DNA from: Deltaproteobacteria bacterium
Lineage (GTDB): Bacteria > Myxococcota_A > UBA796 > GCA-2862545
DNA length: 64,000 bases
Direction: 5' to 3'
Assembly (NCBI GenBank): GCA_006226595.1
Contig: SBGP01000091.1
Coordinates: 62,001 to 126,000, forward strand
The notes below the pieces were generated by a model. The model made no database searches. It saw nothing but the letters and a program-made list of their open reading frames with translations, and was not told the origin of the DNA. Positions 1 to 64,000 of the stretch are shown one piece after another (position 1 is the first letter of the stretch; each line of letters opens with the position of its first letter). The translations under genes were made by a program, and so were the position numbers.

Positions 1-998
<998 letters not shown>

Positions 999-1009
999 GT
1001 CGCCAGGCG

Positions 1010-1638
1010 CTAGTCGATGAAGCCGGCGTTGCAGAAAGGCACGTCGTCGTCGAACTGGAAGGTGTCGTGTCCATCGAGCACCGCCCAGCTCTCGCCGTTG
1101 CCGCCCTCGAGGTGGAAGCGAGCCTTGAGGTGCGCCCCGCCGCGGGCGTCGTCCTTGCAGGCATAGGGGTTGCCGCGGATGCTGAGGATCTCGAACTCGG
1201 CGGTCTCGAGCGGCCAGCGAACGCCCATCTCGTTCACCGGCACGCCGTCGAGAAGATAGACATCGCCCGGATCGGGCGCGCCGATGGCAGACCAGGTCAT
1301 GGCCGCCGTGAGCGCAGGGTCGTCGAGTGTGTAGGTGCGGCCCTCCCGGAGCTCGGCCCAGGGAATCGAGAACACCAGCCCGAAGTTCGTGGCCATCGCC
1401 CACTCGATGGCGCGGTTGGGGTGGTCGATGGTGACCACCATCTCGATGTATTCGTCCCAGAGGCCCGGCTCTTCTGCCCAGTAGAACCCGAGCTCTCGGT
1501 TGATGACACCTCGCGGTCGAGCTGCGCGAGATACATCGAAATGGCGCTGTGGCCGCTCACCTCCAGGCTTCCACAGTTGCTGCAGCCGCCGACCATGCCG
1601 ACGCTGACCAGCGCGAGTGGAGCAAGACGAGGAGCCAT
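1010..1638 (-). pseudogene. Lipoprotein gene split by an apparent frameshift
   Basis: Two overlapping minus-strand frames look like one gene. The first frame starts at 1638 with a lipoprotein signal (MAPRLAPLALVSVGMVGGC) and reads sensibly to ...AQLDREV near 1507, then turns into Ser/Arg-rich shadow. The second frame becomes protein-like at that very point (INRELGFYWAEEPGLWDEY...) and runs to the stop at 1010. One missing base near 1507-1510 would join them into a protein of about 209 residues. This may be a real frameshift or a sequence error. A TAACCT box ends six bases before the ATG. The product family is not recognised. Confidence 0.7.
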
Positions 1639-1644
1639 GACGCG

Positions 1645-1650
1645 AGGTTA
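1645..1650 (-). promoter_or_regulatory. -10-like box of a probable leaderless transcript
   Basis: TAACCT on the minus strand ends six bases before the ATG at 1638, so transcription would begin at or next to the start codon. No ribosome binding site and no -35 consensus is seen. Confidence 0.4.
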
Positions 1651-1706
1651 CCGCGCTCGGCCGTGCCTGGGGCGGCGAATTCGCCCATGGCGGCCGCGCG
1701 GCGCGA

Positions 1707-1712
1707 TACGCT
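1707..1712 (+). promoter_or_regulatory. -10-like box of a probable leaderless transcript
   Basis: TACGCT ends six bases before the GTG of the kinase gene at 1719. There is no Shine-Dalgarno sequence in the gap, which fits a leaderless mRNA. Confidence 0.4.
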
Positions 1713-1718
1713 TCTCGC

Positions 1719-4700
1719 GTGACCCTGGAAGCTGGCCAGATTGTCGACCGCTACACCGTCGTGGGCCTGCTCGGGTCCGGCGGCATGGCCGACGTCTATG
1801 AGGTGCGCCACAACCTGCTCCGCAGCAGCCACGCCCTGAAGGTGCTGCGCACGCGGGACCCCGAGGTGGCCGAGCGGCTGCTGCTCGAGGGACGCGTACA
1901 GGCCGGACTCCGCCATCCGCATGTCCTCACCGTCACGGATCTGGTCGACATCGCCGGGGCTCCGGGCCTCGTGATGGAGCTGGTCCGCGGCCCCAGCCTC
2001 CACGAGTGGCTGCGCCACGGCGACCTCGATCTCGCCGAGGCCGCGGCCCTCGCACGCGACATCACCGATGGGGTGCACGCCGCCCATCGCGCCGGTGTGG
2101 TCCACCGCGATCTGAAGCCCGCCAACGTGCTCCTCGACACGTCGAGTCGCCGCGTCATCCCCAAGGTCGGGGACTTCGGCCTGGTCCAGAGCATCGATGC
2201 CTCGAGCTCGCGGCTCGCCGGCTCGCCGGCGTTCATGGCGCCGGAGCAGGCGCGCGGCGACGACCACCAGGACCACCGCGCAGACGCGTTCTCGCTCGGG
2301 TCCCTGCTCTACGAGCTGTTCACCGGCCAGCGCGCGTATGTCGGCAGCAACCGCGTGCTCGTCGAGCGCCTCGCGAGCGGCGAGCTCCCGGACTTCTCGC
2401 CCGTGCCCGAAGCGGTGCGCGCGCTGATCCGCGGCCTGATGCGCCCGGACCCGGCCGAACGCCTGGGCCTGTCCGAGGTCCTCGCCCCGATGCGGGTCCT
2501 CGCCGGCGACACGAGCGACCTCGCGGAGCGCATCGGAGGGCATGGCCCGACCCTCGAGCTCGATGCGCCCGCGACCGACAGCATCAGCGAGGCGACCCTC
2601 GACGTCGACGACCTGATGCCGGAGCTGCCGGCGCTCACCAGCCTCCCCGAGGGCGTGACCCTGCTCGGCCGCGACGTGGAGCTCGACGAGCTGGAGCGAC
2701 TGCTCACCCGCGGATCGCTGGTCACCGTGCTCGGCCCCGGTGGTACCGGCAAGACGCAGCTGGCCCTCGCCGCCGCCCACGACGCCCGCTCCCGCCACCA
2801 GGAAGCCCTGTTCGTCGACATCAGCCAGGCTCGCGACGCCGACCACGTGCGCCAGGCCGTGGCGCGCCAGCTCGACTGTGCCGAGGACCGGGTCGAGCGC
2901 GTGCTCGAACGCCGCGCACCGCTTCGCCTCGTGCTCGACAACGCCGAGCAGGTCGTCGGACCCGTGGCCTCCCTGGCCGACGCATGGTCACGCATTCGCA
3001 GCGTGCAGGTCGTCGTCACCAGCCGCGAGCGCCTGCGCACGGCGTCCGAGGCGGTGCTCGACCTCGGTCCCCTCGATGCCCGCGCGGCCATCGACCTGTT
3101 CGAGTCGCGGGCGCGCTCGGCGGGCGCGGAGCTCGGCGAGCAGGACCACGCAGTGATCGCCGAGATCGTCGAGCGTCTCGACCGCCTGCCGCTGCCCATC
3201 GAGCTCGCCGCCTCGCGAGCACGGGCGCTTCCCCTGCCTCGTCTGCTGGATCGGCTCGCCGACCGCCTGCGCACGCTGGCAGGTGCACACCGCTCCCTGC
3301 GGGCGATGCTCGACCAGAGCTGGGAGCTGCTCGACGAGGCCGAGCGACAGGCCCTTCGCGACTGCGCGGTCTTCGAGGGCCCGTTCACCCTGGATGCCGC
3401 CGAGGCGGTGCTCACCCCGGCCGAGGCGTGGACCGAGGACCTGCTCGCGAGCCTGCTCGACAAGTCGCTCGTGCGGCGGGTCGGTGACCGGTGGAGCCTG
3501 TTCCAGACCATTCGCGAGTACGTGCTCGACAAGGGCCTCGACCCGGAGACGCGCACGCGCCATGGGGCGTGGTTCACCCAGCGCGTGCGCGACGCGACCG
3601 ACGGCCTCGAGCTACCCGTCGACGTCACCGGCATTCGCAGCTTCCGGGCCGACATGGCCGATCTCACCGCCATCGTCGGCGATGCCGAGCGCGAACCCGA
3701 CCACCGCGGCTGGGCCCTGTGCGGCCTGCTCGCGTCTGCGCAGGTGTCGAGTCACTCGCCCCTGCTCCAAGTCGGCCGAAGCCTGCGGACCCAGTGTTCG
3801 CCAGCCGTCGCGGACCGTCTGGGTCACTGGCTCGCGTTCACGGCTTTCCGCCGTGGCGAGACCGAGGCCGCCGAGGCCATCGCGAGCGAGCTCCACGATG
3901 CCGACCCGCCGGTCCTGATCCGCGTGCTGCGCCTCGAGGGGCGCATCGCGGCGCGGCGCGGCGACCTCGACGCCGCCCATGCCTATGTACAGGAGTGCCG
4001 GCGCCAGGCGGAGGCCCTCGGTGACGACGGACTGCTCACCGACCTCGCCATCTCGCTGGGAGTGTCCGCGTGGGAGCGCGGTGCGATGAGCGAAGCGCGC
4101 GAGGTCCTCGAAGGTGCGCAGGCCCGGGTCGCCGGTCGCGACCCCGCCCGCGAGATGCGGGTAGTGCACAACCTCGGCATCCTCCTGCACGAGACCGAGG
4201 ACGCGAAGCTCGCGGTGCCGCTGTACGAGCGAGCGCGCGCCATCAACGACGAGCTCGGCGACCACGAGTTCGGCGCGATGGCCGCGACCAGCCTCGCCAT
4301 CGCCTACGCCGACCTCGGCGAGCTCGACCTCGCCGAGTCGCTGTACAGCGAGTCCATCGCCAGCAACGCGGCAGTCGGCCGGGTCGTCGGCGAGGCCATC
4401 GCCCAGGGCAACCGCGGCAACACGCTGCTCGAGCTCGGGCGACGCGACGAGGCCCGCACCGTGCTCCGGCGCTCGGTGCGCCGCGCGCGTCAGGCCGACG
4501 ACGAGCGGGTCGCGGTGTACTTCGAGTCCACCCTGGGGCTCGAGAAGGCGCTCGACGGCGACCTCGACGAGGCAGCCGCCCTGCTCGATCACGCGGTCGA
4601 GGTCCTCGACAAGGCCCAGGACGTGCGGGGCTCAGCGCTGGCGCGCGTCTGGCGCGCACTGGTCGCGCTCCACGCCGATCAGCCCGCCTTCGCGCGCGAT

Positions 4701-4877
4701 CAGCTCGGTCCCCCCGTGCCCGAAGACCCGGGCTACATGTCGATCCGGCAGCTCATCGAGGACGAGGTGGCCCGCCGACTCGACGGACGTGAGCCCGGCG
4801 AGCCCACCGGACCCGAGACCATGGAACGACGGCTCGTGCTCCGCCACCTGGCGCACATGCGAGGCACCGCGGCCTGA
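1719..4877 (+). CDS. Ser/Thr protein kinase - STAND ATPase - TPR regulator
   Basis: This is a 1052-residue fusion. Residues 12-270 are a Hanks-type kinase with a glycine-rich loop (LLGSGGMADVY), Lys41, HRDLKPAN at 129-136, Asp152 of DFG and an APEQ motif, so it should be active. Residues about 310-600 form a STAND/COG3903-like ATPase with Walker A GPGGTGKT (Lys345) and a Walker-B-like LRLVLDNAEQ. A winged-helix-like stretch and TPR-like helices fill the C-terminal half. I see no membrane segment, so it is probably cytosolic. The likely role is a signalling switch, phosphorylating partners in response to ligands bound by the TPRs; the target is unknown. It begins with GTG and has no ribosome binding site. 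Confidence 0.93.
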   Translation: MTLEAGQIVDRYTVVGLLGSGGMADVYEVRHNLLRSSHALKVLRTRDPEVAERLLLEGRVQAGLRHPHVLTVTDLVDIAGAPGLVMELVRGPSLHEWLRHGDLDLAEAAALARDITDGVHAAHRAGVVHRDLKPANVLLDTSSRRVIPKVGDFGLVQSIDASSSRLAGSPAFMAPEQARGDDHQDHRADAFSLGSLLYELFTGQRAYVGSNRVLVERLASGELPDFSPVPEAVRALIRGLMRPDPAERLGLSEVLAPMRVLAGDTSDLAERIGGHGPTLELDAPATDSISEATLDVDDLMPELPALTSLPEGVTLLGRDVELDELERLLTRGSLVTVLGPGGTGKTQLALAAAHDARSRHQEALFVDISQARDADHVRQAVARQLDCAEDRVERVLERRAPLRLVLDNAEQVVGPVASLADAWSRIRSVQVVVTSRERLRTASEAVLDLGPLDARAAIDLFESRARSAGAELGEQDHAVIAEIVERLDRLPLPIELAASRARALPLPRLLDRLADRLRTLAGAHRSLRAMLDQSWELLDEAERQALRDCAVFEGPFTLDAAEAVLTPAEAWTEDLLASLLDKSLVRRVGDRWSLFQTIREYVLDKGLDPETRTRHGAWFTQRVRDATDGLELPVDVTGIRSFRADMADLTAIVGDAEREPDHRGWALCGLLASAQVSSHSPLLQVGRSLRTQCSPAVADRLGHWLAFTAFRRGETEAAEAIASELHDADPPVLIRVLRLEGRIAARRGDLDAAHAYVQECRRQAEALGDDGLLTDLAISLGVSAWERGAMSEAREVLEGAQARVAGRDPAREMRVVHNLGILLHETEDAKLAVPLYERARAINDELGDHEFGAMAATSLAIAYADLGELDLAESLYSESIASNAAVGRVVGEAIAQGNRGNTLLELGRRDEARTVLRRSVRRARQADDERVAVYFESTLGLEKALDGDLDEAAALLDHAVEVLDKAQDVRGSALARVWRALVALHADQPAFARDQLGPPVPEDPGYMSIRQLIEDEVARRLDGREPGEPTGPETMERRLVLRHLAHMRGTAA

Positions 4878-4884
4878 CCGGCAG

Positions 4885-4890
4885 TACGAT
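4885..4890 (+). promoter_or_regulatory. -10-like box of a probable leaderless transcript
   Basis: TACGAT ends six bases before the ATG at 4897, the same spacing as at 1707 and 36396. No Shine-Dalgarno sequence lies between. Confidence 0.4.
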
Positions 4891-4896
4891 GCCGCC

Positions 4897-6468
<1,572 letters not shown>

Positions 6469-6491
6469 AAGACGACATCCGTCACGAAAAC

Positions 6492-6507
6492 CCCGGTGGC
6501 GACCGGG
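6492..6507 (+). terminator. Possible hairpin after the MopE-like gene
   Basis: CCCGGT and ACCGGG flank a four-base loop 23 bases after the stop at 6468. There is no clear T-tract, so it is only a candidate terminator. Confidence 0.3.
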
Positions 6508-6570
6508 TGTTCGCGCGTCGATCCATCCGCGCTGGCCTGCTACTATGGGGGGCCGGATGATAGGAGGGAC

Positions 6571-8595
6571 GTGCAGAACCCGACGCCACGATGGGTCGAC
6601 CGCTGGCTCCAGCCTCCGGACGATCCCGACATGAGCGCCGGGCAGGCGCGGCACCTCGCCCTGCTCCACGCGATCTCCGCGACCCTGTCGCTCGCCGCGT
6701 TCCTCGCGGTTCCACTCGCTCCCAACCCCGGTCTGGGCACTGCCTACGCGGTCTTCGCACTCATTGCCGGCGCGGGGTTCGCCGCCGGACAGCTCGGTCA
6801 CGGGCGCATCGGCAGCCTGCTCACCGCCTGCGCCCCGCTGGCCGTGCCCTACGCCGGCTTCCTGCACCTGGTCCAGGGCCAGAGCGTGGTCGAGGTCATC
6901 TGGCTCGCGCTCGCGACCGCCGTCGGCGTGCTGCTGCTTCCGCTGCGGGGGGCCTATGTGTGGGCGGTGTGCACCCCGCTCGTCAGCGGCCTGCTCATGC
7001 AGCGTGCCGGTATCCCCTTCGATGCCACCTTCCGAGTCACGGGCGCGAGCATGGTGGTCGGCGCCGCGTGCGCCGTCGCGAGCCTGGCCCTCTCCCACCG
7101 CGACAAGACGGTTCAGGCGCAGCGTCACGCGTACGAGCAGACCCAGCTCCAGCTGCAGTCCGCCCTGCGCGAGGCCCGGCTCTCCGCCGAGACCAAGGAC
7201 CGCTTCCTCGCCGTACTCACCCACGAGCTGCGCACCCCCCTCACCGGCGTGCTCGGTGGCGCGCGCCTGCTGCTCGAAGCGCCCCTGCCGCCCGAACAGC
7301 GCCGCACCACCGAGATCATCCACAAGAGCGGCAGCTCGCTGCTCGCCTTGATCGACGACCTGCTCGACGTGTCGCGGCTCAACGCCGGCTCCGCCAACCT
7401 CAACCTCGAGCCCGCCGACGCGATGGGTGTGATCGAGGAGCAGCTCCAGGCGCTCGCGACCTCGGGGCGCGCATTCGTGCCCGTGGTGTACGTCGGGCCC
7501 CCGGTGCTGCCGATGGTCATGGCGGATCGCCGACGGCTCGGGCAGGTGCTCGCGAACCTGCTCGGCAACGCCGCCAAGTACACACGCGAGGGTCACATCG
7601 CGATCAGCGCGACCATCGAGGACCAGCGACTCGGCATCCGCGTGCGCGACACGGGTCCCGGCATCCACGGCAAGGACCGCGAGCGCATCTTCCAGGCGTT
7701 CGAGCAGCTCGACACCCGCCGCGGCGGCGCCGGGCTCGGGCTGTCCATCGCCCGCGGCCTGATCGAGGCCATGGGCGGCGCCCTGGAGCTCGGGCCCGAG
7801 CAGGACCGGGGCGCGACCCTCGTGGCCTGGGTGCCCATCGCCGCGCACCTCCCCCTCGGCGAGACCACCGGCGAAGGCCTGAGCGCGCTGGTCGCCCACC
7901 CGCTCGTCGAGCAGCAGCGCGCCATCGTCGCGTGGATGCAGGAGTGGGGCTACGGCGTGGTCGCCGCCTCCGACGAACAGAGCGCCCTCGAGTCCCTCAG
8001 CGCGCGCGAGTTCGACGTGCTCGTGATCTCCGACCGCCTGCGCCTCCCGCGACACGGGGCGCTGCCGGGACATCGGGTGTGGATCGGGCGCGACCGCGCC
8101 CCGCACGGCGAGACGGCACTCGATACCCCCCTGCTCCCGGGCCCCCTGCGCACCGCACTGCTCGACGACCTGCTCGTCGACCCGGACTCGGGCTCGACGG
8201 CAACCCCCGTGCCCGCGCCCATCCCCGCGCGCATCCTGCTTGCCGAGGACAACGCCACGAACCGCATGGTGCTGCGGGCGATGCTCGGCACCCTCGGCTG
8301 CCGGGTTCAGGTGGTCGAGAACGGCGTGCAGGCGATCGACGCCGTAGGCCGGGGTCGCTTCGACCTCGTGCTCATGGACTGCCACATGCCAGACATGGAC
8401 GGGTTCGAGGCCACGCGCGCGATCGTCGCCAGCGGCGCCGACGTGCCAGTCGTGGCGCTCACCGCCTCGGCCAGCGACGACGTGCGCCAGCGCTGCGTGG
8501 ATGCCGGCATGGCCGACTTCATCACCAAGCCCGTGAGCCTCGAGCGCCTGCGTCGCGAGGTCCGCCGGCACTGCGCCTTCGTTCCCGCGCGATGA
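6571..8595 (+). CDS. Hybrid sensor histidine kinase with C-terminal receiver
   Basis: A 674-residue inner-membrane sensor. About six hydrophobic segments fill the first 170 residues. A HisKA domain follows with His218 in LTHELRTPL, then an ATPase domain with Asn333 in LLGNAAKY, DTGPGI and GAGLGLSIA. Next is a degenerate receiver-like stretch (about 430-530) without a clear phospho-Asp, then a true receiver with Asp603 in LMDCHMPDMDG and the KP motif. It probably relays phosphate to its own receiver and on to an Hpt protein not seen here. The GTG at 6571 was chosen for the AGGAGGG just before it, although the spacing is short; ATG 6631 is an alternative. Confidence 0.9.
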   Translation: MQNPTPRWVDRWLQPPDDPDMSAGQARHLALLHAISATLSLAAFLAVPLAPNPGLGTAYAVFALIAGAGFAAGQLGHGRIGSLLTACAPLAVPYAGFLHLVQGQSVVEVIWLALATAVGVLLLPLRGAYVWAVCTPLVSGLLMQRAGIPFDATFRVTGASMVVGAACAVASLALSHRDKTVQAQRHAYEQTQLQLQSALREARLSAETKDRFLAVLTHELRTPLTGVLGGARLLLEAPLPPEQRRTTEIIHKSGSSLLALIDDLLDVSRLNAGSANLNLEPADAMGVIEEQLQALATSGRAFVPVVYVGPPVLPMVMADRRRLGQVLANLLGNAAKYTREGHIAISATIEDQRLGIRVRDTGPGIHGKDRERIFQAFEQLDTRRGGAGLGLSIARGLIEAMGGALELGPEQDRGATLVAWVPIAAHLPLGETTGEGLSALVAHPLVEQQRAIVAWMQEWGYGVVAASDEQSALESLSAREFDVLVISDRLRLPRHGALPGHRVWIGRDRAPHGETALDTPLLPGPLRTALLDDLLVDPDSGSTATPVPAPIPARILLAEDNATNRMVLRAMLGTLGCRVQVVENGVQAIDAVGRGRFDLVLMDCHMPDMDGFEATRAIVASGADVPVVALTASASDDVRQRCVDAGMADFITKPVSLERLRREVRRHCAFVPAR

Positions 8596-8691
8596 AGAAA
8601 TCCCGACCTGTGACGTCCGTGCACCACGTGCACGCGCCGGTCGCCATCGCCGCGTCGAGAAGGTAGAACGCGTTTCATCCCGGAGGCTCCC

Positions 8692-9342
8692 ATGTGGCTC
8701 GCACTGCTCCTCACCGCCGCCCAGGCCGACGACTTCTCCACCCTGCTCGCCGACAGCGGCTGGGAGGACATCGGCAAGGACAACAAGAAGGAGACCGGCG
8801 AGATGATCCTCTCGCTGAAGGAGATCTCCGGTGTCCAGTGCCTGCGCGCGGTGGCCACCGTCGACGTGCCCGCCGACAAGATCTACGAGGTGGTCACCGA
8901 CGTGCCTGCCGCGAAGGACTTCAGCAGCGAGACCCTGATCGCCAGCCGGGTGCTCGGCAAGGACGGCAACAAGGTCCACTACTACCAGCACCTCGACATC
9001 CCCGGCTGGACCATGGCCAGCGACCGCTACTGGGTCCTCGCCGGCGAGGACTTCTCTTCGGGTGACACCCGCGCCTTCCGCTGGAACCGCTTCGACTGGC
9101 GCAGCGCCTACCCGGACCTCGCCACCGACCTCGACACGAACCACGAGGGCGCGGTCGAGCCGGTCACGAACTACGGCGCGTGGGTGATGACCCCGGAAGG
9201 CGGCAGCACCAAGGCGACCTACTTCATCTGCTCCGACCCGGGCGGCTCCCTGCCCGAGTGGCTGAAGAAGACGGCCGCGACCAAGACCCTGCCGAACACG
9301 GTCGCCGACGTGATGCGCGAGGCCCGCAAGCGCACGAAGTAG
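8692..9342 (+). CDS. START/SRPBCC-like secreted protein
   Basis: A 216-residue protein starting after a clear CGGAGG. The first 12 residues (MWLALLLTAAQA) look like a short signal peptide. The body has the pattern of a START-type lipid-binding fold: a VDVPADKIYEVVTDVP helix, a central WTMASDRYWVL strand, a TYFICSDPGG strand and a long C-terminal helix with WLKK. This fold holds hydrophobic ligands in a deep pocket, so an envelope lipid-binding role is possible. The gene ends 13 bases from the convergent pseudoprotease gene. It is the first of four SRPBCC/START-like genes in the window. Confidence 0.75.
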   Translation: MWLALLLTAAQADDFSTLLADSGWEDIGKDNKKETGEMILSLKEISGVQCLRAVATVDVPADKIYEVVTDVPAAKDFSSETLIASRVLGKDGNKVHYYQHLDIPGWTMASDRYWVLAGEDFSSGDTRAFRWNRFDWRSAYPDLATDLDTNHEGAVEPVTNYGAWVMTPEGGSTKATYFICSDPGGSLPEWLKKTAATKTLPNTVADVMREARKRTK

Positions 9343-9355
9343 TCGTGCGCGGGGC

Positions 9356-10099
9356 TCACACCTCGAGCACCAGCGACAGCGCGTACACGAAGCCGAACAG
9401 GCACCATGTCGTCAGGGCGACCTGGGTGATGCCCAGCGCGATCAGCGCGCCTTCCGGAGGCTCCCCGCCGAGGAGCTCGGCCGCGCTGCGTCCGATGAGG
9501 AGCAGGTTGGCCGGGATCTGCACCACGCCCAGCTTCGCGGCGACGGTGCCAAACACGATCGGCAGCGACTCGTCGGTGAGGTGAAGCGCCGAGAAGGCCA
9601 CGTCCCGTCCCACGCCGGAGGGGTCCATCATCAGGGCCCACAGCTGGGCTGGGATCAGCCCCAGGCTCTCCGCGACCCCCGGACCGAGGAGCACGGCGGC
9701 GACGACCACGCTGGCCATGGGCGCCGCGAGCAGCATCGCGAACACCGACTGCGGCGGCGGGTCCTCGGCGTCTCCGGGCTCGACGTCGTCCGGGTAGAAC
9801 GCGACGGTTCCGCCCACGGGGAGCGCGCGCATCTCGAGGGCCACCGCCCCGCGCTGCACGCCGATCACGCGGGGTCCCCCGCCGAGGAACACGGCGTACA
9901 CGGGCACACCGAGGGCCCGGGCGCTGACCAGGTAGACGATCAGGTGCATCGCGGTGATCGCCACCGCGACGAGCAAGAGCTCACCCACGGCCTGCGCCAT
10001 GGCCGCGGTCGATCCCGCGAGCATCACCGCCCCGGCGACCACCATGACGACGGTTCCCAGGGTCGGCGGCCGTAGGCGAAACCCGGCGATCAGGTGCAC
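9356..10099 (-). CDS. Site-2-protease (M50)-like membrane protein lacking the catalytic motif
   Basis: A 247-residue protein with four or five hydrophobic segments. Residues 51-101 follow the pattern of M50 proteases: a helix in the HExxH position, then SARALGVPV, a GGGP turn, a basic stretch and LPVGGTVAFY. The helix reads H52-L-I-V-Y56, so the catalytic Glu and the second zinc His are gone. The second membrane motif (NPxxxxDG-like) is reduced to QIPANLLLIG. It is probably an inactive relative that binds or shields membrane substrates. Its ATG at 10099 overlaps the end of the upstream lipoprotein gene by 10 bases, so the two are likely made together. Confidence 0.65.
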   Translation of the reverse strand: MHLIAGFRLRPPTLGTVVMVVAGAVMLAGSTAAMAQAVGELLLVAVAITAMHLIVYLVSARALGVPVYAVFLGGGPRVIGVQRGAVALEMRALPVGGTVAFYPDDVEPGDAEDPPPQSVFAMLLAAPMASVVVAAVLLGPGVAESLGLIPAQLWALMMDPSGVGRDVAFSALHLTDESLPIVFGTVAAKLGVVQIPANLLLIGRSAAELLGGEPPEGALIALGITQVALTTWCLFGFVYALSLVLEV

Positions 10100-10662
10100 T
10101 CGAACAAGAAGAAGCGCCCGTCCGGCCCGCCCAGCAGCTGCCAGGAGACGTTGCCGCTGTAGCCGTAGCCGGGAAGGACCGCGCCCTCACACTCGAACAG
10201 GTCGAACAGGTTCTCGGCGGTGTACTCGTCGCCGTTCGGGCACTCGAGCGTGCTGCCGGCGAAACCGTAGGGGCGGGTCGACGCCTGGCCGCTGTTCGTG
10301 GTCAGCGAGTACCCGGTGTCTCCGTCGACGAAGCGGGCGCAGTCGCCCCCGCCGTCGCGGATGGTGAACGACCACAGGTAGTCATCGGCCGAGTCCGCGA
10401 AGGGATCCTCGGGCACGGGCTCGTCGAAGACGACGGTGATGCCGTTGCCCAGCGTGCAGGTCGACCGCGTCGCATCGAAGGTCCCGCTGCTGTCTGCCTC
10501 GGGAATGCACGCGTAGGCCTCGTCGACCGACGCCGCCCAGCAGAAGTCCGGGTCGGCGAGTACGTCGCAGGTGAGCGGCTCCCCCGGAGGTTCGTTGGTG
10601 TTGGTGTCGCCACCGCCGCCACAGGCCGTGAGCGCGACGAGCGCGGGCAGGAATCGGACCAC
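10090..10662 (-). CDS. Lipoprotein of unknown function
   Basis: A 190-residue protein starting with GTG, seven bases after GGAGG. The signal MVRFLPALVALTAC ends in a lipobox followed by GGGG. The mature part contains several Cys (in CDVLADPDFC, STC, DCARF, ECPNGD, FECEGA and FECT), which suggests disulfides in the periplasm. No family is recognised. Its end overlaps the gene for the M50-like pseudoprotease, which hints at a joint envelope role. Confidence 0.8.
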   Translation of the reverse strand: MVRFLPALVALTACGGGGDTNTNEPPGEPLTCDVLADPDFCWAASVDEAYACIPEADSSGTFDATRSTCTLGNGITVVFDEPVPEDPFADSADDYLWSFTIRDGGGDCARFVDGDTGYSLTTNSGQASTRPYGFAGSTLECPNGDEYTAENLFDLFECEGAVLPGYGYSGNVSWQLLGGPDGRFFLFECT

Positions 10663-10817
10663 TGAGCCTCCAGGTTCACTCTTCCCCTACCACTTCTCGC
10701 GCTGCAAAGGCTTGCCAAAGCCGCGTCGCGCCGCGCCGGAGGCACCCTCGATCCCGCTCGGAGTGCGGTTTGCCGGCAATGCCGCACCCACCTGCTAGGC
10801 TGCCCGCCGGAGGTTGG

Positions 10818-11420
10818 ATGGCCAAGCCGATCACAGTCACCTACCAGGGTGCGGAGAGCTCCTTCGACCACAAGAAGCTCGACCGCTCCAAGCTCTACGG
10901 CAAGCGCCAGCGCATGGTGCTCGACCCGAACGGCGAGCGCTGCGAGCGCGCCCGGCTCACCGACGACGGCGCCATCCTCGTGCGCTCGGGCATGGCCGCT
11001 CAGGCCTACTTCGATCCCGACGGCAACTGGGTCCCGAACAGCGAGCTCGTCGGGCTCTCGGCCGCCGGAGAGCCCGTGGACTCGGTGGGAAGCACGCTCG
11101 GCCAGGCCCAGGAGGCCCGAGAGGTCAGCCCCGAAGAGGCGCTCGACCTCAACGTGCGCGCCGTCTACGTCCTCACCCCCGAGGCCATCGACGCCGCGCT
11201 GTCCGCGGCCCTCGACGAGGGCAAGCTCTTCGCCTGCGACTACAGCTACCGCGGCGGCTACAACCTCGAGACCGCGCTGATCGTGCGCAACGACGAGGGC
11301 ACCTTCGCGCTCATCGGCTCACCGGCCGAGTCCGAGTGGCTCGAGCTCAAGCAGTTGCCCGTCGAGACCTATGACGACGACGAGGACGACGACGACGACC
11401 TCGACTTCGAGATGTTCTAG
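10818..11420 (+). CDS. Uncharacterised acidic-tailed protein, first gene of the DNA-ligase operon
   Basis: A 200-residue cytosolic protein that I do not assign to a named family. It starts at 10818 after CCGGAGG; a TAGGCT box at 10796-10801 could be its -10. The N-terminal third has a basic patch (SKLYGKRQRM) and the pattern LDPNGERCERARLTDDG, then YFDPDGNWVPNSEL. The last 25 residues are a run of Asp and Glu (DDDEDDDDDL) ending in FEMF. Such a tail suits a nucleic-acid mimic or a protein-contact segment. The next gene follows after 14 bases and the ligase gene after that, so the three form one operon. Function is unknown. Confidence 0.8.
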   Translation: MAKPITVTYQGAESSFDHKKLDRSKLYGKRQRMVLDPNGERCERARLTDDGAILVRSGMAAQAYFDPDGNWVPNSELVGLSAAGEPVDSVGSTLGQAQEAREVSPEEALDLNVRAVYVLTPEAIDAALSAALDEGKLFACDYSYRGGYNLETALIVRNDEGTFALIGSPAESEWLELKQLPVETYDDDEDDDDDLDFEMF

Positions 11421-11434
11421 GCCAGGAAGGACCT

Positions 11435-12139
11435 ATGCCCGTACGCAAGCTGCACATCGCCAACCAGGCGGGCCGCGACGCCACGGTCGCCATGGAGACC
11501 GCCAAGTCTCCGAAGGGCGCCAAGCTCGGCCACCCGGAGCTCGAGCTCGAGTTCCGCCAGTTCCTCGCCGCCGGCCCCGACGGCCTGCACGACACCCTCT
11601 CCGACAAGCTCGGCGAGGACTACGGCCAGGCGCTGATCGACGGGGATCCAGACGTGGACACCGAGCTCGTCGGCCGCTCGCTGGGGCGCACGTCCCCGGT
11701 GTACCTGTCGTCGACGGGCGAGGTGTTGTACGCGACCCCGTCGGTCGTCGAGGTGATCTTCGCGCCAAACGGCGAGGAGCGCGATCGGCGCGCGCCGACG
11801 GACACCGAGGCCAACGTCAACGATCAGCTGCCCGTGCGCTGGACCGGTCGCGCCATGCCGCGCCGCGACGTCGCGAGGCGCTTCGCATTCAAGCGAACCA
11901 TCCAGCTCAAGCACGTCGACGGCCTGACCTACGACTACCTGTACGCCATGGCCAAGGAGCTCGGCGACAAGGACGAGGTCGTGCTCATCGGCGGGGGGCC
12001 CAAGGGGCGTCAGCCGCTCGTGTTCCAGATCAACGGCACCCCGTACCGCGGCTTCCTCGAGGGGCGCGTGCAGGGCGACAAGTACAAGCTCCTGCTTCAC
12101 CTCTCGAACCTCGAGCTCAAGACGCCGGAGGAAGCATGA
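11435..12139 (+). CDS. Uncharacterised protein, second gene of the DNA-ligase operon
   Basis: A 234-residue cytosolic protein without signal peptide or membrane segment. The N-terminal 75 residues are mostly helical; the rest is beta-rich with FAPNGEERDRRAPTD, RRFAFKRTIQLKHVDGLTY and EVVLIGGGPKGR. The PNGE..R..D stretch resembles LDPNGERCERARLTDD of the gene before it, so the two may share a distant domain. Its stop overlaps the ligase ATG (ATGA), so the ligase is translationally coupled to it. I recognise no family; context suggests a ligase partner. Confidence 0.8.
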   Translation: MPVRKLHIANQAGRDATVAMETAKSPKGAKLGHPELELEFRQFLAAGPDGLHDTLSDKLGEDYGQALIDGDPDVDTELVGRSLGRTSPVYLSSTGEVLYATPSVVEVIFAPNGEERDRRAPTDTEANVNDQLPVRWTGRAMPRRDVARRFAFKRTIQLKHVDGLTYDYLYAMAKELGDKDEVVLIGGGPKGRQPLVFQINGTPYRGFLEGRVQGDKYKLLLHLSNLELKTPEEA

Positions 12140-13593
12140 GCCTCTACTCCACCGATCAGGCCCGTCCGTTCGGCGACGGCCAGCAGTCCCCGGCCGGCAG
12201 CATCGTCGACCCCGTCGTCGCCGGCATGGTCAGCGGCTACAAGCGCACCGTCGCCAGCCGCTACCGGGCCGTGCGTCCCGACGAGCTCGAGCTCGCCCTG
12301 CCTCCCGGTGCGCTGTGGGTGTCGCCGAAGATCGACGGACACCTGTGGTTCCTCGTGTTCGACCAGGGCGAGGCGATCCTCGTCAATCCGCGCGGACGCG
12401 TGATCTCGGGCAACGTGCCCCTGCTCAAGGAGGCTCAGTCCGTCGCGAGCCGCGTGACCACGCGCACCATCTTCGCTGGCGAGCTGTTCGCGCTGCGCAA
12501 GGGCGGACGTCCGCGGTCCGGCGACGTGTCCGCGGCGATGGGCGGCAACGCCGACGCGATGGTCGCGCGCCTCGGGTTCATGGCCTTCGACGTGCTCCTC
12601 GGCGGCGATGCCCAGACCACGCTGCCGGTCGAGTCCTACGAGCCCAAGCTCGAGCTCATGCAGCGCGTGTTCAAGGGCGGAAAGCGCGTGCAGTGCGTGC
12701 GCACCGAGCGCGTCATGGGCCACGCCGAGGTCTCGCGCCTGTACGGCGAGTGGGCCGAGGGCGGCAAGGGCGAGGGTCTGGTCGCGCGAAGCCTCGACGG
12801 CCGCACCTACAAGATCAAGCCGACCATCTCGATCGACGCGGTGGTCGTCGGCTTCACCGAGCGCGGCGACAACCCTGGTCACGTGCGGAGCATGCTCCTC
12901 GCCCTCGTCCGCGAGGACGGCCAGTTCCAGATCATCGGCTCGCTCGGAAACCTCGGCACCGACGACGTACGCAAGGAGCTGTTCGACAAGCTCGACGGCA
13001 CCGACGTCGAGTCGACCTACCGCCAGGCCTCGAGCGACGGCGCGCTGTACCGCTTCGTCGAGCCGAAGCTCGTCGTCGAGACGCTGATCACCGACGTCCA
13101 GAGCGAGGACTTCCGCGGAGACCCGGCCCAGCGCATGGTCCTCACCTTCGAGGACGGCGCGTGGAAGGCCACCCGCAAGATGCCGGGCGTGATCATCCTG
13201 TTTCCGCGCCTCGAGCGCATTCGCGACGACAAGGTCGCGAACGAGGTCGACTGCCGGATCGCGCAGGTGCTCGAGCGCTGCGAGGTCGCGGCCCTCGACC
13301 AGCATGTCGAGACCGTGGACCTGCCGAAGAGCGAGGTCGTGCGCCGGGAGGTGTGGACCAAGGCGTACCGAGGCAACACGAACATTCAGAAGCTGCTCGT
13401 GTGGAAGACGAACAAGCACGAGGTGGACGAGCGCTACCCCGCGTTCGTCATCCACTGGACGAACTACTCGCCCTCTCGCAAGGACCCCTTGCAGCGCGAT
13501 GTCCGACTCGCCGCCTCCGAGGTCGCCGCCAACGTGATCGCCGACGAGATGATCGAGAAGAACATCAAGAAGGGTTGGGACCCGGTGGAGTAG
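12136..13593 (+). CDS. ATP-dependent DNA ligase-like nucleotidyltransferase with C-terminal extension
   Basis: A 485-residue protein with the ordered motifs of ATP-dependent DNA ligases: motif I PKIDGH with adenylated Lys65, motif III AGELFA (Glu116), motif IIIa FMAFDVL (148-154), motif IV EGLVARS (Glu213), motif V YKIKP (Lys226, Lys228) followed by IDAVVVGFT, then an OB-like domain and motif VI FPRLERIRDDK (356-366). It should seal nicked DNA or RNA through an enzyme-AMP intermediate. There is no N-terminal DNA-binding domain. About 120 residues follow motif VI, including KAYRGNTNIQKLLVWKTNK, and have no known counterpart to me. It is coupled by ATGA to the gene before it. Confidence 0.88.
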   Translation: MSLYSTDQARPFGDGQQSPAGSIVDPVVAGMVSGYKRTVASRYRAVRPDELELALPPGALWVSPKIDGHLWFLVFDQGEAILVNPRGRVISGNVPLLKEAQSVASRVTTRTIFAGELFALRKGGRPRSGDVSAAMGGNADAMVARLGFMAFDVLLGGDAQTTLPVESYEPKLELMQRVFKGGKRVQCVRTERVMGHAEVSRLYGEWAEGGKGEGLVARSLDGRTYKIKPTISIDAVVVGFTERGDNPGHVRSMLLALVREDGQFQIIGSLGNLGTDDVRKELFDKLDGTDVESTYRQASSDGALYRFVEPKLVVETLITDVQSEDFRGDPAQRMVLTFEDGAWKATRKMPGVIILFPRLERIRDDKVANEVDCRIAQVLERCEVAALDQHVETVDLPKSEVVRREVWTKAYRGNTNIQKLLVWKTNKHEVDERYPAFVIHWTNYSPSRKDPLQRDVRLAASEVAANVIADEMIEKNIKKGWDPVE

Positions 13594-13630
13594 GGCCCGC
13601 CCCTCACCGTATGATGCCCGCGGAGAGTGC

Positions 13631-15385
13631 ATGGCAATGAGCCCCGACCAGCTGGTGATGGACCTCGGTGCGATCGGGGACACGCCTGGGCTGGATGACG
13701 AGGAGCGTCTCAAGCGGCGTTTCCTCATCTACATGGGCGTGCTCATGTCAGGCGGCGGCATCCTGTGGGGCAGCATCTGCGCCACGTTCGGGCTGTGGAT
13801 ACCGGCCATCGTGCCCTACGGCTACGTCGTGCTCACCCTCTTCAACCTCAGCTTCTTCAAGATGACGAAGAACTGGGAGGTCGCGCGGCTCGTGCAGGTG
13901 ACGATCAGCCTGCTGCTGCCCTTCCTGTTCCAGTGGGTGCTCGGCGGGTTCATCGCCAGCGGCGCCGTGATGCTGTGGGCGATGCTCGCGCTGGTCGGCT
14001 CGCTGACCTTCAGCTCGTCGCGCCAGAGCATCGGCCTCATGGGCCTGTACGGCATCCTCACCATCTTCAGCGGCGTCATCGACGCACGCGTCGCCGAGCA
14101 GTGGAGCCACCACCCGTCGATGAACGTGTCGGTCGCGTTCTTCGTGACCAACATCGTCGTGATCACGAGCATCGTCTTCGGACTGACCGTGTACCTGATG
14201 GTTCGCCGCGAGTCCGCGAACAGCGCGCTGTCGCAAGCGAACGCGCTGATCACGGAGCTCAACACGAACCTCGAGGAAGAGGTCGCGGTGCGCACCGAGG
14301 AGCTTCGCGACGCCGTCGCCGGACGCCAGGCGATCCTCGATCACCTGAGCGAGGGCCTCGTCGCCGTCGGACCGGACGAGCGCGTGCAGGTCGCGAACCC
14401 TGCGCTCGCCGACCTGTTCGCGAGTGATCTCCTTCCCCCGGGCGCTCCGATCGATGCGCTGCCCAACGGACTTCGCGAGGCGGTACAGGAGGCCAATGGC
14501 GGGCGCGAGGTGATCACCCGCGACGTGCCCCTCCCGGGAGAGCGACGCGCCGTGGTCTCCGCCGCTCCGATCGACCGCGGACGCGGCGTGGTCGCGCTCG
14601 TACGCGACGTGACCCTCGAGCGCGAGATCGACCGGATGAAGACCGACTTCATCGCCACCGTGAGCCACGAGCTGCGGACGCCGCTCACCAGCGTGCTCGG
14701 CTTCGCGAAGGTGACGCGCACCCGCCTCGACGACCGCATCGCCCCGCACATGCCCGCCGATGACAAGAAGGCGATGCGCGCGATGAACCAGGTCACCGGC
14801 AACATCGACATCATCATCCAGGAAGGAAAGCGGCTCACCGCGCTGATCAACGACGTGCTCGACATCTCGAAGATGGAGGCCGGCCGCATGGAGTGGCGGC
14901 GCGAGCCCATCGAGATCCAGGCGCTGATCAAGCGGGCCACCGATGCCGCCGCCGCCCAGTTCCCGAAGAACGGCCCGGTCGAGCTGCGCATCGACGTCGC
15001 CGACGAGCTGCCGCAGATCATCGGGGACCACGACCGCCTGCTCCAGGTGCTGCTCAACCTCCTGTCGAACGCCGCGAAGTTCACCGACACCGGCCACGTC
15101 ACCGTGCGCGCCCAGCCCTCCGACTCCGGCGTCCTCCTCGAGGTCATCGACACGGGCGACGGCATCGAGCCCAGCATGCGCCAGGCGGTGTTCGAGAAGT
15201 TCAAGCAGGTCGGCGACACCCTTACCGACAAGCCGCAGGGCACGGGCCTCGGCCTGCCCATCTGCCGTCAGATCGTCCACGCCCACGGCGGCTCCATCGA
15301 GGTGGACGGCGCGCTGGGCATCGGCAGCATCTTCCGCGTACGGCTCCCGCCGACGCCCCCTCAAGGGACGCACCCCCTCGCCTGA
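13631..15385 (+). CDS. PAS-containing membrane sensor histidine kinase
   Basis: A 584-residue kinase. Around six membrane segments (residues about 33-200) are followed by a coiled coil (NSALSQANALITELNTNLEE), a PAS-like domain (about 235-320), HisKA with His346 in VSHELRTPLTS, and an ATPase domain with Asn480 in LLSNAAKF, DTGDGI and GTGLGLPI. It lacks a receiver, so it needs a separate response regulator, and none is nearby. The ATG at 13631 is preceded by TATGAT at 13610-13615 and a weak GAGAG; ATG 13637 is also possible. It follows the ligase gene by 37 bases, so co-transcription with the ligase cannot be excluded. Confidence 0.9.
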   Translation: MAMSPDQLVMDLGAIGDTPGLDDEERLKRRFLIYMGVLMSGGGILWGSICATFGLWIPAIVPYGYVVLTLFNLSFFKMTKNWEVARLVQVTISLLLPFLFQWVLGGFIASGAVMLWAMLALVGSLTFSSSRQSIGLMGLYGILTIFSGVIDARVAEQWSHHPSMNVSVAFFVTNIVVITSIVFGLTVYLMVRRESANSALSQANALITELNTNLEEEVAVRTEELRDAVAGRQAILDHLSEGLVAVGPDERVQVANPALADLFASDLLPPGAPIDALPNGLREAVQEANGGREVITRDVPLPGERRAVVSAAPIDRGRGVVALVRDVTLEREIDRMKTDFIATVSHELRTPLTSVLGFAKVTRTRLDDRIAPHMPADDKKAMRAMNQVTGNIDIIIQEGKRLTALINDVLDISKMEAGRMEWRREPIEIQALIKRATDAAAAQFPKNGPVELRIDVADELPQIIGDHDRLLQVLLNLLSNAAKFTDTGHVTVRAQPSDSGVLLEVIDTGDGIEPSMRQAVFEKFKQVGDTLTDKPQGTGLGLPICRQIVHAHGGSIEVDGALGIGSIFRVRLPPTPPQGTHPLA

Positions 15386-15418
15386 CGGGTTGTACCCTCG
15401 CCGCTCTCGGAGGACCTC

Positions 15419-15931
15419 ATGCTCTGGCTGCTCCTGTCCCTCGCCTTCGCTGGAGAGACCTCGATTTCCGTGCCCGCGGGCGTGGACTCCGTACGCCTGC
15501 ATTGCGGAAGCGCGCCGGTCGAGGAGCTCACGGTGAGCGGCGGCAAGGTCACCACGAACGTCGATCCGTCGAAGACCTGCGAGGTCGAGTTCGTGCAGAA
15601 GTCCGGCACCGTCAAGCTGTGGGGCGACTGGGCCTGCTCTCCCGGCCGATGCGCCGAGCAGCAGGGTCCGGCGACGGCAGTCGCCCCCGGCGAAGTGCTG
15701 ATCACGATCTCCGACGCGTTCAACGCGACGATGCTCGAGCTCAACTGCCGCGGCGGTTACCGGGAGCGGGCGGCAATCGACCAGTTCGCCGGGCGCTTCA
15801 CCAGCGTGCCCGCCGGCGACGACTGCACCTTGAACTTCAAGGGCGGTGCGCCGGGCCAGTTCCGTGGCATCACGCCCGGGGCCTGGAAGTGCGACAAGCA
15901 GGGCACGGCGGTGTTCTGCAAGCAGCAGTAG
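15419..15931 (+). CDS. Small secreted Cys-containing protein
   Basis: A 170-residue protein that starts after CGGAGG. MLWLLLSLAFA is a short signal peptide. The mature part is beta-rich with seven or more Cys in pairs (LHCGSAP, KTCEVEF, WACSPGRC, LNCRGG, DDCTLNF, WKCDK, VFCKQQ), which suggests disulfides. Two similar halves may be present: SVPAGVDSVRLHCGSAP and SVPAGDDCTLNFKGGAP. No family is recognised. A hairpin lies 20 bases downstream. Confidence 0.75.
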   Translation: MLWLLLSLAFAGETSISVPAGVDSVRLHCGSAPVEELTVSGGKVTTNVDPSKTCEVEFVQKSGTVKLWGDWACSPGRCAEQQGPATAVAPGEVLITISDAFNATMLELNCRGGYRERAAIDQFAGRFTSVPAGDDCTLNFKGGAPGQFRGITPGAWKCDKQGTAVFCKQQ

Positions 15932-15950
15932 CCGCCCACACGCGCGCAAA

Positions 15951-15967
15951 GGCGCCCGATGGGCGCC
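15951..15967 (+). terminator. Hairpin downstream of the small secreted protein
   Basis: GGCGCCC and GGGCGCC form a perfect 7-bp stem with loop GAT, 20 bases after the stop at 15931. No T-tract follows, so this is a candidate only. Confidence 0.4.
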
Positions 15968-16164
15968 CGAAAGGTCGGTCAAACGGCAGAAGTCGCGCCA
16001 CGCGCCGCTTCTCGCCCTGGCACGTGCGTTGCAACTCACAAGCCCCGAGGAGGGTCCATGGGGTGGCTTGCCGGCCCGACCGACGCGAGGGCGCACTGAT
16101 GCGCGTGCCTCCGCCGATTCCCGATCCCGAGGACGCCATCACCTATGCTCCTGGCGGAGGTGAC

Positions 16165-16575
16165 ATGCGCTACTTCGCTGCCGCGGACATCGCCGCTCCA
16201 CCCGATGCGGTGTGGGCGATCCTCACGCGGGCCGACGCGTACCCAGAGTGGGAGCCGAACACCACGAAGGTCGAGGGCTCGATCGAGGCGGGAAGCCAGA
16301 TCACGGTCCACACCAAGCTCTCGAGCCAGGCATTTCCGGTGACGGTGTCCGAGCTCGAGGCGCCGCGGTGCATGGAGTGGACCGGTGGCATGCCGCTCGG
16401 GCTGTTCAAGGGCGTACGCCGGTTCACGCTACGGGCCAGCGAGTCCGGCACGCACTTCGAGGTCGAGGAGAACTTCTCGGGCCCCTTGCTGTTCCTGATG
16501 CGCCGGATGATGCCCGACCTGCAGCCGAGCTTCGACGACTTCGCCGCAGCCCTGAAGCAGGCCGCCGAACGCTGA
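16165..16575 (+). CDS. SRPBCC (polyketide cyclase/dehydrase-like) protein
   Basis: A 136-residue cytosolic protein typical in length and pattern of the SRPBCC family: MRYFAAADIAAPPDAVWAI helix, YPEWEPNTTKVEG, an ITVHTKL strand, the turn CMEWTGGMPLGLFKG, a HFEVEENFSGPL strand and a final helix. These helix-grip proteins bind small hydrophobic ligands; the ligand is unknown. The start at 16165 has GGAGG four bases upstream and a TATGCT box at 16144-16149; an ATG at 16099 in the same frame lacks these. The 230 bases before it hold only the hairpin at 15951. Confidence 0.8.
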   Translation: MRYFAAADIAAPPDAVWAILTRADAYPEWEPNTTKVEGSIEAGSQITVHTKLSSQAFPVTVSELEAPRCMEWTGGMPLGLFKGVRRFTLRASESGTHFEVEENFSGPLLFLMRRMMPDLQPSFDDFAAALKQAAER

Positions 16576-16648
16576 CCTGGGCGGGCCGCTGGAACCGGGA
16601 TCCTCGCTCAACAGCATGCGAGGTCCCGTCCAGCGGCCGCGCCGAAAG

Positions 16649-17893
16649 TCACTCCCAGCGCGCGCTAAGCACGGTGTAGCGGCCGTCGGCCGCCGGGCCC
16701 CGCATCGGGGTGGCGCGGTTCACCGTCGGGAAGGGCATCGCCCAGCGAATCGTGTGGGCCGCGCCGCTGATCAGGCCGGTGTCCGCCGCGGAGAGATGCA
16801 GCGCACTTCGCGCCGACAGGTGCTCGGGGTCGAACACGTCGAGGAAGCGAATGCTCGAGAACTCGCCGGTCTCGGCGGTGCCGATGCTCACCGCCTCGGT
16901 GTTCGCCGTCTGGTCGCCGCGCGCGGTGAGCACGATCTCGTCGTCGCCGAAGCTCTCGTTGGTCTCGACCACACCCAGCTGCACGCGCAGGTGCGGGTTG
17001 CGACGGCGCAGGGCCTCGATGGCCCACCGCCGGCTCTGGCCATCGCCGCGCTCGGGGTACTTGAGCACGTAGAACAGCGACTCGATGGGCGCGTTCATCG
17101 CTGCGTCCATGGAGGGCAGCCCGTATCGGTCGCGGGCACGCCCGGTGGCGATGTCCCCCTCGAGCAGCGACGGCATCGCGCGGGTGTCGTGCATGTCGAC
17201 GTCCCGATCGGACTCACCGCGGTGGGACTCGCTGATCTCCATGTCCCACGGGATCGACCAGTCGTAGCGCTGGAAGAAGACCTGCGTGTCATCGTGCTCG
17301 GCGACGAACGCGGAGCGCAGGTGGTCGTGGCCCTCGATGCGAGCGAGCCGACCGGCCCCTACCGGGTCGCCGTTCTGGGCGTCGAAGCTCGGCTGGTCGG
17401 CGGTGTGGAAGTCCACACCGGACTCCATGATGCACTCGGGCTGCGAGTAGAACGGCGCGCGGTACACGGCCTCGTCGAGGTGGGAGTCGTCGACGTACTG
17501 CGCATCGCGGCTCCGGGGCACGGTGATCGCAGTGCGGAACACCTCGCGCCCGCGGTCGTCCTCGTAGATCAGGTGACGCTCGGTGCTCTCGAGGGTCTGG
17601 GCGAGGCCGAACTCGATGATGCCGTCGGTGGTGACACCAGGGGCGAGGTCGGCGCGCGCATCGAAGTGCACGCGCGGGGCGGTCACGTGCGTCGTGTCCT
17701 CGGGTCCCTGCCGCGCGGTGGCATGGCCGTCGAACACGGGCCCGACCGGTCGCACGACGAGGTCGCTGCGCCGCAGGGCCTCCTGGGCGGCCGCGTTGCC
17801 GCGCTCCTGGTCGAAGCCAGGCCCTTGCTGCTCGGCCTGTTCGGCCTCCCGCTGCTGATGACGCTCTGCGCGACGGGTCCGATGCATGGCCAT
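16649..17893 (-). CDS. Uncharacterised 414-residue protein
   Basis: No signal peptide or membrane segment is visible, so it is probably cytosolic or exported by a special route. The first 50 residues are polar and Gln/Glu/Arg-rich (MAMHRTRRAERHQQREAEQ) with GNAAAQEALRRSD. The rest is beta-rich with many His and Asp, and includes a region from DHLRSAFVAEHDDTQVFFQ to DWSIPWDME and a C-terminal domain from about residue 300 (VQLGVVETNESFGDDEIVL). The start is set at 17893, where GGGAG precedes the ATG, instead of the in-frame ATG at 17923. I cannot name a family. It stands alone between convergent and codirectional neighbours. Confidence 0.7.
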   Translation of the reverse strand: MAMHRTRRAERHQQREAEQAEQQGPGFDQERGNAAAQEALRRSDLVVRPVGPVFDGHATARQGPEDTTHVTAPRVHFDARADLAPGVTTDGIIEFGLAQTLESTERHLIYEDDRGREVFRTAITVPRSRDAQYVDDSHLDEAVYRAPFYSQPECIMESGVDFHTADQPSFDAQNGDPVGAGRLARIEGHDHLRSAFVAEHDDTQVFFQRYDWSIPWDMEISESHRGESDRDVDMHDTRAMPSLLEGDIATGRARDRYGLPSMDAAMNAPIESLFYVLKYPERGDGQSRRWAIEALRRRNPHLRVQLGVVETNESFGDDEIVLTARGDQTANTEAVSIGTAETGEFSSIRFLDVFDPEHLSARSALHLSAADTGLISGAAHTIRWAMPFPTVNRATPMRGPAADGRYTVLSARWE

Positions 17894-18004
17894 GGGGAGC
17901 TCCCGGGTCGAGGATGACCCCAACCTAGAGCGTCGTGCGCGCGGAGCCGACTACACGGTGCAACAGCCCACGAACCGGGCGTCCACAGCGATCACCCCTA
18001 GGGA

Positions 18005-19315
18005 TCAGCTGAAGGTGAGCTCGCGTCCGCGAATGCCGTCGATGATCTCGCCATCTCGGAACACGAGCTGTCCGAGGACTGCCGTCATCACCGGCCACCC
18101 GGTGAGCGTCTGCCCCTCCCACGGCGACCAGCCAGCACGCGTCCAGGTCCGGGCGTCGCCGACCGTGCGCACGGCGGACATGTCGACGATGGCGAGATCC
18201 GCGTCGTAGCCGACCTCGAGGCGTCCCTTGCGTCCGATGCCGTACACGTGGGCGGGCCCGTCGCTCATCCACCGCGCGACCTCGCACAGCTTGAGCTCAC
18301 CGCGATTCACGCGATCGAGGAGCACCGGCAGCGCCCACTCGACCCCCGGCACGCCACTCGGCGACTGCGGGTACGGACGTGCCTTCTCCTCGGCGGTGTG
18401 CGGGGCGTGGTCGCTGGCGATGCAGTCGATCGTGCCGTCTCGCAGCCGAGCGAGCAGCCGCGCCATGTGGCGTCCGCCGCGGATCGGCGGGTTGGTCTGG
18501 GCGCGAGCGCCGAGCCGCTCGTACACCTCTTCGTCGAGGAACAGGTGATGGGGTGTGACCTCGGCGGTGATCCGCGTGCGGTCGACCGTCGCGAGGAAGT
18601 CCACCTCTTCGGCCGTCGACAGATGGAGCAGGTGCAGGCGACGCCCGTGCTTGTGCGACAGGTCCACGGCGTGGCGGGTCGCCGAGAGCGCGGCCTCGAC
18701 GTCACGGATCTTGGGATGGTCGCGGACTTCGGCGCGGCCCTCGTAGAGCATCTGCCGCTCGCGGATGCGCGCCCCGCTCTCCGCGTGCACGGCGAGCACC
18801 TTGTCGCCCACCGCCGCGAAGATGTGCTCGAGGCGCTCGACGCCCTCGAGGCGAAGCCCCTCAGACGACGGTCCCATCATCACCTTCACACCGGGCGTGC
18901 GGTCACAGGCGACGATCTCGTCGTTGTTCTCGCCGTTCGCACCCATGAAGAAGCCGTAGTGGACGACGGACTTCTCGGCGGCCAGCGCGAGCTTGGCCTC
19001 GAGCCGCTCGACCGAGGTGGTGACCGGGTTGTTGTTCGGCATGTCGAGGAAGGCGGTGACGCCTCCCGCGGCGGCCGCGCGCGAGCCCGTGGCGAGGTCC
19101 TCTTTGTAGGTGTGACCCGGCTCGCGGAAGTGCACCTGCGGGTCGATGACCCCGGGCAGCACCGTGAGCCCGGACCCATCGATCTCTTCTCCCGCGGAGC
19201 GAGCAATCGACGGGCCGATCTCGGCGATGACGCCTTCCTCGACCAGGAGGTCGCCGGTGACGACGCGGTCGGGCAGCACGAGACGTGCCTGGCGAATGGT
19301 GAGGGTGCCGGCCAT
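18005..19315 (-). CDS. pyrC: Dihydroorotase
   Basis: A 436-residue amidohydrolase that should close carbamoyl-aspartate to dihydroorotate in pyrimidine synthesis. Family motifs are clear: DPQVHFREPG near the N-terminus, FLDMPNNNP, a Lys in VKVMMGPSS that would be carboxylated, HLLHLSTAEE, AEVTPHHLFLD, and IASDHAPHT with the catalytic Asp. The first metal motif reads Q60-V-H62 where most class I enzymes have H-x-H. Length matches the family. The start at 19315 has GGAG just upstream; longer in-frame extensions have no support. An allantoinase or hydantoinase is less likely. It is alone, with no other pyr genes nearby. Confidence 0.85.
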   Translation of the reverse strand: MAGTLTIRQARLVLPDRVVTGDLLVEEGVIAEIGPSIARSAGEEIDGSGLTVLPGVIDPQVHFREPGHTYKEDLATGSRAAAAGGVTAFLDMPNNNPVTTSVERLEAKLALAAEKSVVHYGFFMGANGENNDEIVACDRTPGVKVMMGPSSEGLRLEGVERLEHIFAAVGDKVLAVHAESGARIRERQMLYEGRAEVRDHPKIRDVEAALSATRHAVDLSHKHGRRLHLLHLSTAEEVDFLATVDRTRITAEVTPHHLFLDEEVYERLGARAQTNPPIRGGRHMARLLARLRDGTIDCIASDHAPHTAEEKARPYPQSPSGVPGVEWALPVLLDRVNRGELKLCEVARWMSDGPAHVYGIGRKGRLEVGYDADLAIVDMSAVRTVGDARTWTRAGWSPWEGQTLTGWPVMTAVLGQLVFRDGEIIDGIRGRELTFS

Positions 19316-19695
19316 GGCTCCAGTGGGTTCACGGGTCCAGAGGACCGGCCCAGCTAACCTGATGCGAGGCCAGGTGTGCAACATCCCGTGGCGGACGCCG
19401 TGGCGAGCGCCGAGCACTCGGCCAAAGCCGAGGGGGTCGGCGGGCTGTCCTCCGCGAGCACGCCCACCGGCGAGGGGCGGTGACGAGACCCGCCGCGCAG
19501 GTTCAGATACCACAGCCGTGACGCACCTCGTGCGAGATTGCTGCCAATCCGACAGGCAGAGTTGACGCCTCTCGGACATTCGTCTCAAGCCCGCTATTCA
19601 CGGGCCATGTGAGCCGATCTGGTGCACCCTCCACGCGGTTTTCAGGAGATCCCTGACGCGGGACTGCCCTACGATCGAACGTGGAGGCCTTCCCC
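19316..19695. other. Divergent intergenic region
   Basis: 380 bases lie between pyrC (minus) and the TPR lipoprotein gene (plus). I see no convincing ORF or RNA gene. A TACGAT box at 19670-19675 with GGAGG at 19682-19686 could serve the plus-strand gene. A TTGACG at 19562 has no -10 at a workable distance. Confidence 0.4.
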
Positions 19696-21882
19696 ATGCG
19701 ATCGATCATTCTGCTTCTCGCTCTCACAGGCTGTGTGTACTCCTCCGCGGTCAAGCGCGGAGACGCGGCACTCGCCGCTCAGGACTACGACGCCGCTCGT
19801 CGCGCCTACGGCTTCGCCCTCGACGTCAAGGACGACGCGCGCGCGTCCGAGGGACTCGCCAAGGCCAAGGCCGGGTGGATCGAGGCCAAGCTCTCGGACG
19901 CCACCGCCGCCGCGGGCCGCGGTGAGCACGCCCAGGCCGCGAAGATGATTCAAGAGGTCGAGCTGCTCGCCCCCGAGGCCGAGGGTCTCGAGGCCGCGCG
20001 CACGGCCGCGCAGGGCTCGATGCTCGCCGCACTCGCGACGGAGATGACGGGCCTCGACGACGACCTGCAGGGCACCTACGAGTTCGCCGCGATGGCCAAG
20101 GCCCTGTACCCGGGCCTTCCCGAGACCAACGAGGCGATCGCCACCGCGCGTGAGGCGGTGAAGGCCAAGGCCGAGGCCCAGCTCGAGGAAGAGGCCTTCG
20201 CCGACGCGCGCGCCACCGCCGCGATCATCGCCACCATCGAGCCCGGCTACGCCGGTGTCGCCTATGCACTCGACGACCGCATCACCCTCGCGTGGGCCGA
20301 CGACCTCGTCGCTCAGGGGGACAAGGCGCTGCGCAAGCAGCCCGGCCTCGCGTCGGTGCACTACGCCCGCGCCTTCGAGCTCCGCGGCCGCTCCGACGAC
20401 ATGGAGAAGCGGGACATGGCGTGGACCGAGGCCGCCGAGAGCGCGCCGATCGCCGTGCTCATCGAAGATCAGGGCGGCGGCGGACGCCCCGCTCGCCTGC
20501 GCCGCGGCTTGACCAAGGCCGTCGAGGACGACCTCGGCGTCGAGCGCGGGTACAGCTCGCGCTGGGACCTCAAGGCCAAGATCTACGCGCCGGACCTGCG
20601 CTGCCGCGAGACCAAGGAAGCCGAGCCGCAGACCAAGGACTACATCAAGGGCCAGAAGGAGGTCGAGAACCCCGAGCACACCGCTCAGCTCGCGACCACC
20701 GAGGCTGCGGAGGCCGCCGAGAGCGCCGCGCAGGCCGATGTCGACCGCCTGACCCCGCTTGCGGAGGAGGCGAACGCCACACTCGCCGAGCTCGAGGCCA
20801 AGCTCGCCACCCAGAAGTCCGAGGTCACCGCGACCACCGAGCTGCTCGGCCAGACGACCGGCCAGCGCGACTCCGCGGTCGCCGAGGTCGCCAAGCTCGA
20901 GGCCGAGATCGCCGCGCTGCCGCCCGAGGCCAAGAAGTCGCACGACGAGCTCACCGCCAAGCTCGAGACCCAGAAGGGCTTCGTCACCGAGTGGGAGGAG
21001 CGGGTCGTCCGCGACACCACCGCCCTCGCCGAGTTCAAGGCGGGCGTCGCCGCCACCGAGGCCGACATCGCCAAGGCCAAGCCCGAGGCCGAGAAGCTCT
21101 CGAAGGAGCTGACCACCGCCACCGAGAAGCTCGCCGAGACGAGCAAGGCGCACAGCGACGCGAAGGCGACCCTCGCGAACCTGTCGCCCACGCTGATGGA
21201 GGACATCCCCGCCACCCTCGAGTACGACAAGGTGACGTGGACCAACACCTGCACCGGCAAGGCGACCGTGTACATGGCAGGCCGCTGGGAGCACGGGCTG
21301 GAGAGCCCCGCGAAGTTCGAGCTCACGACGAGCAGCACCGACGTCGCGATCAAGGGCCATGAGAAGGCCGAGGTCGCCGAGGATCCGAAGGCGTACCCGA
21401 AGTCCGAGAAGGAGCTGCAGGCCGAGCTCGAAGCCCAGACCATGGCCAAGCTCGAGGAGCTCGTCGCGACCTGGGAGGACAACTACTTCTCGACCACGGT
21501 GACGCGGGCCTTCGAGGGCGGAGACACCGACACCCTCGTGCGCATCTTCGCGGGGATCCGCGAGCGCATGACCAAGGAGCAGCGACAGGCCTTCCGCGAG
21601 CACGTGGCGAGCATGCACGGCCTCGAGGACTTCGCGAAGCTCGACCCGCGTCCGCCGCTCGTCGAGGAGGAGCCGGCTCCCGCCGAGGCCGAGGGCGAAA
21701 CCAAGGCCGAGGGCGCCGAGGGCGAAGCCAAGGCCGAGGGCGTCGAGGGCGAAGCCAAGGCCGAGGGCGCCGAGGGCGAAGCCAAGGCCGAGGAGACCTC
21801 CACCGAAGACGGCGGCAGCACCTCCGAGGAAGCCACCGGAGACGGCGAAGCCAGCGCCGATGGGTCGAGCCCGTGGAAGTGA
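19696..21882 (+). CDS. Large TPR/coiled-coil lipoprotein with Lys-Ala-Glu-Gly tail
   Basis: A 728-residue lipoprotein: MRSIILLLALTGC is the signal and lipobox. The first 250 residues are TPR-like helices (AALAAQDYDAARRAYGFAL). Residues about 325-500 form a long coiled coil rich in Ala, Glu and Lys. A beta part follows (WTNTCTGKATVYMAGRWE). The C-terminal 80 residues contain four short repeats of the EGEAKAEG type, which is low-complexity and probably extended. It may act as a periplasmic scaffold. The ATG at 19696 was chosen over GTG 19681, because GGAGG lies between them and the lipobox is then well placed. Confidence 0.85.
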   Translation: MRSIILLLALTGCVYSSAVKRGDAALAAQDYDAARRAYGFALDVKDDARASEGLAKAKAGWIEAKLSDATAAAGRGEHAQAAKMIQEVELLAPEAEGLEAARTAAQGSMLAALATEMTGLDDDLQGTYEFAAMAKALYPGLPETNEAIATAREAVKAKAEAQLEEEAFADARATAAIIATIEPGYAGVAYALDDRITLAWADDLVAQGDKALRKQPGLASVHYARAFELRGRSDDMEKRDMAWTEAAESAPIAVLIEDQGGGGRPARLRRGLTKAVEDDLGVERGYSSRWDLKAKIYAPDLRCRETKEAEPQTKDYIKGQKEVENPEHTAQLATTEAAEAAESAAQADVDRLTPLAEEANATLAELEAKLATQKSEVTATTELLGQTTGQRDSAVAEVAKLEAEIAALPPEAKKSHDELTAKLETQKGFVTEWEERVVRDTTALAEFKAGVAATEADIAKAKPEAEKLSKELTTATEKLAETSKAHSDAKATLANLSPTLMEDIPATLEYDKVTWTNTCTGKATVYMAGRWEHGLESPAKFELTTSSTDVAIKGHEKAEVAEDPKAYPKSEKELQAELEAQTMAKLEELVATWEDNYFSTTVTRAFEGGDTDTLVRIFAGIRERMTKEQRQAFREHVASMHGLEDFAKLDPRPPLVEEEPAPAEAEGETKAEGAEGEAKAEGVEGEAKAEGAEGEAKAEETSTEDGGSTSEEATGDGEASADGSSPWK

Positions 21883-21985
21883 TTGCCTGATTCGTCCGAA
21901 GCCGCCTCGCATCCCACGGCGCACGCTCTCCTGACACGGGAGGCGGGCGACGTGGGTTACCCCTGCCCTCCACCCTGGAGGACGC

Positions 21986-22462
21986 ATGCTCGAGGTCGGC
22001 GACAGCCCGGCAGACTTCACGCTCACCGATGATCGCGGCAACGAGGTCGTGTGGTCCGAGCTCCGTGGTCAGCCCGTGGTGGTGTTCTTCTACCCGAAGG
22101 CCTCGACCCCGGGGTGCACCAAGGAAGCCTGCGCGTTCCGCGACCTGGGTGCCGAGTTCGCCGCTCGCGGCGTCAAGGTGTTCGGCGCCTCCGCGGACAC
22201 CGTGAAGCGCCAGAGCAACTTCCGCGACAAGTACGAGCTCACCATGCCCCTGCTCGCCGATGAGGACCACGTGATCCTGGAGCCCTGGGGCGTGTGGGCC
22301 GAGAAGAAGAACTACGGCAAGACCTACATGGGCATTGTCCGCAGCACTTTCGTGTTCGATGCGCAGGGTGTGCTCGCGCACAAGTGGACGAACGTCCGCG
22401 TCAACGGTCACGCCGACAAGGTGCTCGCCAAGGTGGACGAGCTCTTCGCCGAGGAGAACTGA
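21986..22462 (+). CDS. bcp: Bcp/PrxQ-type peroxiredoxin
   Basis: A 158-residue thiol peroxidase that reduces hydrogen peroxide and organic hydroperoxides using thioredoxin. The peroxidatic Cys44 and resolving Cys49 sit in STPGCTKEACAF, the five-residue spacing typical of PrxQ. PVVVFFYPKA, the FGASADTVKRQ stretch and the C-terminal VRSTFVFDAQG also match. No signal peptide, so cytosolic. GGAGG lies six bases before the ATG. The next gene starts one base after its stop, so they form an operon. Confidence 0.95.
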   Translation: MLEVGDSPADFTLTDDRGNEVVWSELRGQPVVVFFYPKASTPGCTKEACAFRDLGAEFAARGVKVFGASADTVKRQSNFRDKYELTMPLLADEDHVILEPWGVWAEKKNYGKTYMGIVRSTFVFDAQGVLAHKWTNVRVNGHADKVLAKVDELFAEEN

Positions 22463-22463
22463 C

Positions 22464-23021
22464 ATGTCCCGCTACCTTCCGCTCATCGCCCTGCTCGTCG
22501 CCTGCAACGGCGGCGCCAAGACCCCTCCCGACGCGGCCGGCGACGAGACCACCGCGCCTCCGGGCGAGAACCACCGCGAGCCCGAGGCCACCGAGGGCAA
22601 CACCGAGGAAGGCGAGGCCAAGCCCGAAGAGGCGCCCTTCGACCGGGACGCGTTCGGCGACCCCTACTTCCTCGCCGCGGAGCCCGCGCCGACCGTCGAG
22701 AACAACGTGTTCAAGGCCGTCGCACGCCACGGCGGCGGCTGCGCCGAGCACCAGTTCACCATCGAGCTCGGCGGCATCGGCAAGTCCCTGCCGCCCACGG
22801 CCATGGCGAGCCTCAAGCACAACGGCAACGGCGACGCGTGCCGCGCGCTGCTCATCGCGCCCATCGAGATCGACCTCAACGAAGCCTTCGCCGGCAAGGG
22901 CTGCATCGGCCGCCTGTCGCTCGGTACCCCGCCGGTCACCGATCCGCAGGCCGTCGGCGGTCCGCTCAGCTTCGACCTCGACCCCATCGGCTGCGACGAG
23001 AAGGCCGCGCCCGCCGAGTAG
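22464..23021 (+). CDS. Lipoprotein of unknown function
   Basis: A 185-residue lipoprotein with signal MSRYLPLIALLVAC, then a Pro/Glu-rich linker of about 45 residues (to EEAPFDRDAF) that probably spans part of the periplasm. The folded part has four Cys (GGGCAEH, DACRA, KGCIG, IGCDE) and no recognised domain. It begins one base after the bcp stop, so its translation likely depends on bcp. Confidence 0.8.
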   Translation: MSRYLPLIALLVACNGGAKTPPDAAGDETTAPPGENHREPEATEGNTEEGEAKPEEAPFDRDAFGDPYFLAAEPAPTVENNVFKAVARHGGGCAEHQFTIELGGIGKSLPPTAMASLKHNGNGDACRALLIAPIEIDLNEAFAGKGCIGRLSLGTPPVTDPQAVGGPLSFDLDPIGCDEKAAPAE

Positions 23022-23076
23022 CGTCGGCGGCTTGACCCCGGATCGCAACCGGGTCACGCTGCCTCCAGGAGTGTCC

Positions 23077-23625
23077 ATGCTGTTCCTGGCCGCAGTGCGC
23101 GAAGAACTGGGCGAGCTCGAGGGCGAGGTCGTCGGCATCGGGCCGATCCTCGCCGCCGCGCGCGCCGCGGAGATCCTCGCGCGACGCAAGCCCGACTCCG
23201 TCGTGCTCATCGGCACCGGTGGCGCATACGCCGGAGGCCCCGCCATCGGCGAGGCCATCGTCGCGAGTCGTGTCGGCATGTCCTACGGCGTCGCCGCCAT
23301 GGGTCTCGGCTACGTGCCGCGCCCGCCCGCGCCGGTCGAGTGCGCACCCGAGCTGATCGAGCGCATCGACCTGCCGGCACACCACGTGCTGACCGTGAGC
23401 GCGATCACCACCGACCCCACGCTCGCCGACCGCATCCGCGACGGCTGGACCGTCGAGCACATGGAAGCCTTCGGCGTGGCGCTCGCGTGCCGCAACGCGG
23501 GCGTGCCGTTCACCGCGGTGCTCGGCATCACCAACGACGTCGGCCCCGAAGCCCACACCCAGTGGCTCACCCATCGCGACGCCGCCCAGGACGCGGCGCG
23601 AAAGGCGGTCAGTCACCTGCGGTGA
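23077..23625 (+). CDS. Nucleoside phosphorylase-family hydrolase, possibly futalosine hydrolase
   Basis: A 182-residue member of the PNP/UDP phosphorylase fold. It has a VVGIGPILAAARAAEIL turn near the N-terminus, SVVLIGTGGAYAGG, and near the end VEHMEAFGVALACRNAGVPF and LGITNDVG, which match the ME-G/A and SN-VG signatures of MqnB and MTA/SAH nucleosidases. MqnB removes hypoxanthine from futalosine in menaquinone synthesis; no other mqn gene is nearby, so that role is an inference. It is a little short for the family. The start at 23077 follows AGGAG. Its last 17 bases overlap the convergent gene. Confidence 0.7.
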   Translation: MLFLAAVREELGELEGEVVGIGPILAAARAAEILARRKPDSVVLIGTGGAYAGGPAIGEAIVASRVGMSYGVAAMGLGYVPRPPAPVECAPELIERIDLPAHHVLTVSAITTDPTLADRIRDGWTVEHMEAFGVALACRNAGVPFTAVLGITNDVGPEAHTQWLTHRDAAQDAARKAVSHLR

Positions 23626-24025
23626 CGAGCTCCACGAGCGCCGGATGACGCGAGCGCTCGAGGCGCACGCCCCGCGCAAAGCGGGGGTCGGCCAGGCGCG
23701 CAGCCACCGCCGGCGCCAGTCCTTCGGGCAGGGTCCGCGCCTGCTCCAGACCCGCGACCGCGGCGACCGCGAGACCCGGGAGTGCGTCGTTGCCGAGCCA
23801 GCGGAGCACGGCGGCGTCGCCCCCGCGGTCGACGGCCGCGCCGACGCAGCTCGCCGCGCGCATCGGCAGCCATGGCGGCATCTCCGTGCCCTCGGCGACC
23901 TCGACCAGCGCCTCCACGCCGTAGGTCTCGACGAACTCGTCGCAGGTCTGGCTCGCATGCCGCGCAGACAGCGAGGTCACGAGCTCCGGGGGCGCCGCGA
24001 GCGCGAGTCCCAGCCACCACCACAT
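23609..24025 (-). CDS. Small secreted protein, last gene of the metzincin operon
   Basis: A 138-residue protein whose first residues (MWWWLGLALAAPPE) look like a signal peptide. The mature part is helical, with two Cys (QTCDEF, ASCVGAA) and HEAT-like helices (GDAAVLRWLGNDALPGLAVAAV). Its ATG shares one base with the stop of the metzincin-like gene (TGATG), so its translation is coupled to it. No family is recognised; a partner or inhibitor of the protease is a guess from context. Confidence 0.75.
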   Translation of the reverse strand: MWWWLGLALAAPPELVTSLSARHASQTCDEFVETYGVEALVEVAEGTEMPPWLPMRAASCVGAAVDRGGDAAVLRWLGNDALPGLAVAAVAGLEQARTLPEGLAPAVAARLADPRFARGVRLERSRHPALVELVTAGD

Positions 24026-25158
24026 CAGCGCACTCCCGCGTTGTAGTGCAGCACCGTGCGCTGGCCGCTGGTCAGCGCGTGCTGCGGAGTGCACTCGAGC
24101 GGCGAGCACACCGGGTACGGGAACATGAGGTTGTCCCGGAAGGTCTGGATGCAGCCGCTCTCCGAGCCGCACTGCTCGGTGTCGTCCACCGCGTCCCAGG
24201 TCGACCAGTCCTCCTCGACCGGATGGAACGCGCCCAGGTAGTGCCCGCCCTCGTGCGCGAGGGTCTCGCCATAGATGCGGATCTCCTCCTCCGAGAACGT
24301 GAGGTCGGGCCCGGCGTTCGTGAACCCGTTCACCGCGACCGCCGAGCGAATGGTCGGCACCAGGGGTCCGGGAATGCCGCCCGACACGCCATACACCGGG
24401 ATCTGCCAGTCGGTGAAGTCGCTGATCACCACGACGTTGAGCACGCCGATGCCGCTCTCCTCGGCGATGGCCACGTAGGCGTCGCCATCCGAGCCCGACG
24501 TCGACTGCGAGATCGGCCCCGTGTACGTGCCATAGGTCACGTTCAGCGACAGGCCGTGCTCCGCGTAGATCTCCTCCCACACCGCGACCGCGGCCTCGGT
24601 CCCGCGCACGAGCTCCGGGTCCTGGTCCGTGCCGTCCGCATACACGATGCGCACGGTGAGCGTACCCGCGGACAGGTCGTCGTCGTCCTTGAGCGACAGT
24701 GCCCCGAACACCTCGACCTTGCGCCGCTGGCGGAACTCTTCGTCGAGCGGTCCGACCTCGAGCTTCCACCGACCTGCCTGCAGCGGAGGGTGGGTCGCCA
24801 GGATCGGCCAGTTGAGCGTGGTGAGGACGTTCGCGAACTGCGCGCCGGACAGGGACTCGACCCCGTCGGCCAGGTCACGCGCCGCGAACACCACGTCGCC
24901 GTTGGGGTCGGTGAGCGTGCGCACGTACGCGCCGAAGGGCGCCTCCGGGTCACCGGTGAACAGGAACGCGTCCTGTCCCTCCTCGACGTCGAAGACGAAG
25001 GTGGCGATGCCCTTGCCGCGGCTCTTCTCGACAGCCTCGAGGTGGGTCAGCCCGTCGACGTCGACGGCCTCCCACGCGGTCGAGCCACCGCAGGCGACGA
25101 GCAGGAGAAACGGTGTGACGCGGATGGTGCCTCCGGAGGCAGCGTAGCCGATCGCCAC
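24025..25158 (-). CDS. Lipoprotein metalloprotease with metzincin motif
   Basis: About 377 residues. The signal region VTPFLLLVAC ends in a lipobox. Near residues 302-312 it has HEGGHYLGAFH, the full HExxHxxGxxH zinc motif of metzincins, and about 32 residues later LMFPYP, a likely Met-turn. Between these are Cys pairs (TEQCGSESGCIQ). The preceding domain is beta-rich. It probably cleaves proteins in the periplasm or on the surface, as pappalysin- or M43-like enzymes do, but I cannot fix the family. Start is uncertain: GTG 25158 has a weak site, while an ATC at 25125 sits four bases after GGAGG and gives a better signal peptide. Confidence 0.78.
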   Translation of the reverse strand: MAIGYAASGGTIRVTPFLLLVACGGSTAWEAVDVDGLTHLEAVEKSRGKGIATFVFDVEEGQDAFLFTGDPEAPFGAYVRTLTDPNGDVVFAARDLADGVESLSGAQFANVLTTLNWPILATHPPLQAGRWKLEVGPLDEEFRQRRKVEVFGALSLKDDDDLSAGTLTVRIVYADGTDQDPELVRGTEAAVAVWEEIYAEHGLSLNVTYGTYTGPISQSTSGSDGDAYVAIAEESGIGVLNVVVISDFTDWQIPVYGVSGGIPGPLVPTIRSAVAVNGFTNAGPDLTFSEEEIRIYGETLAHEGGHYLGAFHPVEEDWSTWDAVDDTEQCGSESGCIQTFRDNLMFPYPVCSPLECTPQHALTSGQRTVLHYNAGVR

Positions 25159-25163
25159 GCGAC

Positions 25164-27215
25164 CTACTCGATCTGCCGCAGGAACGCTTCGAGCTGCACC
25201 AGCTGTTCCTCGGTGAGGGTCGAGGTCGTCCCGTGCTCGTCGGCCGGGTTGCGGGTGGTGAGCACGTCGCGAAGCGTGGGAGCGCTGCCGTCGTGGAGGT
25301 AGGGCGCGCTGGCCCACAGGCCGCGCAGGCTCGGCGTGTCGAGCCCGGTGAGCGCTTCTCCCCGCCGGGTGCCGCTCCCGTCGCCGAGGGTCCCGACGTC
25401 GTGGAGCAGCGGATCGGCACCGACCCAGCTGCTGTCCGTGTACGCGGGTCCGCTGTGGCAGCTCGCGCAGCCCGCGTCGGCGAACACCTGCTCACCGAGC
25501 ACGGCGTCCGCGGTGAGCGTGCCGTCGGCCTGCCGGTGCGGCGAGCGCAGCGGTGGCAAGGACTCGAGGTAGGTCGCGAGCGCGTCCAGCTCGACCGACA
25601 GGCCGGCCTTGGGGTCGCCGAGCGCATCCTCGGTGGCGAGCCAGTCGGCATCGGCCAGGTAGCCCTGACCGCCCTGCTCGCGGCGCATGTCCTGCTCGAA
25701 GTCCTGGAGCTCGTCGAAGTTGCCGGTCCAGTGCACCGGCCCGACCAGGCGACCGCGGAGGATTGGCGTGTCGCGCAGGCCCTCGCCACGACTGGTGAAG
25801 TCCCAGGTCAGGCCGTCGTGCCCGCCCTCGGGGTGGCAGCTCGCGCAGGAGAGGTAGGCATCGCGGCTCATGCGCACGTCGCCGCTGCCGTGGAACACCC
25901 GCTCTCCGAGGCGGAACGCCTCCGAGTCCGGCTCTGGCGCACCCAGCGCGAGGTCGACATACGGCAGGTTCGCGGCAGTGCCGGTGAGGCTGTCGAGCGG
26001 AACCTGATACAGGCGGCGGTCCAGTCCGACGAGCACCCACAGCTCGCCATCGAGGCTCGCGAGTGCGTCGATGGGCGCCCCGAAGCCGGTCCACCCGCCA
26101 AGCCGCTGCCGGTTGCCCGCGTCGAGGACGTCGACGATGCCGGCGCCGTGACCCACGAACAGCAGGTCGTTGTGGGCGCTGTACGCGAGAGCGGTGACCC
26201 GGTCGCGGTTGTCGAAGCTGTGGCGCCAGCGCTCTTCCATCGTCTCGGGGTCGAGCGCCCGAAGCACCGAGCGGGAGGTCGTCTCGAAGGTCAGCGGCAG
26301 CCCATCGCGGTATTCACCGCGCTCGACATTGGCCTTGTGCCCGCCGAACACGACCTCCTGGGCATCGACGGTCACCGCCATCGCCCGCATGCCGACGGGC
26401 ACGCCGCGGGCATCGGTGTCGCTGTCCGGGCCTGGGCTCCACGAGAGCGACGCCTCGCCCACCGGGTCGACCCGCGACACGACGGGACCGAGGGTGGCGC
26501 TGACCACGGTCTGAAAGCCGCGGACCACCGCGACCTCGCCGGGCGCGTGAGCGGCGTGGGCTTCGACCAGCGCACCGCCCTCGTCGCGCACCTGCAGCTC
26601 GCCAGGGCCGCGGGCTGCGAGCCGCAGCTCGTCGCCGAGCCACACGAGCCCGCCGGGACGCGTCCCCCACGGCAGGTCGAGGACCTCGACCGTCTCGCCC
26701 CGGTGCATCCACAGCTCGTCGTTCTCGCACGCGACCACGAAGCGCGAGCCCTGCGCGGCGATCGACGTCGGCGCCTCGCAGGTGGGCACCGCGGCCCGCG
26801 CCGTGCCGAACATCTCGACGACCTGATCGAGCCCGGGCACGGCCACCAGCGTGCTCTCGTCGTCGAGGCGCTGGATCAGCCCGCTGACCCGCGGCAGCAC
26901 CGGGTTCGGGCGACGGCCCACGCGCAGCACCATCGCGTCGGTATCCACGCGACCACGGTCGTCGCGGAGCTCGAGGATCACGGTGTGCCGACCGACCGTC
27001 TCGGGCACGAAAGACCCGCGCAGCCCCTCGACCGGGGGGCCGCCCTCGAAGTGCCAGGTCGCAACCACATCCTCGTCCTGCTCCCCTGCGAACAGCGACA
27101 CCCCCTCGTTCACGTACACGTCGAGGTCGGGCCCGGCATCCGCCACCAGCTCCGTCGTCGGACAGCCGGCGAGGAGCGCGACGAGGGCTACTCCGAGGCG
27201 ACGCGGAAGCTCCAC
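25164..27215 (-). CDS. Di-haem cytochrome c peroxidase-like lipoprotein with beta-propeller
   Basis: A 683-residue lipoprotein (signal LGVALVALLAGC). The N-terminal 110 residues look like a PKD/Ig-like domain (ADAGPDLDVYVNEG), then a beta-propeller-like region (about 120-420). The C-terminal 260 residues have two haem c motifs, CASCHPEGGH and CASCHSGPAY, and other features of the MauG/cytochrome c peroxidase family (DTPILRG, TPSLRGLWASAPYLHDGS). It may oxidise or reduce a periplasmic partner, for example peroxide. GTG 27215 with AGGAGG upstream was chosen; it overlaps the upstream gene by 28 bases. It is followed after five bases by the metalloprotease gene. Confidence 0.85.
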   Translation of the reverse strand: MELPRRLGVALVALLAGCPTTELVADAGPDLDVYVNEGVSLFAGEQDEDVVATWHFEGGPPVEGLRGSFVPETVGRHTVILELRDDRGRVDTDAMVLRVGRRPNPVLPRVSGLIQRLDDESTLVAVPGLDQVVEMFGTARAAVPTCEAPTSIAAQGSRFVVACENDELWMHRGETVEVLDLPWGTRPGGLVWLGDELRLAARGPGELQVRDEGGALVEAHAAHAPGEVAVVRGFQTVVSATLGPVVSRVDPVGEASLSWSPGPDSDTDARGVPVGMRAMAVTVDAQEVVFGGHKANVERGEYRDGLPLTFETTSRSVLRALDPETMEERWRHSFDNRDRVTALAYSAHNDLLFVGHGAGIVDVLDAGNRQRLGGWTGFGAPIDALASLDGELWVLVGLDRRLYQVPLDSLTGTAANLPYVDLALGAPEPDSEAFRLGERVFHGSGDVRMSRDAYLSCASCHPEGGHDGLTWDFTSRGEGLRDTPILRGRLVGPVHWTGNFDELQDFEQDMRREQGGQGYLADADWLATEDALGDPKAGLSVELDALATYLESLPPLRSPHRQADGTLTADAVLGEQVFADAGCASCHSGPAYTDSSWVGADPLLHDVGTLGDGSGTRRGEALTGLDTPSLRGLWASAPYLHDGSAPTLRDVLTTRNPADEHGTTSTLTEEQLVQLEAFLRQIE

Positions 27216-28666
27216 GACACCTCCTCGTCGAGCGGGTTGCCGCTCGCATCGGCGATGCCGCCCACCGGCAGGGTCACCCGGTACAGCTTGCCCGGGAGCA
27301 GCGGCTCGTCCGGCGTGAAGTTCACCGTCGACTCCTGGGCGTTGAACCGCCCGGGAACCTCGACCCCGCGCCGATCCGTCACCCGGAAGGAGCCGCGAAA
27401 CACGCTCGCCGACTCGATCATCTCGTCGAAGGACACGCCGATGCGGGTGGTCGGCGCCACGTTCTCGGAGAGATCGGCGGGACGCAGCCACTCGGCCCGA
27501 GGGGGCCGCGCGTCGGGCTCCTCGCGCCACGGCACGACCACACTGCCCCGTCCCGGGTCGGCGCCGCTATCCACGGAGAGCACGACCACGTTGCCCACGG
27601 GCGTCAGGGTGTCGAGATCGCCGGGCAGGTAGAGCCGCTGCAGCTCGACGAGGCTGGTCGGGTCCGAGAAGTCGTACACGGAGCCGAAGTTGCTGTCGCC
27701 GAGGAACAGGGCGTCCTCGTGGCGGAAGACGTAGCCGCCGTCGCCGTCCGCGGTGTGGTGGTCCGCGACGAACGCGGGCTCCAGCGGGTCCGACAAGTCG
27801 TAGACGATCGGGCCGCCGCCGCTGCCCTTGCGGGCGAACAGGCCGTACTTTCCGCCCAGGGTCGCGAAGTAGTAGGACGCGGTGTCGGCATCCGAGGCTT
27901 CGGTCTCGAAGTAGGCCAGCGGCTCGGGGTCGAGCGGCGAGGACAGGTCGAGCACCCAGGTCGGCGCGGTGCCGGCGTTGAACGCGAGCCCGACGTCCCC
28001 GACCATGGCGGTCGCTCCGACGAGCATCGGCGCGTCCCCTTCGAACTCGTAGCGCATCACGACCTCGGGGTTCTCGGGGTCGCTCACGTCGACGGCGAAC
28101 AGGCCCAGGAACCCGGCGGACACGTAGACGAGGTCGCCGACGAAGGTCGCGGAGAGGCTCACGAAGAAGTACGCGTCCGGGTAGTCGAAGCCCGGCAGAT
28201 CGATGTCCGAGAGCCAGAACGGAGCAGTCGGGTCGGTGATGTCCCACAGGCCGAGCCCGCCGAAGTCGCCTTCCTCGCGGATCGAGTCGACCGCGAGCAG
28301 CCGTCGCCCGCCCACCTCGCCGACGGCGACGGTGTGGGTCTCGCGAAAGCGGTCGGAGAAGGCCTCGCCGACCTTCACCGGCGCGCACGGGTCGGTGAAG
28401 TCGTAGAAGGTCAGGCCCCCGCCCCCGTCCTCGGGCACCCAGGGCATCAGCAGGTAGCCGTCGACCATGCCGACCATGTTGTGGTGCTCGACGTCCTGTT
28501 CCCCACCGACGAGCCCGACGCATTCCTGCCACAGCTCGGCGCTCGTGAACGAGCGCGCCGGGCCGCCGGGACCCGTGAGCGACCACTCGCTCGCCTCGGG
28601 GAACTCGGTAGCCGGTGTGCACGCCGCGAGCGCGACGCAAGCGAGTTTCAGGACAGTTGTTCGCAT
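27188..28666 (-). CDS. LVIVD-type beta-propeller lipoprotein
   Basis: A 492-residue lipoprotein, first gene of the operon. Signal MRTTVLKLACVALAAC has a lipobox. Residues about 60-390 contain repeats with the look of LVIVD blades (GLGLWDITDPTAPFWLSDI, GLFAVDVSDPENPEVVMRY, PIVYDLSDPLEPAFVADH). The last 100 residues are an Ig-like domain (ENVAPTTRIGVSFDEMI ... LPGKLYRVTLP). It probably presents a propeller on the cell surface. ATG 28666 is seven bases after TATGCT (28674-28679), which suggests a leaderless message; ATG 28678 lies inside that box. Confidence 0.82.
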   Translation of the reverse strand: MRTTVLKLACVALAACTPATEFPEASEWSLTGPGGPARSFTSAELWQECVGLVGGEQDVEHHNMVGMVDGYLLMPWVPEDGGGGLTFYDFTDPCAPVKVGEAFSDRFRETHTVAVGEVGGRRLLAVDSIREEGDFGGLGLWDITDPTAPFWLSDIDLPGFDYPDAYFFVSLSATFVGDLVYVSAGFLGLFAVDVSDPENPEVVMRYEFEGDAPMLVGATAMVGDVGLAFNAGTAPTWVLDLSSPLDPEPLAYFETEASDADTASYYFATLGGKYGLFARKGSGGGPIVYDLSDPLEPAFVADHHTADGDGGYVFRHEDALFLGDSNFGSVYDFSDPTSLVELQRLYLPGDLDTLTPVGNVVVLSVDSGADPGRGSVVVPWREEPDARPPRAEWLRPADLSENVAPTTRIGVSFDEMIESASVFRGSFRVTDRRGVEVPGRFNAQESTVNFTPDEPLLPGKLYRVTLPVGGIADASGNPLDEEVSWSFRVASE

Positions 28667-28673
28667 GCGGCGC

Positions 28674-28679
28674 AGCATA
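28674..28679 (-). promoter_or_regulatory. -10-like box of the LVIVD/di-haem/metzincin operon
   Basis: TATGCT on the minus strand ends seven bases before the ATG at 28666. No ribosome binding site is present, so the operon mRNA may be leaderless. Confidence 0.35.
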
Positions 28680-28860
28680 GGCGACCCGCGCGGGCTTCGC
28701 TCGCAAGATCCGCGTTCACAGCCGTGCGACGAAGCGACCGTTGGCCGGGCGCCGACCCGCCCATCCGCGCCGTCGGACTGGCCCGCTGCAAAGCGGCACT
28801 TGCGGGATGCCCCTGGGCAAGGCACGCTCGTCTCGGGCAGTGGACGGGGAGGCCGCTCAC

Positions 28861-30546
28861 ATGGGCAAGGCCGATGCGATGTGGATGGTGTGCCTGGCGT
28901 GGTTGGCCGGGTGCAACGAGCAGGTGCTCAACACCACCGAGACCACCGAGGAAGTCGGGCCGCGGATCACCGTGACCCCGGGCGCGGTGGACTTCGGCGA
29001 AGTGCGCCTCTCCGAGATCGGCAGCGCGCTCGTCACCGTCGGCAACGACGGCAACGCCGGCTTGAGCATCGACGAGATCGGCATCGCAGGCAGCCCGTCG
29101 TTCTCGTGGTCATGGCCCGACGCCATCGACGTGCTGCCCGCTGGCGAGACCACCGACCTCGTCGTCGAGTACCGACCGAGCGCCGCGAACGAGACCGGCT
29201 GGCTGCAGATCCACAGCAACGACCCGGTCCGCACTCAGGTGGACGTGCCGCTCTCGGGCAGCGCCGCGTATGGCCTGCTGCGCATCCAGCCGGACCCGGT
29301 GGACTTCACCGGCATGCAGGCCGGCGACATCCGCATCGAGAGCGCGATACTCGTCAACGTCGGCGGCGACGCGCTCACCATCGACAGCCTGGCCGTGCTC
29401 GGACAGGGCTTCGCCATCGAGAGCCAGCCGGCGCTGCCGCTCACCCTCGATGCCGGCGAGTCCGCCGACGGCCTGGAGCTGTCGTTCACCTCGCTCACCG
29501 ACGGCATGTTCGCAGGTCAGCTGCACGCGCACAGCGACGCCCCGATCGCCGAGACCACGGCGGAGCTGCTCGCCTTCGTCGGCTTCGGCAACATCACCGG
29601 CCGGATCTGCGGCCCCGATGGGAGCTCGTGGGTCGGCGGCGTGCACGTGTGGGTCGAAGGCACCTATCCAGACGGCACCCCGTGGTTCGTCGAGGCGTGG
29701 ACCGATGCGCAGGGCAACTTCACCCTCGAGAACGTCCCCACAGGCGTGCACACGGTTCACGCCGAGCGCGGCAGCTGGAGCACCAGCTTCGACGTGACCC
29801 TCACCGGCGGAACCTACGAGATCCCCGTACCGGAGTGCCTCGATCCCGCCTCGGCGAAGGTCGCCGTCGTCACGGGCGAGTACGACCACATCCAGACCGT
29901 GCTCGACAGCCTTCAGATCGAGTACGACCTGTACGACGGGCTCCCGGGCTCGTCGCACTACACCGAGCTGCTCACCGACCCCGACCAGCTCGCCGACTAC
30001 GACATCGTGTTCTTCAACTGCGGCATGAGCTTCTCGTGGCTCGGCCAGCGGTCGACCATCGCCGGCAACCTCCGCACCTTCGTCGCGAACGGCGGCAGCG
30101 TGTATGCGTCGGACTGGGCCTGGGGTCTCGTCGAGGAGAGCTGGCCCGATGCCATCGACTTCTACGGCACGCCCGACACGCCCTGGGACCCGAACACCTA
30201 CGCCAGCGGGCCGTTCAACCCCTACAACGGTGTGGCCACCAGCCTGAGCGCGACCGTGAGCGACCCGACGATGGCGGGCTCCGTCGGAGATACCGCGAGC
30301 ATCGTGTTCGACCTCGATGCGTGGGTCGTGCCCTACGAGCCTGGCAACGCCAGCGTGATGGTCAGTGGCGACGTCACCGTGTACTCCGACCTCATCGTCG
30401 GCACCCGCTCCGCCTTTGACGGCGCACCCCTGGTTCTTCGCTACCAGCAGGCCGGGGGGACCGTGATCTACACGGCCTTTCACAATGATCAGCAGGCCAC
30501 CGCGGACGCCAGGGCCATCCTCGCCGAGATCATCCTGTCGCTGTAG
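28861..30546 (+). CDS. Choice-of-anchor-D (ASH-like) lipoprotein
   Basis: A 561-residue lipoprotein with signal MGKADAMWMVCLAWLAGC and GGGGAGG before the ATG. Two tandem ASH/choice-of-anchor-D domains follow (ITVTPGAVDFGEVRLSEIG ... and LLRIQPDPVDFTGMQAGDI ...), then a carboxypeptidase-regulatory-like domain (GNITGRICGPDG ... FTLENVPTGVHTVHAE), and a C-terminal GATase1/DUF4350-like Rossmann domain (KVAVVTGEYDHIQTVL, YDIVFFNCG, FVANGGSVYASDW). The last domain lacks an obvious catalytic Cys nucleophile elbow. Surface display or binding is likely; the substrate is unknown. Confidence 0.82.
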   Translation: MGKADAMWMVCLAWLAGCNEQVLNTTETTEEVGPRITVTPGAVDFGEVRLSEIGSALVTVGNDGNAGLSIDEIGIAGSPSFSWSWPDAIDVLPAGETTDLVVEYRPSAANETGWLQIHSNDPVRTQVDVPLSGSAAYGLLRIQPDPVDFTGMQAGDIRIESAILVNVGGDALTIDSLAVLGQGFAIESQPALPLTLDAGESADGLELSFTSLTDGMFAGQLHAHSDAPIAETTAELLAFVGFGNITGRICGPDGSSWVGGVHVWVEGTYPDGTPWFVEAWTDAQGNFTLENVPTGVHTVHAERGSWSTSFDVTLTGGTYEIPVPECLDPASAKVAVVTGEYDHIQTVLDSLQIEYDLYDGLPGSSHYTELLTDPDQLADYDIVFFNCGMSFSWLGQRSTIAGNLRTFVANGGSVYASDWAWGLVEESWPDAIDFYGTPDTPWDPNTYASGPFNPYNGVATSLSATVSDPTMAGSVGDTASIVFDLDAWVVPYEPGNASVMVSGDVTVYSDLIVGTRSAFDGAPLVLRYQQAGGTVIYTAFHNDQQATADARAILAEIILSL

Positions 30547-30595
30547 CCGCGCGAGAAGCTGCTGTCCCGAGCGCGAAACGGCGATACAGGGCGCC

Positions 30596-30667
30596 ATGCG
30601 CCACGCCATCTCAGCCGCGACCCTGCTGTTCCTGACTCTGGCCTCGATCCCAGCCCAGGCTCAATGA
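30596..30667 (+). other. Detached signal peptide ending in an in-frame TGA
   Basis: A 23-codon ORF encodes a textbook signal peptide ending in PAQAQ, then TGA (30665-30667). A second TGA lies at 30674-30676. The frame is the same as that of the barrel-like gene at 30749, and the translation between the second TGA and 30749 (ADSSLPVGRSEYDAPARPG) reads like a mature N-terminus. It is probably the 5' part of that gene. Confidence 0.6.
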
Positions 30668-30748
30668 ACGAGTTGAGCGGATAGCAGCCTCCCGGTCGGG
30701 AGGTCCGAGTACGACGCGCCGGCACGGCCCGGACAAGGAAGCCTCCAG

Positions 30749-31432
30749 GTGGGGACGTGGATTGGTGCGTTCCCCAACGGCATCGAGACCCAGCTGTTCC
30801 TCGGCGGCGAGGTCACCGTGCGGCCGCGCGTCGCGCCCTTCGCCTATGGCGGCGTGCACCGCCACGCTTCCGGGGAGGTCGACCTTCGCGACAGCAACGT
30901 CGGCCTCGTGTGGACGCCCGTGTGGACGCCCAACGCGATGCTGCGTTTCCGTCCGGGCCTGTCGCTGCCGACGGGCGGCCTGACAAGCAGCTTCCTGTTC
31001 ACCCCCCTGTCCACCGCCTCGATCGATCCGTGGCTCGCCGCGGACTGGATGGTCGGCGGCACCTGGATCGTCGGCGGAAGCCTCGTCACGCGCGTCCCGC
31101 TGTACGACGGCTGGGACCTGCGACGACAGGGCGCGTTCACCCGCGCCGACGGCCGCCTGTCGCGACGGCTCGGCCTCGCGGTGCCCTGGCTCGGGCTCAG
31201 CGTGGTGCATCAAGCGAAGTCCCGCCCCGCGGGCGCTTCTCCGGACTTCGCCGAGCTCGCGGCCTCGGCGGGCTCGGTGTTCGCGCTGCACGAGCGGTGG
31301 TCGGTCACCGCCCAGCTGCGCCTGCCCCTCGTCGTCACCGCGGGCACCGCCCGTCAGCTCACCGGCGGCGTGGCCCTGCGCTGGGTCGTCGGCAACCGCG
31401 ATAGAGACGAGGACGAGGAGGAACACGAATGA
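30749..31432 (+). CDS. Outer-membrane beta-barrel-like protein, N-terminus cut off by two stops
   Basis: The 227-residue ORF opens with GTG, but its protein sequence lacks a signal peptide although it looks like a beta-barrel: alternating strands such as TQLFLGGEVTVRPRVAPF, SNVGLVWTPVWTP, AMLRFRPGLSLP and WSVTAQLRLPLVV, ending in ALRWVVGNR. Its missing signal lies 150 bases upstream in the same frame, separated by two TGA codons. Either the gene is broken, or two compensating indels or sequence errors are present. The weak GTG context supports a truncated gene. The last codons overlap the next ATG (TGATG). Confidence 0.65.
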   Translation: MGTWIGAFPNGIETQLFLGGEVTVRPRVAPFAYGGVHRHASGEVDLRDSNVGLVWTPVWTPNAMLRFRPGLSLPTGGLTSSFLFTPLSTASIDPWLAADWMVGGTWIVGGSLVTRVPLYDGWDLRRQGAFTRADGRLSRRLGLAVPWLGLSVVHQAKSRPAGASPDFAELAASAGSVFALHERWSVTAQLRLPLVVTAGTARQLTGGVALRWVVGNRDRDEDEEEHE

Positions 31433-32043
31433 TGTGGATGATGCTCGCGCTCGCCCTCGCCGAGGAACCCGCGGCACCCGACGCCCCCGCCGAGGCCGCG
31501 CCGGTGGTCGCCCCACAGGCGGTCGCCGACGCCTGCGGCAAGCCCTACGAGCTCGTCGAGCTCGCGTTCACGTTCATCGTCGAGAAGGGTGGCGACGAGA
31601 AGGTGCGACGCACCCACCGCTGGCGTCCCGGCGAGTCCAGCGTGCAGGTCACCACCGCCGACGGCACCGTCGACGTGTGGACGAATCCCCCGCCGAGCAA
31701 GCCTGCCGACCCCGGCTACGACGCGTGGTCCGCGTTCGTCAACGACAGCTACTGGCTGATCGCGCCGTGCAAGGTCACCGACGCCGGTGTGAACGCGACG
31801 AGCGCTCCTGGCCGGGTCGACCTGAGCTTCGGCGAGGTCGGGATCACGCCAGGCGACCGCTACCAGCTCACCGTCGACGCCGAGGGACGGGTCACCGCGT
31901 GGTCCTTCGAGCTGCAGAGCGGCCGCAAGGACCACTTCAGCTGGTCGCCCTACGTCGCCGTGGGGCCGCTGAACCTGTCGCTCGAGCGGACCTCCACCGA
32001 GAGTGACGTGGTGATCCGCTTCGAGGATGTCGAAGCCCGCTAG
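31429..32043 (+). CDS. Secreted protein of unknown function
   Basis: A 204-residue protein; MMWMMLALALAEE is a short signal peptide and is followed by a Pro/Ala linker (PAAPDAPAEAAPVVAP). The folded part has two Cys (DACGKPY, APCKVTD) and beta strands (RTHRWRPGESSVQVTT, RVTAWSFELQSG). It contains no recognised domain. The start overlaps the stop of the barrel gene, either at ATG 31429 or at 31432 in TGATG, so the two were meant to be made together. Confidence 0.75.
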   Translation: MMWMMLALALAEEPAAPDAPAEAAPVVAPQAVADACGKPYELVELAFTFIVEKGGDEKVRRTHRWRPGESSVQVTTADGTVDVWTNPPPSKPADPGYDAWSAFVNDSYWLIAPCKVTDAGVNATSAPGRVDLSFGEVGITPGDRYQLTVDAEGRVTAWSFELQSGRKDHFSWSPYVAVGPLNLSLERTSTESDVVIRFEDVEAR

Positions 32044-32094
32044 CGCCGCGGCTGCGGGCCCGGGTCGTGAGGATGCGGCGGCGCGCCGAGCGTA

Positions 32095-32487
32095 TCAGAA
32101 CCCGCAGCTTCCCTCGGTCGGCACGGTCACGGTCTCGGAGCCGCTGCCAAGGACCAGGGTGTACTCGCCAGCGGGGAGCGGTCCCACGGTGCACGTCGCC
32201 TCGAGCATGCCGCAGTCATCGGTACAATCGACGTTTCCGGTCGCTGTCTCCCAGTCGAACTGCGAGCTCACGGTGATCGTGTTCCCGTCGAGCACCGCGG
32301 TGCAGCTCGCCGTCTCTCCGCGGTCGCAGCTGCTCGACAGACAGATGCCCGCATCCACGGTGATCGTGCCGTCCCCATCAGCCTGAGCGGTGAGGCAGGG
32401 GGTGCCGCCGTCGGTGATCGACTCGGCCTCCCACGTCTCCGCGGTGGTGCCACAGGCGGTGAGCAGGATGAGCGAGAGCCAGCGCAT
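32095..32487 (-). CDS. Small Cys-rich lipoprotein
   Basis: A 130-residue lipoprotein with signal MRWLSLILLTAC, preceded by CGGAGG. It carries nine further Cys, including SSSCDRG, ASCTAV, VDCTDDCG and ATCTVG, and is beta-rich, ending in EGSCGF. It is probably an Ig-like or similar small disulfide-bonded domain. No family is recognised. It converges on the gene ending at 32043 across 51 bases. Confidence 0.75.
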   Translation of the reverse strand: MRWLSLILLTACGTTAETWEAESITDGGTPCLTAQADGDGTITVDAGICLSSSCDRGETASCTAVLDGNTITVSSQFDWETATGNVDCTDDCGMLEATCTVGPLPAGEYTLVLGSGSETVTVPTEGSCGF

Positions 32488-32543
32488 GGAGCCTCCGGAC
32501 CGTGCCGCAGACACCATAGCCGCTGTCGCGCCGCTCCCGCGCG

Positions 32544-33401
32544 CTAGCCCGCCGAAGCCTCGGGCTCGCCACCCTCAGAGTCGCCCTCGTCCTTCCACAC
32601 CGGCGCATCGCCGCTGTTCAGGCGGATGTAGAGGACCCACAGCCCGAGGACCAGGAAGGCCACCGACCACCACTGAGCCGGCGTGAGGCTGAAGTAGCGG
32701 GGGTCGTGGTCGTGCGGGCGCAGGAAGTCCATTGCGAAGCGAACCGGGGCGTAGGCCGTCGCGAGGATGCCCGCGTAGATGCCCGGGATACGCGGCTTCT
32801 TGTCCATGAGCATGAAGATGCCGAACATGGACAGCGACCACAGCGCCTCGTAGAGGCCCATGTCGTGGCAAGCCACGGACTTGCCCTCGTTGAAGCAGAT
32901 GCCGTACACGCCGAGGAAGAAGTTGGTCGGCGTGCCCGGGTGATCGTGCGCCACGAAGCACCCCATGCGGCCGAAGAACCAGCCGAGGGTCAGGCCGATG
33001 GCGACGCTGTCGACGTAGGGCCACAGCGGCACCTTCTCGCTCTTGAAGAACCAGATGGCGATGGGCACACACGCGACGAAGCCGCCGTAGGACGACAGGC
33101 CCTGCCACATGTACAGGAACTGCTGGGGGTCGGCGAGGTACTTCTCGCGCTCGTACATCAGGCCGTAGCCGACGTGACCGCCGATGAAGGTACCCGCGAT
33201 GAGCCAACCGATGAGGCGGTTGATGACCTCGGGATCGAGGCCGCGCTTCTCGGCCGCCTTCATCGCCACCTGTCCGCCGAGCATGAAGCCCACGGCCACG
33301 AGGATGCCGAAGCCATGGATCGGGATCTCTTCCCACGGCAGACCGCTGGGCAGAGGGATGCGGAGGATGGGAACTTCGAACCACGGGATGAGGGGCTTCA
33401 C
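32544..33401 (-). CDS. lgt: Prolipoprotein diacylglyceryl transferase
   Basis: A 285-residue inner-membrane enzyme that moves diacylglycerol from phosphatidylglycerol onto the lipobox Cys of prelipoproteins, the first step of lipoprotein maturation. It has about seven membrane segments, the IPIHGFGILVAVGFMLG helix, the family signature region GRMGCFVAHDHPG, and the C-terminal APVRFAMDFLRPHD and LTPAQWWSV. GTG 33401 was chosen for AAGGAG six bases upstream. The many lipoprotein genes in this window are its likely substrates. A C-terminal acidic tail (DEGDSEGGEPEASAG) is an unusual addition. Confidence 0.92.
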   Translation of the reverse strand: MKPLIPWFEVPILRIPLPSGLPWEEIPIHGFGILVAVGFMLGGQVAMKAAEKRGLDPEVINRLIGWLIAGTFIGGHVGYGLMYEREKYLADPQQFLYMWQGLSSYGGFVACVPIAIWFFKSEKVPLWPYVDSVAIGLTLGWFFGRMGCFVAHDHPGTPTNFFLGVYGICFNEGKSVACHDMGLYEALWSLSMFGIFMLMDKKPRIPGIYAGILATAYAPVRFAMDFLRPHDHDPRYFSLTPAQWWSVAFLVLGLWVLYIRLNSGDAPVWKDEGDSEGGEPEASAG

Positions 33402-33469
33402 CGAGCGCTCCTTGCGTCGTGCGGGACTAACCCCCCGGCGCCCCCTCGGCATGAAAGCCGCGCAGGGCC

Positions 33470-33475
33470 TATACT
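33470..33475 (+). promoter_or_regulatory. -10-like box before the MglA-like gene
   Basis: TATACT ends nine bases before the ATG at 33485 and there is no Shine-Dalgarno sequence, so the message would have a leader of at most a few bases. Confidence 0.4.
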
Positions 33476-33484
33476 CGACGCCGC

Positions 33485-34618
33485 ATGGCCCTCATCAACT
33501 TCGCCCACCGCGAGATCACCGCCAAGGTGGTGTACTTCGGCGCCCCCAAGGCGGGCTGCAACACCAACGTCCAGGTGTTGCACGAGATCGTGCGCGCCTA
33601 CGAGCGCAGCCGGCTGCACGAGTTCGGTCCCGGCGAAGAAGAAGAGCGAACCCGCTATTTCGACTACGTGCCCGAGGGCACCGCGCCGATCACCGGCTTC
33701 TCCACGCGCTTCCGCGTGTACTCGATGCCGGGCGGGCTGCTGCACCCGGTGCACCGCGGAGAGGTGCTCAAGGGCACCGATGCCGTCGTGTTCATCGCCG
33801 ATGCGCGCGCGGGCAAGGACCAGACCAACGTCGATGCGCTCCTCGAGCTCGAGCGCAGCCTGGCCGAGCAGGGCATCGAGATGGGCTCGCTGCCCATGGT
33901 CATCCAGGTCAACCACACCGACGACGACACGGCCTCCTCGCCCGAGGACGTCACCCGCGACCTGAACCCGTATGGCTTCCCCGTCATCCAGGCCGTCGCG
34001 CGCGACACGATCGGCGTGCTCGAGACGCACAAGCGCATCATCGGCGTGACGATCAGCCGCATCCGCGACAACCTCTCGGGCAACGAGACCTCGATCACGC
34101 TCACCGCCGTGCACCGCGCCACCCGCGATCGCGACGAAGACATCATCCAGAAGCACATCGAGGCCATCGCCCACGCCGAGCACACCACCCAGACCACGGG
34201 TGACTACGCGAAGCTGCCCCGCGGCACCGAGTACGAGATCCCCTTCCAGCCGCGGGACTTCGCGGGCATGCGCCCGGTCGAGCTGCGCTCCACCAGTGTC
34301 GAGGGCGATCGCATTGTCGTCGACATCGTCATGGAGCGCCTCTCCGGCGGCCAGCCCCGCGTGCTGCCCCTGGTGCTCGCCAACCGTCCGACCGACGCCG
34401 CCCCGCTGCCGAGCGTGGTCACCGCCTCGCACACACCGGCCCCGCTGGTGTCGGTGTCGCCCACGGCCTCGCTGCCCGACAAGATCGAGCTCAACCACGG
34501 CTCGTACTCGACCGAGATGCACGAGGTCGCCCAGGACGTGTCCCTGTGGATCGGCGTCGCGGGCACCTTCGGCGGGCTCGTCGCCGGACTGCTGCTCGGC
34601 TTCCTGTTCTGGGGCTGA
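33485..34618 (+). CDS. MglA-like pseudo-GTPase with C-terminal membrane anchor
   Basis: A 377-residue protein. Residues 1-200 follow MglA closely in layout: INFAHREITAKVVYFG, a P-loop site, RTRYFDYVP, TRFRVYSMPGG, GTDAVVFIADAR, LPMVIQVN and a final FPVIQAVARDTIGVLETH. The P-loop reads G19-A-P-K-A-G-C-N26, lacking the Lys and Ser/Thr needed to hold GTP phosphates, and the NKxD base motif is NHTD. It therefore probably does not hydrolyse GTP. Residues about 352-377 form a membrane anchor (WIGVAGTFGGLVAGLLLGF). It may be a membrane partner of the real polarity or motility GTPase, which is not in this window. Confidence 0.78.
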   Translation: MALINFAHREITAKVVYFGAPKAGCNTNVQVLHEIVRAYERSRLHEFGPGEEEERTRYFDYVPEGTAPITGFSTRFRVYSMPGGLLHPVHRGEVLKGTDAVVFIADARAGKDQTNVDALLELERSLAEQGIEMGSLPMVIQVNHTDDDTASSPEDVTRDLNPYGFPVIQAVARDTIGVLETHKRIIGVTISRIRDNLSGNETSITLTAVHRATRDRDEDIIQKHIEAIAHAEHTTQTTGDYAKLPRGTEYEIPFQPRDFAGMRPVELRSTSVEGDRIVVDIVMERLSGGQPRVLPLVLANRPTDAAPLPSVVTASHTPAPLVSVSPTASLPDKIELNHGSYSTEMHEVAQDVSLWIGVAGTFGGLVAGLLLGFLFWG

Positions 34619-36322
34619 TCAGCGCGCGTCGGTGATCTGCAGCTGCAGCTGCCGCCTGCCGTTCCACTCGTTGATCTCGAGCTTGCCGAGCAGGTCCACG
34701 GGCCCCGACTCGAGCCGCTCCTTGTGCTCGGCCGCGTCCCACCACACCGCATCGCAGCGGGTGCCCTTGATGCGCGCCTTGAGCAGGCGACCGCTGGCCT
34801 TGAGGTCGACCCAGGACATCTCGGCGCCACGCACGACGAGCCGCGGGCGGGGGTTGCCCATGCCGAAGGGGCCGAGGGCGGAGAGCTCGTACTCGAGGCG
34901 CTCGGTGAGCTCGTGGGCATCGAGATCGGCGTCGTAGCGGTAGGTGCGCTGGAGCGCGTCATCGCCGCCGTGGTCGCGCACGAACGCGGCGAGTCGCTCG
35001 GAGAGCTCATCGAGCTTGGCCGCGGGCACGGTGAACCCGGCCGCCGCGGGGTGCCCGCCATACTTCACGAGCAGGTCGGAGACGGAGTCGAGCGCCTCGA
35101 CCGCGTGCACGCCAGGAACGCTGCGCACCGAGCCGACCGCGAGCTCACCTTGGATGCTCACCACGGCCGACGGGCGGTACAGGTCGTCCTTGAGCCGTGA
35201 CGCGACGATGCCGACGACGCCGCGGTGCCAGCCCTCTGCCTCGGTGCCGCTGACGACGACGAACTCCGGCGGCTCGGAGCCGGCGGCCTCGAGGGCCTGG
35301 TCGACGAGGCGCCGCTGGATCTCCTTGCGCTCGGTGTTGAGCTGGTCGATCTCCTTGGCCATCGCGCTCGCGCGGCCCGGGTCGCGGCAGTTGAGCAGCT
35401 CGACGACCATCTTCGCGTCGGCGAGGCGGCCGGCGGCGTTGATGCGCGGACCGATGCGGTAGCCGAGGTCGTTCTCGCGCACCGCCGCGCCCTTGTTGAG
35501 GCCGGCGGCGTCGAGCAGCGCCTGCAGTCCGGGATGGTGGGGACCGCGGTTGAGCTCGCGCAGCCCGAGCGCCACGATGGCCCGGTTCTCCAGCGTCGAG
35601 AGCGGCACCAGGTCGGCGACGGTGCCGATGGCGGCCAGCTTGAGCATCGAGCGCACGATGGCGTCGCGCTTCGGGTGGTCGCCGAGCAGGCCCTGCGCCA
35701 GCTTGAGCGAGACGCCGCACGCCGCGAGGCTGCGGTTCGGGTAGTGACAGGCCTTCTGCGGCGGACAGAGCACCACCGCATCCGGGGGCACGTCGGCGCC
35801 CGCAGGCAGGTGGTGATCGCAGATGAGCACGTCGACGCCGCCGTTGCGGGCGACCTGGACCGCCGCGTGGTCGCGTACGCCGATGTCGGCGGTGACGATG
35901 AGCTTCACCCCGTCCGCGACCGCCTTCTCGGCCGCCTTCACGCTGAAGCCGTAGCCCTCGTCGAAGCGGTTGGGGATGTGGTAGTCGATCGCCGCGCCAC
36001 CGCCGATCAGCCCCAGCGCCGCCTGGAGGATGAGCGAGGACGTGGTCCCGTCGACGTCGTAGTCGGTGATGATGCGCACGTGCTCGCGGTCGCGCTCCGC
36101 CTGCCGCAGCCGATCGAGCGCCGGCAGCATGTTGTGCATCTTCGTCGGGTCGTGCAGGTGCTCGAAGGTCGGCGTGAGCAGCTCGGCGGGGTCGCCGTCG
36201 GCCCAGCGCGCGGCCAGACAGCGCGCCGCGACCGGAGTCAGGCCGTGGGCGAGCAGGGCCTCGACGCGGGCAGCGGGGGCCGGCGCCAACAACCAGTGTG
36301 CGCCGCTGATGGAAGGGGTCAT
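34619..36322 (-). CDS. recJ: Single-stranded-DNA exonuclease RecJ
   Basis: A 567-residue 5'-3' exonuclease of recombination and mismatch repair. The DHH domain shows ITDYDVDGTTSS, VTADIGVRDH and ICDHHLPAG; the DHHA1 domain has YGGHPAAAGF. The OB-like C-terminal part ends at WNGRRQLQLQITDAR. Length and order fit RecJ. ATG 36322 gives the usual N-terminus, though only a weak site precedes it. It is divergent from the P-loop ATPase gene across 85 bases, so the two may share regulation. Confidence 0.93.
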   Translation of the reverse strand: MTPSISGAHWLLAPAPAARVEALLAHGLTPVAARCLAARWADGDPAELLTPTFEHLHDPTKMHNMLPALDRLRQAERDREHVRIITDYDVDGTTSSLILQAALGLIGGGAAIDYHIPNRFDEGYGFSVKAAEKAVADGVKLIVTADIGVRDHAAVQVARNGGVDVLICDHHLPAGADVPPDAVVLCPPQKACHYPNRSLAACGVSLKLAQGLLGDHPKRDAIVRSMLKLAAIGTVADLVPLSTLENRAIVALGLRELNRGPHHPGLQALLDAAGLNKGAAVRENDLGYRIGPRINAAGRLADAKMVVELLNCRDPGRASAMAKEIDQLNTERKEIQRRLVDQALEAAGSEPPEFVVVSGTEAEGWHRGVVGIVASRLKDDLYRPSAVVSIQGELAVGSVRSVPGVHAVEALDSVSDLLVKYGGHPAAAGFTVPAAKLDELSERLAAFVRDHGGDDALQRTYRYDADLDAHELTERLEYELSALGPFGMGNPRPRLVVRGAEMSWVDLKASGRLLKARIKGTRCDAVWWDAAEHKERLESGPVDLLGKLEINEWNGRRQLQLQITDAR

Positions 36323-36395
36323 GGAGCGTCCGGGGAGTGAACCTGGGGAGTAACCGAGACGGACTGCCCTGCCCCGAACCCCGGCGTGCCTTGGG

Positions 36396-36401
36396 TAGGA
36401 T
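36396..36401 (+). promoter_or_regulatory. -10-like box of a probable leaderless operon
   Basis: TAGGAT ends six bases before the ATG at 36408 with no Shine-Dalgarno sequence between, as at 1707 and 4885. Confidence 0.4.
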
Positions 36402-36407
36402 GCCGGC

Positions 36408-37016
36408 ATGATTGGCGCCTATGCCCACCTGAACCTGCGCATGAATCCCTTTGGCGAACTCGAGCCCCGCCATCGGGCACAGCTCGCCGTGGTTCGGCTC
36501 GACACGGTCCTCGCGCACCTCGACGCACCCCGCGCCGCCGTGCAGTTCGTCGGCGCCTGCGGGCGCGGCAAGTCCACCCACCTGCACGCCCTGCGGGCCG
36601 CCCTGCCCGGGGCCCACTACGCGCGGCTGTGGACCGATCAGCCCGATCCTGCCGGGCTCTCGGGGACGGTGCTCCTCGACGAGGCCGATGCGGTGGGCAT
36701 GATCCGGCGCGCACGCCTGTTCCGGGCCGCCGAGCGCCTCGCCATCGGTGTGCACCGCAGCTTCGCCACCGAGCTGCGCCTCCACGGATTCCGGGTGCAC
36801 ACCGTGCACGTGTCCGCCGCCGACCCCGCGCGGCTCGCCACCCTGCTCCGCCGGCGTATCGAGTTCGCACGCCTGGCCGAGGGCCCCATCCCCACCCTGC
36901 CCGACCACACCGTCCACGCCCTGCGCGCGCGCTTCGGCGACGACGTGCGAGCGATGGAAGACGCGCTGTACGACGCCGTGCACGCCATGCGAGAGGTCCG
37001 AGATGTCGCGCTGTAA
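36408..37016 (+). CDS. Small P-loop ATPase (AAA/ExeA-like)
   Basis: A 202-residue protein with Walker A GACGRGKST (Lys55) and Walker B TVLLDEAD (about residues 86-93). Its N-terminus (HLNLRMNPFGELEP) resembles that of ExeA/AAA ATPases that begin with an NPF motif. The C-terminal helices after VSAADPARLATLLRRR fit an AAA lid. It should be a nucleotide-driven switch; the partner is unknown. It heads an operon: the next ATG lies inside this gene, 14 bases before its end. Confidence 0.78.
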   Translation: MIGAYAHLNLRMNPFGELEPRHRAQLAVVRLDTVLAHLDAPRAAVQFVGACGRGKSTHLHALRAALPGAHYARLWTDQPDPAGLSGTVLLDEADAVGMIRRARLFRAAERLAIGVHRSFATELRLHGFRVHTVHVSAADPARLATLLRRRIEFARLAEGPIPTLPDHTVHALRARFGDDVRAMEDALYDAVHAMREVRDVAL

Positions 37017-38019
37017 CCTCGCGATCGAGATGATGGACCCCGGCGCGCCCCGGCGCCCTGGCGACCAGGTCCAGGGCTTCGTGACCGTGGACGTCGACAA
37101 GTCGGTGAACTGTCGCGGACTGCACATCGTGCTCCGCTGCATGACCCGCGGACGCGGCAACACCTGGCGCCAGGACGTCGTCGACCAGGTCGTGTACGAG
37201 GGCGAGTGGAAGCCCGGCGACAACCTCGTCTACCCCTTCGAGTTCGACGTCCCGAACGGGCCGGTGACCTACCACGGCAAGCTGCTCAACGTGGTGTGGC
37301 AGGTCTACACCTACGTCGACATTCCGTGGGGCTTCGACCCGGAGTCCGAGTACGAGTTCGAGGTCGTGCGCGGCGAGGCCCGGCCGTCGCTCGGCCCGAG
37401 TCAACAGGCGATGCCGAACCTTCCCATCGCCATCACCAGCCCGAGCAAGGTGCCGCTGATCGCGATGCTCGCCATCGTGCCGCTGTTCCTGGGACTGCCG
37501 ATGGCGGTGGTCGCGTTGGACGGCGAGCCCTTCCTCGCGTTCTGCGCCGCCGCCTCGGTGATGGTGTTCGCCGTGGTCGGCGGCATCGCCTTCGTGGCCA
37601 TGCGCAACCGCATCGCCGAGCGCAAGCTCGGACCCGTGGACGTGCAGCTCTCGGCGACAGAGCTCGACATCGGCGACGAGCTCACCGTGACCGTGCGCCT
37701 CTCGCCCGAGCAGGCCGTCGCCATCCGCGGTGCGAGCGTGCACCTGCACGCCGGCGAGGTCGTCACCCGCGGCTCCGGGACCAACCGCACGACCTACCGC
37801 GAGGAGCTGCTCTCCGAGCGCATCGCCGTCGCCGAGGCCGGTGAGGTCCGCGGCGAGACCACGTGGACCGCCCGCTTCCGCATTCCCGAGGGAGCGCCGT
37901 CCTCGTTCAGCGCCTCGGACAACCACCTGGCCTGGAACCTCACCTTCCAGGTCGACATCCCGCGGTGGCCGGACTTCGTGAGCACCACACCGCTGTCGGT
38001 GTTCCCGGCGACGAGATAG
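37003..38019 (+). CDS. Membrane protein with two arrestin-like halves
   Basis: A 338-residue protein starting inside the ATPase gene after GAGAGG. Residues 1-135 look like an arrestin/Spo0M-type beta sandwich (RPGDQVQGFVTVDVDK ... VYPFEFDVPNGPVTYHG ... LLNVVWQVYTYVDIP). Two membrane segments follow (VPLIAMLAIVPLFLGLP and AASVMVFAVVGGIAFVA, about 145-200). A second sandwich comes after them (LGPVDVQLSATELDIGDEL ... FRIPEGAPSSFSASDNHLA). The two-sandwich layout with a membrane hairpin in the middle is unusual. It could be an adaptor that fixes the P-loop ATPase or nuclease of the same operon to the membrane. Confidence 0.72.
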   Translation: MSRCNLAIEMMDPGAPRRPGDQVQGFVTVDVDKSVNCRGLHIVLRCMTRGRGNTWRQDVVDQVVYEGEWKPGDNLVYPFEFDVPNGPVTYHGKLLNVVWQVYTYVDIPWGFDPESEYEFEVVRGEARPSLGPSQQAMPNLPIAITSPSKVPLIAMLAIVPLFLGLPMAVVALDGEPFLAFCAAASVMVFAVVGGIAFVAMRNRIAERKLGPVDVQLSATELDIGDELTVTVRLSPEQAVAIRGASVHLHAGEVVTRGSGTNRTTYREELLSERIAVAEAGEVRGETTWTARFRIPEGAPSSFSASDNHLAWNLTFQVDIPRWPDFVSTTPLSVFPATR

Positions 38020-38028
38020 CCCCTCTCC

Positions 38029-39255
38029 ATGCTCACCGGCGACCTCGTGCGAGCCCGCGTCAAGGGCCGCGACATCACCCCCTCCCTCATCGACCCGACC
38101 CGGCCCTCGTACGTCGAGCGCGCCGAGGACCTGCTCGATCTGTTCGGAGAGGCGGTGGCCAAGGGCTGGACCCGGGGTGAGGTCGACGAAGCGATCAACG
38201 ACCTGATCGGCGACGGACAGGACGCCCGCATCGTGCGCGGACTGGCCAAGCTGTGCATGGACCGGAGCGAGTTCGACATCGAGGCGCCGTTGCCGCCCGC
38301 CGAGCTACGCCACAAGGTGTTTCGGCTAGCCCGCGAGCGCGGTCCCGTGGCCCTCGAGGGCGGGCCGCTCGAGCGGGTCACCGCGGACCACGTGCTCGCC
38401 GAGGTCGCCGAGGAGCTGGGCACCACCGCCGCGACCGTGGCGGCGTGCCTGTACGCGGACCTTCGCGAGAACCACCGCGTGCTCCGCTGCGACGTGGACT
38501 CGGCGACCTGGCTCCTGCACCGCTACAACGTGGCCCTCGTCCAGGCCCTGCTGCTCAAGGCCTCCGAGGTGCGCATCCGCCTCGAGAACCCCACCGCACC
38601 GCGGCTTCGCCAGCTGTTCCGCCACGTGAAGTTCCACCAGCTCATCCACTCCGCCAAGAAGGTGGACGGGCTGCTCGAGCTCACCCTCGACGGGCCGCTC
38701 TCGCTGTTCAAGCAGTCGACGAAGTACGGCATGAACCTGGCGAACTTCCTGCCGGCGCTGCTGCTCCAGCAGGGCCCCTGGCGCATGGAAGCCACCGTGT
38801 TGTGGACCAAGGCGCGCCACAAGAAGACCCTGCTCGTCGACGACGGCATGGGCCTGGTCAGCCACTACGCCGACACCGGGGCCTACGAGCCTCGCGAGGT
38901 GCAGTACTTCCGTGAGCGCTTCGAGGCGGCGGACAGCCCGTGGACGCTGAAGACGGGCTCGCGGCCGCTGAACCTCGCCGGACGCTCGGTGCTCGTCCCG
39001 GACTTCACGCTGGTTCGCGGGGACGACCTCGTGCACCTCGACATCGTGGGCTTCTGGCGGAGGGAGTGGCTGATCCGGCGGCTCGAGCTGCTCCAACGCA
39101 GTGGTCCGCAGAACCTGATCCTCGCGGTGAGCAACAAGCTCTCGGGGAGCAAGGAAGCACTCGAGGGCTTCGAGGGCGAGGTCATCGAGTTCTCCCAGGT
39201 GCTGTCGCCGAAGAAGGTCCTCGAAGCCGCGGAGGCGATGTGCACGAGCCGGTGA
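38029..39255 (+). CDS. DUF790/Bax1-type nuclease
   Basis: A 408-residue protein that starts like archaeal Bax1 (MLTGDLVRARVKGRDITPSL). The middle has the family pattern YNVALVQALLLKASEVRI and LFRHVKFHQLIHSAKK. The C-terminal nuclease part shows VPDFTL, VHLDIVGFWRREWLIRRLELL and LILAVSNKLSGSKEALEGF. Bax1 is known in archaea as a nuclease bound to the helicase XPB and cuts DNA next to bubbles. No XPB gene lies in this window, which is odd; it may sit elsewhere. The acidic position after VHL is Asp where I would expect Glu. Confidence 0.8.
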   Translation: MLTGDLVRARVKGRDITPSLIDPTRPSYVERAEDLLDLFGEAVAKGWTRGEVDEAINDLIGDGQDARIVRGLAKLCMDRSEFDIEAPLPPAELRHKVFRLARERGPVALEGGPLERVTADHVLAEVAEELGTTAATVAACLYADLRENHRVLRCDVDSATWLLHRYNVALVQALLLKASEVRIRLENPTAPRLRQLFRHVKFHQLIHSAKKVDGLLELTLDGPLSLFKQSTKYGMNLANFLPALLLQQGPWRMEATVLWTKARHKKTLLVDDGMGLVSHYADTGAYEPREVQYFRERFEAADSPWTLKTGSRPLNLAGRSVLVPDFTLVRGDDLVHLDIVGFWRREWLIRRLELLQRSGPQNLILAVSNKLSGSKEALEGFEGEVIEFSQVLSPKKVLEAAEAMCTSR

Positions 39256-40187
39256 ACGACGGGCTGTGCTGCGCCGCGGACGTGTTCAGGGACGGGCTCG
39301 GCGCCCTCGCCGAACCACTCGGTGGACTCGAGGACGAAGAGGGCGAGGCGCTGCCCGAGGGCCTGCCGGACGTCGTCGACTGCCACGTGCACCTGTTCCC
39401 CCCGGCGATCTTCGAGCGCATCTGGGCCTGGTTCGAGCGCTATGGCTGGCCCATCCGCTACCGCCTGCACGCCCAGGAGACGATGCGCTTTCTGTTCGCG
39501 CGCGGCGTGAAGCAGATGGTGGCGCTGCACTACAGCCACAAGCCGGGTCTCGCGCGGGACATGAACCGGTTCATGGCCGAGCTCACCGCCGACGACCGGC
39601 GCGTGCTCGGCACCGCGACCGTGCTGCCCGGAGAGCCCGATGCCGCCGCCATCCTCCGCGAGGGACTGGCCCTCGGCCTCGGCGCGGTCAAGCTCCACTG
39701 CCACGTGCAGTGCATGGCCCCCGACGACCCGGAGATGGACGCCATCTACCGGGTGTGCAGCGAGGCGGGCGCGCCGCTGGTGCTGCACGCCGGACGCGAG
39801 CCGAAGAGCCCCGCGTACAAGGTCGACACCTACGCGATCTGCGCGGCGGAGCGCGTCGAGAAGGTGCTTCACCGGTGGCCCGACCTCAAGCTGCTCGTGC
39901 CTCACCTCGGCGCCGACGAGTTCGAGGCCTACCACCGGCTGATGCTCGAGCACGACAACCTGTGGCTCGACACCACCATGGTCGTCGCGGAGTACCTGCC
40001 GACGATGCCACCGCGAAAGCTGCTCGTCGACCGCCCGGAGCGGCTGGTGTACGGCACGGACTTTCCGAACCTGCCGTACGCCTGGGACCGCGAGGTCAAG
40101 AAGCTCGCGGCCCTCGACCTCGGAGACGAGGTGCTCGCGGCCGTCCTCCACGGGACCGCGCGCGAGCTGTTCGCCTTCCCCGAGTAG
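39240..40187 (+). CDS. Amidohydrolase (amidohydrolase-2 family, PF04909-like)
   Basis: A 315-residue metal-dependent hydrolase. It has VDCHVHLF (H49, H51), VKLHCHVQC, LVLHAGRE, VPHLGADEFEAYH and VYGTDFPNLPY, as in the PF04909 family of decarboxylases and lactonases. The substrate is not evident. GTG 39240 is four bases after GGAGG and overlaps the nuclease gene by 16 bases, so the two are coupled; GTG 39252 is an alternative. It closes the four-gene operon, and its link to DNA or membrane functions is obscure. Confidence 0.82.
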   Translation: MHEPVNDGLCCAADVFRDGLGALAEPLGGLEDEEGEALPEGLPDVVDCHVHLFPPAIFERIWAWFERYGWPIRYRLHAQETMRFLFARGVKQMVALHYSHKPGLARDMNRFMAELTADDRRVLGTATVLPGEPDAAAILREGLALGLGAVKLHCHVQCMAPDDPEMDAIYRVCSEAGAPLVLHAGREPKSPAYKVDTYAICAAERVEKVLHRWPDLKLLVPHLGADEFEAYHRLMLEHDNLWLDTTMVVAEYLPTMPPRKLLVDRPERLVYGTDFPNLPYAWDREVKKLAALDLGDEVLAAVLHGTARELFAFPE

Positions 40188-40221
40188 ACCGCGGCACACG
40201 CCCGCCGCGGTCCGGGGACAC

Positions 40222-41418
40222 TCAGTCCTGGATGACCATCACCGCGTACGGGCTGTCGGTGGGGGTCCCCGAGGCGTTGGCGCAGGTGATGTTCACGGTG
40301 TCGCCCGCCCACGCGACCACGTTGCACGCGCGGCCCTCGCCGTACGAGTTCACCTGGAAGTGCGCGCCGCTGTTGAACGACATGCCCGGGAAGCGCATCG
40401 AGTAGGTGCCCGCTTCGGTGCGCGCGGCGACCGGAGCGCTACCGCCCTCGTTGTACGCGCCGATCGGCTCGTAGCTGGAGGCCGACTCGTCATCGGCGAT
40501 GGCGTGCCCGACGATGGCCGCCGTCGCACCCGGCGCATCGCCGAAGATCGCGAGCAGGTACGCCATGTCCGCCGGCTCGCCAGCGTCGTTGTAGCAGCTC
40601 ACACCAACGGTATCGCCGACGAAGACGCGCGCGGCGCACCGGCCGTTCGGATGGTTGTAGGGCGTGATCTGCACGTTCTCGATGTCGCCGCTCACCAGGC
40701 CCTCGAAGCGCATCGCGTAGGTGCCCGTGCTCGAGCGGGTCGCGGTGATCGCGCCGCCGCCGGCCGCGTTGTTCGAGCGCGAGGCTTGCGGGGTGTAGCT
40801 CGCGGATCCCGCGTCGTTCGCGTACACGAAGCCGAGCACGGCCCGGTCGGAGGCGACCCCGCTGTCGATGACGGTCAGCGTGAACGGCGTGTCGGTGTTG
40901 CTGCCCGCCTCGTTCGAGCAGCGCACGCGGACCTTCGAGCCGACGACGTCGGTCCAGTGGCACAGGTTGCCGGGCTCGGAGCCATAGGCGGTGGCGAACG
41001 CGATGGGGTCGACGAAGCGCGTGCCGCCGAAGCTCACCTCGTAGGTGCCGTTTCCAGTGTGGTCGATGGACATCGCGCCGCCGGCGGCGTTGTAGGCATA
41101 CGCGGCCGCAGGCGCGTAGGGCGTGGTCGCGGACTCGTTGCCCGCCCACACGAAGCCGACGACCTCGGGCAGGTCGAGCACCGGCTCCGTGTCCGTGTCG
41201 GTGTCCGCATCCGTGTCGGCGTCGGTGTCCGCATCCGTGTCGGTATCGGTGTCCGCGTCGGTGTCGGTATCCGTGTCGGTATCGGTGTCCGTGTCGGTAT
41301 CGGTGTCCGTGTCGGTCTCCTCGGCGGTATCGACGAGCGCGTCGTCGTCGCCGGAAGCGCCCTCGTCACAACCCATCGCAGACAGCATCAGCAGCACAGG
41401 GAACAAGCGAACGTTCAT
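40222..41418 (-). CDS. Lipoprotein with a long Thr-Asp repeat linker
   Basis: A 398-residue lipoprotein (MNVRLFPVLLMLSAMGC; CCTGGAGG upstream). Residues about 35-78 are an almost pure run of TD and AD dipeptides. The rest is three similar modules of about 100 residues with shared cores: VGFVWAGNESATTPYAP, LGFVYANDAGSASYTP and VGHAIADDESASSYEP, each followed later by GTYEVSFGG-, GTYAMRFEG- or GTYSMRFPG-like strands and a Cys near the end. The repeat linker would hold the modules away from the membrane. Function is unknown. Confidence 0.82.
   Translation of the reverse strand: MNVRLFPVLLMLSAMGCDEGASGDDDALVDTAEETDTDTDTDTDTDTDTDTDTDADTDTDTDADTDADTDADTDTDTEPVLDLPEVVGFVWAGNESATTPYAPAAAYAYNAAGGAMSIDHTGNGTYEVSFGGTRFVDPIAFATAYGSEPGNLCHWTDVVGSKVRVRCSNEAGSNTDTPFTLTVIDSGVASDRAVLGFVYANDAGSASYTPQASRSNNAAGGGAITATRSSTGTYAMRFEGLVSGDIENVQITPYNHPNGRCAARVFVGDTVGVSCYNDAGEPADMAYLLAIFGDAPGATAAIVGHAIADDESASSYEPIGAYNEGGSAPVAARTEAGTYSMRFPGMSFNSGAHFQVNSYGEGRACNVVAWAGDTVNITCANASGTPTDSPYAVMVIQD
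41188..41316. repeat. Hexanucleotide-type repeat coding Thr-Asp/Ala-Asp
   Basis: Degenerate units of GTGTCG/GTATCG/GTGTCC and GCGTCG/GCATCC run for about 130 bases on the plus strand and encode the Thr-Asp and Ala-Asp dipeptides of the lipoprotein on the minus strand. The unit length of six keeps the frame, so copy-number changes alter linker length without frameshift. Confidence 0.75.
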
Positions 41419-41663
41419 GATTCCTCCAGGGGACCCAGGTCCCACGCCTTGGAGGTGATCGAAGTCCCGGATCGGTTCGGAAGCTGAGTGGGTATTTCTC
41501 GCGAGGCCCTCCAAACAAGCGGATCCACGCACGCTTTCAGCCCGCTTTCCGCAGCCGATCGCGGCACGAGCCGCCGTGCCGGCCGCCCGAGCCCTCCCCC
41601 GACACGCCAACGTGACGGCCACGATCCGCCCGCCGGGCTATCCTCGGCTCCCGCGAGGTACGC

Positions 41664-42755
41664 ATGCAGTCCGAGATCCCCGTCCTCGACCTTCACGACC
41701 TGGCACCCGATGCGGGCCCGGACGCGGTGAAGCGCGCCGCTGACGCGCTGTCCAAGGCCTTCGGCACCTACGGTCTCGTGTTCATCGAGAACCACGGCAT
41801 CGCGCGCGACGAGGTCGAGGCGCTCTACGACACCTTCGTCGACGTGCTCGACCGCCCCTCCGAAGAGAAGGCGAGCTGGGGTGGCGAGGACATCTGGTAC
41901 CAGCGCGGTTGGACCCCGCCGAACACCGAACAGGCCGTGGTCGCCGGCGGACAGCCCGACTTCAAGGAGTGCTTCTTCGCGGTCGGCGGCGAGCTCGACG
42001 AGCGCTGCAAGCGCATGTGGCCCGAGCTGTACTGCGACAACGTGTGGCCGGAGAACGCCGACGCCTTCAAGGAAGGCACCCTCGCCATGTCGCGGGCCGT
42101 GCACGCCATCGGCCTCAAGCTGCTCCGCGGCTGCGCCGTCGCCCTCGACCTGCCCGAAGACACGTTCACGTCGCGCGTCGAGGGCGCCGCGAGCCTGTCG
42201 CGCATCCTCAAGTACCTCGAGCTGTCCGAGAGCCAGCTCGACACCGGCATCCTGTGGGGCGAGGAGCACACGGACTTCAACCTGCTCACGCTGCTCCCCG
42301 GCGGCGCCTTCTTCTACGAGGGCCAGCGCGTCGACACCCCGCCCGAGGGCAAGGTCGGCCTCGAGCTGCGCACCCGTCCCACCGCCGAGCACCCGAATGG
42401 CCGCCTGATCGCCGGTCGCCCGCCCAAGGGCTGCATCGTGGCCCAGGTGGGTCAGCAGCTCGAGGTGCTCACCGGCGGCCGCTTCCTGGCGACCCCGCAC
42501 GTCATCCACGCGCCGGGCGCCACCGGCTGGACGCGCACGAGCTTCGCGCACTTCGTGCACCTGCACGGCATGGTACCCGTCGTCCCGCTCGAGCCGTTCG
42601 CGGACGCGGACGAGGACTACGCACCGCCCGTGCTCGCCGGCACCTACGGCCTCAAGACCCTCATCGACATCGGCCTGGCGCCGAAGTCGAACCTCGACCG
42701 GCTCGGCTACCGCCACTACGGCCGGCTCGCGGACATCCGCGCGCGCGAGAACTAG
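41664..42755 (+). CDS. 2-oxoglutarate/Fe(II)-dependent oxygenase (isopenicillin-N-synthase-like)
   Basis: A 363-residue oxygenase. It has the DIOX_N-type start IPVLDLHDL, GLVFIENHGI, an iron site H202-T-D204 in EEHTDFNLLTLL, a distal His279 in ATPHVIHAPG, and the later SFAHFVHLHG region. These fit the isopenicillin-N-synthase and GA-oxidase class, which oxidises small molecules with iron and usually 2-oxoglutarate. The substrate is unknown. TATCCT at 41639-41644 may be its -10. It stands alone, and its stop is six bases from the convergent START-domain gene. Confidence 0.85.
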   Translation: MQSEIPVLDLHDLAPDAGPDAVKRAADALSKAFGTYGLVFIENHGIARDEVEALYDTFVDVLDRPSEEKASWGGEDIWYQRGWTPPNTEQAVVAGGQPDFKECFFAVGGELDERCKRMWPELYCDNVWPENADAFKEGTLAMSRAVHAIGLKLLRGCAVALDLPEDTFTSRVEGAASLSRILKYLELSESQLDTGILWGEEHTDFNLLTLLPGGAFFYEGQRVDTPPEGKVGLELRTRPTAEHPNGRLIAGRPPKGCIVAQVGQQLEVLTGGRFLATPHVIHAPGATGWTRTSFAHFVHLHGMVPVVPLEPFADADEDYAPPVLAGTYGLKTLIDIGLAPKSNLDRLGYRHYGRLADIRAREN

Positions 42756-42761
42756 CGGGCG

Positions 42762-43406
42762 CTAGCGCGTCGACAGCGCGGCCATCGCCGCGCGCCACTC
42801 CTCGGCGTACGCCTTCACGTGGCCCCGGTGGAACAGGTGGTTCTGCGCCCAGGTCGGCACGCGACCCACGAGGTCGTAGGTCATGCAGTGTTCGGCGCGG
42901 ATCCGGCCGTCTCCGAGGTCGACGAGTCGCTGTCCGGACGGCGCCATCGGGCAGCGCAGGTAGCCGTCCCAGGCCGGCGGCAGGCCCGCCTCCTCGGCCG
43001 TCGCATACACCACGAGCACCTCGCCCTCCCGGCGTCGCGCCGCGACCCAGTGCAGGAACTCGCGGTTCTGCAGCGGCCAGGGCAGCGCGAAGCCCGTGCG
43101 CACCACCGCGACGAAGTCCGCAGGCTCGTCGCGGTGGACCTCGATCACCTCGTCGAAGGTGGTCATCGCGTTGGCGGTGGAAGCGAAGCGGCACGCGTCC
43201 TTGAAGTAGTCGAAGCCCTGGCCGAGGGTGGCCGTCGCCTGCCCGCGGATCAGGAAGCCCTCGGCGGGATGCGGTGCACCACCCGGCGCGTACACGGGAA
43301 AACCACTGTGGACGATCACGCCGTCCGCGTCGTGACGAGGCGTCCACGTGGACGCATCCATGGCGTGGACCAGCGCCTCGAAGTGCGGCTCGGCGTCAAA
43401 GCTCAT
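42762..43406 (-). CDS. START-domain protein, last gene of the nth operon
   Basis: A 214-residue protein of the START/SRPBCC lipid-binding fold: a helix in FEALVHAMDASTWTP, DYFKDACRFASTANAMTTFDEVIEV, VRTGFALPWPLQNREFLHW, and a final VPTWAQNHLFHRGHVKAYAEEW helix. No signal peptide. Its ATG overlaps the stop of the helicase gene (ATGA), so it is translated together with the repair genes, an odd pairing. It is the third START/SRPBCC-like gene of the window. Confidence 0.78.
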   Translation of the reverse strand: MSFDAEPHFEALVHAMDASTWTPRHDADGVIVHSGFPVYAPGGAPHPAEGFLIRGQATATLGQGFDYFKDACRFASTANAMTTFDEVIEVHRDEPADFVAVVRTGFALPWPLQNREFLHWVAARRREGEVLVVYATAEEAGLPPAWDGYLRCPMAPSGQRLVDLGDGRIRAEHCMTYDLVGRVPTWAQNHLFHRGHVKAYAEEWRAAMAALSTR

Positions 43407-45202
43407 GACAGCACCACGTCCCATGGCGGCGACCACACGCTGACCACCGCATCGAGCGCGGCCGCGCGCTCGCCGAGGTCGTCGAACATGGGGTGGGCGG
43501 AGAGGGTCCCGAGGTCGCCGATGCACACGAGGCAGCGCCGTGCGCGCGTGATCGCGACGGTCAGACGGCGTCGATCCGCCACGAAGCCGAGCTCCCCGTC
43601 CGGGTTCGAGCGGACGAAGGAGCACACGATGGCCTCCTTCTCGCGGCCCTGGAAGGCATTGACGGTGGCGACCTCGACGTCGAGCTGGGAGAGCCGCTGG
43701 ACCTGTGCCGAGTAGGGCGCGATGACACCGATGTCCTCGGCCCGCACGCCGGCGTCGCGGAGCTGCGCGACGACGAGCTCGACCAGGCGCACTTCTCCGT
43801 CGTTGTAGGTGCTGCAGGTCACGGGATCGCGCGCGTCCTCGAAGCCACTGCCGGTGGTGTCGATGAGGTGCACGGGCGCGGTGGTCAGCGGGGTCTCCGC
43901 CACGCCCGGCAGCTCGCACAGGAGGTGACCGGCGACCGAGGGATGGGCCTCGTAGGTGTCGCCGTAGACCTGCACGACCAGCGACTGGATGTCCTGGTGC
44001 ATGCGGTGCTGGACGTCGAGGCGGGCGGCCCCCCTTCCCTCGCCGACCAGGCGCTCGAACAGGCTTACCGCCAGGGCGTTGCCCGGCTGCATGACCACGG
44101 GACCGAGCTGCTCCGGGTCGCCGACGAGCACGAGGCGCTCGACGAGCGGGACCACCGTCCACACCGCGGGCTCGATGGCCTGGGTCGCCTCGTCGACGAT
44201 GGCGGTGCGGCGACCGGCGAGACGCTCGGAGAAGCGCGGCAGGGAGCCAAGGGTGCAGCACACGGCCTGGGCCGAGGACAGGGCGTGGTCGGTAGCGGTG
44301 TCGCGCAGGTCGCGAAGCTCGCGGCGAAGCTGGCGCCACGTGCGGAACTCGCCAGCGCTGCGGAGCTTGGCCAGCTCGCGCTCGAGCGTGGTCAGCGCCT
44401 GACCGTAGGGACCGCGCGCGACGGTCTCCTCCAGCGAGTACGAGGCGGCGGCGGACCCGATGCGCGCGGGCAGACCGAGGCGGAGCACGGTGAGCCCGGC
44501 CCCAGCGAGGCGCACGGCGAGATGGTCGACCGCGGCGTTGCTGTCGGCGAGTGCGAGCGGCGCTTCTCCCTCGTCGACAAGGGCCTTGGCGAGGGCCGCG
44601 ATGGTGTGGGTCTTGCCCGTTCCCGGTGGGCCGTGGATCAGCGCGAGGTGCTCGCAACCCAGGGCCGTGGCGGCGGCGCGTGCCTGCGAGGCGTTGAGGG
44701 AGGCGAAGGCCGGGTGGTCCATCGGCTCGCCCGCGTCCTCGGCGAGCCCGAGCAGCGCGTCGACCAGCGGCTTGTCGAGGGTCTCGCCGATGCGCAGCGC
44801 CTTGGCGTAGCGCTCGAAGCTGGTCGGGTCGAAGCGCTTGGTGACCTCGACCTCGCCGTCGAGCTCGACGTCGTCGCGAAGCCGGACCTCGGCATAGCGG
44901 CTGTCGGTTCCGCGCACGCTGCCCGCGTACACCTCGCCCCTGGCGCGCACCTCCACGGGCTCGCCGACGGAGATACCGTCATGGAGCACCGCACCGCGGG
45001 GAGGTCGTAGCTCGAGGCGCGTACCGCCCCAGGGCAGCATGTCGCAGGTGTCGACCTTGAGCAGCGGCCACGAGGCTCCCGCGGCGATGCGGTCCTCGAG
45101 CCCGAGCTTCATCAGACGGTCGTGCTCGGTGCGGGTGAACACCCGCTCGCCGTCGAGGGCGGCGAGCAGCTCGCCGAACAGCCCCGTGTCGCGCGTGTTC
45201 AT
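43403..45202 (-). CDS. SF1 helicase of the SMUBP2/UPF1-like type
   Basis: A 599-residue superfamily-1 helicase. It has Walker A GPPGTGKTHT, DEATQAIEP (motif II), GDPEQLGP, QHRMH, VNAFQGREKEAIV and TVAITRARR (motifs V/VI). An OB-like beta region precedes it (WGGTRLELRPPRGAVL). This class unwinds DNA or RNA 5'-3' and in bacteria is not tied to one pathway. The start at 45202 gives an ATGA overlap with the nth stop, so nth and this gene are coupled. Confidence 0.88.
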   Translation of the reverse strand: MNTRDTGLFGELLAALDGERVFTRTEHDRLMKLGLEDRIAAGASWPLLKVDTCDMLPWGGTRLELRPPRGAVLHDGISVGEPVEVRARGEVYAGSVRGTDSRYAEVRLRDDVELDGEVEVTKRFDPTSFERYAKALRIGETLDKPLVDALLGLAEDAGEPMDHPAFASLNASQARAAATALGCEHLALIHGPPGTGKTHTIAALAKALVDEGEAPLALADSNAAVDHLAVRLAGAGLTVLRLGLPARIGSAAASYSLEETVARGPYGQALTTLERELAKLRSAGEFRTWRQLRRELRDLRDTATDHALSSAQAVCCTLGSLPRFSERLAGRRTAIVDEATQAIEPAVWTVVPLVERLVLVGDPEQLGPVVMQPGNALAVSLFERLVGEGRGAARLDVQHRMHQDIQSLVVQVYGDTYEAHPSVAGHLLCELPGVAETPLTTAPVHLIDTTGSGFEDARDPVTCSTYNDGEVRLVELVVAQLRDAGVRAEDIGVIAPYSAQVQRLSQLDVEVATVNAFQGREKEAIVCSFVRSNPDGELGFVADRRRLTVAITRARRCLVCIGDLGTLSAHPMFDDLGERAAALDAVVSVWSPPWDVVLS

Positions 45203-45831
45203 GTCACGTTCTTGGGCGCGGCCCACGAGCAGATCGGGCAGTCGTCACGCACGTGGCCGCGCGCCGGACAGTACTCGCGACCGAAGAAGATGATCTGCAG
45301 ATGAAGCTTGTTCCATCGCTCGCGCGGAAACACCTTCTTCAGGTCCGCCTCGACCTTGGTCACGTTGTTGCCGCGGGACAGGCCCCAGCGGCGTGCGAGG
45401 CGGTAGATGTGGGTGTCGACCGGAAACGCCGGGGTGCCGAACGCCTGGGCGACGACGACGCTCGCGGTCTTGTGCCCGACGCCCGGCAGCGCCTCGAGCT
45501 GGTCGAGGGTCGACGGCACCGCGCCCCCATAGAGGTCGAGCAGCTGCTGCGACAGCCCATGGATGTTCTTCGACTTGGTCGGCGACAACCCGCAGGGACG
45601 AATCACCTCGCGGATCTGCTCCACCGATAGCTTCACCATGTCCGCCGGGTTGTCCGCCTTCGCGAACAGGTGCGGCGTGACCTGGTTCACCCGCGCATCC
45701 GTGCACTGCGCCGAGAGCAGCACCGCGACGAGCAGGGTGTACGGATCGGTGTGGTCGAGCGGCACGGGCGTCTCGGGGTACAGCGCCTCGAGCTGTGCAT
45801 CGATCCGGCTGGCCTTCTCTGCGCGCTTCAC
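45199..45831 (-). CDS. nth: Endonuclease III (DNA glycosylase/AP lyase)
   Basis: A 210-residue base-excision repair enzyme that removes oxidised pyrimidines. The helix-hairpin-helix LPGVGHKTASVV contains the catalytic Lys and PVDTHIYRL the catalytic Asp. GTG 45831 has GGAGGAG seven bases upstream. The C-terminal iron-sulphur motif is altered: Cys188 is followed by Arg at 195, Cys at 198 and Ala at 204, with an extra Cys201, where the usual spacing (Cys-x6-Cys-x2-Cys-x5-Cys) would need Cys at 195 and 204. The cluster is therefore doubtful. The helicase gene follows by ATGA overlap. Confidence 0.9.
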   Translation of the reverse strand: MKRAEKASRIDAQLEALYPETPVPLDHTDPYTLLVAVLLSAQCTDARVNQVTPHLFAKADNPADMVKLSVEQIREVIRPCGLSPTKSKNIHGLSQQLLDLYGGAVPSTLDQLEALPGVGHKTASVVVAQAFGTPAFPVDTHIYRLARRWGLSRGNNVTKVEADLKKVFPRERWNKLHLQIIFFGREYCPARGHVRDDCPICSWAAPKNVT

Positions 45832-45916
45832 GGGACGACTCCTCCGCGGTCGACGGGGAATGTGCCCCGTTGATCGAGAAGTGCAAGAGGCGTCCTGGTC
45901 GCGCCGACGCCCGCGA

Positions 45917-46411
45917 TCAGGCGTTGCGCTCCGCGTAGATCTCCTTGGCGAGGTCCACTGCGCGACCCATGCTGCGCTCGAACTCACCGGCGACGACCTT
46001 CTCGATCTGGCCGCCGACGAGGCGTACGCGCACCTCGATGTCGCCGTCCACCACGCGCTTCGCACCGCCTGGGGCCTCGGAGATGCGCGTCGTGCCTTCC
46101 ACCGTGACCCGGTCGGCGACCACCGGGAGGAACACCTGCCACGTGAGCTCGGAGCGGTTGCGGTCGAAGCGGTTCACCTGCTCGTAGGTCAGGTTCTTGG
46201 AGCCGAGCGCCTTGGCGACCATGCGCGGCAGCTCGCGCTTGGAGCGGTAGCGCAGCTTGCGCACCTTCACGTCGCCTTCCATGCGCTCCTCGAGCAGCTC
46301 GACGGACATGTCGGTCGCGTCCTCGAGGCGGTCGGCGTACTCCGACGACTCGAAGATCTCCCACGCGGTGGCGGGGTCGAAGGCGAGGTCAGACTCCAGG
46401 TACAGCTTCAC
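45917..46411 (-). CDS. DUF2505-family SRPBCC protein
   Basis: A 164-residue protein that fits DUF2505, a member of the SRPBCC fold: a basic, beta-rich N-terminus (MKLYLESDLAFDPATAWEI), LRYRSKRELPRMV, WQVFLPVVADRVTVEGTTRI, and a C-terminal helix EFERSMGRAVDLAKEI. It starts with GTG after CGGAGG. No signal peptide. The ligand is unknown. Confidence 0.75.
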   Translation of the reverse strand: MKLYLESDLAFDPATAWEIFESSEYADRLEDATDMSVELLEERMEGDVKVRKLRYRSKRELPRMVAKALGSKNLTYEQVNRFDRNRSELTWQVFLPVVADRVTVEGTTRISEAPGGAKRVVDGDIEVRVRLVGGQIEKVVAGEFERSMGRAVDLAKEIYAERNA

Positions 46412-46490
46412 GGGTCCTCCGGGATCGCCGTGTGGATAACTCGCCTTACGTCGGGTGGCGTGTTTTTCATACGGCTGTGATCAAACCAGA

Positions 46491-46529
46491 CCACCGCCCT
46501 CCCTCGGCAGGTGAGGGGGGCGGCGGTGG
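46491..46529 (-). terminator. GC-rich hairpin downstream of the glycine-rich barrel gene
   Basis: CCACCGCC...CCCTC and GAGGG...GGCGGTGG can pair in an imperfect stem, about 55 bases past the stop at 46584 on the minus strand. Only short A runs follow, so this is a weak candidate terminator. Confidence 0.35.
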
Positions 46530-46583
46530 GGGCCGGTTCGTCCGGCCACAGCTCTGGAGGAGCGACGCCTGGAGGAACAGGCG

Positions 46584-48749
46584 TCAGAAGTGGAACACGA
46601 GCCCGACGTTGCCCTGCAGCGCGCCCGGAGCGGTGCGCTCGTCGGCGTTCATGTAGTGGGCGTAGCGAGCCTCGAGGTCGAGGGCCGCGGTCTGGCCGAA
46701 GGCGATCTCGAGTCCGCCGCCGGCGTGGGGGCCGAACAGGGGCTCGGTGCTCTCGTAGGTCGCGAGACCACTGCCCGCGGCGAACTCGTCGGAGATGCGC
46801 CGCGTGGTGTGCGTGACACCGACCAGGGCGTAGGGCTGGACCACGCGCTTCGGGAAGGCGAAGACCATCGCCGAGCCCTGGATGGCGGTCTGACGCCGCT
46901 CGGAGCTTCCCGCGAAGTTCTGGTCGTAGCGCGTCAGCGCGAGCTCGAGGCCGACGCCCGGATCCGGACGGTAGCGACCGGTGAGGCCGATGCCCGGGTC
47001 GTTGTAGCCCGGCGCGCCCTCGTATCCGGAAGCGTAGCTGCCGACGCGCAGTCCCACCGCCAGCGAGTCGTCGCGGTCCACGGTGCGGATGGTCCGCGTG
47101 CTCGCCGCCTCGACGTTGTGCACGGGAGCGCCGTAGTACACGCTCGGTCCGGGGCCGTAGCCGTAGTACTCGGGACCGCCGTAGTAGTAGTGGTAGTGGT
47201 CGTGACCGTAATACGGGTCGACGTAGACGCTGTTTCCGGGCCCGTAGTGGTACTCGTAGGAGTCGTCGCGCCAGGGAGAGTGGTCCCGCGTGTGACCATC
47301 GTTGTACGTGCCGCCGTCGCTGTAGCCGCCGCCGCCGTAGCCACCGCCGCCGGAGGTGCCTCCGTTGCCGCCGCCACTGCTGTTGCCGCCACCGCCGCTG
47401 TTGCCGCCACCGCCGCTGTTGCCGCCGCCGCCACTGTTGCCGCCGCCACCGCTGTTGCCGCCGCCACCGCTGGTTCCGCCACCACCGGCGTGGTCGGGAC
47501 GACCCGCGTGGTCGGGACGACCCGCATGGTCGGGACGGCCGGCGTGATCCGGCGGACCCACGTCGTCCGGGCGACCGGCGTGGTCGGGACGGCCGGCGTG
47601 ATCGGGGCGACCCGCATGGTCCGGTCGACCCGCGTGATCCGGAGGTCCGATGTCGTCGGGACGACCCGCGTGGTCGGGACGGCCGGCGTGGTCCGGGCGA
47701 CCCGCGTGGTCCGGCGGACCGATGTCATCGGGACGACCCGTGTTCTCGGGACGACCCGCGCCGGGAGGCCGACCGGTGCCACCGCCCTGGGGACGGCCGG
47801 AGCCGACGCCCGGCGGCATGCCGCCTGCGGGACCCGAGGACGGACCGCCACCGACGCCCGGAGGGCGCCCACCCGGGCTACCACCGGGTCGACCGTTGCC
47901 CACACCCGGGGGCGGACCGCTGGGACGACCGGAGCCTGCGCCCGGCGGCGGACCGCTGGGACGACCGCTTCCCGTGCCCGGAGGACGGCCGCTGGGGCCC
48001 CCGTTCGAGCCTCCGTGGCCGTTGCCCACACCGGGAGGCGGGCCGCTCGGACGACCGCTTCCCGTGCCCGGCGGACGACCGCTGGGACCGTTGCCCGCCG
48101 GCGGACCGCCGTGTGCGCTTCCACCCCCCGGGCCAGAGTTGCCCGGGAAGCCTCCGTGCCCGCCGGAGTTGCCTGGGCTGCCGCCGGAGTTGCCGGGGCT
48201 GCCGCCGGAGTTGCCGGGGCTGCCGCCGGAGTTGCCAGGGCTGCCGCCGGAGTTGCCGGGGCTGCCGCCGGAGTTGCCGGGGCTGCCGCCGGAGTTGCCA
48301 GGGCTGCCGCCGGAGTTGCCGGGGCTGCCACCGGAGTTCCCATTGCCACCGGAGTTCCCGTTGCCACCGGAGTTCCCGTTGCCGCCGGAGTTCCCGTTGC
48401 CACCGGAGTTCCCGTTGCCACCGGAGTTCCCGTTGCCACCGGAGTTCCCGTTGCCGCCGGAGTTTCCGTTGCCGCCGGAGTTTCCATTGCTGCTGCGCGT
48501 CGCCGAGGGTCGCGAGGATCCGCCGCGAGAACTCGCCGAGGAGCCGTGCGCCGCCGACGGACGCGAGCTCGACGCGGACGAGGCACTCGACCGACTCGAG
48601 CTGCTCGGCGAGGTCCGAGCCGCCGGCGCCGCCCCCCGATCCGGCGCCGATGCGCTCGGCGAGGGCCTTCCCCCGCTGCCTCCGGGTCCAGCGAGAGCAG
48701 CAGTGGACAGCAGAAGTGCCAGCGAGGCCAGGTAAAGGCGCGGGGTCAT
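46584..48749 (-). CDS. Glycine/asparagine-repeat outer-membrane barrel protein
   Basis: A 721-residue exported protein. MTPRLYLASLALLLSTAALA is a signal peptide, GAGGAG precedes the ATG. Ser-rich residues 21-85 are followed by about nine NGNSGG units, eight SPGNSGG units, a Pro/Gly-rich GRPPGTGSGRPS region, about 15 copies of a GRPDHA/GRPDDI unit and a GGGGNS block. The last 220 residues read like a small beta-barrel with Tyr-rich strands before it (YYGHDHYHYYYGGPEYYGYG). It is probably anchored in the outer membrane with the flexible repeats outside or inside the periplasm. Function unknown. Confidence 0.78.
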   Translation of the reverse strand: MTPRLYLASLALLLSTAALAGPGGSGGRPSPSASAPDRGAAPAARTSPSSSSRSSASSASSSRPSAAHGSSASSRGGSSRPSATRSSNGNSGGNGNSGGNGNSGGNGNSGGNGNSGGNGNSGGNGNSGGNGNSGGNGNSGGSPGNSGGSPGNSGGSPGNSGGSPGNSGGSPGNSGGSPGNSGGSPGNSGGSPGNSGGHGGFPGNSGPGGGSAHGGPPAGNGPSGRPPGTGSGRPSGPPPGVGNGHGGSNGGPSGRPPGTGSGRPSGPPPGAGSGRPSGPPPGVGNGRPGGSPGGRPPGVGGGPSSGPAGGMPPGVGSGRPQGGGTGRPPGAGRPENTGRPDDIGPPDHAGRPDHAGRPDHAGRPDDIGPPDHAGRPDHAGRPDHAGRPDHAGRPDDVGPPDHAGRPDHAGRPDHAGRPDHAGGGGTSGGGGNSGGGGNSGGGGNSGGGGNSGGGGNSSGGGNGGTSGGGGYGGGGYSDGGTYNDGHTRDHSPWRDDSYEYHYGPGNSVYVDPYYGHDHYHYYYGGPEYYGYGPGPSVYYGAPVHNVEAASTRTIRTVDRDDSLAVGLRVGSYASGYEGAPGYNDPGIGLTGRYRPDPGVGLELALTRYDQNFAGSSERRQTAIQGSAMVFAFPKRVVQPYALVGVTHTTRRISDEFAAGSGLATYESTEPLFGPHAGGGLEIAFGQTAALDLEARYAHYMNADERTAPGALQGNVGLVFHF
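47490..47745. repeat. Repeat encoding GRPDHA/GRPDDI units
   Basis: An 18-base unit, read on the minus strand as Gly-Arg-Pro-Asp-His-Ala with variants Asp-Asp-Ile/Val followed by Gly-Pro-Pro, recurs in tandem about 14-15 times within the coding frame of the barrel gene. Confidence 0.7.
48160..48489. repeat. Tandem repeats coding SPGNSGG (21 bp) and NGNSGG (18 bp)
   Basis: About eight 21-base units followed by about nine 18-base units, all in frame on the minus strand. Both unit lengths are multiples of three, so slippage would alter protein length without a frameshift. There are no unique spacers, which excludes CRISPR. Confidence 0.8.
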
Positions 48750-48942
48750 CGGGGTCTCCTCGGTTCGCGATGTCATCAAGACGACAGGAACCGAATCGAC
48801 ATTCAGAAAACCGCGATCCGCGATCGCATGCAGCGATCACCCCGTGTTTGCGCGGATCGTGGGCGTTCGATCTCCGGATGCGGCGGGATCGCGCGACGTT
48901 TCGTGACGACTCGAGCGCCGCGGGAGCGGTCCGAGCGCCCGG

Positions 48943-51315
48943 CTAGCGGCGGAACAGCCCGAGCGGGTTGCGCTGCATCGCGACGCTCTCCTTCCAGATC
49001 GTGCGGATGCGGCGATCCATGCGGCGCTGGTCCACGCGGCTCACGTAGATGTCCGGAGCCTTGCCTCCGAACAGGCCCGGCAGCAGTCGATGCAGGAACA
49101 CGAGCAGCGCCGGGTGTTCGGGCGGCAGCTCGACGAAGGCGTTGGTGATCTCGGCGATGCGCTCGGGACCATCGCCACGCTCGGTGAGCGCGAAGATGAA
49201 GCGCTGGGCGTGGATCAGGTGGAACTCGCGCCCGTCGTTGGGCGCCATGATCAGGCGCACGAGCCAGCGGGCGTGCTCGAAGGGCGACCAGCCACCCGCG
49301 TGGGCGAGCCCCGCGGTACAGCGCAGCGAGGCCTCGCGCTCGAACTCGATGTGCGGCGGCGCGGCCATGAATGCGTCGATGGTCGCCTCGACGGTGTCGT
49401 CGGGGAACTGATCCGGCGTGGCACCGGTGATCGCGACCCACATCCACAGCGGCGTCGCGGTGCTGACCTCGGCGAGACTCGCGGCGAGCGTGGCGATCTC
49501 TGGGTCGGGCCAGGCGAGGTCGGGCATCGCCGTGGCGAACAGCTCGCGAGCCTCGGGCTCGAGGGCCTCGTCCCCGTCGGGGAGCAGATCGCGCACGAGC
49601 AGCAGGCGCTCGCGCTCGCTCTTGGCACGGCGGACGGCCCGCTCGTTGAGCGCCACCGACCAGATCGCGTCGCCACGCGAGCGCGCCACGCCACGGACGA
49701 GCGCGGACACGCGTCCCTGCGGAGCCTCGGCGGCGATGACCTGCACCCACTCGACGGCGTTGTCGGTGCCCTTGAGCTCCTCGAGGAGCCGATCGCGGCT
49801 TCGCTGGGGCAGGCGCAGCGACGTGCGCGCCCACTGGTGCACGACCATCTCGGCCCGCTTCTCCTCGCCCTGGACCATGAGCCCACGGTAGAGCCGCGCA
49901 GCCGCGCGGTCTCCATCGGGGGCGCCCGCGATGAGCTCGACCAGCTGCTGGAGGGCCGACAGGGTGCGGCGCTCTTTCTCGAGGTGAAGCCACGCGACGA
50001 CGAGCGGACCCGCGCCGATGGTGTCGAGCAGCGTGTGGGCGGTGGGCCCGAAGAGGTGCCCGAGGACCTCGCCGTGGCGGCCCGCCTCGATGAGGCCGAT
50101 CATCAGCTCGGAGTAGACGGCGGCCCGGCTGACGGGGTCGAACACCGGGTCGTCCTCGACCACGGTCTCGAGGAGCAGCGACTCGGTGAGCGACGGCTCG
50201 ACACCGGCGCGCATCCACGTGAGCAGCGCGTTCGCCCACGGCGCGACCACGCGTCCCGGGGGGCGGGCGCGAGCCAGCGCGCGCAGGAGCTCGTCACTGG
50301 GCGTGGGCAGCGGCTCGAGGGCGAGGAAGGCCGAGAGTGCCTTGATGCGCTCGCGAGTGCTGCGCTCCGAGCACACTTCCCAGATGCGCGGATCGCCGAC
50401 CTTCGCGGTGGCCTGAGCGATCTCCTCGGCGAAGGAGTCGGTCATCGCGACGCCCTCGTCGAGCTTGCCGATGAGCACCCACGCGGCGAGCGACGGGTTG
50501 GCCTCGTACAGCTCGGGGTCCACGCCCTCGAAGTCGCTGCTCACCGAGACGGCCTCGAAGGCACCCGTCCACATCTCGAGGCCCACGTCGGGAAGCTCGC
50601 TCGAGGCCTCGAGGGTCTCCGGGTCGTCGGCGCCGAGGCGGTCGATGACAAACAGCGCGACCGGGTCGTCGCCGACCTCGGGCGGAGCCGAGGCATCGAT
50701 GATCGTGAAGCCCTCGGGCGCCTGACTGACGACCACCAGGTCCCAGTCCTCGGCAAGCGGCGCCGGCTCCCAGCAGGACATCGCGAGCTTCGGCGCGAGG
50801 TCGTCGGGCAGGCACAGGGTCAGCGCCAGAGCGAACCAGCGACCGCTGTGGATCGGCGAGCGAAGCGCCGCGGCCGGGGCGAGTACGGCGACCTTCTCGC
50901 CGCGCCGCAGGGCACCGATGCTCGCACCGATGGTCTTGTACACGCGCTCGGCACTGCCCGCGAGCGGCAGGGTGCGCGCGAGGAGCTCACGGAGCGGCAG
51001 CACCCGCGGGTCCGGGGCCTGCTCGCCCACGTCGTCGAGGAACCAGGCATCCGAGGTCCACAGCCAGGCAGCCCGCTCGAGGGCGCCGTGCTCGACGATG
51101 CGCCAGATCGCGCCGTCCTGGACACCGCGACCCACGGCGAAGCGGTGGTTGTCGAGGGGCACGATGCGGTCACCCGCCGCCTCGGGACGATCGCTGCGGT
51201 ACGCCTCGAGCGCCAACAGGCGCGCCTCTTCCTTTCCGTCCAGCAGGTTGTGCCGGGACGAGGTCAGCAGCTGCTTGTCGGCAAGGACATGGACGCGAGG
51301 AAGAGTGAGGGCCAC
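48943..51315 (-). CDS. Large, mostly helical protein of unknown function
   Basis: A 790-residue protein without signal peptide or membrane segment. Residues 1-200 are an alpha/beta part (VHVLADKQLLTSSRHNLLDG, VLAPAAALRSPIHSGRWFAL, WDLVVVSQAPEGFTIID). The remaining 550 residues are helical repeats with many WxxA and Leu-rich stretches. I recognise no family; its N-terminal layout loosely recalls GTPase-associated (GAP1-N) proteins, but I would not rest on that. GTG 51315 is six bases after GGAG and 19 after a TACACT box (51335-51340), which favours it over ATG 51357. Confidence 0.75.
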   Translation of the reverse strand: MALTLPRVHVLADKQLLTSSRHNLLDGKEEARLLALEAYRSDRPEAAGDRIVPLDNHRFAVGRGVQDGAIWRIVEHGALERAAWLWTSDAWFLDDVGEQAPDPRVLPLRELLARTLPLAGSAERVYKTIGASIGALRRGEKVAVLAPAAALRSPIHSGRWFALALTLCLPDDLAPKLAMSCWEPAPLAEDWDLVVVSQAPEGFTIIDASAPPEVGDDPVALFVIDRLGADDPETLEASSELPDVGLEMWTGAFEAVSVSSDFEGVDPELYEANPSLAAWVLIGKLDEGVAMTDSFAEEIAQATAKVGDPRIWEVCSERSTRERIKALSAFLALEPLPTPSDELLRALARARPPGRVVAPWANALLTWMRAGVEPSLTESLLLETVVEDDPVFDPVSRAAVYSELMIGLIEAGRHGEVLGHLFGPTAHTLLDTIGAGPLVVAWLHLEKERRTLSALQQLVELIAGAPDGDRAAARLYRGLMVQGEEKRAEMVVHQWARTSLRLPQRSRDRLLEELKGTDNAVEWVQVIAAEAPQGRVSALVRGVARSRGDAIWSVALNERAVRRAKSERERLLLVRDLLPDGDEALEPEARELFATAMPDLAWPDPEIATLAASLAEVSTATPLWMWVAITGATPDQFPDDTVEATIDAFMAAPPHIEFEREASLRCTAGLAHAGGWSPFEHARWLVRLIMAPNDGREFHLIHAQRFIFALTERGDGPERIAEITNAFVELPPEHPALLVFLHRLLPGLFGGKAPDIYVSRVDQRRMDRRIRTIWKESVAMQRNPLGLFRR

Positions 51316-51407
51316 TGCATGCTCCGGGGCGCGAAGTGTATCGCTTGCGGAGGCCATCGGCTGCGTGCCCGCTGGTTCACGGCCTCAGCGGGCCGTCGCC
51401 GCGATGA

Positions 51408-52016
51408 TCACGGCGCGCGGGCAGGCTCGTCGAGCGTGACCACCAATCGCCGGTTCGCGCGCTGCCCGTGCTCGGTGTCGTTGTCCGACACCGGGCGACC
51501 GCCACCGGCACTGCCGACCACGAAGCGGCGAGCCGGAATGCTGAACTCCTCGACGAGCACGTTGCGCAGGGAGCTGGCCATGAAGAACCCCAGACCCCAC
51601 AGATCGCCGAAGCGCTCGAGCTCCGCGGCGTTGAGCATGCGGGTCTCGGTGTGGCCGGTGATGCTCACGTCGACGTCGGGGTTCTCCTTGAGCACCAGCG
51701 CGAGCAGGTCGAAGGCCATGCGCGCCTCACTGCGCAGCGTCATCTCCGAGCCGAAGGCGTAGTCGGCCGGCAGGGTGATGATGGTGTAGCGCCCGTGCTT
51801 GTCGACGATCACCTCGCTGCCCGCGAAGATCTGGTGGATCGCCGCGTACATCTTGGTCTCGCCCTCGCCGCAGGTCTCCAGCGCGGTCTCGAGCATGCGG
51901 GTCTTCTGCTGTAGCGCCACCACTTCGCGCTCGAGCTGATCCTCGAGGTCCCCGCCGCCCGGGTAGGCATGGCGTGGGGCACAGCCCATCGCGAGGAGCA
52001 GGGGCCACCAGCGCAT
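51408..52016 (-). CDS. OmpA-family lipoprotein
   Basis: A 202-residue lipoprotein. MRWWPLLLAMGC is the signal and lipobox. A short coiled coil (EDQLEREVVALQQKTRMLE) leads to an OmpA-like peptidoglycan-binding domain with VSITGHTETR and the later QRANRRLVVTLDE, which normally contacts diaminopimelate. It would link the membrane to peptidoglycan. Its ATG shares one base with the stop of the exonuclease gene before it (TGATG), so the pair is coupled. Confidence 0.88.
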   Translation of the reverse strand: MRWWPLLLAMGCAPRHAYPGGGDLEDQLEREVVALQQKTRMLETALETCGEGETKMYAAIHQIFAGSEVIVDKHGRYTIITLPADYAFGSEMTLRSEARMAFDLLALVLKENPDVDVSITGHTETRMLNAAELERFGDLWGLGFFMASSLRNVLVEEFSIPARRFVVGSAGGGRPVSDNDTEHGQRANRRLVVTLDEPARAP

Positions 52017-52900
52017 CAGACGCGTGCCCGCCGGTCCGACGCGATGCACGAGTCCAGGGTCCAGTCCTCGGCGCGGAAGCCCTTGGGGTTCGACCGGGCG
52101 CGTCCCGAGCCACGCACGTCCAGCCAGCGCTCGATCCACCGCCGCGTGGACTCGGGGTAGCGGAACTGCCAGCCGTGCGGCGTACGGGTCCGAGCCTTGA
52201 GCATCCAGTGCATGTGCTTGGGATGCAGGAGCACGGGCTCGCCGGCATACGGACCCTCGAGGAAGGTCACGCGTCCATGCTCGTCCGGGCCCAGCGGACC
52301 GTCCTCGGGCGGGCGACCGATGGCCTTGGCCCAGCCGAGCATCTCCTGCAGGTCGTCGGCGACCTCGTGTCGGCGCGCGAGTTCGGTAAAGCACTTGCCA
52401 CAGGCGAGGGCGTCGTTGGTCGCGCGGTGTGCGCCCTCGAGCACCACGTCGAGGCGCTTGCACACGTCCTCGAGCTTGTGACTGCGCGCATCGGGCCACG
52501 CCATCATCGACAGGTCGATGGTGTCGATCTCGGCGAGGGGCTCGGGCCAGTGCTGATCGAGCAGCCCGAACTCGTTGGTGAGGAAGCCGAGGTCGAAGGG
52601 GTAGTTGTGCGCGACGGTCACCGCGTTCGACATGAGCTCGCGGATGGTGTCGGCCATGTCGGCGAAGCGCGGGGCGTTGGCGACATGCGCCGCGGTGATG
52701 CCGGTGATCTCGGTGACCTTGGCGGGGATGTCGCGCTCGGGGTTGATCAGCCACGAGTGCTCTTCGACGCGGTCCACGCGCCCGTCGTCGCCGAGATGCA
52801 GCACCACGGCCGCGAACTCGATGATCCGGTCCTCGGTGAACGGGTTGAGGCCCGTGGTCTCGGTGTCGAAGGCGACGATGGGAAGGTGCTTCCACTGCAT
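52016..52900 (-). CDS. DEDDh 3'-5' exonuclease (DnaQ-like)
   Basis: A 294-residue protein with the DEDDh exonuclease motifs: FDTETTGL (D12, E14), AHNYPFDLGFL and HRATNDALA. A C-terminal region of about 120 residues without known motifs contains HPKHMHWMLKART and WIERWLDVRG. It may proofread or trim DNA ends; as it is not fused to a polymerase, its role is open. ATG 52900 is nine bases after TAGACT (52910-52915) with no Shine-Dalgarno sequence. The OmpA-like gene follows by overlap. Confidence 0.88.
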   Translation of the reverse strand: MQWKHLPIVAFDTETTGLNPFTEDRIIEFAAVVLHLGDDGRVDRVEEHSWLINPERDIPAKVTEITGITAAHVANAPRFADMADTIRELMSNAVTVAHNYPFDLGFLTNEFGLLDQHWPEPLAEIDTIDLSMMAWPDARSHKLEDVCKRLDVVLEGAHRATNDALACGKCFTELARRHEVADDLQEMLGWAKAIGRPPEDGPLGPDEHGRVTFLEGPYAGEPVLLHPKHMHWMLKARTRTPHGWQFRYPESTRRWIERWLDVRGSGRARSNPKGFRAEDWTLDSCIASDRRARV

Positions 52901-52909
52901 GGCGCACGC

Positions 52910-52915
52910 AGTCTA
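52910..52915 (-). promoter_or_regulatory. -10-like box before the exonuclease gene
   Basis: TAGACT on the minus strand ends nine bases before the ATG at 52900. This spacing equals that of the MglA-like gene and leaves almost no leader. Confidence 0.35.
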
Positions 52916-53027
52916 TCGGCTGGTCGCAGCCGGTGCGAGGCGCTTTGGCCGAAGCGCTCCGGGAGCCCGATGCGCACGAAGTCGCCGCCATCGCCCCGGC
53001 GTGTACCATCCCTCCACGGAGGTCTCC

Positions 53028-53390
53028 ATGTGGCTGCTGCTCGCCTGTGCCGTCGCACCGGCACCGCCCTCCGCGACCCTGGACAAGCTGCTGGTCGAGG
53101 GGCACCTGCGCGACGACCGGAGCGCGGTGGAAGCTGCCCTCCGCGAGCTCGCGCCATCCGTCGCCGCGTGCGCGGCCGAGGCCCGTGGCACGCTGAAGCT
53201 GCGCATCGCCGTGCCCGTGGACGGCGCCGTCGCCGAGGTGATCGTGCGCAAGGACAGCACCCTCACCGACCCCGACGTCCGAGCCTGCGTGCAGGCCCTC
53301 CACGCCGACCTCGCGTTCCCTCCGCATCCGGAGCGGGAGTTCGTCGCTCTCGTCCACCCCACCTGGGTCCTCGCCGACCCCACACCCTGA
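53028..53390 (+). CDS. AgmX/TonB-C-terminal-like secreted protein
   Basis: A 120-residue protein with signal MWLLLACAVAPAP and CGGAGG upstream. The mature part has the pattern of the AgmX/PglI and TonB C-terminal family: VAACAAEARGTLKLRIAV, DGAVAEVIV, TLTDPDVRACVQALHADLAFP. Such domains bind envelope partners in motility and transport systems of myxobacteria. A possible lipobox (LLLAC) is near the start but the fit is uncertain. The AgpS-like gene begins nine bases after its stop, so they may share a transcript. Confidence 0.72.
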   Translation: MWLLLACAVAPAPPSATLDKLLVEGHLRDDRSAVEAALRELAPSVAACAAEARGTLKLRIAVPVDGAVAEVIVRKDSTLTDPDVRACVQALHADLAFPPHPEREFVALVHPTWVLADPTP

Positions 53391-53399
53391 GGCCTGCCG

Positions 53400-54968
53400 A
53401 TGCGCCACCTCTCCCACTGGGGATGGGGCTTCACCGAAGCCCTGCCCGACGCGACCGAGCGAAAGAACCTGGCCATGCTGCTCTCCGCGGTGGGCTTCCC
53501 GGCGCCGACGCCGGTCCCCTACCCGTCGCTCGACGCCATCGACCTGCCTGCGCCGGGGGCCATCCCGGACGAGCTCGCGGCCTTCGCGACCGACGACCGC
53601 GAGGAGCGTGCGCGCCACACCTATGGCCGCGCCTTCCCCGACCTCGTGCGCGGGCTCGCCGGCGACTTCGGCGCCGCCCCGGCCTTCGTGGCCTACCCCC
53701 GTGACGAGGCCGACGTGCTGCAGGTCCTCGACGTCGCCGCCCGCGAGGGCCTCGCGGTCACCCCGTTCGGCGGGGGCACCAGCGTGTGCGGCGGGGTGGA
53801 GCGAGCCGGGGCGATCAGCCTCGACCTGACCCGCATGGACCGGGTGCTCGAGGTGATCCCCGAGAGCCTGCACGCCCGCATCCAAGGCGGAGCACGCGGT
53901 CCCCGCCTCGAAGCCCAGCTCGCGGAGCACGACCTGACCCTGCGTCACTATCCGCAGTCCTTCGAGCTCTCGACCCTCGGCGGCTGGCTGGCCACGCGCG
54001 CCGGCGGCCACTTCGCCACGCGCTACACCCACATCGACGACCTGGCGGCCTCGATTCGCATGGTGACGCCCACCGGCGTGTGGGACTCACGACGCCTGCC
54101 CGGCTCGGGCGCCGGCCCGTCTCCCGATCGGCTCGCACTGGGCAGCGAGGGTATCCTCGGCGTGATCACCGAGGCGTGGATGCGCGTGTTCCCGAGGCCG
54201 CGCTGGCGGAGCAAGGCCAGCGTGCACTTCGCCGACTTCGGAGCCGCGGTGGAGGCGGTGCGCGCCATTGCCCAGGCGCGGCTTTATCCGAGCAACTGCC
54301 GACTGCTGGACAGTACCCAGGCCCTGCTCGATCAGGTCGCCATGGGAGAACATGTCCTGCTCCTCGGCTTCGAGAGCGCCCACCACCCGGTCGCGTCGCG
54401 GCTCGACGAAGTGCTCGCGATCGCCACCGCCCACGGTGGACGGGTGGCCTACGGTCCCAAGCACCTCGAGGACGGCGACCGAGGAGCCCGCGACGGGAGC
54501 GCCGGCAAGTGGCGCGAGTCCTTCTTCCGCGGTCCGTACAAGCAGACGGCGCTCGTGAGCATGGGCATGGTCGCCGACACCTTCGAGACGGCCATTCCGT
54601 GGGACCGCTTCGACACGCTCCACCGCGCGCTGCACGAGGCCGTGACCGCGGTGATGCCAGAGCCGGGCCTGCTCGCCTGCCGCTTCACCCACGTGTACCC
54701 GGACGGACCGGCGCCCTACTACACCTTCGTGTGCCCGCCGGGCGACGACCTGATGGGCACCTGGCGACGCATCAAGGAGACCGCGAGCGACGTGCTCATC
54801 GCCCATGGCGCGACGATCACGCACCACCACGCCGTCGGACGCACGCATCGACCCTGGTACGCGCAGCAGCGCCCGGACCCGTTCGCCCGCGCGCTGCTCG
54901 CCGCCAAGCGCGAGCTGGACCCCGCGGGAGTGCTCAACCCGGGGGTCCTACTCGCCGAGACGGAGTAG
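53400..54968 (+). CDS. Alkyldihydroxyacetonephosphate synthase-like FAD oxidase
   Basis: A 522-residue protein of the FAD-linked oxidase family (FAD_binding_4), close in layout to AgpS, which makes ether lipids by swapping the acyl of DHAP for an alkanol. Key features are VTPFGGGTSVCGGVE (FAD), GGWLATRAGGHFATRYTHIDD, LGSEGILGVITEAW, and the triple His475-477 in THHHAVGRTHRPWY, known from AgpS. Start codon ATG 53400. In myxobacteria such ether lipids act during development. A glycolate-oxidase-like enzyme is the alternative. Confidence 0.85.
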   Translation: MRHLSHWGWGFTEALPDATERKNLAMLLSAVGFPAPTPVPYPSLDAIDLPAPGAIPDELAAFATDDREERARHTYGRAFPDLVRGLAGDFGAAPAFVAYPRDEADVLQVLDVAAREGLAVTPFGGGTSVCGGVERAGAISLDLTRMDRVLEVIPESLHARIQGGARGPRLEAQLAEHDLTLRHYPQSFELSTLGGWLATRAGGHFATRYTHIDDLAASIRMVTPTGVWDSRRLPGSGAGPSPDRLALGSEGILGVITEAWMRVFPRPRWRSKASVHFADFGAAVEAVRAIAQARLYPSNCRLLDSTQALLDQVAMGEHVLLLGFESAHHPVASRLDEVLAIATAHGGRVAYGPKHLEDGDRGARDGSAGKWRESFFRGPYKQTALVSMGMVADTFETAIPWDRFDTLHRALHEAVTAVMPEPGLLACRFTHVYPDGPAPYYTFVCPPGDDLMGTWRRIKETASDVLIAHGATITHHHAVGRTHRPWYAQQRPDPFARALLAAKRELDPAGVLNPGVLLAETE

Positions 54969-55024
54969 GTCCCGAGACCCGCCGGGGTCCATCGTCGACG
55001 CGCGTCCCTCGGCGGAACACGCCG

Positions 55025-56695
55025 CTACGGGCAGCTGAAGGTCGGCACACTCGCGATGGTTCCGCCTCCGGCGGTGGCGGCGTCCACGAGCTGGGCGACC
55101 GTGCATCCGGGAAGCTGCGAGTCGTCGACAATGGTGAGGATGCCGTTCAGGCTGGTGAGCTGCGGCGCGTCGAAGGTGCTCACCGCCGGCGTCTGCACCC
55201 CGAGGTCCCCGAGCGAGGTGAGGTCGGCCGCGGTCACCGTGGTCAGCGGCTCGGAGGCCAGGGCCAGCGTCTCGATGCGCGCCACACCTGCGAGATCGGC
55301 GCTGGTGAGCGCCGTGTAGCCGAGCTCGAGCAGCTCCATCTGCGTCGCCCACGGCACCTGCGCCGAGGTGTACGACCCATCGAGCAACGAAGCGCTGGTG
55401 ATCGACCCGTTCGACCCGAGGTCCAGCGCGGCGCCTCCGCGGACGGTGAGCACCGCCGACGAGCGAAGGCTCGGCACCGACACGGACGCGGTGGTCGGCA
55501 CCGTGAAGAACAGCTCCGTGGTCGTGGCGAGCGCGGGGAGCGAGACGTCCCCGTCACTCTCGACGGACACGGATCCGGCGTTGGCGAGAGCCTGGAGGTC
55601 GGCCACGCCGGCCGTCACCTGCACGTGCAGCCGACCGCCGACGTCCCGCAGTGCGGGAAGGAGCACGTCCTGCTCGCTGGCTGCGGTGAGACTCGAGGCG
55701 GTGGTCAACGCGGGCAGACTCACCGAGGTGCGGGTGTGCACGTCGAGGGTGCCGCCGTCGACGAGCGCCGGAAGCAGAAGCTCGTCGATCAGCCCAGTGG
55801 TGACCGAGCCCGCGGCCAGCTTCGGCGCCGACACGGTCACCGCGCCCTGGTAGATGTCGAGATCACCGCTCGCCAGCTCCGGGATCACGAAGCTGTCCGC
55901 CGCAACCCCGAGCGTGAGCAGCTCCACGGTCGCCAGCGACCCCAGGTCCGTCGCCGCATCCACGCGGATGAGCTCGACTCGGGCGCCCTCGGTGAGCTGT
56001 GGCGCGACCAGGTTCGGAACCCTCACGTCGCCGACGGTGGTCAGCAAGGGAAGCGACAGGGCTCGATTGACCTCGACGTCGCGGGCCGACACGAGTGCCG
56101 GGAGCGTGAACAGCGCGGTCTCGGGAAGTCGCATGATGAGCTCGTCGGCGCGCTCGAGCCCATCGAGTGCGGGCAGCTCGTCGACCATCAGCCGAAGGAA
56201 GTCGGCCTCTCGCAGCGACGTAACGTCGGCGGCCGTCGCCTCCACATCGAGCACGCCCACCTCGACGAGCGATGGGAACGCGAAGTCCCGTCCGCGGGCC
56301 TCGATCTCGGCGGCCGCCGTCAGCGACGGCAGGGCCAGCTCGGGCAGGTCGGCGATCACGATCGGCGCGCTGGCGAGCTCGGGAAGCGACACCGACGAGC
56401 CGAGCGACGCGCCGAGGTCCATGGCCTCGACCTCGGCCAGCACGGGAAGATCGAGCTGCACGGACTCGCCGAGCTCGGTGAGCACGAGGGTCTCGACACG
56501 CTCGAGCTCGTCGAGGCGCACCGTGCCGGAAGCGAAGACGAAGAGCGTGCCGGTGAGCGACGTGCAGTGCTCGTCGACGAAGGCCTCGACGTCCTCCGCG
56601 CTCCCGAGGGTGCGGTCGCCGACGCACTCGCCCGGCGGCGCCCCTCGGCAGGCCAACAGGGAGAGCGCGAGGAACAAGGCAGCAGAACGGCGCAT
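55025..56695 (-). CDS. Receptor-L-domain-like repeat lipoprotein
   Basis: A 556-residue lipoprotein (MRRSAALFLALSLLAC; GGAGG before the ATG, TACACT 15 bases upstream). The mature part is made of short leucine-rich repeats such as LERVETLVLTELGESVQLD, LPALVSARDVEVNRALSLP and LPALVDGGTLDVHTRTSVS, like the right-handed beta solenoid of receptor L-domains or fungal Ecm33. The N-terminal CVGDRTLGSAEDVEAFVDEHC fits an L-domain start, and the end (LPGCTVAQLVDAA) carries a Cys. It is a surface-exposed binding protein by inference. Confidence 0.78.
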   Translation of the reverse strand: MRRSAALFLALSLLACRGAPPGECVGDRTLGSAEDVEAFVDEHCTSLTGTLFVFASGTVRLDELERVETLVLTELGESVQLDLPVLAEVEAMDLGASLGSSVSLPELASAPIVIADLPELALPSLTAAAEIEARGRDFAFPSLVEVGVLDVEATAADVTSLREADFLRLMVDELPALDGLERADELIMRLPETALFTLPALVSARDVEVNRALSLPLLTTVGDVRVPNLVAPQLTEGARVELIRVDAATDLGSLATVELLTLGVAADSFVIPELASGDLDIYQGAVTVSAPKLAAGSVTTGLIDELLLPALVDGGTLDVHTRTSVSLPALTTASSLTAASEQDVLLPALRDVGGRLHVQVTAGVADLQALANAGSVSVESDGDVSLPALATTTELFFTVPTTASVSVPSLRSSAVLTVRGGAALDLGSNGSITSASLLDGSYTSAQVPWATQMELLELGYTALTSADLAGVARIETLALASEPLTTVTAADLTSLGDLGVQTPAVSTFDAPQLTSLNGILTIVDDSQLPGCTVAQLVDAATAGGGTIASVPTFSCP

Positions 56696-56727
56696 GGGCC
56701 CTCCGCGGCCAGTGTAGCGAAGCGGGC

Positions 56728-58245
56728 CTAGATCTGCCGGCCCGTGCCTTCCCAGTAGGGATCGCGCAGCAGGCGCTTGCGCAGCTTGCCGTTCTCTTCG
56801 CGGGGCATGGTGTCCACGAAGTCGATGGACTTGGGGCACTTGAAGCCGGCGATGCGCTCGCGGGCCCACGCGAGGATCGACGCCTCGAGGCCGATGTCCT
56901 GGGAGCCCTTCACCTCGATCACCGCCTTGACCTGCTCGCCCCAGTCGTCGTCGGGAATGCCGAACACGGCGACGTCGAGGACCTTGGGGTGCTCCGAGAG
57001 CACGCTCTCGATCTCGGCCGGGTAGATGTTCACGCCGCCGGAGATGATCATGTCGGCCTTGCGGTCACACAGGTAGAGGAAGCCGTCCTCGTCGAGGTAT
57101 CCGGCGTCGCCCACCGTGAAGTAGCCGTCCGTGCGCCAGGCCTTCTCGGTCTTGGCCTTGTCCCGGTGGTACTCGAAGGACTGGGCCATCTTGATGTACA
57201 CCGTGCCGACCTCGTTCGGCGCGAGCTCGTAGCCCTCGTCATCGAAGATCTTGATGTCCGCCGTGGGCCAGGGCTTGCCGACCGAACCGGGGCGCTCGCG
57301 CCAGTCCTTGGGCCCGATGATCGTGCCGCCGCCCTCGCTGGCCGCGTAGTACTCGTACACGCAGTCGCCCCACCACTCGAGCATGGCCTTCTTCACCGGC
57401 TTCGGGCAGGGCGCGGCGCCGTGGACCATGTTCTGCAGGCTGGAGACGTCGTACTTGCCACGGTCCGGGCAGTTGAGCAGCCGGGTGAACTGCGTGGGCA
57501 CCATGTGGGAGTTGGTCACCCGGTACTTCTCGATGCGCTCGAGCATGCCCTCGGGCGTCCACTTGTCCATGATCACGACCTGGTGGCCGAGGTGGAGGGT
57601 GGAGCTCGCGAAGTACAGCACGGCGGTGTGGTACAGCGGCGACACCACGAGGTGAACGCCCTCGTTGGGCTTCATCGTGTACACCATCATGAACATGGCG
57701 TAGCCGCTGGCGACCGGCTCGGGAGGGGCCTTGGCGAGCGGGCGCCGCACGCCCTTGGGCTTGCCGGTGGTCCCGCTGGTGTAGGTCATCGTCGCCCCGG
57801 CCCAGCGCTCCTCGGGAGGCTCGGTGGACCCGGTCTTCAGCGACTCGTAGGCCTCGTCCCCCTCGCCGCCGATGATCAGGACCTTCGCGGCGGTCCCACG
57901 CGCCTTGTCGGCGAGCTTCGGGGTGGTCACGACCACCTTGGCCCGGCTGTCCTCGAGGATGTAGCCGAGCTCGGGCTTGGTGAGGTGCCAGGACGCGGGC
58001 ACGAGGTACACGCCGATCTGCTGGGTCGCGAGCGCGAGCTCGAGGATCTCCACGCAGTTGCGGGTGCAGTACGCGAGGGCATCGCCATGCTCGAGGCCCA
58101 TGGCCTGGAGGTTGCGGGCGATCTGGTTCGCACGGTCCTGGAGTTCGCCGACCGTGTGCTCCCCGTACTCGGGGTCGATGACGGCGACGCGGTCGCGGTC
58201 GGTGCGGGCCCAGAAGGCGAAGGTGGGGAGGTTGCTCATGTCCAT
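56728..58245 (-). CDS. Acyl-CoA synthetase (AMP-dependent)
   Basis: A 505-residue adenylate-forming ligase that joins fatty or other carboxylic acids to CoA. It carries TMTYTSGTTGKPKGV (P-loop), the YYAASEGGGTI site, DGYFTVGDAGYLDEDG, LCDRKADMIISGG and the catalytic Lys region PREENGKLRKR. No signal peptide. It lies on the same strand as the enoyl-CoA hydratase, 116 bases apart, and probably shares the lipid-degradation role suggested by the operator palindromes. Confidence 0.9.
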   Translation of the reverse strand: MDMSNLPTFAFWARTDRDRVAVIDPEYGEHTVGELQDRANQIARNLQAMGLEHGDALAYCTRNCVEILELALATQQIGVYLVPASWHLTKPELGYILEDSRAKVVVTTPKLADKARGTAAKVLIIGGEGDEAYESLKTGSTEPPEERWAGATMTYTSGTTGKPKGVRRPLAKAPPEPVASGYAMFMMVYTMKPNEGVHLVVSPLYHTAVLYFASSTLHLGHQVVIMDKWTPEGMLERIEKYRVTNSHMVPTQFTRLLNCPDRGKYDVSSLQNMVHGAAPCPKPVKKAMLEWWGDCVYEYYAASEGGGTIIGPKDWRERPGSVGKPWPTADIKIFDDEGYELAPNEVGTVYIKMAQSFEYHRDKAKTEKAWRTDGYFTVGDAGYLDEDGFLYLCDRKADMIISGGVNIYPAEIESVLSEHPKVLDVAVFGIPDDDWGEQVKAVIEVKGSQDIGLEASILAWARERIAGFKCPKSIDFVDTMPREENGKLRKRLLRDPYWEGTGRQI

Positions 58246-58361
58246 CGTGGGCTCCGAAGGGCGCTGACAGCAGGGCGCGGTTCAGGGAATGGCGGAGGCG
58301 ACGTGTCGGGCACGGTCGGGGGGGGGAGCCCTCCGCGAAGGCGGAGGGTCGACCGATGCGA

Positions 58362-59156
58362 TCAACGGGCCTTGAACTCGGGGGTGCGGCGCTCGGCGAA
58401 GGCCTTCGGGCCCTCCTTCGCGTCTTCCGAGGCGAAGACCGGCTGGCCGACCTTGAGCTCGTTGCGAAGGCCGTCTTCCTCGGAGAGGTCGGCGGACTCG
58501 ACGACGGAACGCTTGATGGCCTGGACGGCGAGCGGTCCATTGGCGGCGATCTGCTCGGCGATTTCGCGAGCGTGGCCCAGCGCCTGCCCATCGTCGACGA
58601 CCCGGCCGATCAGCCCGTAGGAGAGCGCTTCCTCGGCGGAGATGCGGCGAGCGGTGAGCAGCATGTCCATGGCGAGCGTGTACGGGATCTGGCGCTGCAG
58701 GCGCACGGTGGAGCCGCCGAGGGGAAACAGGCCGTACTTGGCCTCGGTCAGTCCGAAGGTGGCGCCGCGACCGGCGACGCGAATGTCGGTGGCCTGGAGG
58801 ATCTCGGTGCCGCCCCCGAGCGCGAAGCCCTCGACCGCCGCGATGAGCGGCTTCTGCAGGCGGTAGTGGCGGAGCATCGCCTTCCAGTGGAGCTCCGGGT
58901 CCTCGCGGAAGCGCGCGTGCCAGGGGTTGTCCGACTGGTCGCTGTGCATGAGCTTGAGGTCGGCGCCCGCACAGAACGTGCCGCCGGTGCCGGTGAGGAT
59001 GGCGACGCGGATGTGCGGGTCGTTGTCGATCATCTGCCAGGCGTCCCACATCCGCGCGAGGGTCTCGAGGCTCCACGCGTTGCGGGCCTCGGGGCGGTTG
59101 AAGGTGACGGTGACGACGTGTCCCTCGCGCTCGACGAGAAGATGGGGTTCGCTCAA
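58362..59156 (-). CDS. Enoyl-CoA hydratase/isomerase
   Basis: A 264-residue crotonase-fold protein for the second step of beta-oxidation or a related reaction. It has GTFCAGADL and IAAVEGFALGGGTEI, and KYGLFPLGGS. The start is TTG 59156, supported by GGAGGAATCC directly before it. The residue after GLF (Pro-Leu-Gly) is consistent with a hydratase but I cannot settle the substrate. It is preceded by two operator-like palindromes. Confidence 0.9.
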   Translation of the reverse strand: MSEPHLLVEREGHVVTVTFNRPEARNAWSLETLARMWDAWQMIDNDPHIRVAILTGTGGTFCAGADLKLMHSDQSDNPWHARFREDPELHWKAMLRHYRLQKPLIAAVEGFALGGGTEILQATDIRVAGRGATFGLTEAKYGLFPLGGSTVRLQRQIPYTLAMDMLLTARRISAEEALSYGLIGRVVDDGQALGHAREIAEQIAANGPLAVQAIKRSVVESADLSEEDGLRNELKVGQPVFASEDAKEGPKAFAERRTPEFKAR

Positions 59157-59176
59157 GGATTCCTCCGCGCGGGAAG

Positions 59177-59190
59177 TAGAACATGTTCTA
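59177..59190. promoter_or_regulatory. KstR-like operator palindrome 1
   Basis: TAGAACATGTTCTA is a perfect 14-base palindrome in the region upstream of the enoyl-CoA hydratase start. It fits the TNNAAC-NN-GTTNNA pattern known for KstR, a TetR-family repressor of sterol and lipid degradation. Confidence 0.65.
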
Positions 59191-59211
59191 CCCGAAGCAT
59201 CCAGACGGAAA

Positions 59212-59225
59212 TAGAACGTGTTCTA
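59212..59225. promoter_or_regulatory. KstR-like operator palindrome 2
   Basis: TAGAACGTGTTCTA lies 35 bases from the first site, centre to centre, and keeps the same TAGAAC and GTTCTA half-sites. Two such sites upstream of the hydratase suggest cooperative repression. No TetR gene lies in the window. Confidence 0.65.
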
Positions 59226-59271
59226 GTTTTTGGGCACGAGGGCGGCGTTCGAGCCGCTTTTCGAACAGGGC

Positions 59272-59317
59272 TCTGACCCCACCCAGGGGTCAGACCCCTC
59301 CCCGGGGTCAGACCCCT
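59272..59317. repeat. GGGGTCAGACCCCT inverted/direct repeat
   Basis: TCTGACCCC and GGGGTCAGA pair as a perfect 9-bp stem at 59272-59294, and GGGGTCAGACCCCT occurs twice in direct order (59286-59299 and 59304-59317). It could be a terminator or a REP-like extragenic element. Confidence 0.55.
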
Positions 59318-59534
59318 TCGGATCCGCTCCGTAAGCCCTTCTACAGAGACGACGCGCGCGCACGACACGGACGCGAGCCGGGCGAGACACACGGGATTTC
59401 CTCCCAAAATCCAGTCGCGTGGCCCGATTCCTGCATGCCTCGCCTCACGGGCTTGGCAGAGTCTTCGCAAGTCGAGCCGCTCCGCAGGGGAACCTGGCGT
59501 GGAGCCCTGTGTCAGCGATCCGCGGAGGCCGCCC

Positions 59535-60722
59535 ATGCTGTATCTGCTGCTGTCCGTCGCACTCGCCTGGACCGTCGAGGTCGAGGAGCGCGTGCACGTC
59601 AGCGAGCTCGACCTGTGGACCTCGGAGATCCCCAGCCTCGCGCTCGATGGGGACGGCCAGCCGTGGCTCGGGTACACCACTCGCTACGAAGGCGAGCGCT
59701 ACGCCACCTGCGGGGTCGCCTCCCGCGGGCATCGAGGCTGGGACCTTCGCAAGGACCTGCTGGAGTCCTGCCACCGGGCGGTGGTGGCCGCCGACGACAA
59801 CGGCCACATCGTCGTCTTCGGATCGGCGGCGAACACCCGCGTCCTGCACGCCGACGAGGGCTTCCAGCTCGCCGCTACCCTCGACGGCTACGTGCGTGCG
59901 GCCCCCAGCGCCAGCGTGGCCTGGGCCATCGACGACGGCTTCTGGGTGCGCCACCGCTACGTTGACGGCCGCTGGGTCCGCGAGTCCACGGGCGAGCGGG
60001 ACCTCAACAAGGGCCACGAGAACGCCATCACCGCGTCCGGGATCCTGCTGCGCACCCAGGTGACCGGCGAGGGCTGGCACGGCTACAGCCTGGTCGCGCC
60101 CGACAACCACACGCTGGTCCTAGCGACCGACGAGCACTTCGTGGCTCGCGCCGTCGAGGTCGACGGCACCCTCGTCACCGCACTCCAGATGAACGCGGGC
60201 GGCGGGCCAGCGCCCGCCTCGCCCATCGTCGTCCACCGCTTCACGGGCACCCCCCTGCCCTACCCTCGTCACGACGAGAAGCTCGAAGGCGCCGAGGTCC
60301 TCGCCACCACCACCGCGAACCCGCCATCCTGCCCCATCGAGGGCAGCCGCTGCGCGGAGACCGGCACGCGGAGCCTGTTGCTGGGACTCACCCCTCGCGG
60401 CGACGCGCTGATCGCCGAGCAGACCGTCGCCGTCGAGTACCACCGCAAGTGCGACGTCGTGGGCAAGCGCCACCCCACCGGCCCACCGGGAAGCACCTAC
60501 CAGCCCCCACCCTGCCTGCGGCTCGGCGGCTGGCACGAACGCTATGCGGTCGGCGAGGTGCGGTCCGCCTCCCTGCGTATCGGCGAGGCCCGGGTCCCCC
60601 TGGCCGTCATGCCCGGAAAGGACATCGCCAGCGCCGAGCACGACGGGGTGCTTCACCTGGCCTGGTACGAGGAGAGCGCCTCAGGCGTCGACATCCGCTA
60701 CGTGCGGCTTCGCCGGGACTGA
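59535..60722 (+). CDS. Secreted beta-propeller-like protein
   Basis: A 395-residue protein after GGAGG. MLYLLLSVALAWT is a signal peptide. The rest has repeats reminiscent of sialidase/BNR blades: DGDGQPWLGYTTRYEG, DDNGHIVVFGSA and, near the end, HDGVLHLAWYEESASGVDI. Pairs of Cys (SRCAET, PSCPIE, RKCDVV, PPCLRL) suggest disulfides. It is exported to the periplasm or beyond; no catalytic residues are recognisable. Confidence 0.72.
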   Translation: MLYLLLSVALAWTVEVEERVHVSELDLWTSEIPSLALDGDGQPWLGYTTRYEGERYATCGVASRGHRGWDLRKDLLESCHRAVVAADDNGHIVVFGSAANTRVLHADEGFQLAATLDGYVRAAPSASVAWAIDDGFWVRHRYVDGRWVRESTGERDLNKGHENAITASGILLRTQVTGEGWHGYSLVAPDNHTLVLATDEHFVARAVEVDGTLVTALQMNAGGGPAPASPIVVHRFTGTPLPYPRHDEKLEGAEVLATTTANPPSCPIEGSRCAETGTRSLLLGLTPRGDALIAEQTVAVEYHRKCDVVGKRHPTGPPGSTYQPPPCLRLGGWHERYAVGEVRSASLRIGEARVPLAVMPGKDIASAEHDGVLHLAWYEESASGVDIRYVRLRRD

Positions 60723-60728
60723 GCACGA

Positions 60729-60757
60729 AGGCCCGGAGAGCCGTGCTCCCCGGGCCT
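60729..60757. terminator. Bidirectional hairpin between convergent genes
   Basis: AGGCCCGG and CCGGGCCT form a perfect stem in the 53 bases between the genes ending at 60722 and 60776, the usual place for a shared terminator. No T-tract is seen. Confidence 0.5.
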
Positions 60758-60775
60758 CGCTTCACCAGCGGTCGA

Positions 60776-62080
60776 CTAGTAGACGACCTGGCTGCTCGGG
60801 CACGCGGCCTCGAACGCGGCCACGTCCTGGCAGGCCTCGGGCGTCGGCGCGTTGATGGTCGGCATGCAGTTGAGCGTCTCGGGGCACTCGCAGCCGCAGC
60901 CACACTCGTTCGAGAACGCACCCTGGCCGGGCTCGCAGGTGTAGCGGAGCACCGCGCACTGGTCCGGATCCTCGGACACGTAGGTCGCGTCGAGGCCGGT
61001 CTCGCAGACGTCGATCGGGCCGGTGGTCCACTCGCAGGTGAACGTGTCGGAGCAGGTCCAGCTGCCGACGGTCATGATGTGCGGCACGTTCTGGCAGTCC
61101 ACGGCGGCGGTCTCGTCGGAGCCACACCAGTCCTGCGTGTGGCAGACACCGGCGTTGTCCGCGATGTCGCCCTGCATCCACTCCTTGCACTCCAGGCCCT
61201 CGTCGCACTGCAGCCACGCGATGCCACCACAGGTAGCGCCGACGCCGACGCCCCACTCGTAGGTGACCTCCGCGCGGCCCTGCTGGTAGCCGTACGCGCG
61301 CATCTGCAGGTCGCTGCTCACGACGCCGGAGATCTCGATCTTCTCGTGACCCCAGTTGCCGTCGATGCCGTTGTAGCCGGAGTACGAGATGGTCATGCCG
61401 CCGTACTCGACGCTCTCGGCGCTCGAGCCGGAGAGCAGGCCGTTCGGCCACGCGACGATCGCGGTCTCGCCGTCCCACAGCTGCACGTCCACGTCCGCAC
61501 CGGCGTACGCGTCGAGCTCGATGGCGACGTTGGTCTTGCCGACCGGGATGTCGCCGACCACCACGGAGTCGCGGTAGGCGATGGCCTGCTGGAACGCGCC
61601 GTCACCGGTCTCGTTGCAGGTGTTCACCGGGTTGAAGCGGTAGCTCACCGTGGCCGCGCCCGAGGCGTAGCCGTAGGCACGCATCTCGACCTCACGGGTG
61701 GTCGCGCCGTTGATGCGGATCCACTCGTTGCCGTAGGTGTCGCTGGTCTGGCCGCCGTTGTAGCCGGAGTAGCAGAAGGACAGGCCCTCGAAGGAGCCGC
61801 AGGACTCGCTGGCACCGGAGAGGATGCCGTTGGGCCAGGCGATGAGCTCGGTGCCCGTCGCGACGTCGATCAGCTGAACGTCCACGTCCACGTCGGACGC
61901 GAGCAGGATCTCCACGTCGCGCTTGCCGGTGGGAACGACGCCGACAGAGCTGGTCGAGCGGTAGGGAATGGTCTGGGTGAACGCACCCTCGCCCGCATCA
62001 CAGTCCGCGCCCCAGTCGAAGCCGTTGGCGGAAGCAGGAAGGGCGAGCACGAGCCCGAAGGCCGCAATCAGAAAACGCAT
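60776..62080 (-). CDS. Secreted Cys-rich protein with duplicated beta domain
   Basis: A 434-residue protein; MRFLIAAFGLVLALPASA is a signal peptide, GAGG precedes the ATG. Two similar domains follow: residues about 35-150 and 160-275 share IPYRSTSSVG/IAYRDSVVVG, TGKRDVEILLASDVDVDVQL/VGKTNVAIELDAYAGADVDV, AWPNGILSG/AWPNGLLSG, CYSGYNG/SYSGYNG and MRAYGYASG/MRAYGYQQG. They resemble PPC-like sandwiches. The last 140 residues have many Cys (SNECGCGCECPET) and may form a disulfide-rich knot. No enzyme motif is visible. Confidence 0.78.
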   Translation of the reverse strand: MRFLIAAFGLVLALPASANGFDWGADCDAGEGAFTQTIPYRSTSSVGVVPTGKRDVEILLASDVDVDVQLIDVATGTELIAWPNGILSGASESCGSFEGLSFCYSGYNGGQTSDTYGNEWIRINGATTREVEMRAYGYASGAATVSYRFNPVNTCNETGDGAFQQAIAYRDSVVVGDIPVGKTNVAIELDAYAGADVDVQLWDGETAIVAWPNGLLSGSSAESVEYGGMTISYSGYNGIDGNWGHEKIEISGVVSSDLQMRAYGYQQGRAEVTYEWGVGVGATCGGIAWLQCDEGLECKEWMQGDIADNAGVCHTQDWCGSDETAAVDCQNVPHIMTVGSWTCSDTFTCEWTTGPIDVCETGLDATYVSEDPDQCAVLRYTCEPGQGAFSNECGCGCECPETLNCMPTINAPTPEACQDVAAFEAACPSSQVVY

Positions 62081-62311
62081 GGGAACCTCGGCGGCCGCAC
62101 GGGGGGCCGCTCGTCGTGTGGGAGCCAGGGCACAACGTCCCCGGACAGGCCGCCGCGTCTATGGAGGCCCCCGTTCCCTGTCAAGCGCATGACAACCGTC
62201 AGGAAATGCCGCGCGGAGGCTGATCTCCGCGAATGCGCTCGCTCAGCGGCACCGTCCGCTTGTGGCAGTTCGGCAACCACACGTGGCGAGCCCCCCTGTG
62301 GGGCCGCCTGC

Positions 62312-62716
62312 CTAGAACAGGTTCTGGCCCGGGATCTGCGTCGCCTGCGCCATCCACGCGGTCCACTGCGCCTCGTCGAGCGCCTCGCCCTCGTAGATGT
62401 GCAGGTACCGGGCCCGTGGCGCCTTGGCCTCGACAGGCGGCAGCGGATCCAGCTCGTCCCCGTTGAGGAAGCTCACTTTCACGTACTTGGTGAGGCAGTG
62501 GAACCCGAGGAACCACCCCTGCCCTTCGAGCCCGTAGAAGGGCGTGTTCCAGCGCACGGCCTTGATCACGTCGGGCACCTGCGCGGTGATCAGCGCGTCG
62601 ATCGCACGCCCCACGTCCTGCTTCCATCCGGGCATCGCATCCAGATAGGCCTGCACGACCTCGTCACCATCACCCTTCGCAATCTGGGGGTTGCCGCCGC
62701 TCAGCAGCCTGGCCAT
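62312..62716 (-). CDS. DUF1801 (YdhG-like) protein
   Basis: A 134-residue cytosolic protein matching DUF1801: IDALITAQVPDVIKAVRWNTPFYGLEGQGWF, FHCLTKYVKVSFLNG and YLHIYEGEALDEAQ. Its biochemical role is not established. ATG 62716 has GGAGG four bases upstream and a TATGCT box 17 bases further (62734-62739); the in-frame extension to 62887 is not supported. Confidence 0.85.
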   Translation of the reverse strand: MARLLSGGNPQIAKGDGDEVVQAYLDAMPGWKQDVGRAIDALITAQVPDVIKAVRWNTPFYGLEGQGWFLGFHCLTKYVKVSFLNGDELDPLPPVEAKAPRARYLHIYEGEALDEAQWTAWMAQATQIPGQNLF

Positions 62717-62898
62717 CGGGCCTCCATGCCCAGAGCATAGCCTCCGGCGCCATCTCGGTGGGCCACTCTTCGGAGATGTGCTGTTCATCGGCATGTCCGC
62801 GAAAGTTCGAGAAAAATCGCGGTCGATGTCGATCGCGGGACCGGCCATCCGTCGTGTGGATGAACCCCGGGCAACCCGCCCCCACACCGGAGTCCTCC

Positions 62899-63645
62899 AT
62901 GGCCTACCTCAACAACCAATTCTGCTGGCACGGCGTCATCTCCACCGACACCGAGGCTGCCGCCTCGTTCTACACGAAGGTCCTCGGCTGGGAGGTCCAG
63001 ACCGCACCCATGGGCGATGGCGAGGCCACGATGTTCGCGGCGGCCGGCGTGCCCCGCGCCCACCTCGGCACCCCGCAGGCGGAGGGCGTGCCGTCGCACT
63101 GGGACAACTACCTGCGCGTGGACGACGTGGACGCCCGCACCGCGGCGGCCCTCACCCACGGAGGCACCCTGCTCGTGCCGCCCACCGACATCCCTCCCGG
63201 TCGCTTCTCGGTCGTGGCCTCGCCGAGTGGCGCCGCCATCTCGCTGTTCCACGAAGCCGACGAGGGCACCGCCGCCAACGCACCCGACGGCCAGGGCGCC
63301 ATCCACTGGGTCGAGCTGCACTCGCACGACCTCACCGCCGACATCGCGTGGCTCGAGGCGACGCTCGGCTTCACCACCGAGACCATGCAGATGCCCGACG
63401 GGCCCTACCTGATCCTCAAGGACGGCGCGGACATGGTCGGCGGCGCGATGCCCGCGGCGAACCCGCAGGCGCCGAGCATGTGGCTGACCTGGGTACACGT
63501 GGCCGACGTCGATGCGGCCGTCGAGCGCGTCGGTGACCACGGGGGCGCCGTGCACTCCGAGCTCATCGACGTGCCCGGCGTCGGACGCATGGCGGTGGTC
63601 GGCGACAGCACGGGCGGCGTGTTCGGCATCATCACGCCGAGCTGA
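62899..63645 (+). CDS. VOC-superfamily (glyoxalase-like) protein with two modules
   Basis: A 248-residue protein with two vicinal-oxygen-chelate modules: residues about 8-125 (FCWHGVISTDTEAAASFYTKVLGW ... AAISLFHEAD) and 130-248 (IHWVELHSHDLTADIAWLEATLGF ... GGVFGIITPS). The family includes glyoxalases, dioxygenases and antibiotic-binding proteins. The CFP-30B-like pattern suggests a two-module enzyme of unknown substrate. The start follows GGAG. Confidence 0.85.
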   Translation: MAYLNNQFCWHGVISTDTEAAASFYTKVLGWEVQTAPMGDGEATMFAAAGVPRAHLGTPQAEGVPSHWDNYLRVDDVDARTAAALTHGGTLLVPPTDIPPGRFSVVASPSGAAISLFHEADEGTAANAPDGQGAIHWVELHSHDLTADIAWLEATLGFTTETMQMPDGPYLILKDGADMVGGAMPAANPQAPSMWLTWVHVADVDAAVERVGDHGGAVHSELIDVPGVGRMAVVGDSTGGVFGIITPS

Positions 63646-63654
63646 GCCCGCGAA

Positions 63655-63679
63655 CGGCGCCTCCGCGGTGGAGGCGCCG
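63655..63679. terminator. Perfect hairpin between convergent genes
   Basis: CGGCGCCTCC and GGAGGCGCCG make a perfect 10-bp stem with a five-base loop in the 42 bases between stops at 63645 and 63688. It could terminate transcription in both directions. Confidence 0.6.
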
Positions 63680-63687
63680 AGCCTTCG

Positions 63688-64000
63688 CTAGCCCAGGAAG
63701 GGGTAGCGCCAGTCGTGCGGCGGGTTGAAGTTCTCCTTGATGGTGCGCGGGTTCGTCCACCGCAGGAGGTTCAGCGCGCTGCCGGCCTTGTCGTTGGTGC
63801 CGCTGGCCCGCGCACCGCCGAACGGCTGCTGGCCCACGACCGCGCCAGTCGGCTTGTCGTTGATGTAGAAGTTGCCCGCCGCGTGACGCAGGCGCTGCGT
63901 GGCGCGCTCCACCGCGTAGCGGTCCTGGGAGAAGATGGCGCCGGTGAGCGCGTAGGGCGAGGTCGTGTCGACCAGGGTCAGCGCGCCCTCCCAGTCCGCG
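63688..64000 (-). CDS. pruA: 1-pyrroline-5-carboxylate dehydrogenase, C-terminal part (5' partial)
   Basis: The last 103 or so residues of an aldehyde dehydrogenase; the frame is open to the window's right edge (SPYALTGAIFSQDRY). GNFYINDKPTGAVVGQQPFG, then GARASGTNDKAGS, is the C-terminal signature of P5C dehydrogenase, which oxidises glutamate semialdehyde to glutamate in proline degradation. The end LLRWTNPRTIKENFNPP also fits. The N-terminal catalytic part lies outside the window. Confidence 0.9.
   Translation of the reverse strand, partial: ADWEGALTLVDTTSPYALTGAIFSQDRYAVERATQRLRHAAGNFYINDKPTGAVVGQQPFGGARASGTNDKAGSALNLLRWTNPRTIKENFNPPHDWRYPFLG

Follow-up and report, generated by a model that had tools for sequence, protein, structure and literature searches.

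What is the role of a bacterial operon in which an ATP-dependent DNA ligase is preceded by two proteins that match no known family? Such an operon is found in the window analyzed here, a stretch of 64,000 nucleotides from the genome of a Deltaproteobacteria bacterium. It comprises three genes, hereafter A, B and C, which lie on the same strand (+) with gaps of 14 bases between A and B and of −4 bases between B and C. This three-gene, same-strand layout had already been described from the sequence, and its coordinates, strand and gaps are all exact. The main features of the locus are the following:

10818..11420, + strand: gene A, 200 aa, with a predicted Ku/SPOC-like beta-barrel (residues ~1-172), an acidic linker and an LDFEMF C-terminal tip
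11364..11417, + strand: acidic tail and conserved tip of A, DDDEDDDDDLDFEMF, with [LM]DFx in 45/48 orthologues
11435..12139, + strand: gene B, 234 aa, conserved partner and probable diverged paralogue of A, from the A-B HHalign comparison and co-occurrence
12136..13593, + strand: gene C, 485 aa, ATP-dependent DNA ligase, whose start overlaps the stop of B (ATGA)
12328..12339, + strand: ligase motif I, KIDG, with the adenylated Lys65, from motif conservation in the alignment
12877..13233, + strand: OB-fold domain (PF04679) with motif VI, RxDK (residues 363-366), from a profile match
13345..13590, + strand: WGR-like C-terminal domain of C (residues ~404-485), from HHalign

Upstream of the triad are found a polyketide-cyclase/START-like protein, an M50 peptidase-like membrane protein and an opposite-strand protein without assigned function; a histidine kinase gene follows downstream. 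Across the other loci no neighbor families are conserved beyond the triad itself, and most of these loci sit among ordinary chromosomal genes that have no common neighbors. Promoter and terminator scans gave no signal above chance.

Partner families spread without any link to a ligase had been named beforehand as a refuting outcome, but the partners turned out to be tied to this ligase subfamily. Of 379 genomes of the phylum, 50 carry A, 50 carry B and 51 carry C (55 matches minus four weak ones, with E 1e-4 to 1e-7, read as LigD-type ligases), and all three occur together in 49. The gene order in these genomes is nearly always A-B-C: in the 54 loci B precedes C without exception, and A is found ahead of B in every locus except two. 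The pairwise identities of the three proteins are also correlated (mirror-tree, r 0.85-0.87). The arrangement thus recurs far beyond chance, which bears out the preliminary description of an undescribed nucleic-acid module. Two exceptions lie at contig ends (the triad starts at one in G324 and is cut by one in G219). In G218, gene A is located on another contig (G218:C6:276937-277542), intact and with its tip kept, and in the related G372 it is seemingly missing. In one locus of G030 (L014, 5317-6292), A (149 aa) and B (broken) carry internal deletions next to an intact C, from either decay or an assembly error. The triad is patchily distributed, also among members of a single family or genus. 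Beyond the phylum, it was covered by one scan of close relatives and by viral contigs; a search of 72,556 plasmids and 50,697 phages gave no homologue of B.

The ligase is the best characterized member of the triad. Its nucleotidyltransferase core includes K65-x-D-G (motif I), E116, F151-D152, E213-G214, K226/K228 and R363-x-D-K366 (motif VI). All the expected motifs are present, as had been proposed, and K65, D67, G68, E116, D152, E213, K226, K228 and R363-x-D-K366 are kept in nearly all of the ~49 aligned orthologues, so C is expected to be an active enzyme. The absence of an N-terminal DNA-binding domain is equally clear, since the motif I lysine is already found at residue 65, and the extension of about 120 residues reported after motif VI amounts to 119 residues up to the end of the protein. 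Against Pfam, C matches DNA_ligase_A_C (PF04679) at 4.9e-7, and the top NCBIfam model is the non-homologous end joining (NHEJ) ligase domain TIGR02779 (1.8e-11, under the curated cut-off). Among 26 orthologues, PF04679 is found in all and PF01068 in 21, while the RNA_ligase model PF09414 weakly matches nine (best 1.7e-5) and is outscored by the DNA ligase models. The ligase catalytic domain of LigD, with motifs I-VI, is therefore found in C, and the polymerase and 3′-phosphoesterase domains of LigD are absent in both Pfam and NCBIfam searches: C consists of the ligase domains plus the C-terminal extension. One candidate relative of C (L003) was rejected; it is a tyrosine recombinase matching over 98 residues, taken as chance. 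In one genome (G176, L039/L114), C is fused in a single open frame with a C-terminal AAA+ ATPase (PF00004, E 1e-39). The loci of family f5 have an NAD-dependent DNA ligase with a BRCT domain directly behind C, overlapping its end, so that the operon consists of four genes and includes ligases of two types (− strand, L017 5451-7319 and L021 1578-3434).

In PARPs, DNA breaks are sensed by the WGR domain, a type of domain that also reads nicks with a 5′ phosphate. In PARP2, this domain bridges 5′-phosphorylated DNA ends (PMC10235982). When the WGR profile was compared with the last 80 residues of C by HHalign, a probability of 89-90% was obtained (E ~2e-6). The score of 35.9 was reached by none of 100 column shuffles (null mean 10.7, maximum 20.0), and the controls with the ligase core, A, B and Ku all remained below 1%. 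The K, R and W positions are nearly invariant in this region. On profile comparison, the last 80 residues of C can thus be described as WGR-like, a likeness shared with the proteins of the WGR family (PF05406; PARP1-3, bacterial WGR proteins and a WGR-SWIM-ligase). C differs from them in two ways: the domain forms the C-terminal end of a ligase, and it has diverged beyond the reach of the Pfam model, which matches no C orthologue at E<=5. Other WGR proteins were noticed in the same set of genomes. The WGR-SWIM-ligase (L092, G020:C137) appears to carry an N-terminal WGR domain on another ATP-ligase, a second combination of WGR and ligase, in this order. In L076 (G037:C15), a WGR domain is followed by an apparent PARP catalytic domain, as in a bacterial PARP-like protein. 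Separate and diverse WGR-domain proteins are found in eight of nine triad genomes (G000, G015, G019, G026, G028, G030, G040 and G052) against just 16 among 58 relatives (p 5e-5 in a hypergeometric test, uncorrected for kinship).

Neither A nor B matches anything in Pfam, NCBIfam, PHROGs, PADLOC or PDB sequence profiles, and the Ku model PF02735 matches none of 27 A and none of 31 B orthologues at E<=5. A Ku-like pattern was nonetheless spotted in the alignment of A and then tested by HHalign and modelling. HHalign with a Ku profile built from 35 sequences, drawn from plasmids, mycobacteriophages and the phylum itself, gives A a probability of just 3%; of 200 column-shuffled Ku profiles, however, a single one scored as high, and under relaxed settings the alignment is collinear over the whole domain. 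A template-free AlphaFold2 model of A, built from three sequences, has low confidence (mean pLDDT 44.5, pTM 0.44; mostly 50-72 in residues 101-169). In Foldseek searches with this model, the top 14 rows from the PDB are all Ku (best E 3.0e-4, probability 1.00), and among viral models a phage Ku homologue (4.7e-4) and a mycobacteriophage Ku (7.9e-4) are followed by a third row at 6.5e-2. In VIA-align, Bacillus Ku ranks at Z 8.6 (3.3 A over 100 residues), a value at the edge of the tool's meaningful range, with TM-scores to Ku of ~0.3-0.4; Mycobacterium tuberculosis Ku (Z 8.5) comes next, and then INTS13/14 and MED25. The SPOC-like barrels of INTS13 and MED25 score only ~1-2 Z under Ku, and INTS13/14 and MED25 are members of the same SPOC/Ku-like barrel group as Ku. 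Protein B, modelled with the same alignment depth and pipeline, gave a poor model (pLDDT 41), with which Foldseek returned Ku only once (E 6, rank 48); Ku is thus not the default answer of the pipeline, whereas the fold of B itself cannot be judged from so poor a model. According to the modelled fold, A is probably a diverged Ku-core protein, an assignment that falls short of proof because the model confidence is low. The earlier view that the operon has no Ku or other known repair partner is thus probably wrong.

The C-terminus of A is in line with a recruiting function. The [LM]DFx motif is present at or next to the C-terminus in 45 of 48 distinct orthologues, typically as LDFEMF after a variable acidic linker, so that the tail ends in a near-invariant LDFxMF tip. 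The Asp/Glu tail had been likened to a nucleic-acid mimic; the tail is real and conserved, but the mimicry does not fit a tail that ends in a conserved hydrophobic tip. Docking tails, as in SSB, place such a tip behind acidic residues, and by this analogy the tail of A is better compared with a docking peptide than with a mimic of DNA. A recruiting tail would be natural on a Ku-like protein, since bacterial Ku recruits LigD via its C-terminal arm (PMC9638933).

Regarding B, its profile aligns with that of A in the central strands (HHalign 14-27%, E 0.0007-0.002), over all 100 shuffled controls. The predicted C-terminal halves of both proteins show a similar strand-helix-strand-strand-strand order, in models of low confidence. 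The PNGE stretch formerly noted in the two partners does occur in both; however, the profile alignment pairs the PNGE of B (111-114) with DPDG of A (~66-69) and not with the PNGE of A (37-40), so the exact match is fortuitous, although the two proteins do share a weaker, genuine similarity. Judged from these profiles, B is probably a diverged paralogue of A, which is the reason for considering an A-B heterodimer. Compared directly with Ku by HHalign, B does not rise over the null (48 of 200 shuffles).

How does the triad relate to known systems? In the host genome (97% complete), neither a PF02735 Ku nor a LigD polymerase is found, and the one other ATP-ligase has the N-terminal region typical of full-length ligases. 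Canonical Ku is present in 69 of the 379 genomes of the phylum, and six of the 51 triad genomes also hold it, so the triad is not a simple replacement of Ku. Neither exclusion nor linkage is clear (six genomes with both versus 9.3 expected, Fisher p 0.24). The triad resembles bacterial Ku-LigD NHEJ in the Ku-like fold modelled at low confidence for A, encoded beside an ATP-ligase in an operon, in its patchy distribution and in the top NCBIfam model of C. Genetic linkage to an ATP-dependent ligase, a trait of Ku, is also found for A. The differences are that A is invisible to PF02735 and ends in a conserved acidic tip where a basic C-terminus is usual, that B is added as a near-obligate partner, and that C has a WGR-like tail and neither POL nor PE domain. 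Eukaryotic Ku70/Ku80 with ligase IV likewise combines two possibly related partners with a ligase, and Ku70/80 is among the best structural matches of the A model; A and B, in contrast, lack vWA and SAP domains, and their heterodimer is hypothetical. The nearest operon precedent is DRB0098-DRB0100 of Deinococcus radiodurans, also three genes, whose ATP-ligase is likewise devoid of a conventional DNA-binding domain and adenylates but does not ligate alone (PMC1997131). Its partners, a PNK/HD protein and a macrodomain-like protein, are unrelated in annotation to A and B. A survey of bacterial NHEJ defined the pathway by homology to Ku and LigD (PMC7719229), criteria under which the triad would go uncounted.

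Taken together, we consider it reasonably probable that the triad is a divergent NHEJ-like system for joining DNA double-strand breaks. The Ku-core-like barrel of A would bind and hold DNA ends, probably as a dimer, and might heterodimerize with B there. C, an ATP-ligase without POL or PE domains, would be recruited to the ends through contact with A/B, for which the conserved acidic LDFxMF tip of A is a candidate site, and its WGR-like domain would engage 5′-phosphorylated ends or nicks before C seals them. A more specific version, in which A and B form a heterodimeric diverged Ku, the ligase is WGR-tailed and polymerase-less, and the tip of A recruits the ligase or another repair factor as parts of a distinct end-joining pathway, is put forward only tentatively. 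The same proteins might instead repair single-strand nicks or gaps, with A/B as a SPOC-like clamp or scaffold that loads the WGR-tailed ligase and no joining of double-strand breaks. The reading of 5′-phosphate nicks by WGR domains, the small Z distance between Ku and the SPOC-like INTS13 and MED25, the lack of the LigD polymerase in C and the NAD-dependent ligase directly behind C in the f5 genomes all agree with this; it is nevertheless unlikely, because Ku ranks first in either Foldseek library and is well separated from the next matches among the viral models.

A function in mobile elements or genetic conflict (phage or plasmid DNA circularization, integration, or anti-phage repair, spreading with such elements) would explain the patchy distribution. 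Moreover, one IMG/VR contig (IMGVR_UViG_3300014151_000148; L097/L118) encodes A, B and, up to the point where it breaks off, the beginning of C, together with a terminase large subunit, a ParB-methylase and a serine recombinase. A is fused in this phage-like contig to a tyrosine-recombinase-like core-binding domain, and a core-binding-domain-like protein also lies just upstream in L039/L114 (G176). This contig and the patchy distribution are, however, the only links of the triad to mobile elements: the defence models of PADLOC-DB 2.0.0 give no match, B is absent from the plasmids and phages searched, and the ordinary chromosomal surroundings of most loci also speak against such a role, which seems quite improbable, although the defence function suggested beforehand may still apply. 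Finally, the weak RNA_ligase matches of C might suggest RNA repair, with C as an RNA or hybrid ligase and A/B as RNA-end factors, but the DNA-ligase OB domain in 26/26 orthologues and the better scores of the DNA ligase models make this very improbable.

If the triad is indeed a divergent end-joining system, about one in eight genomes of the phylum would hold a break-joining system missed by standard annotation, most of them without canonical Ku. The Ku fold family would be extended, with a possible route from Ku homodimers to heterodimers, and a WGR end-sensing domain would be tied directly to a ligase.
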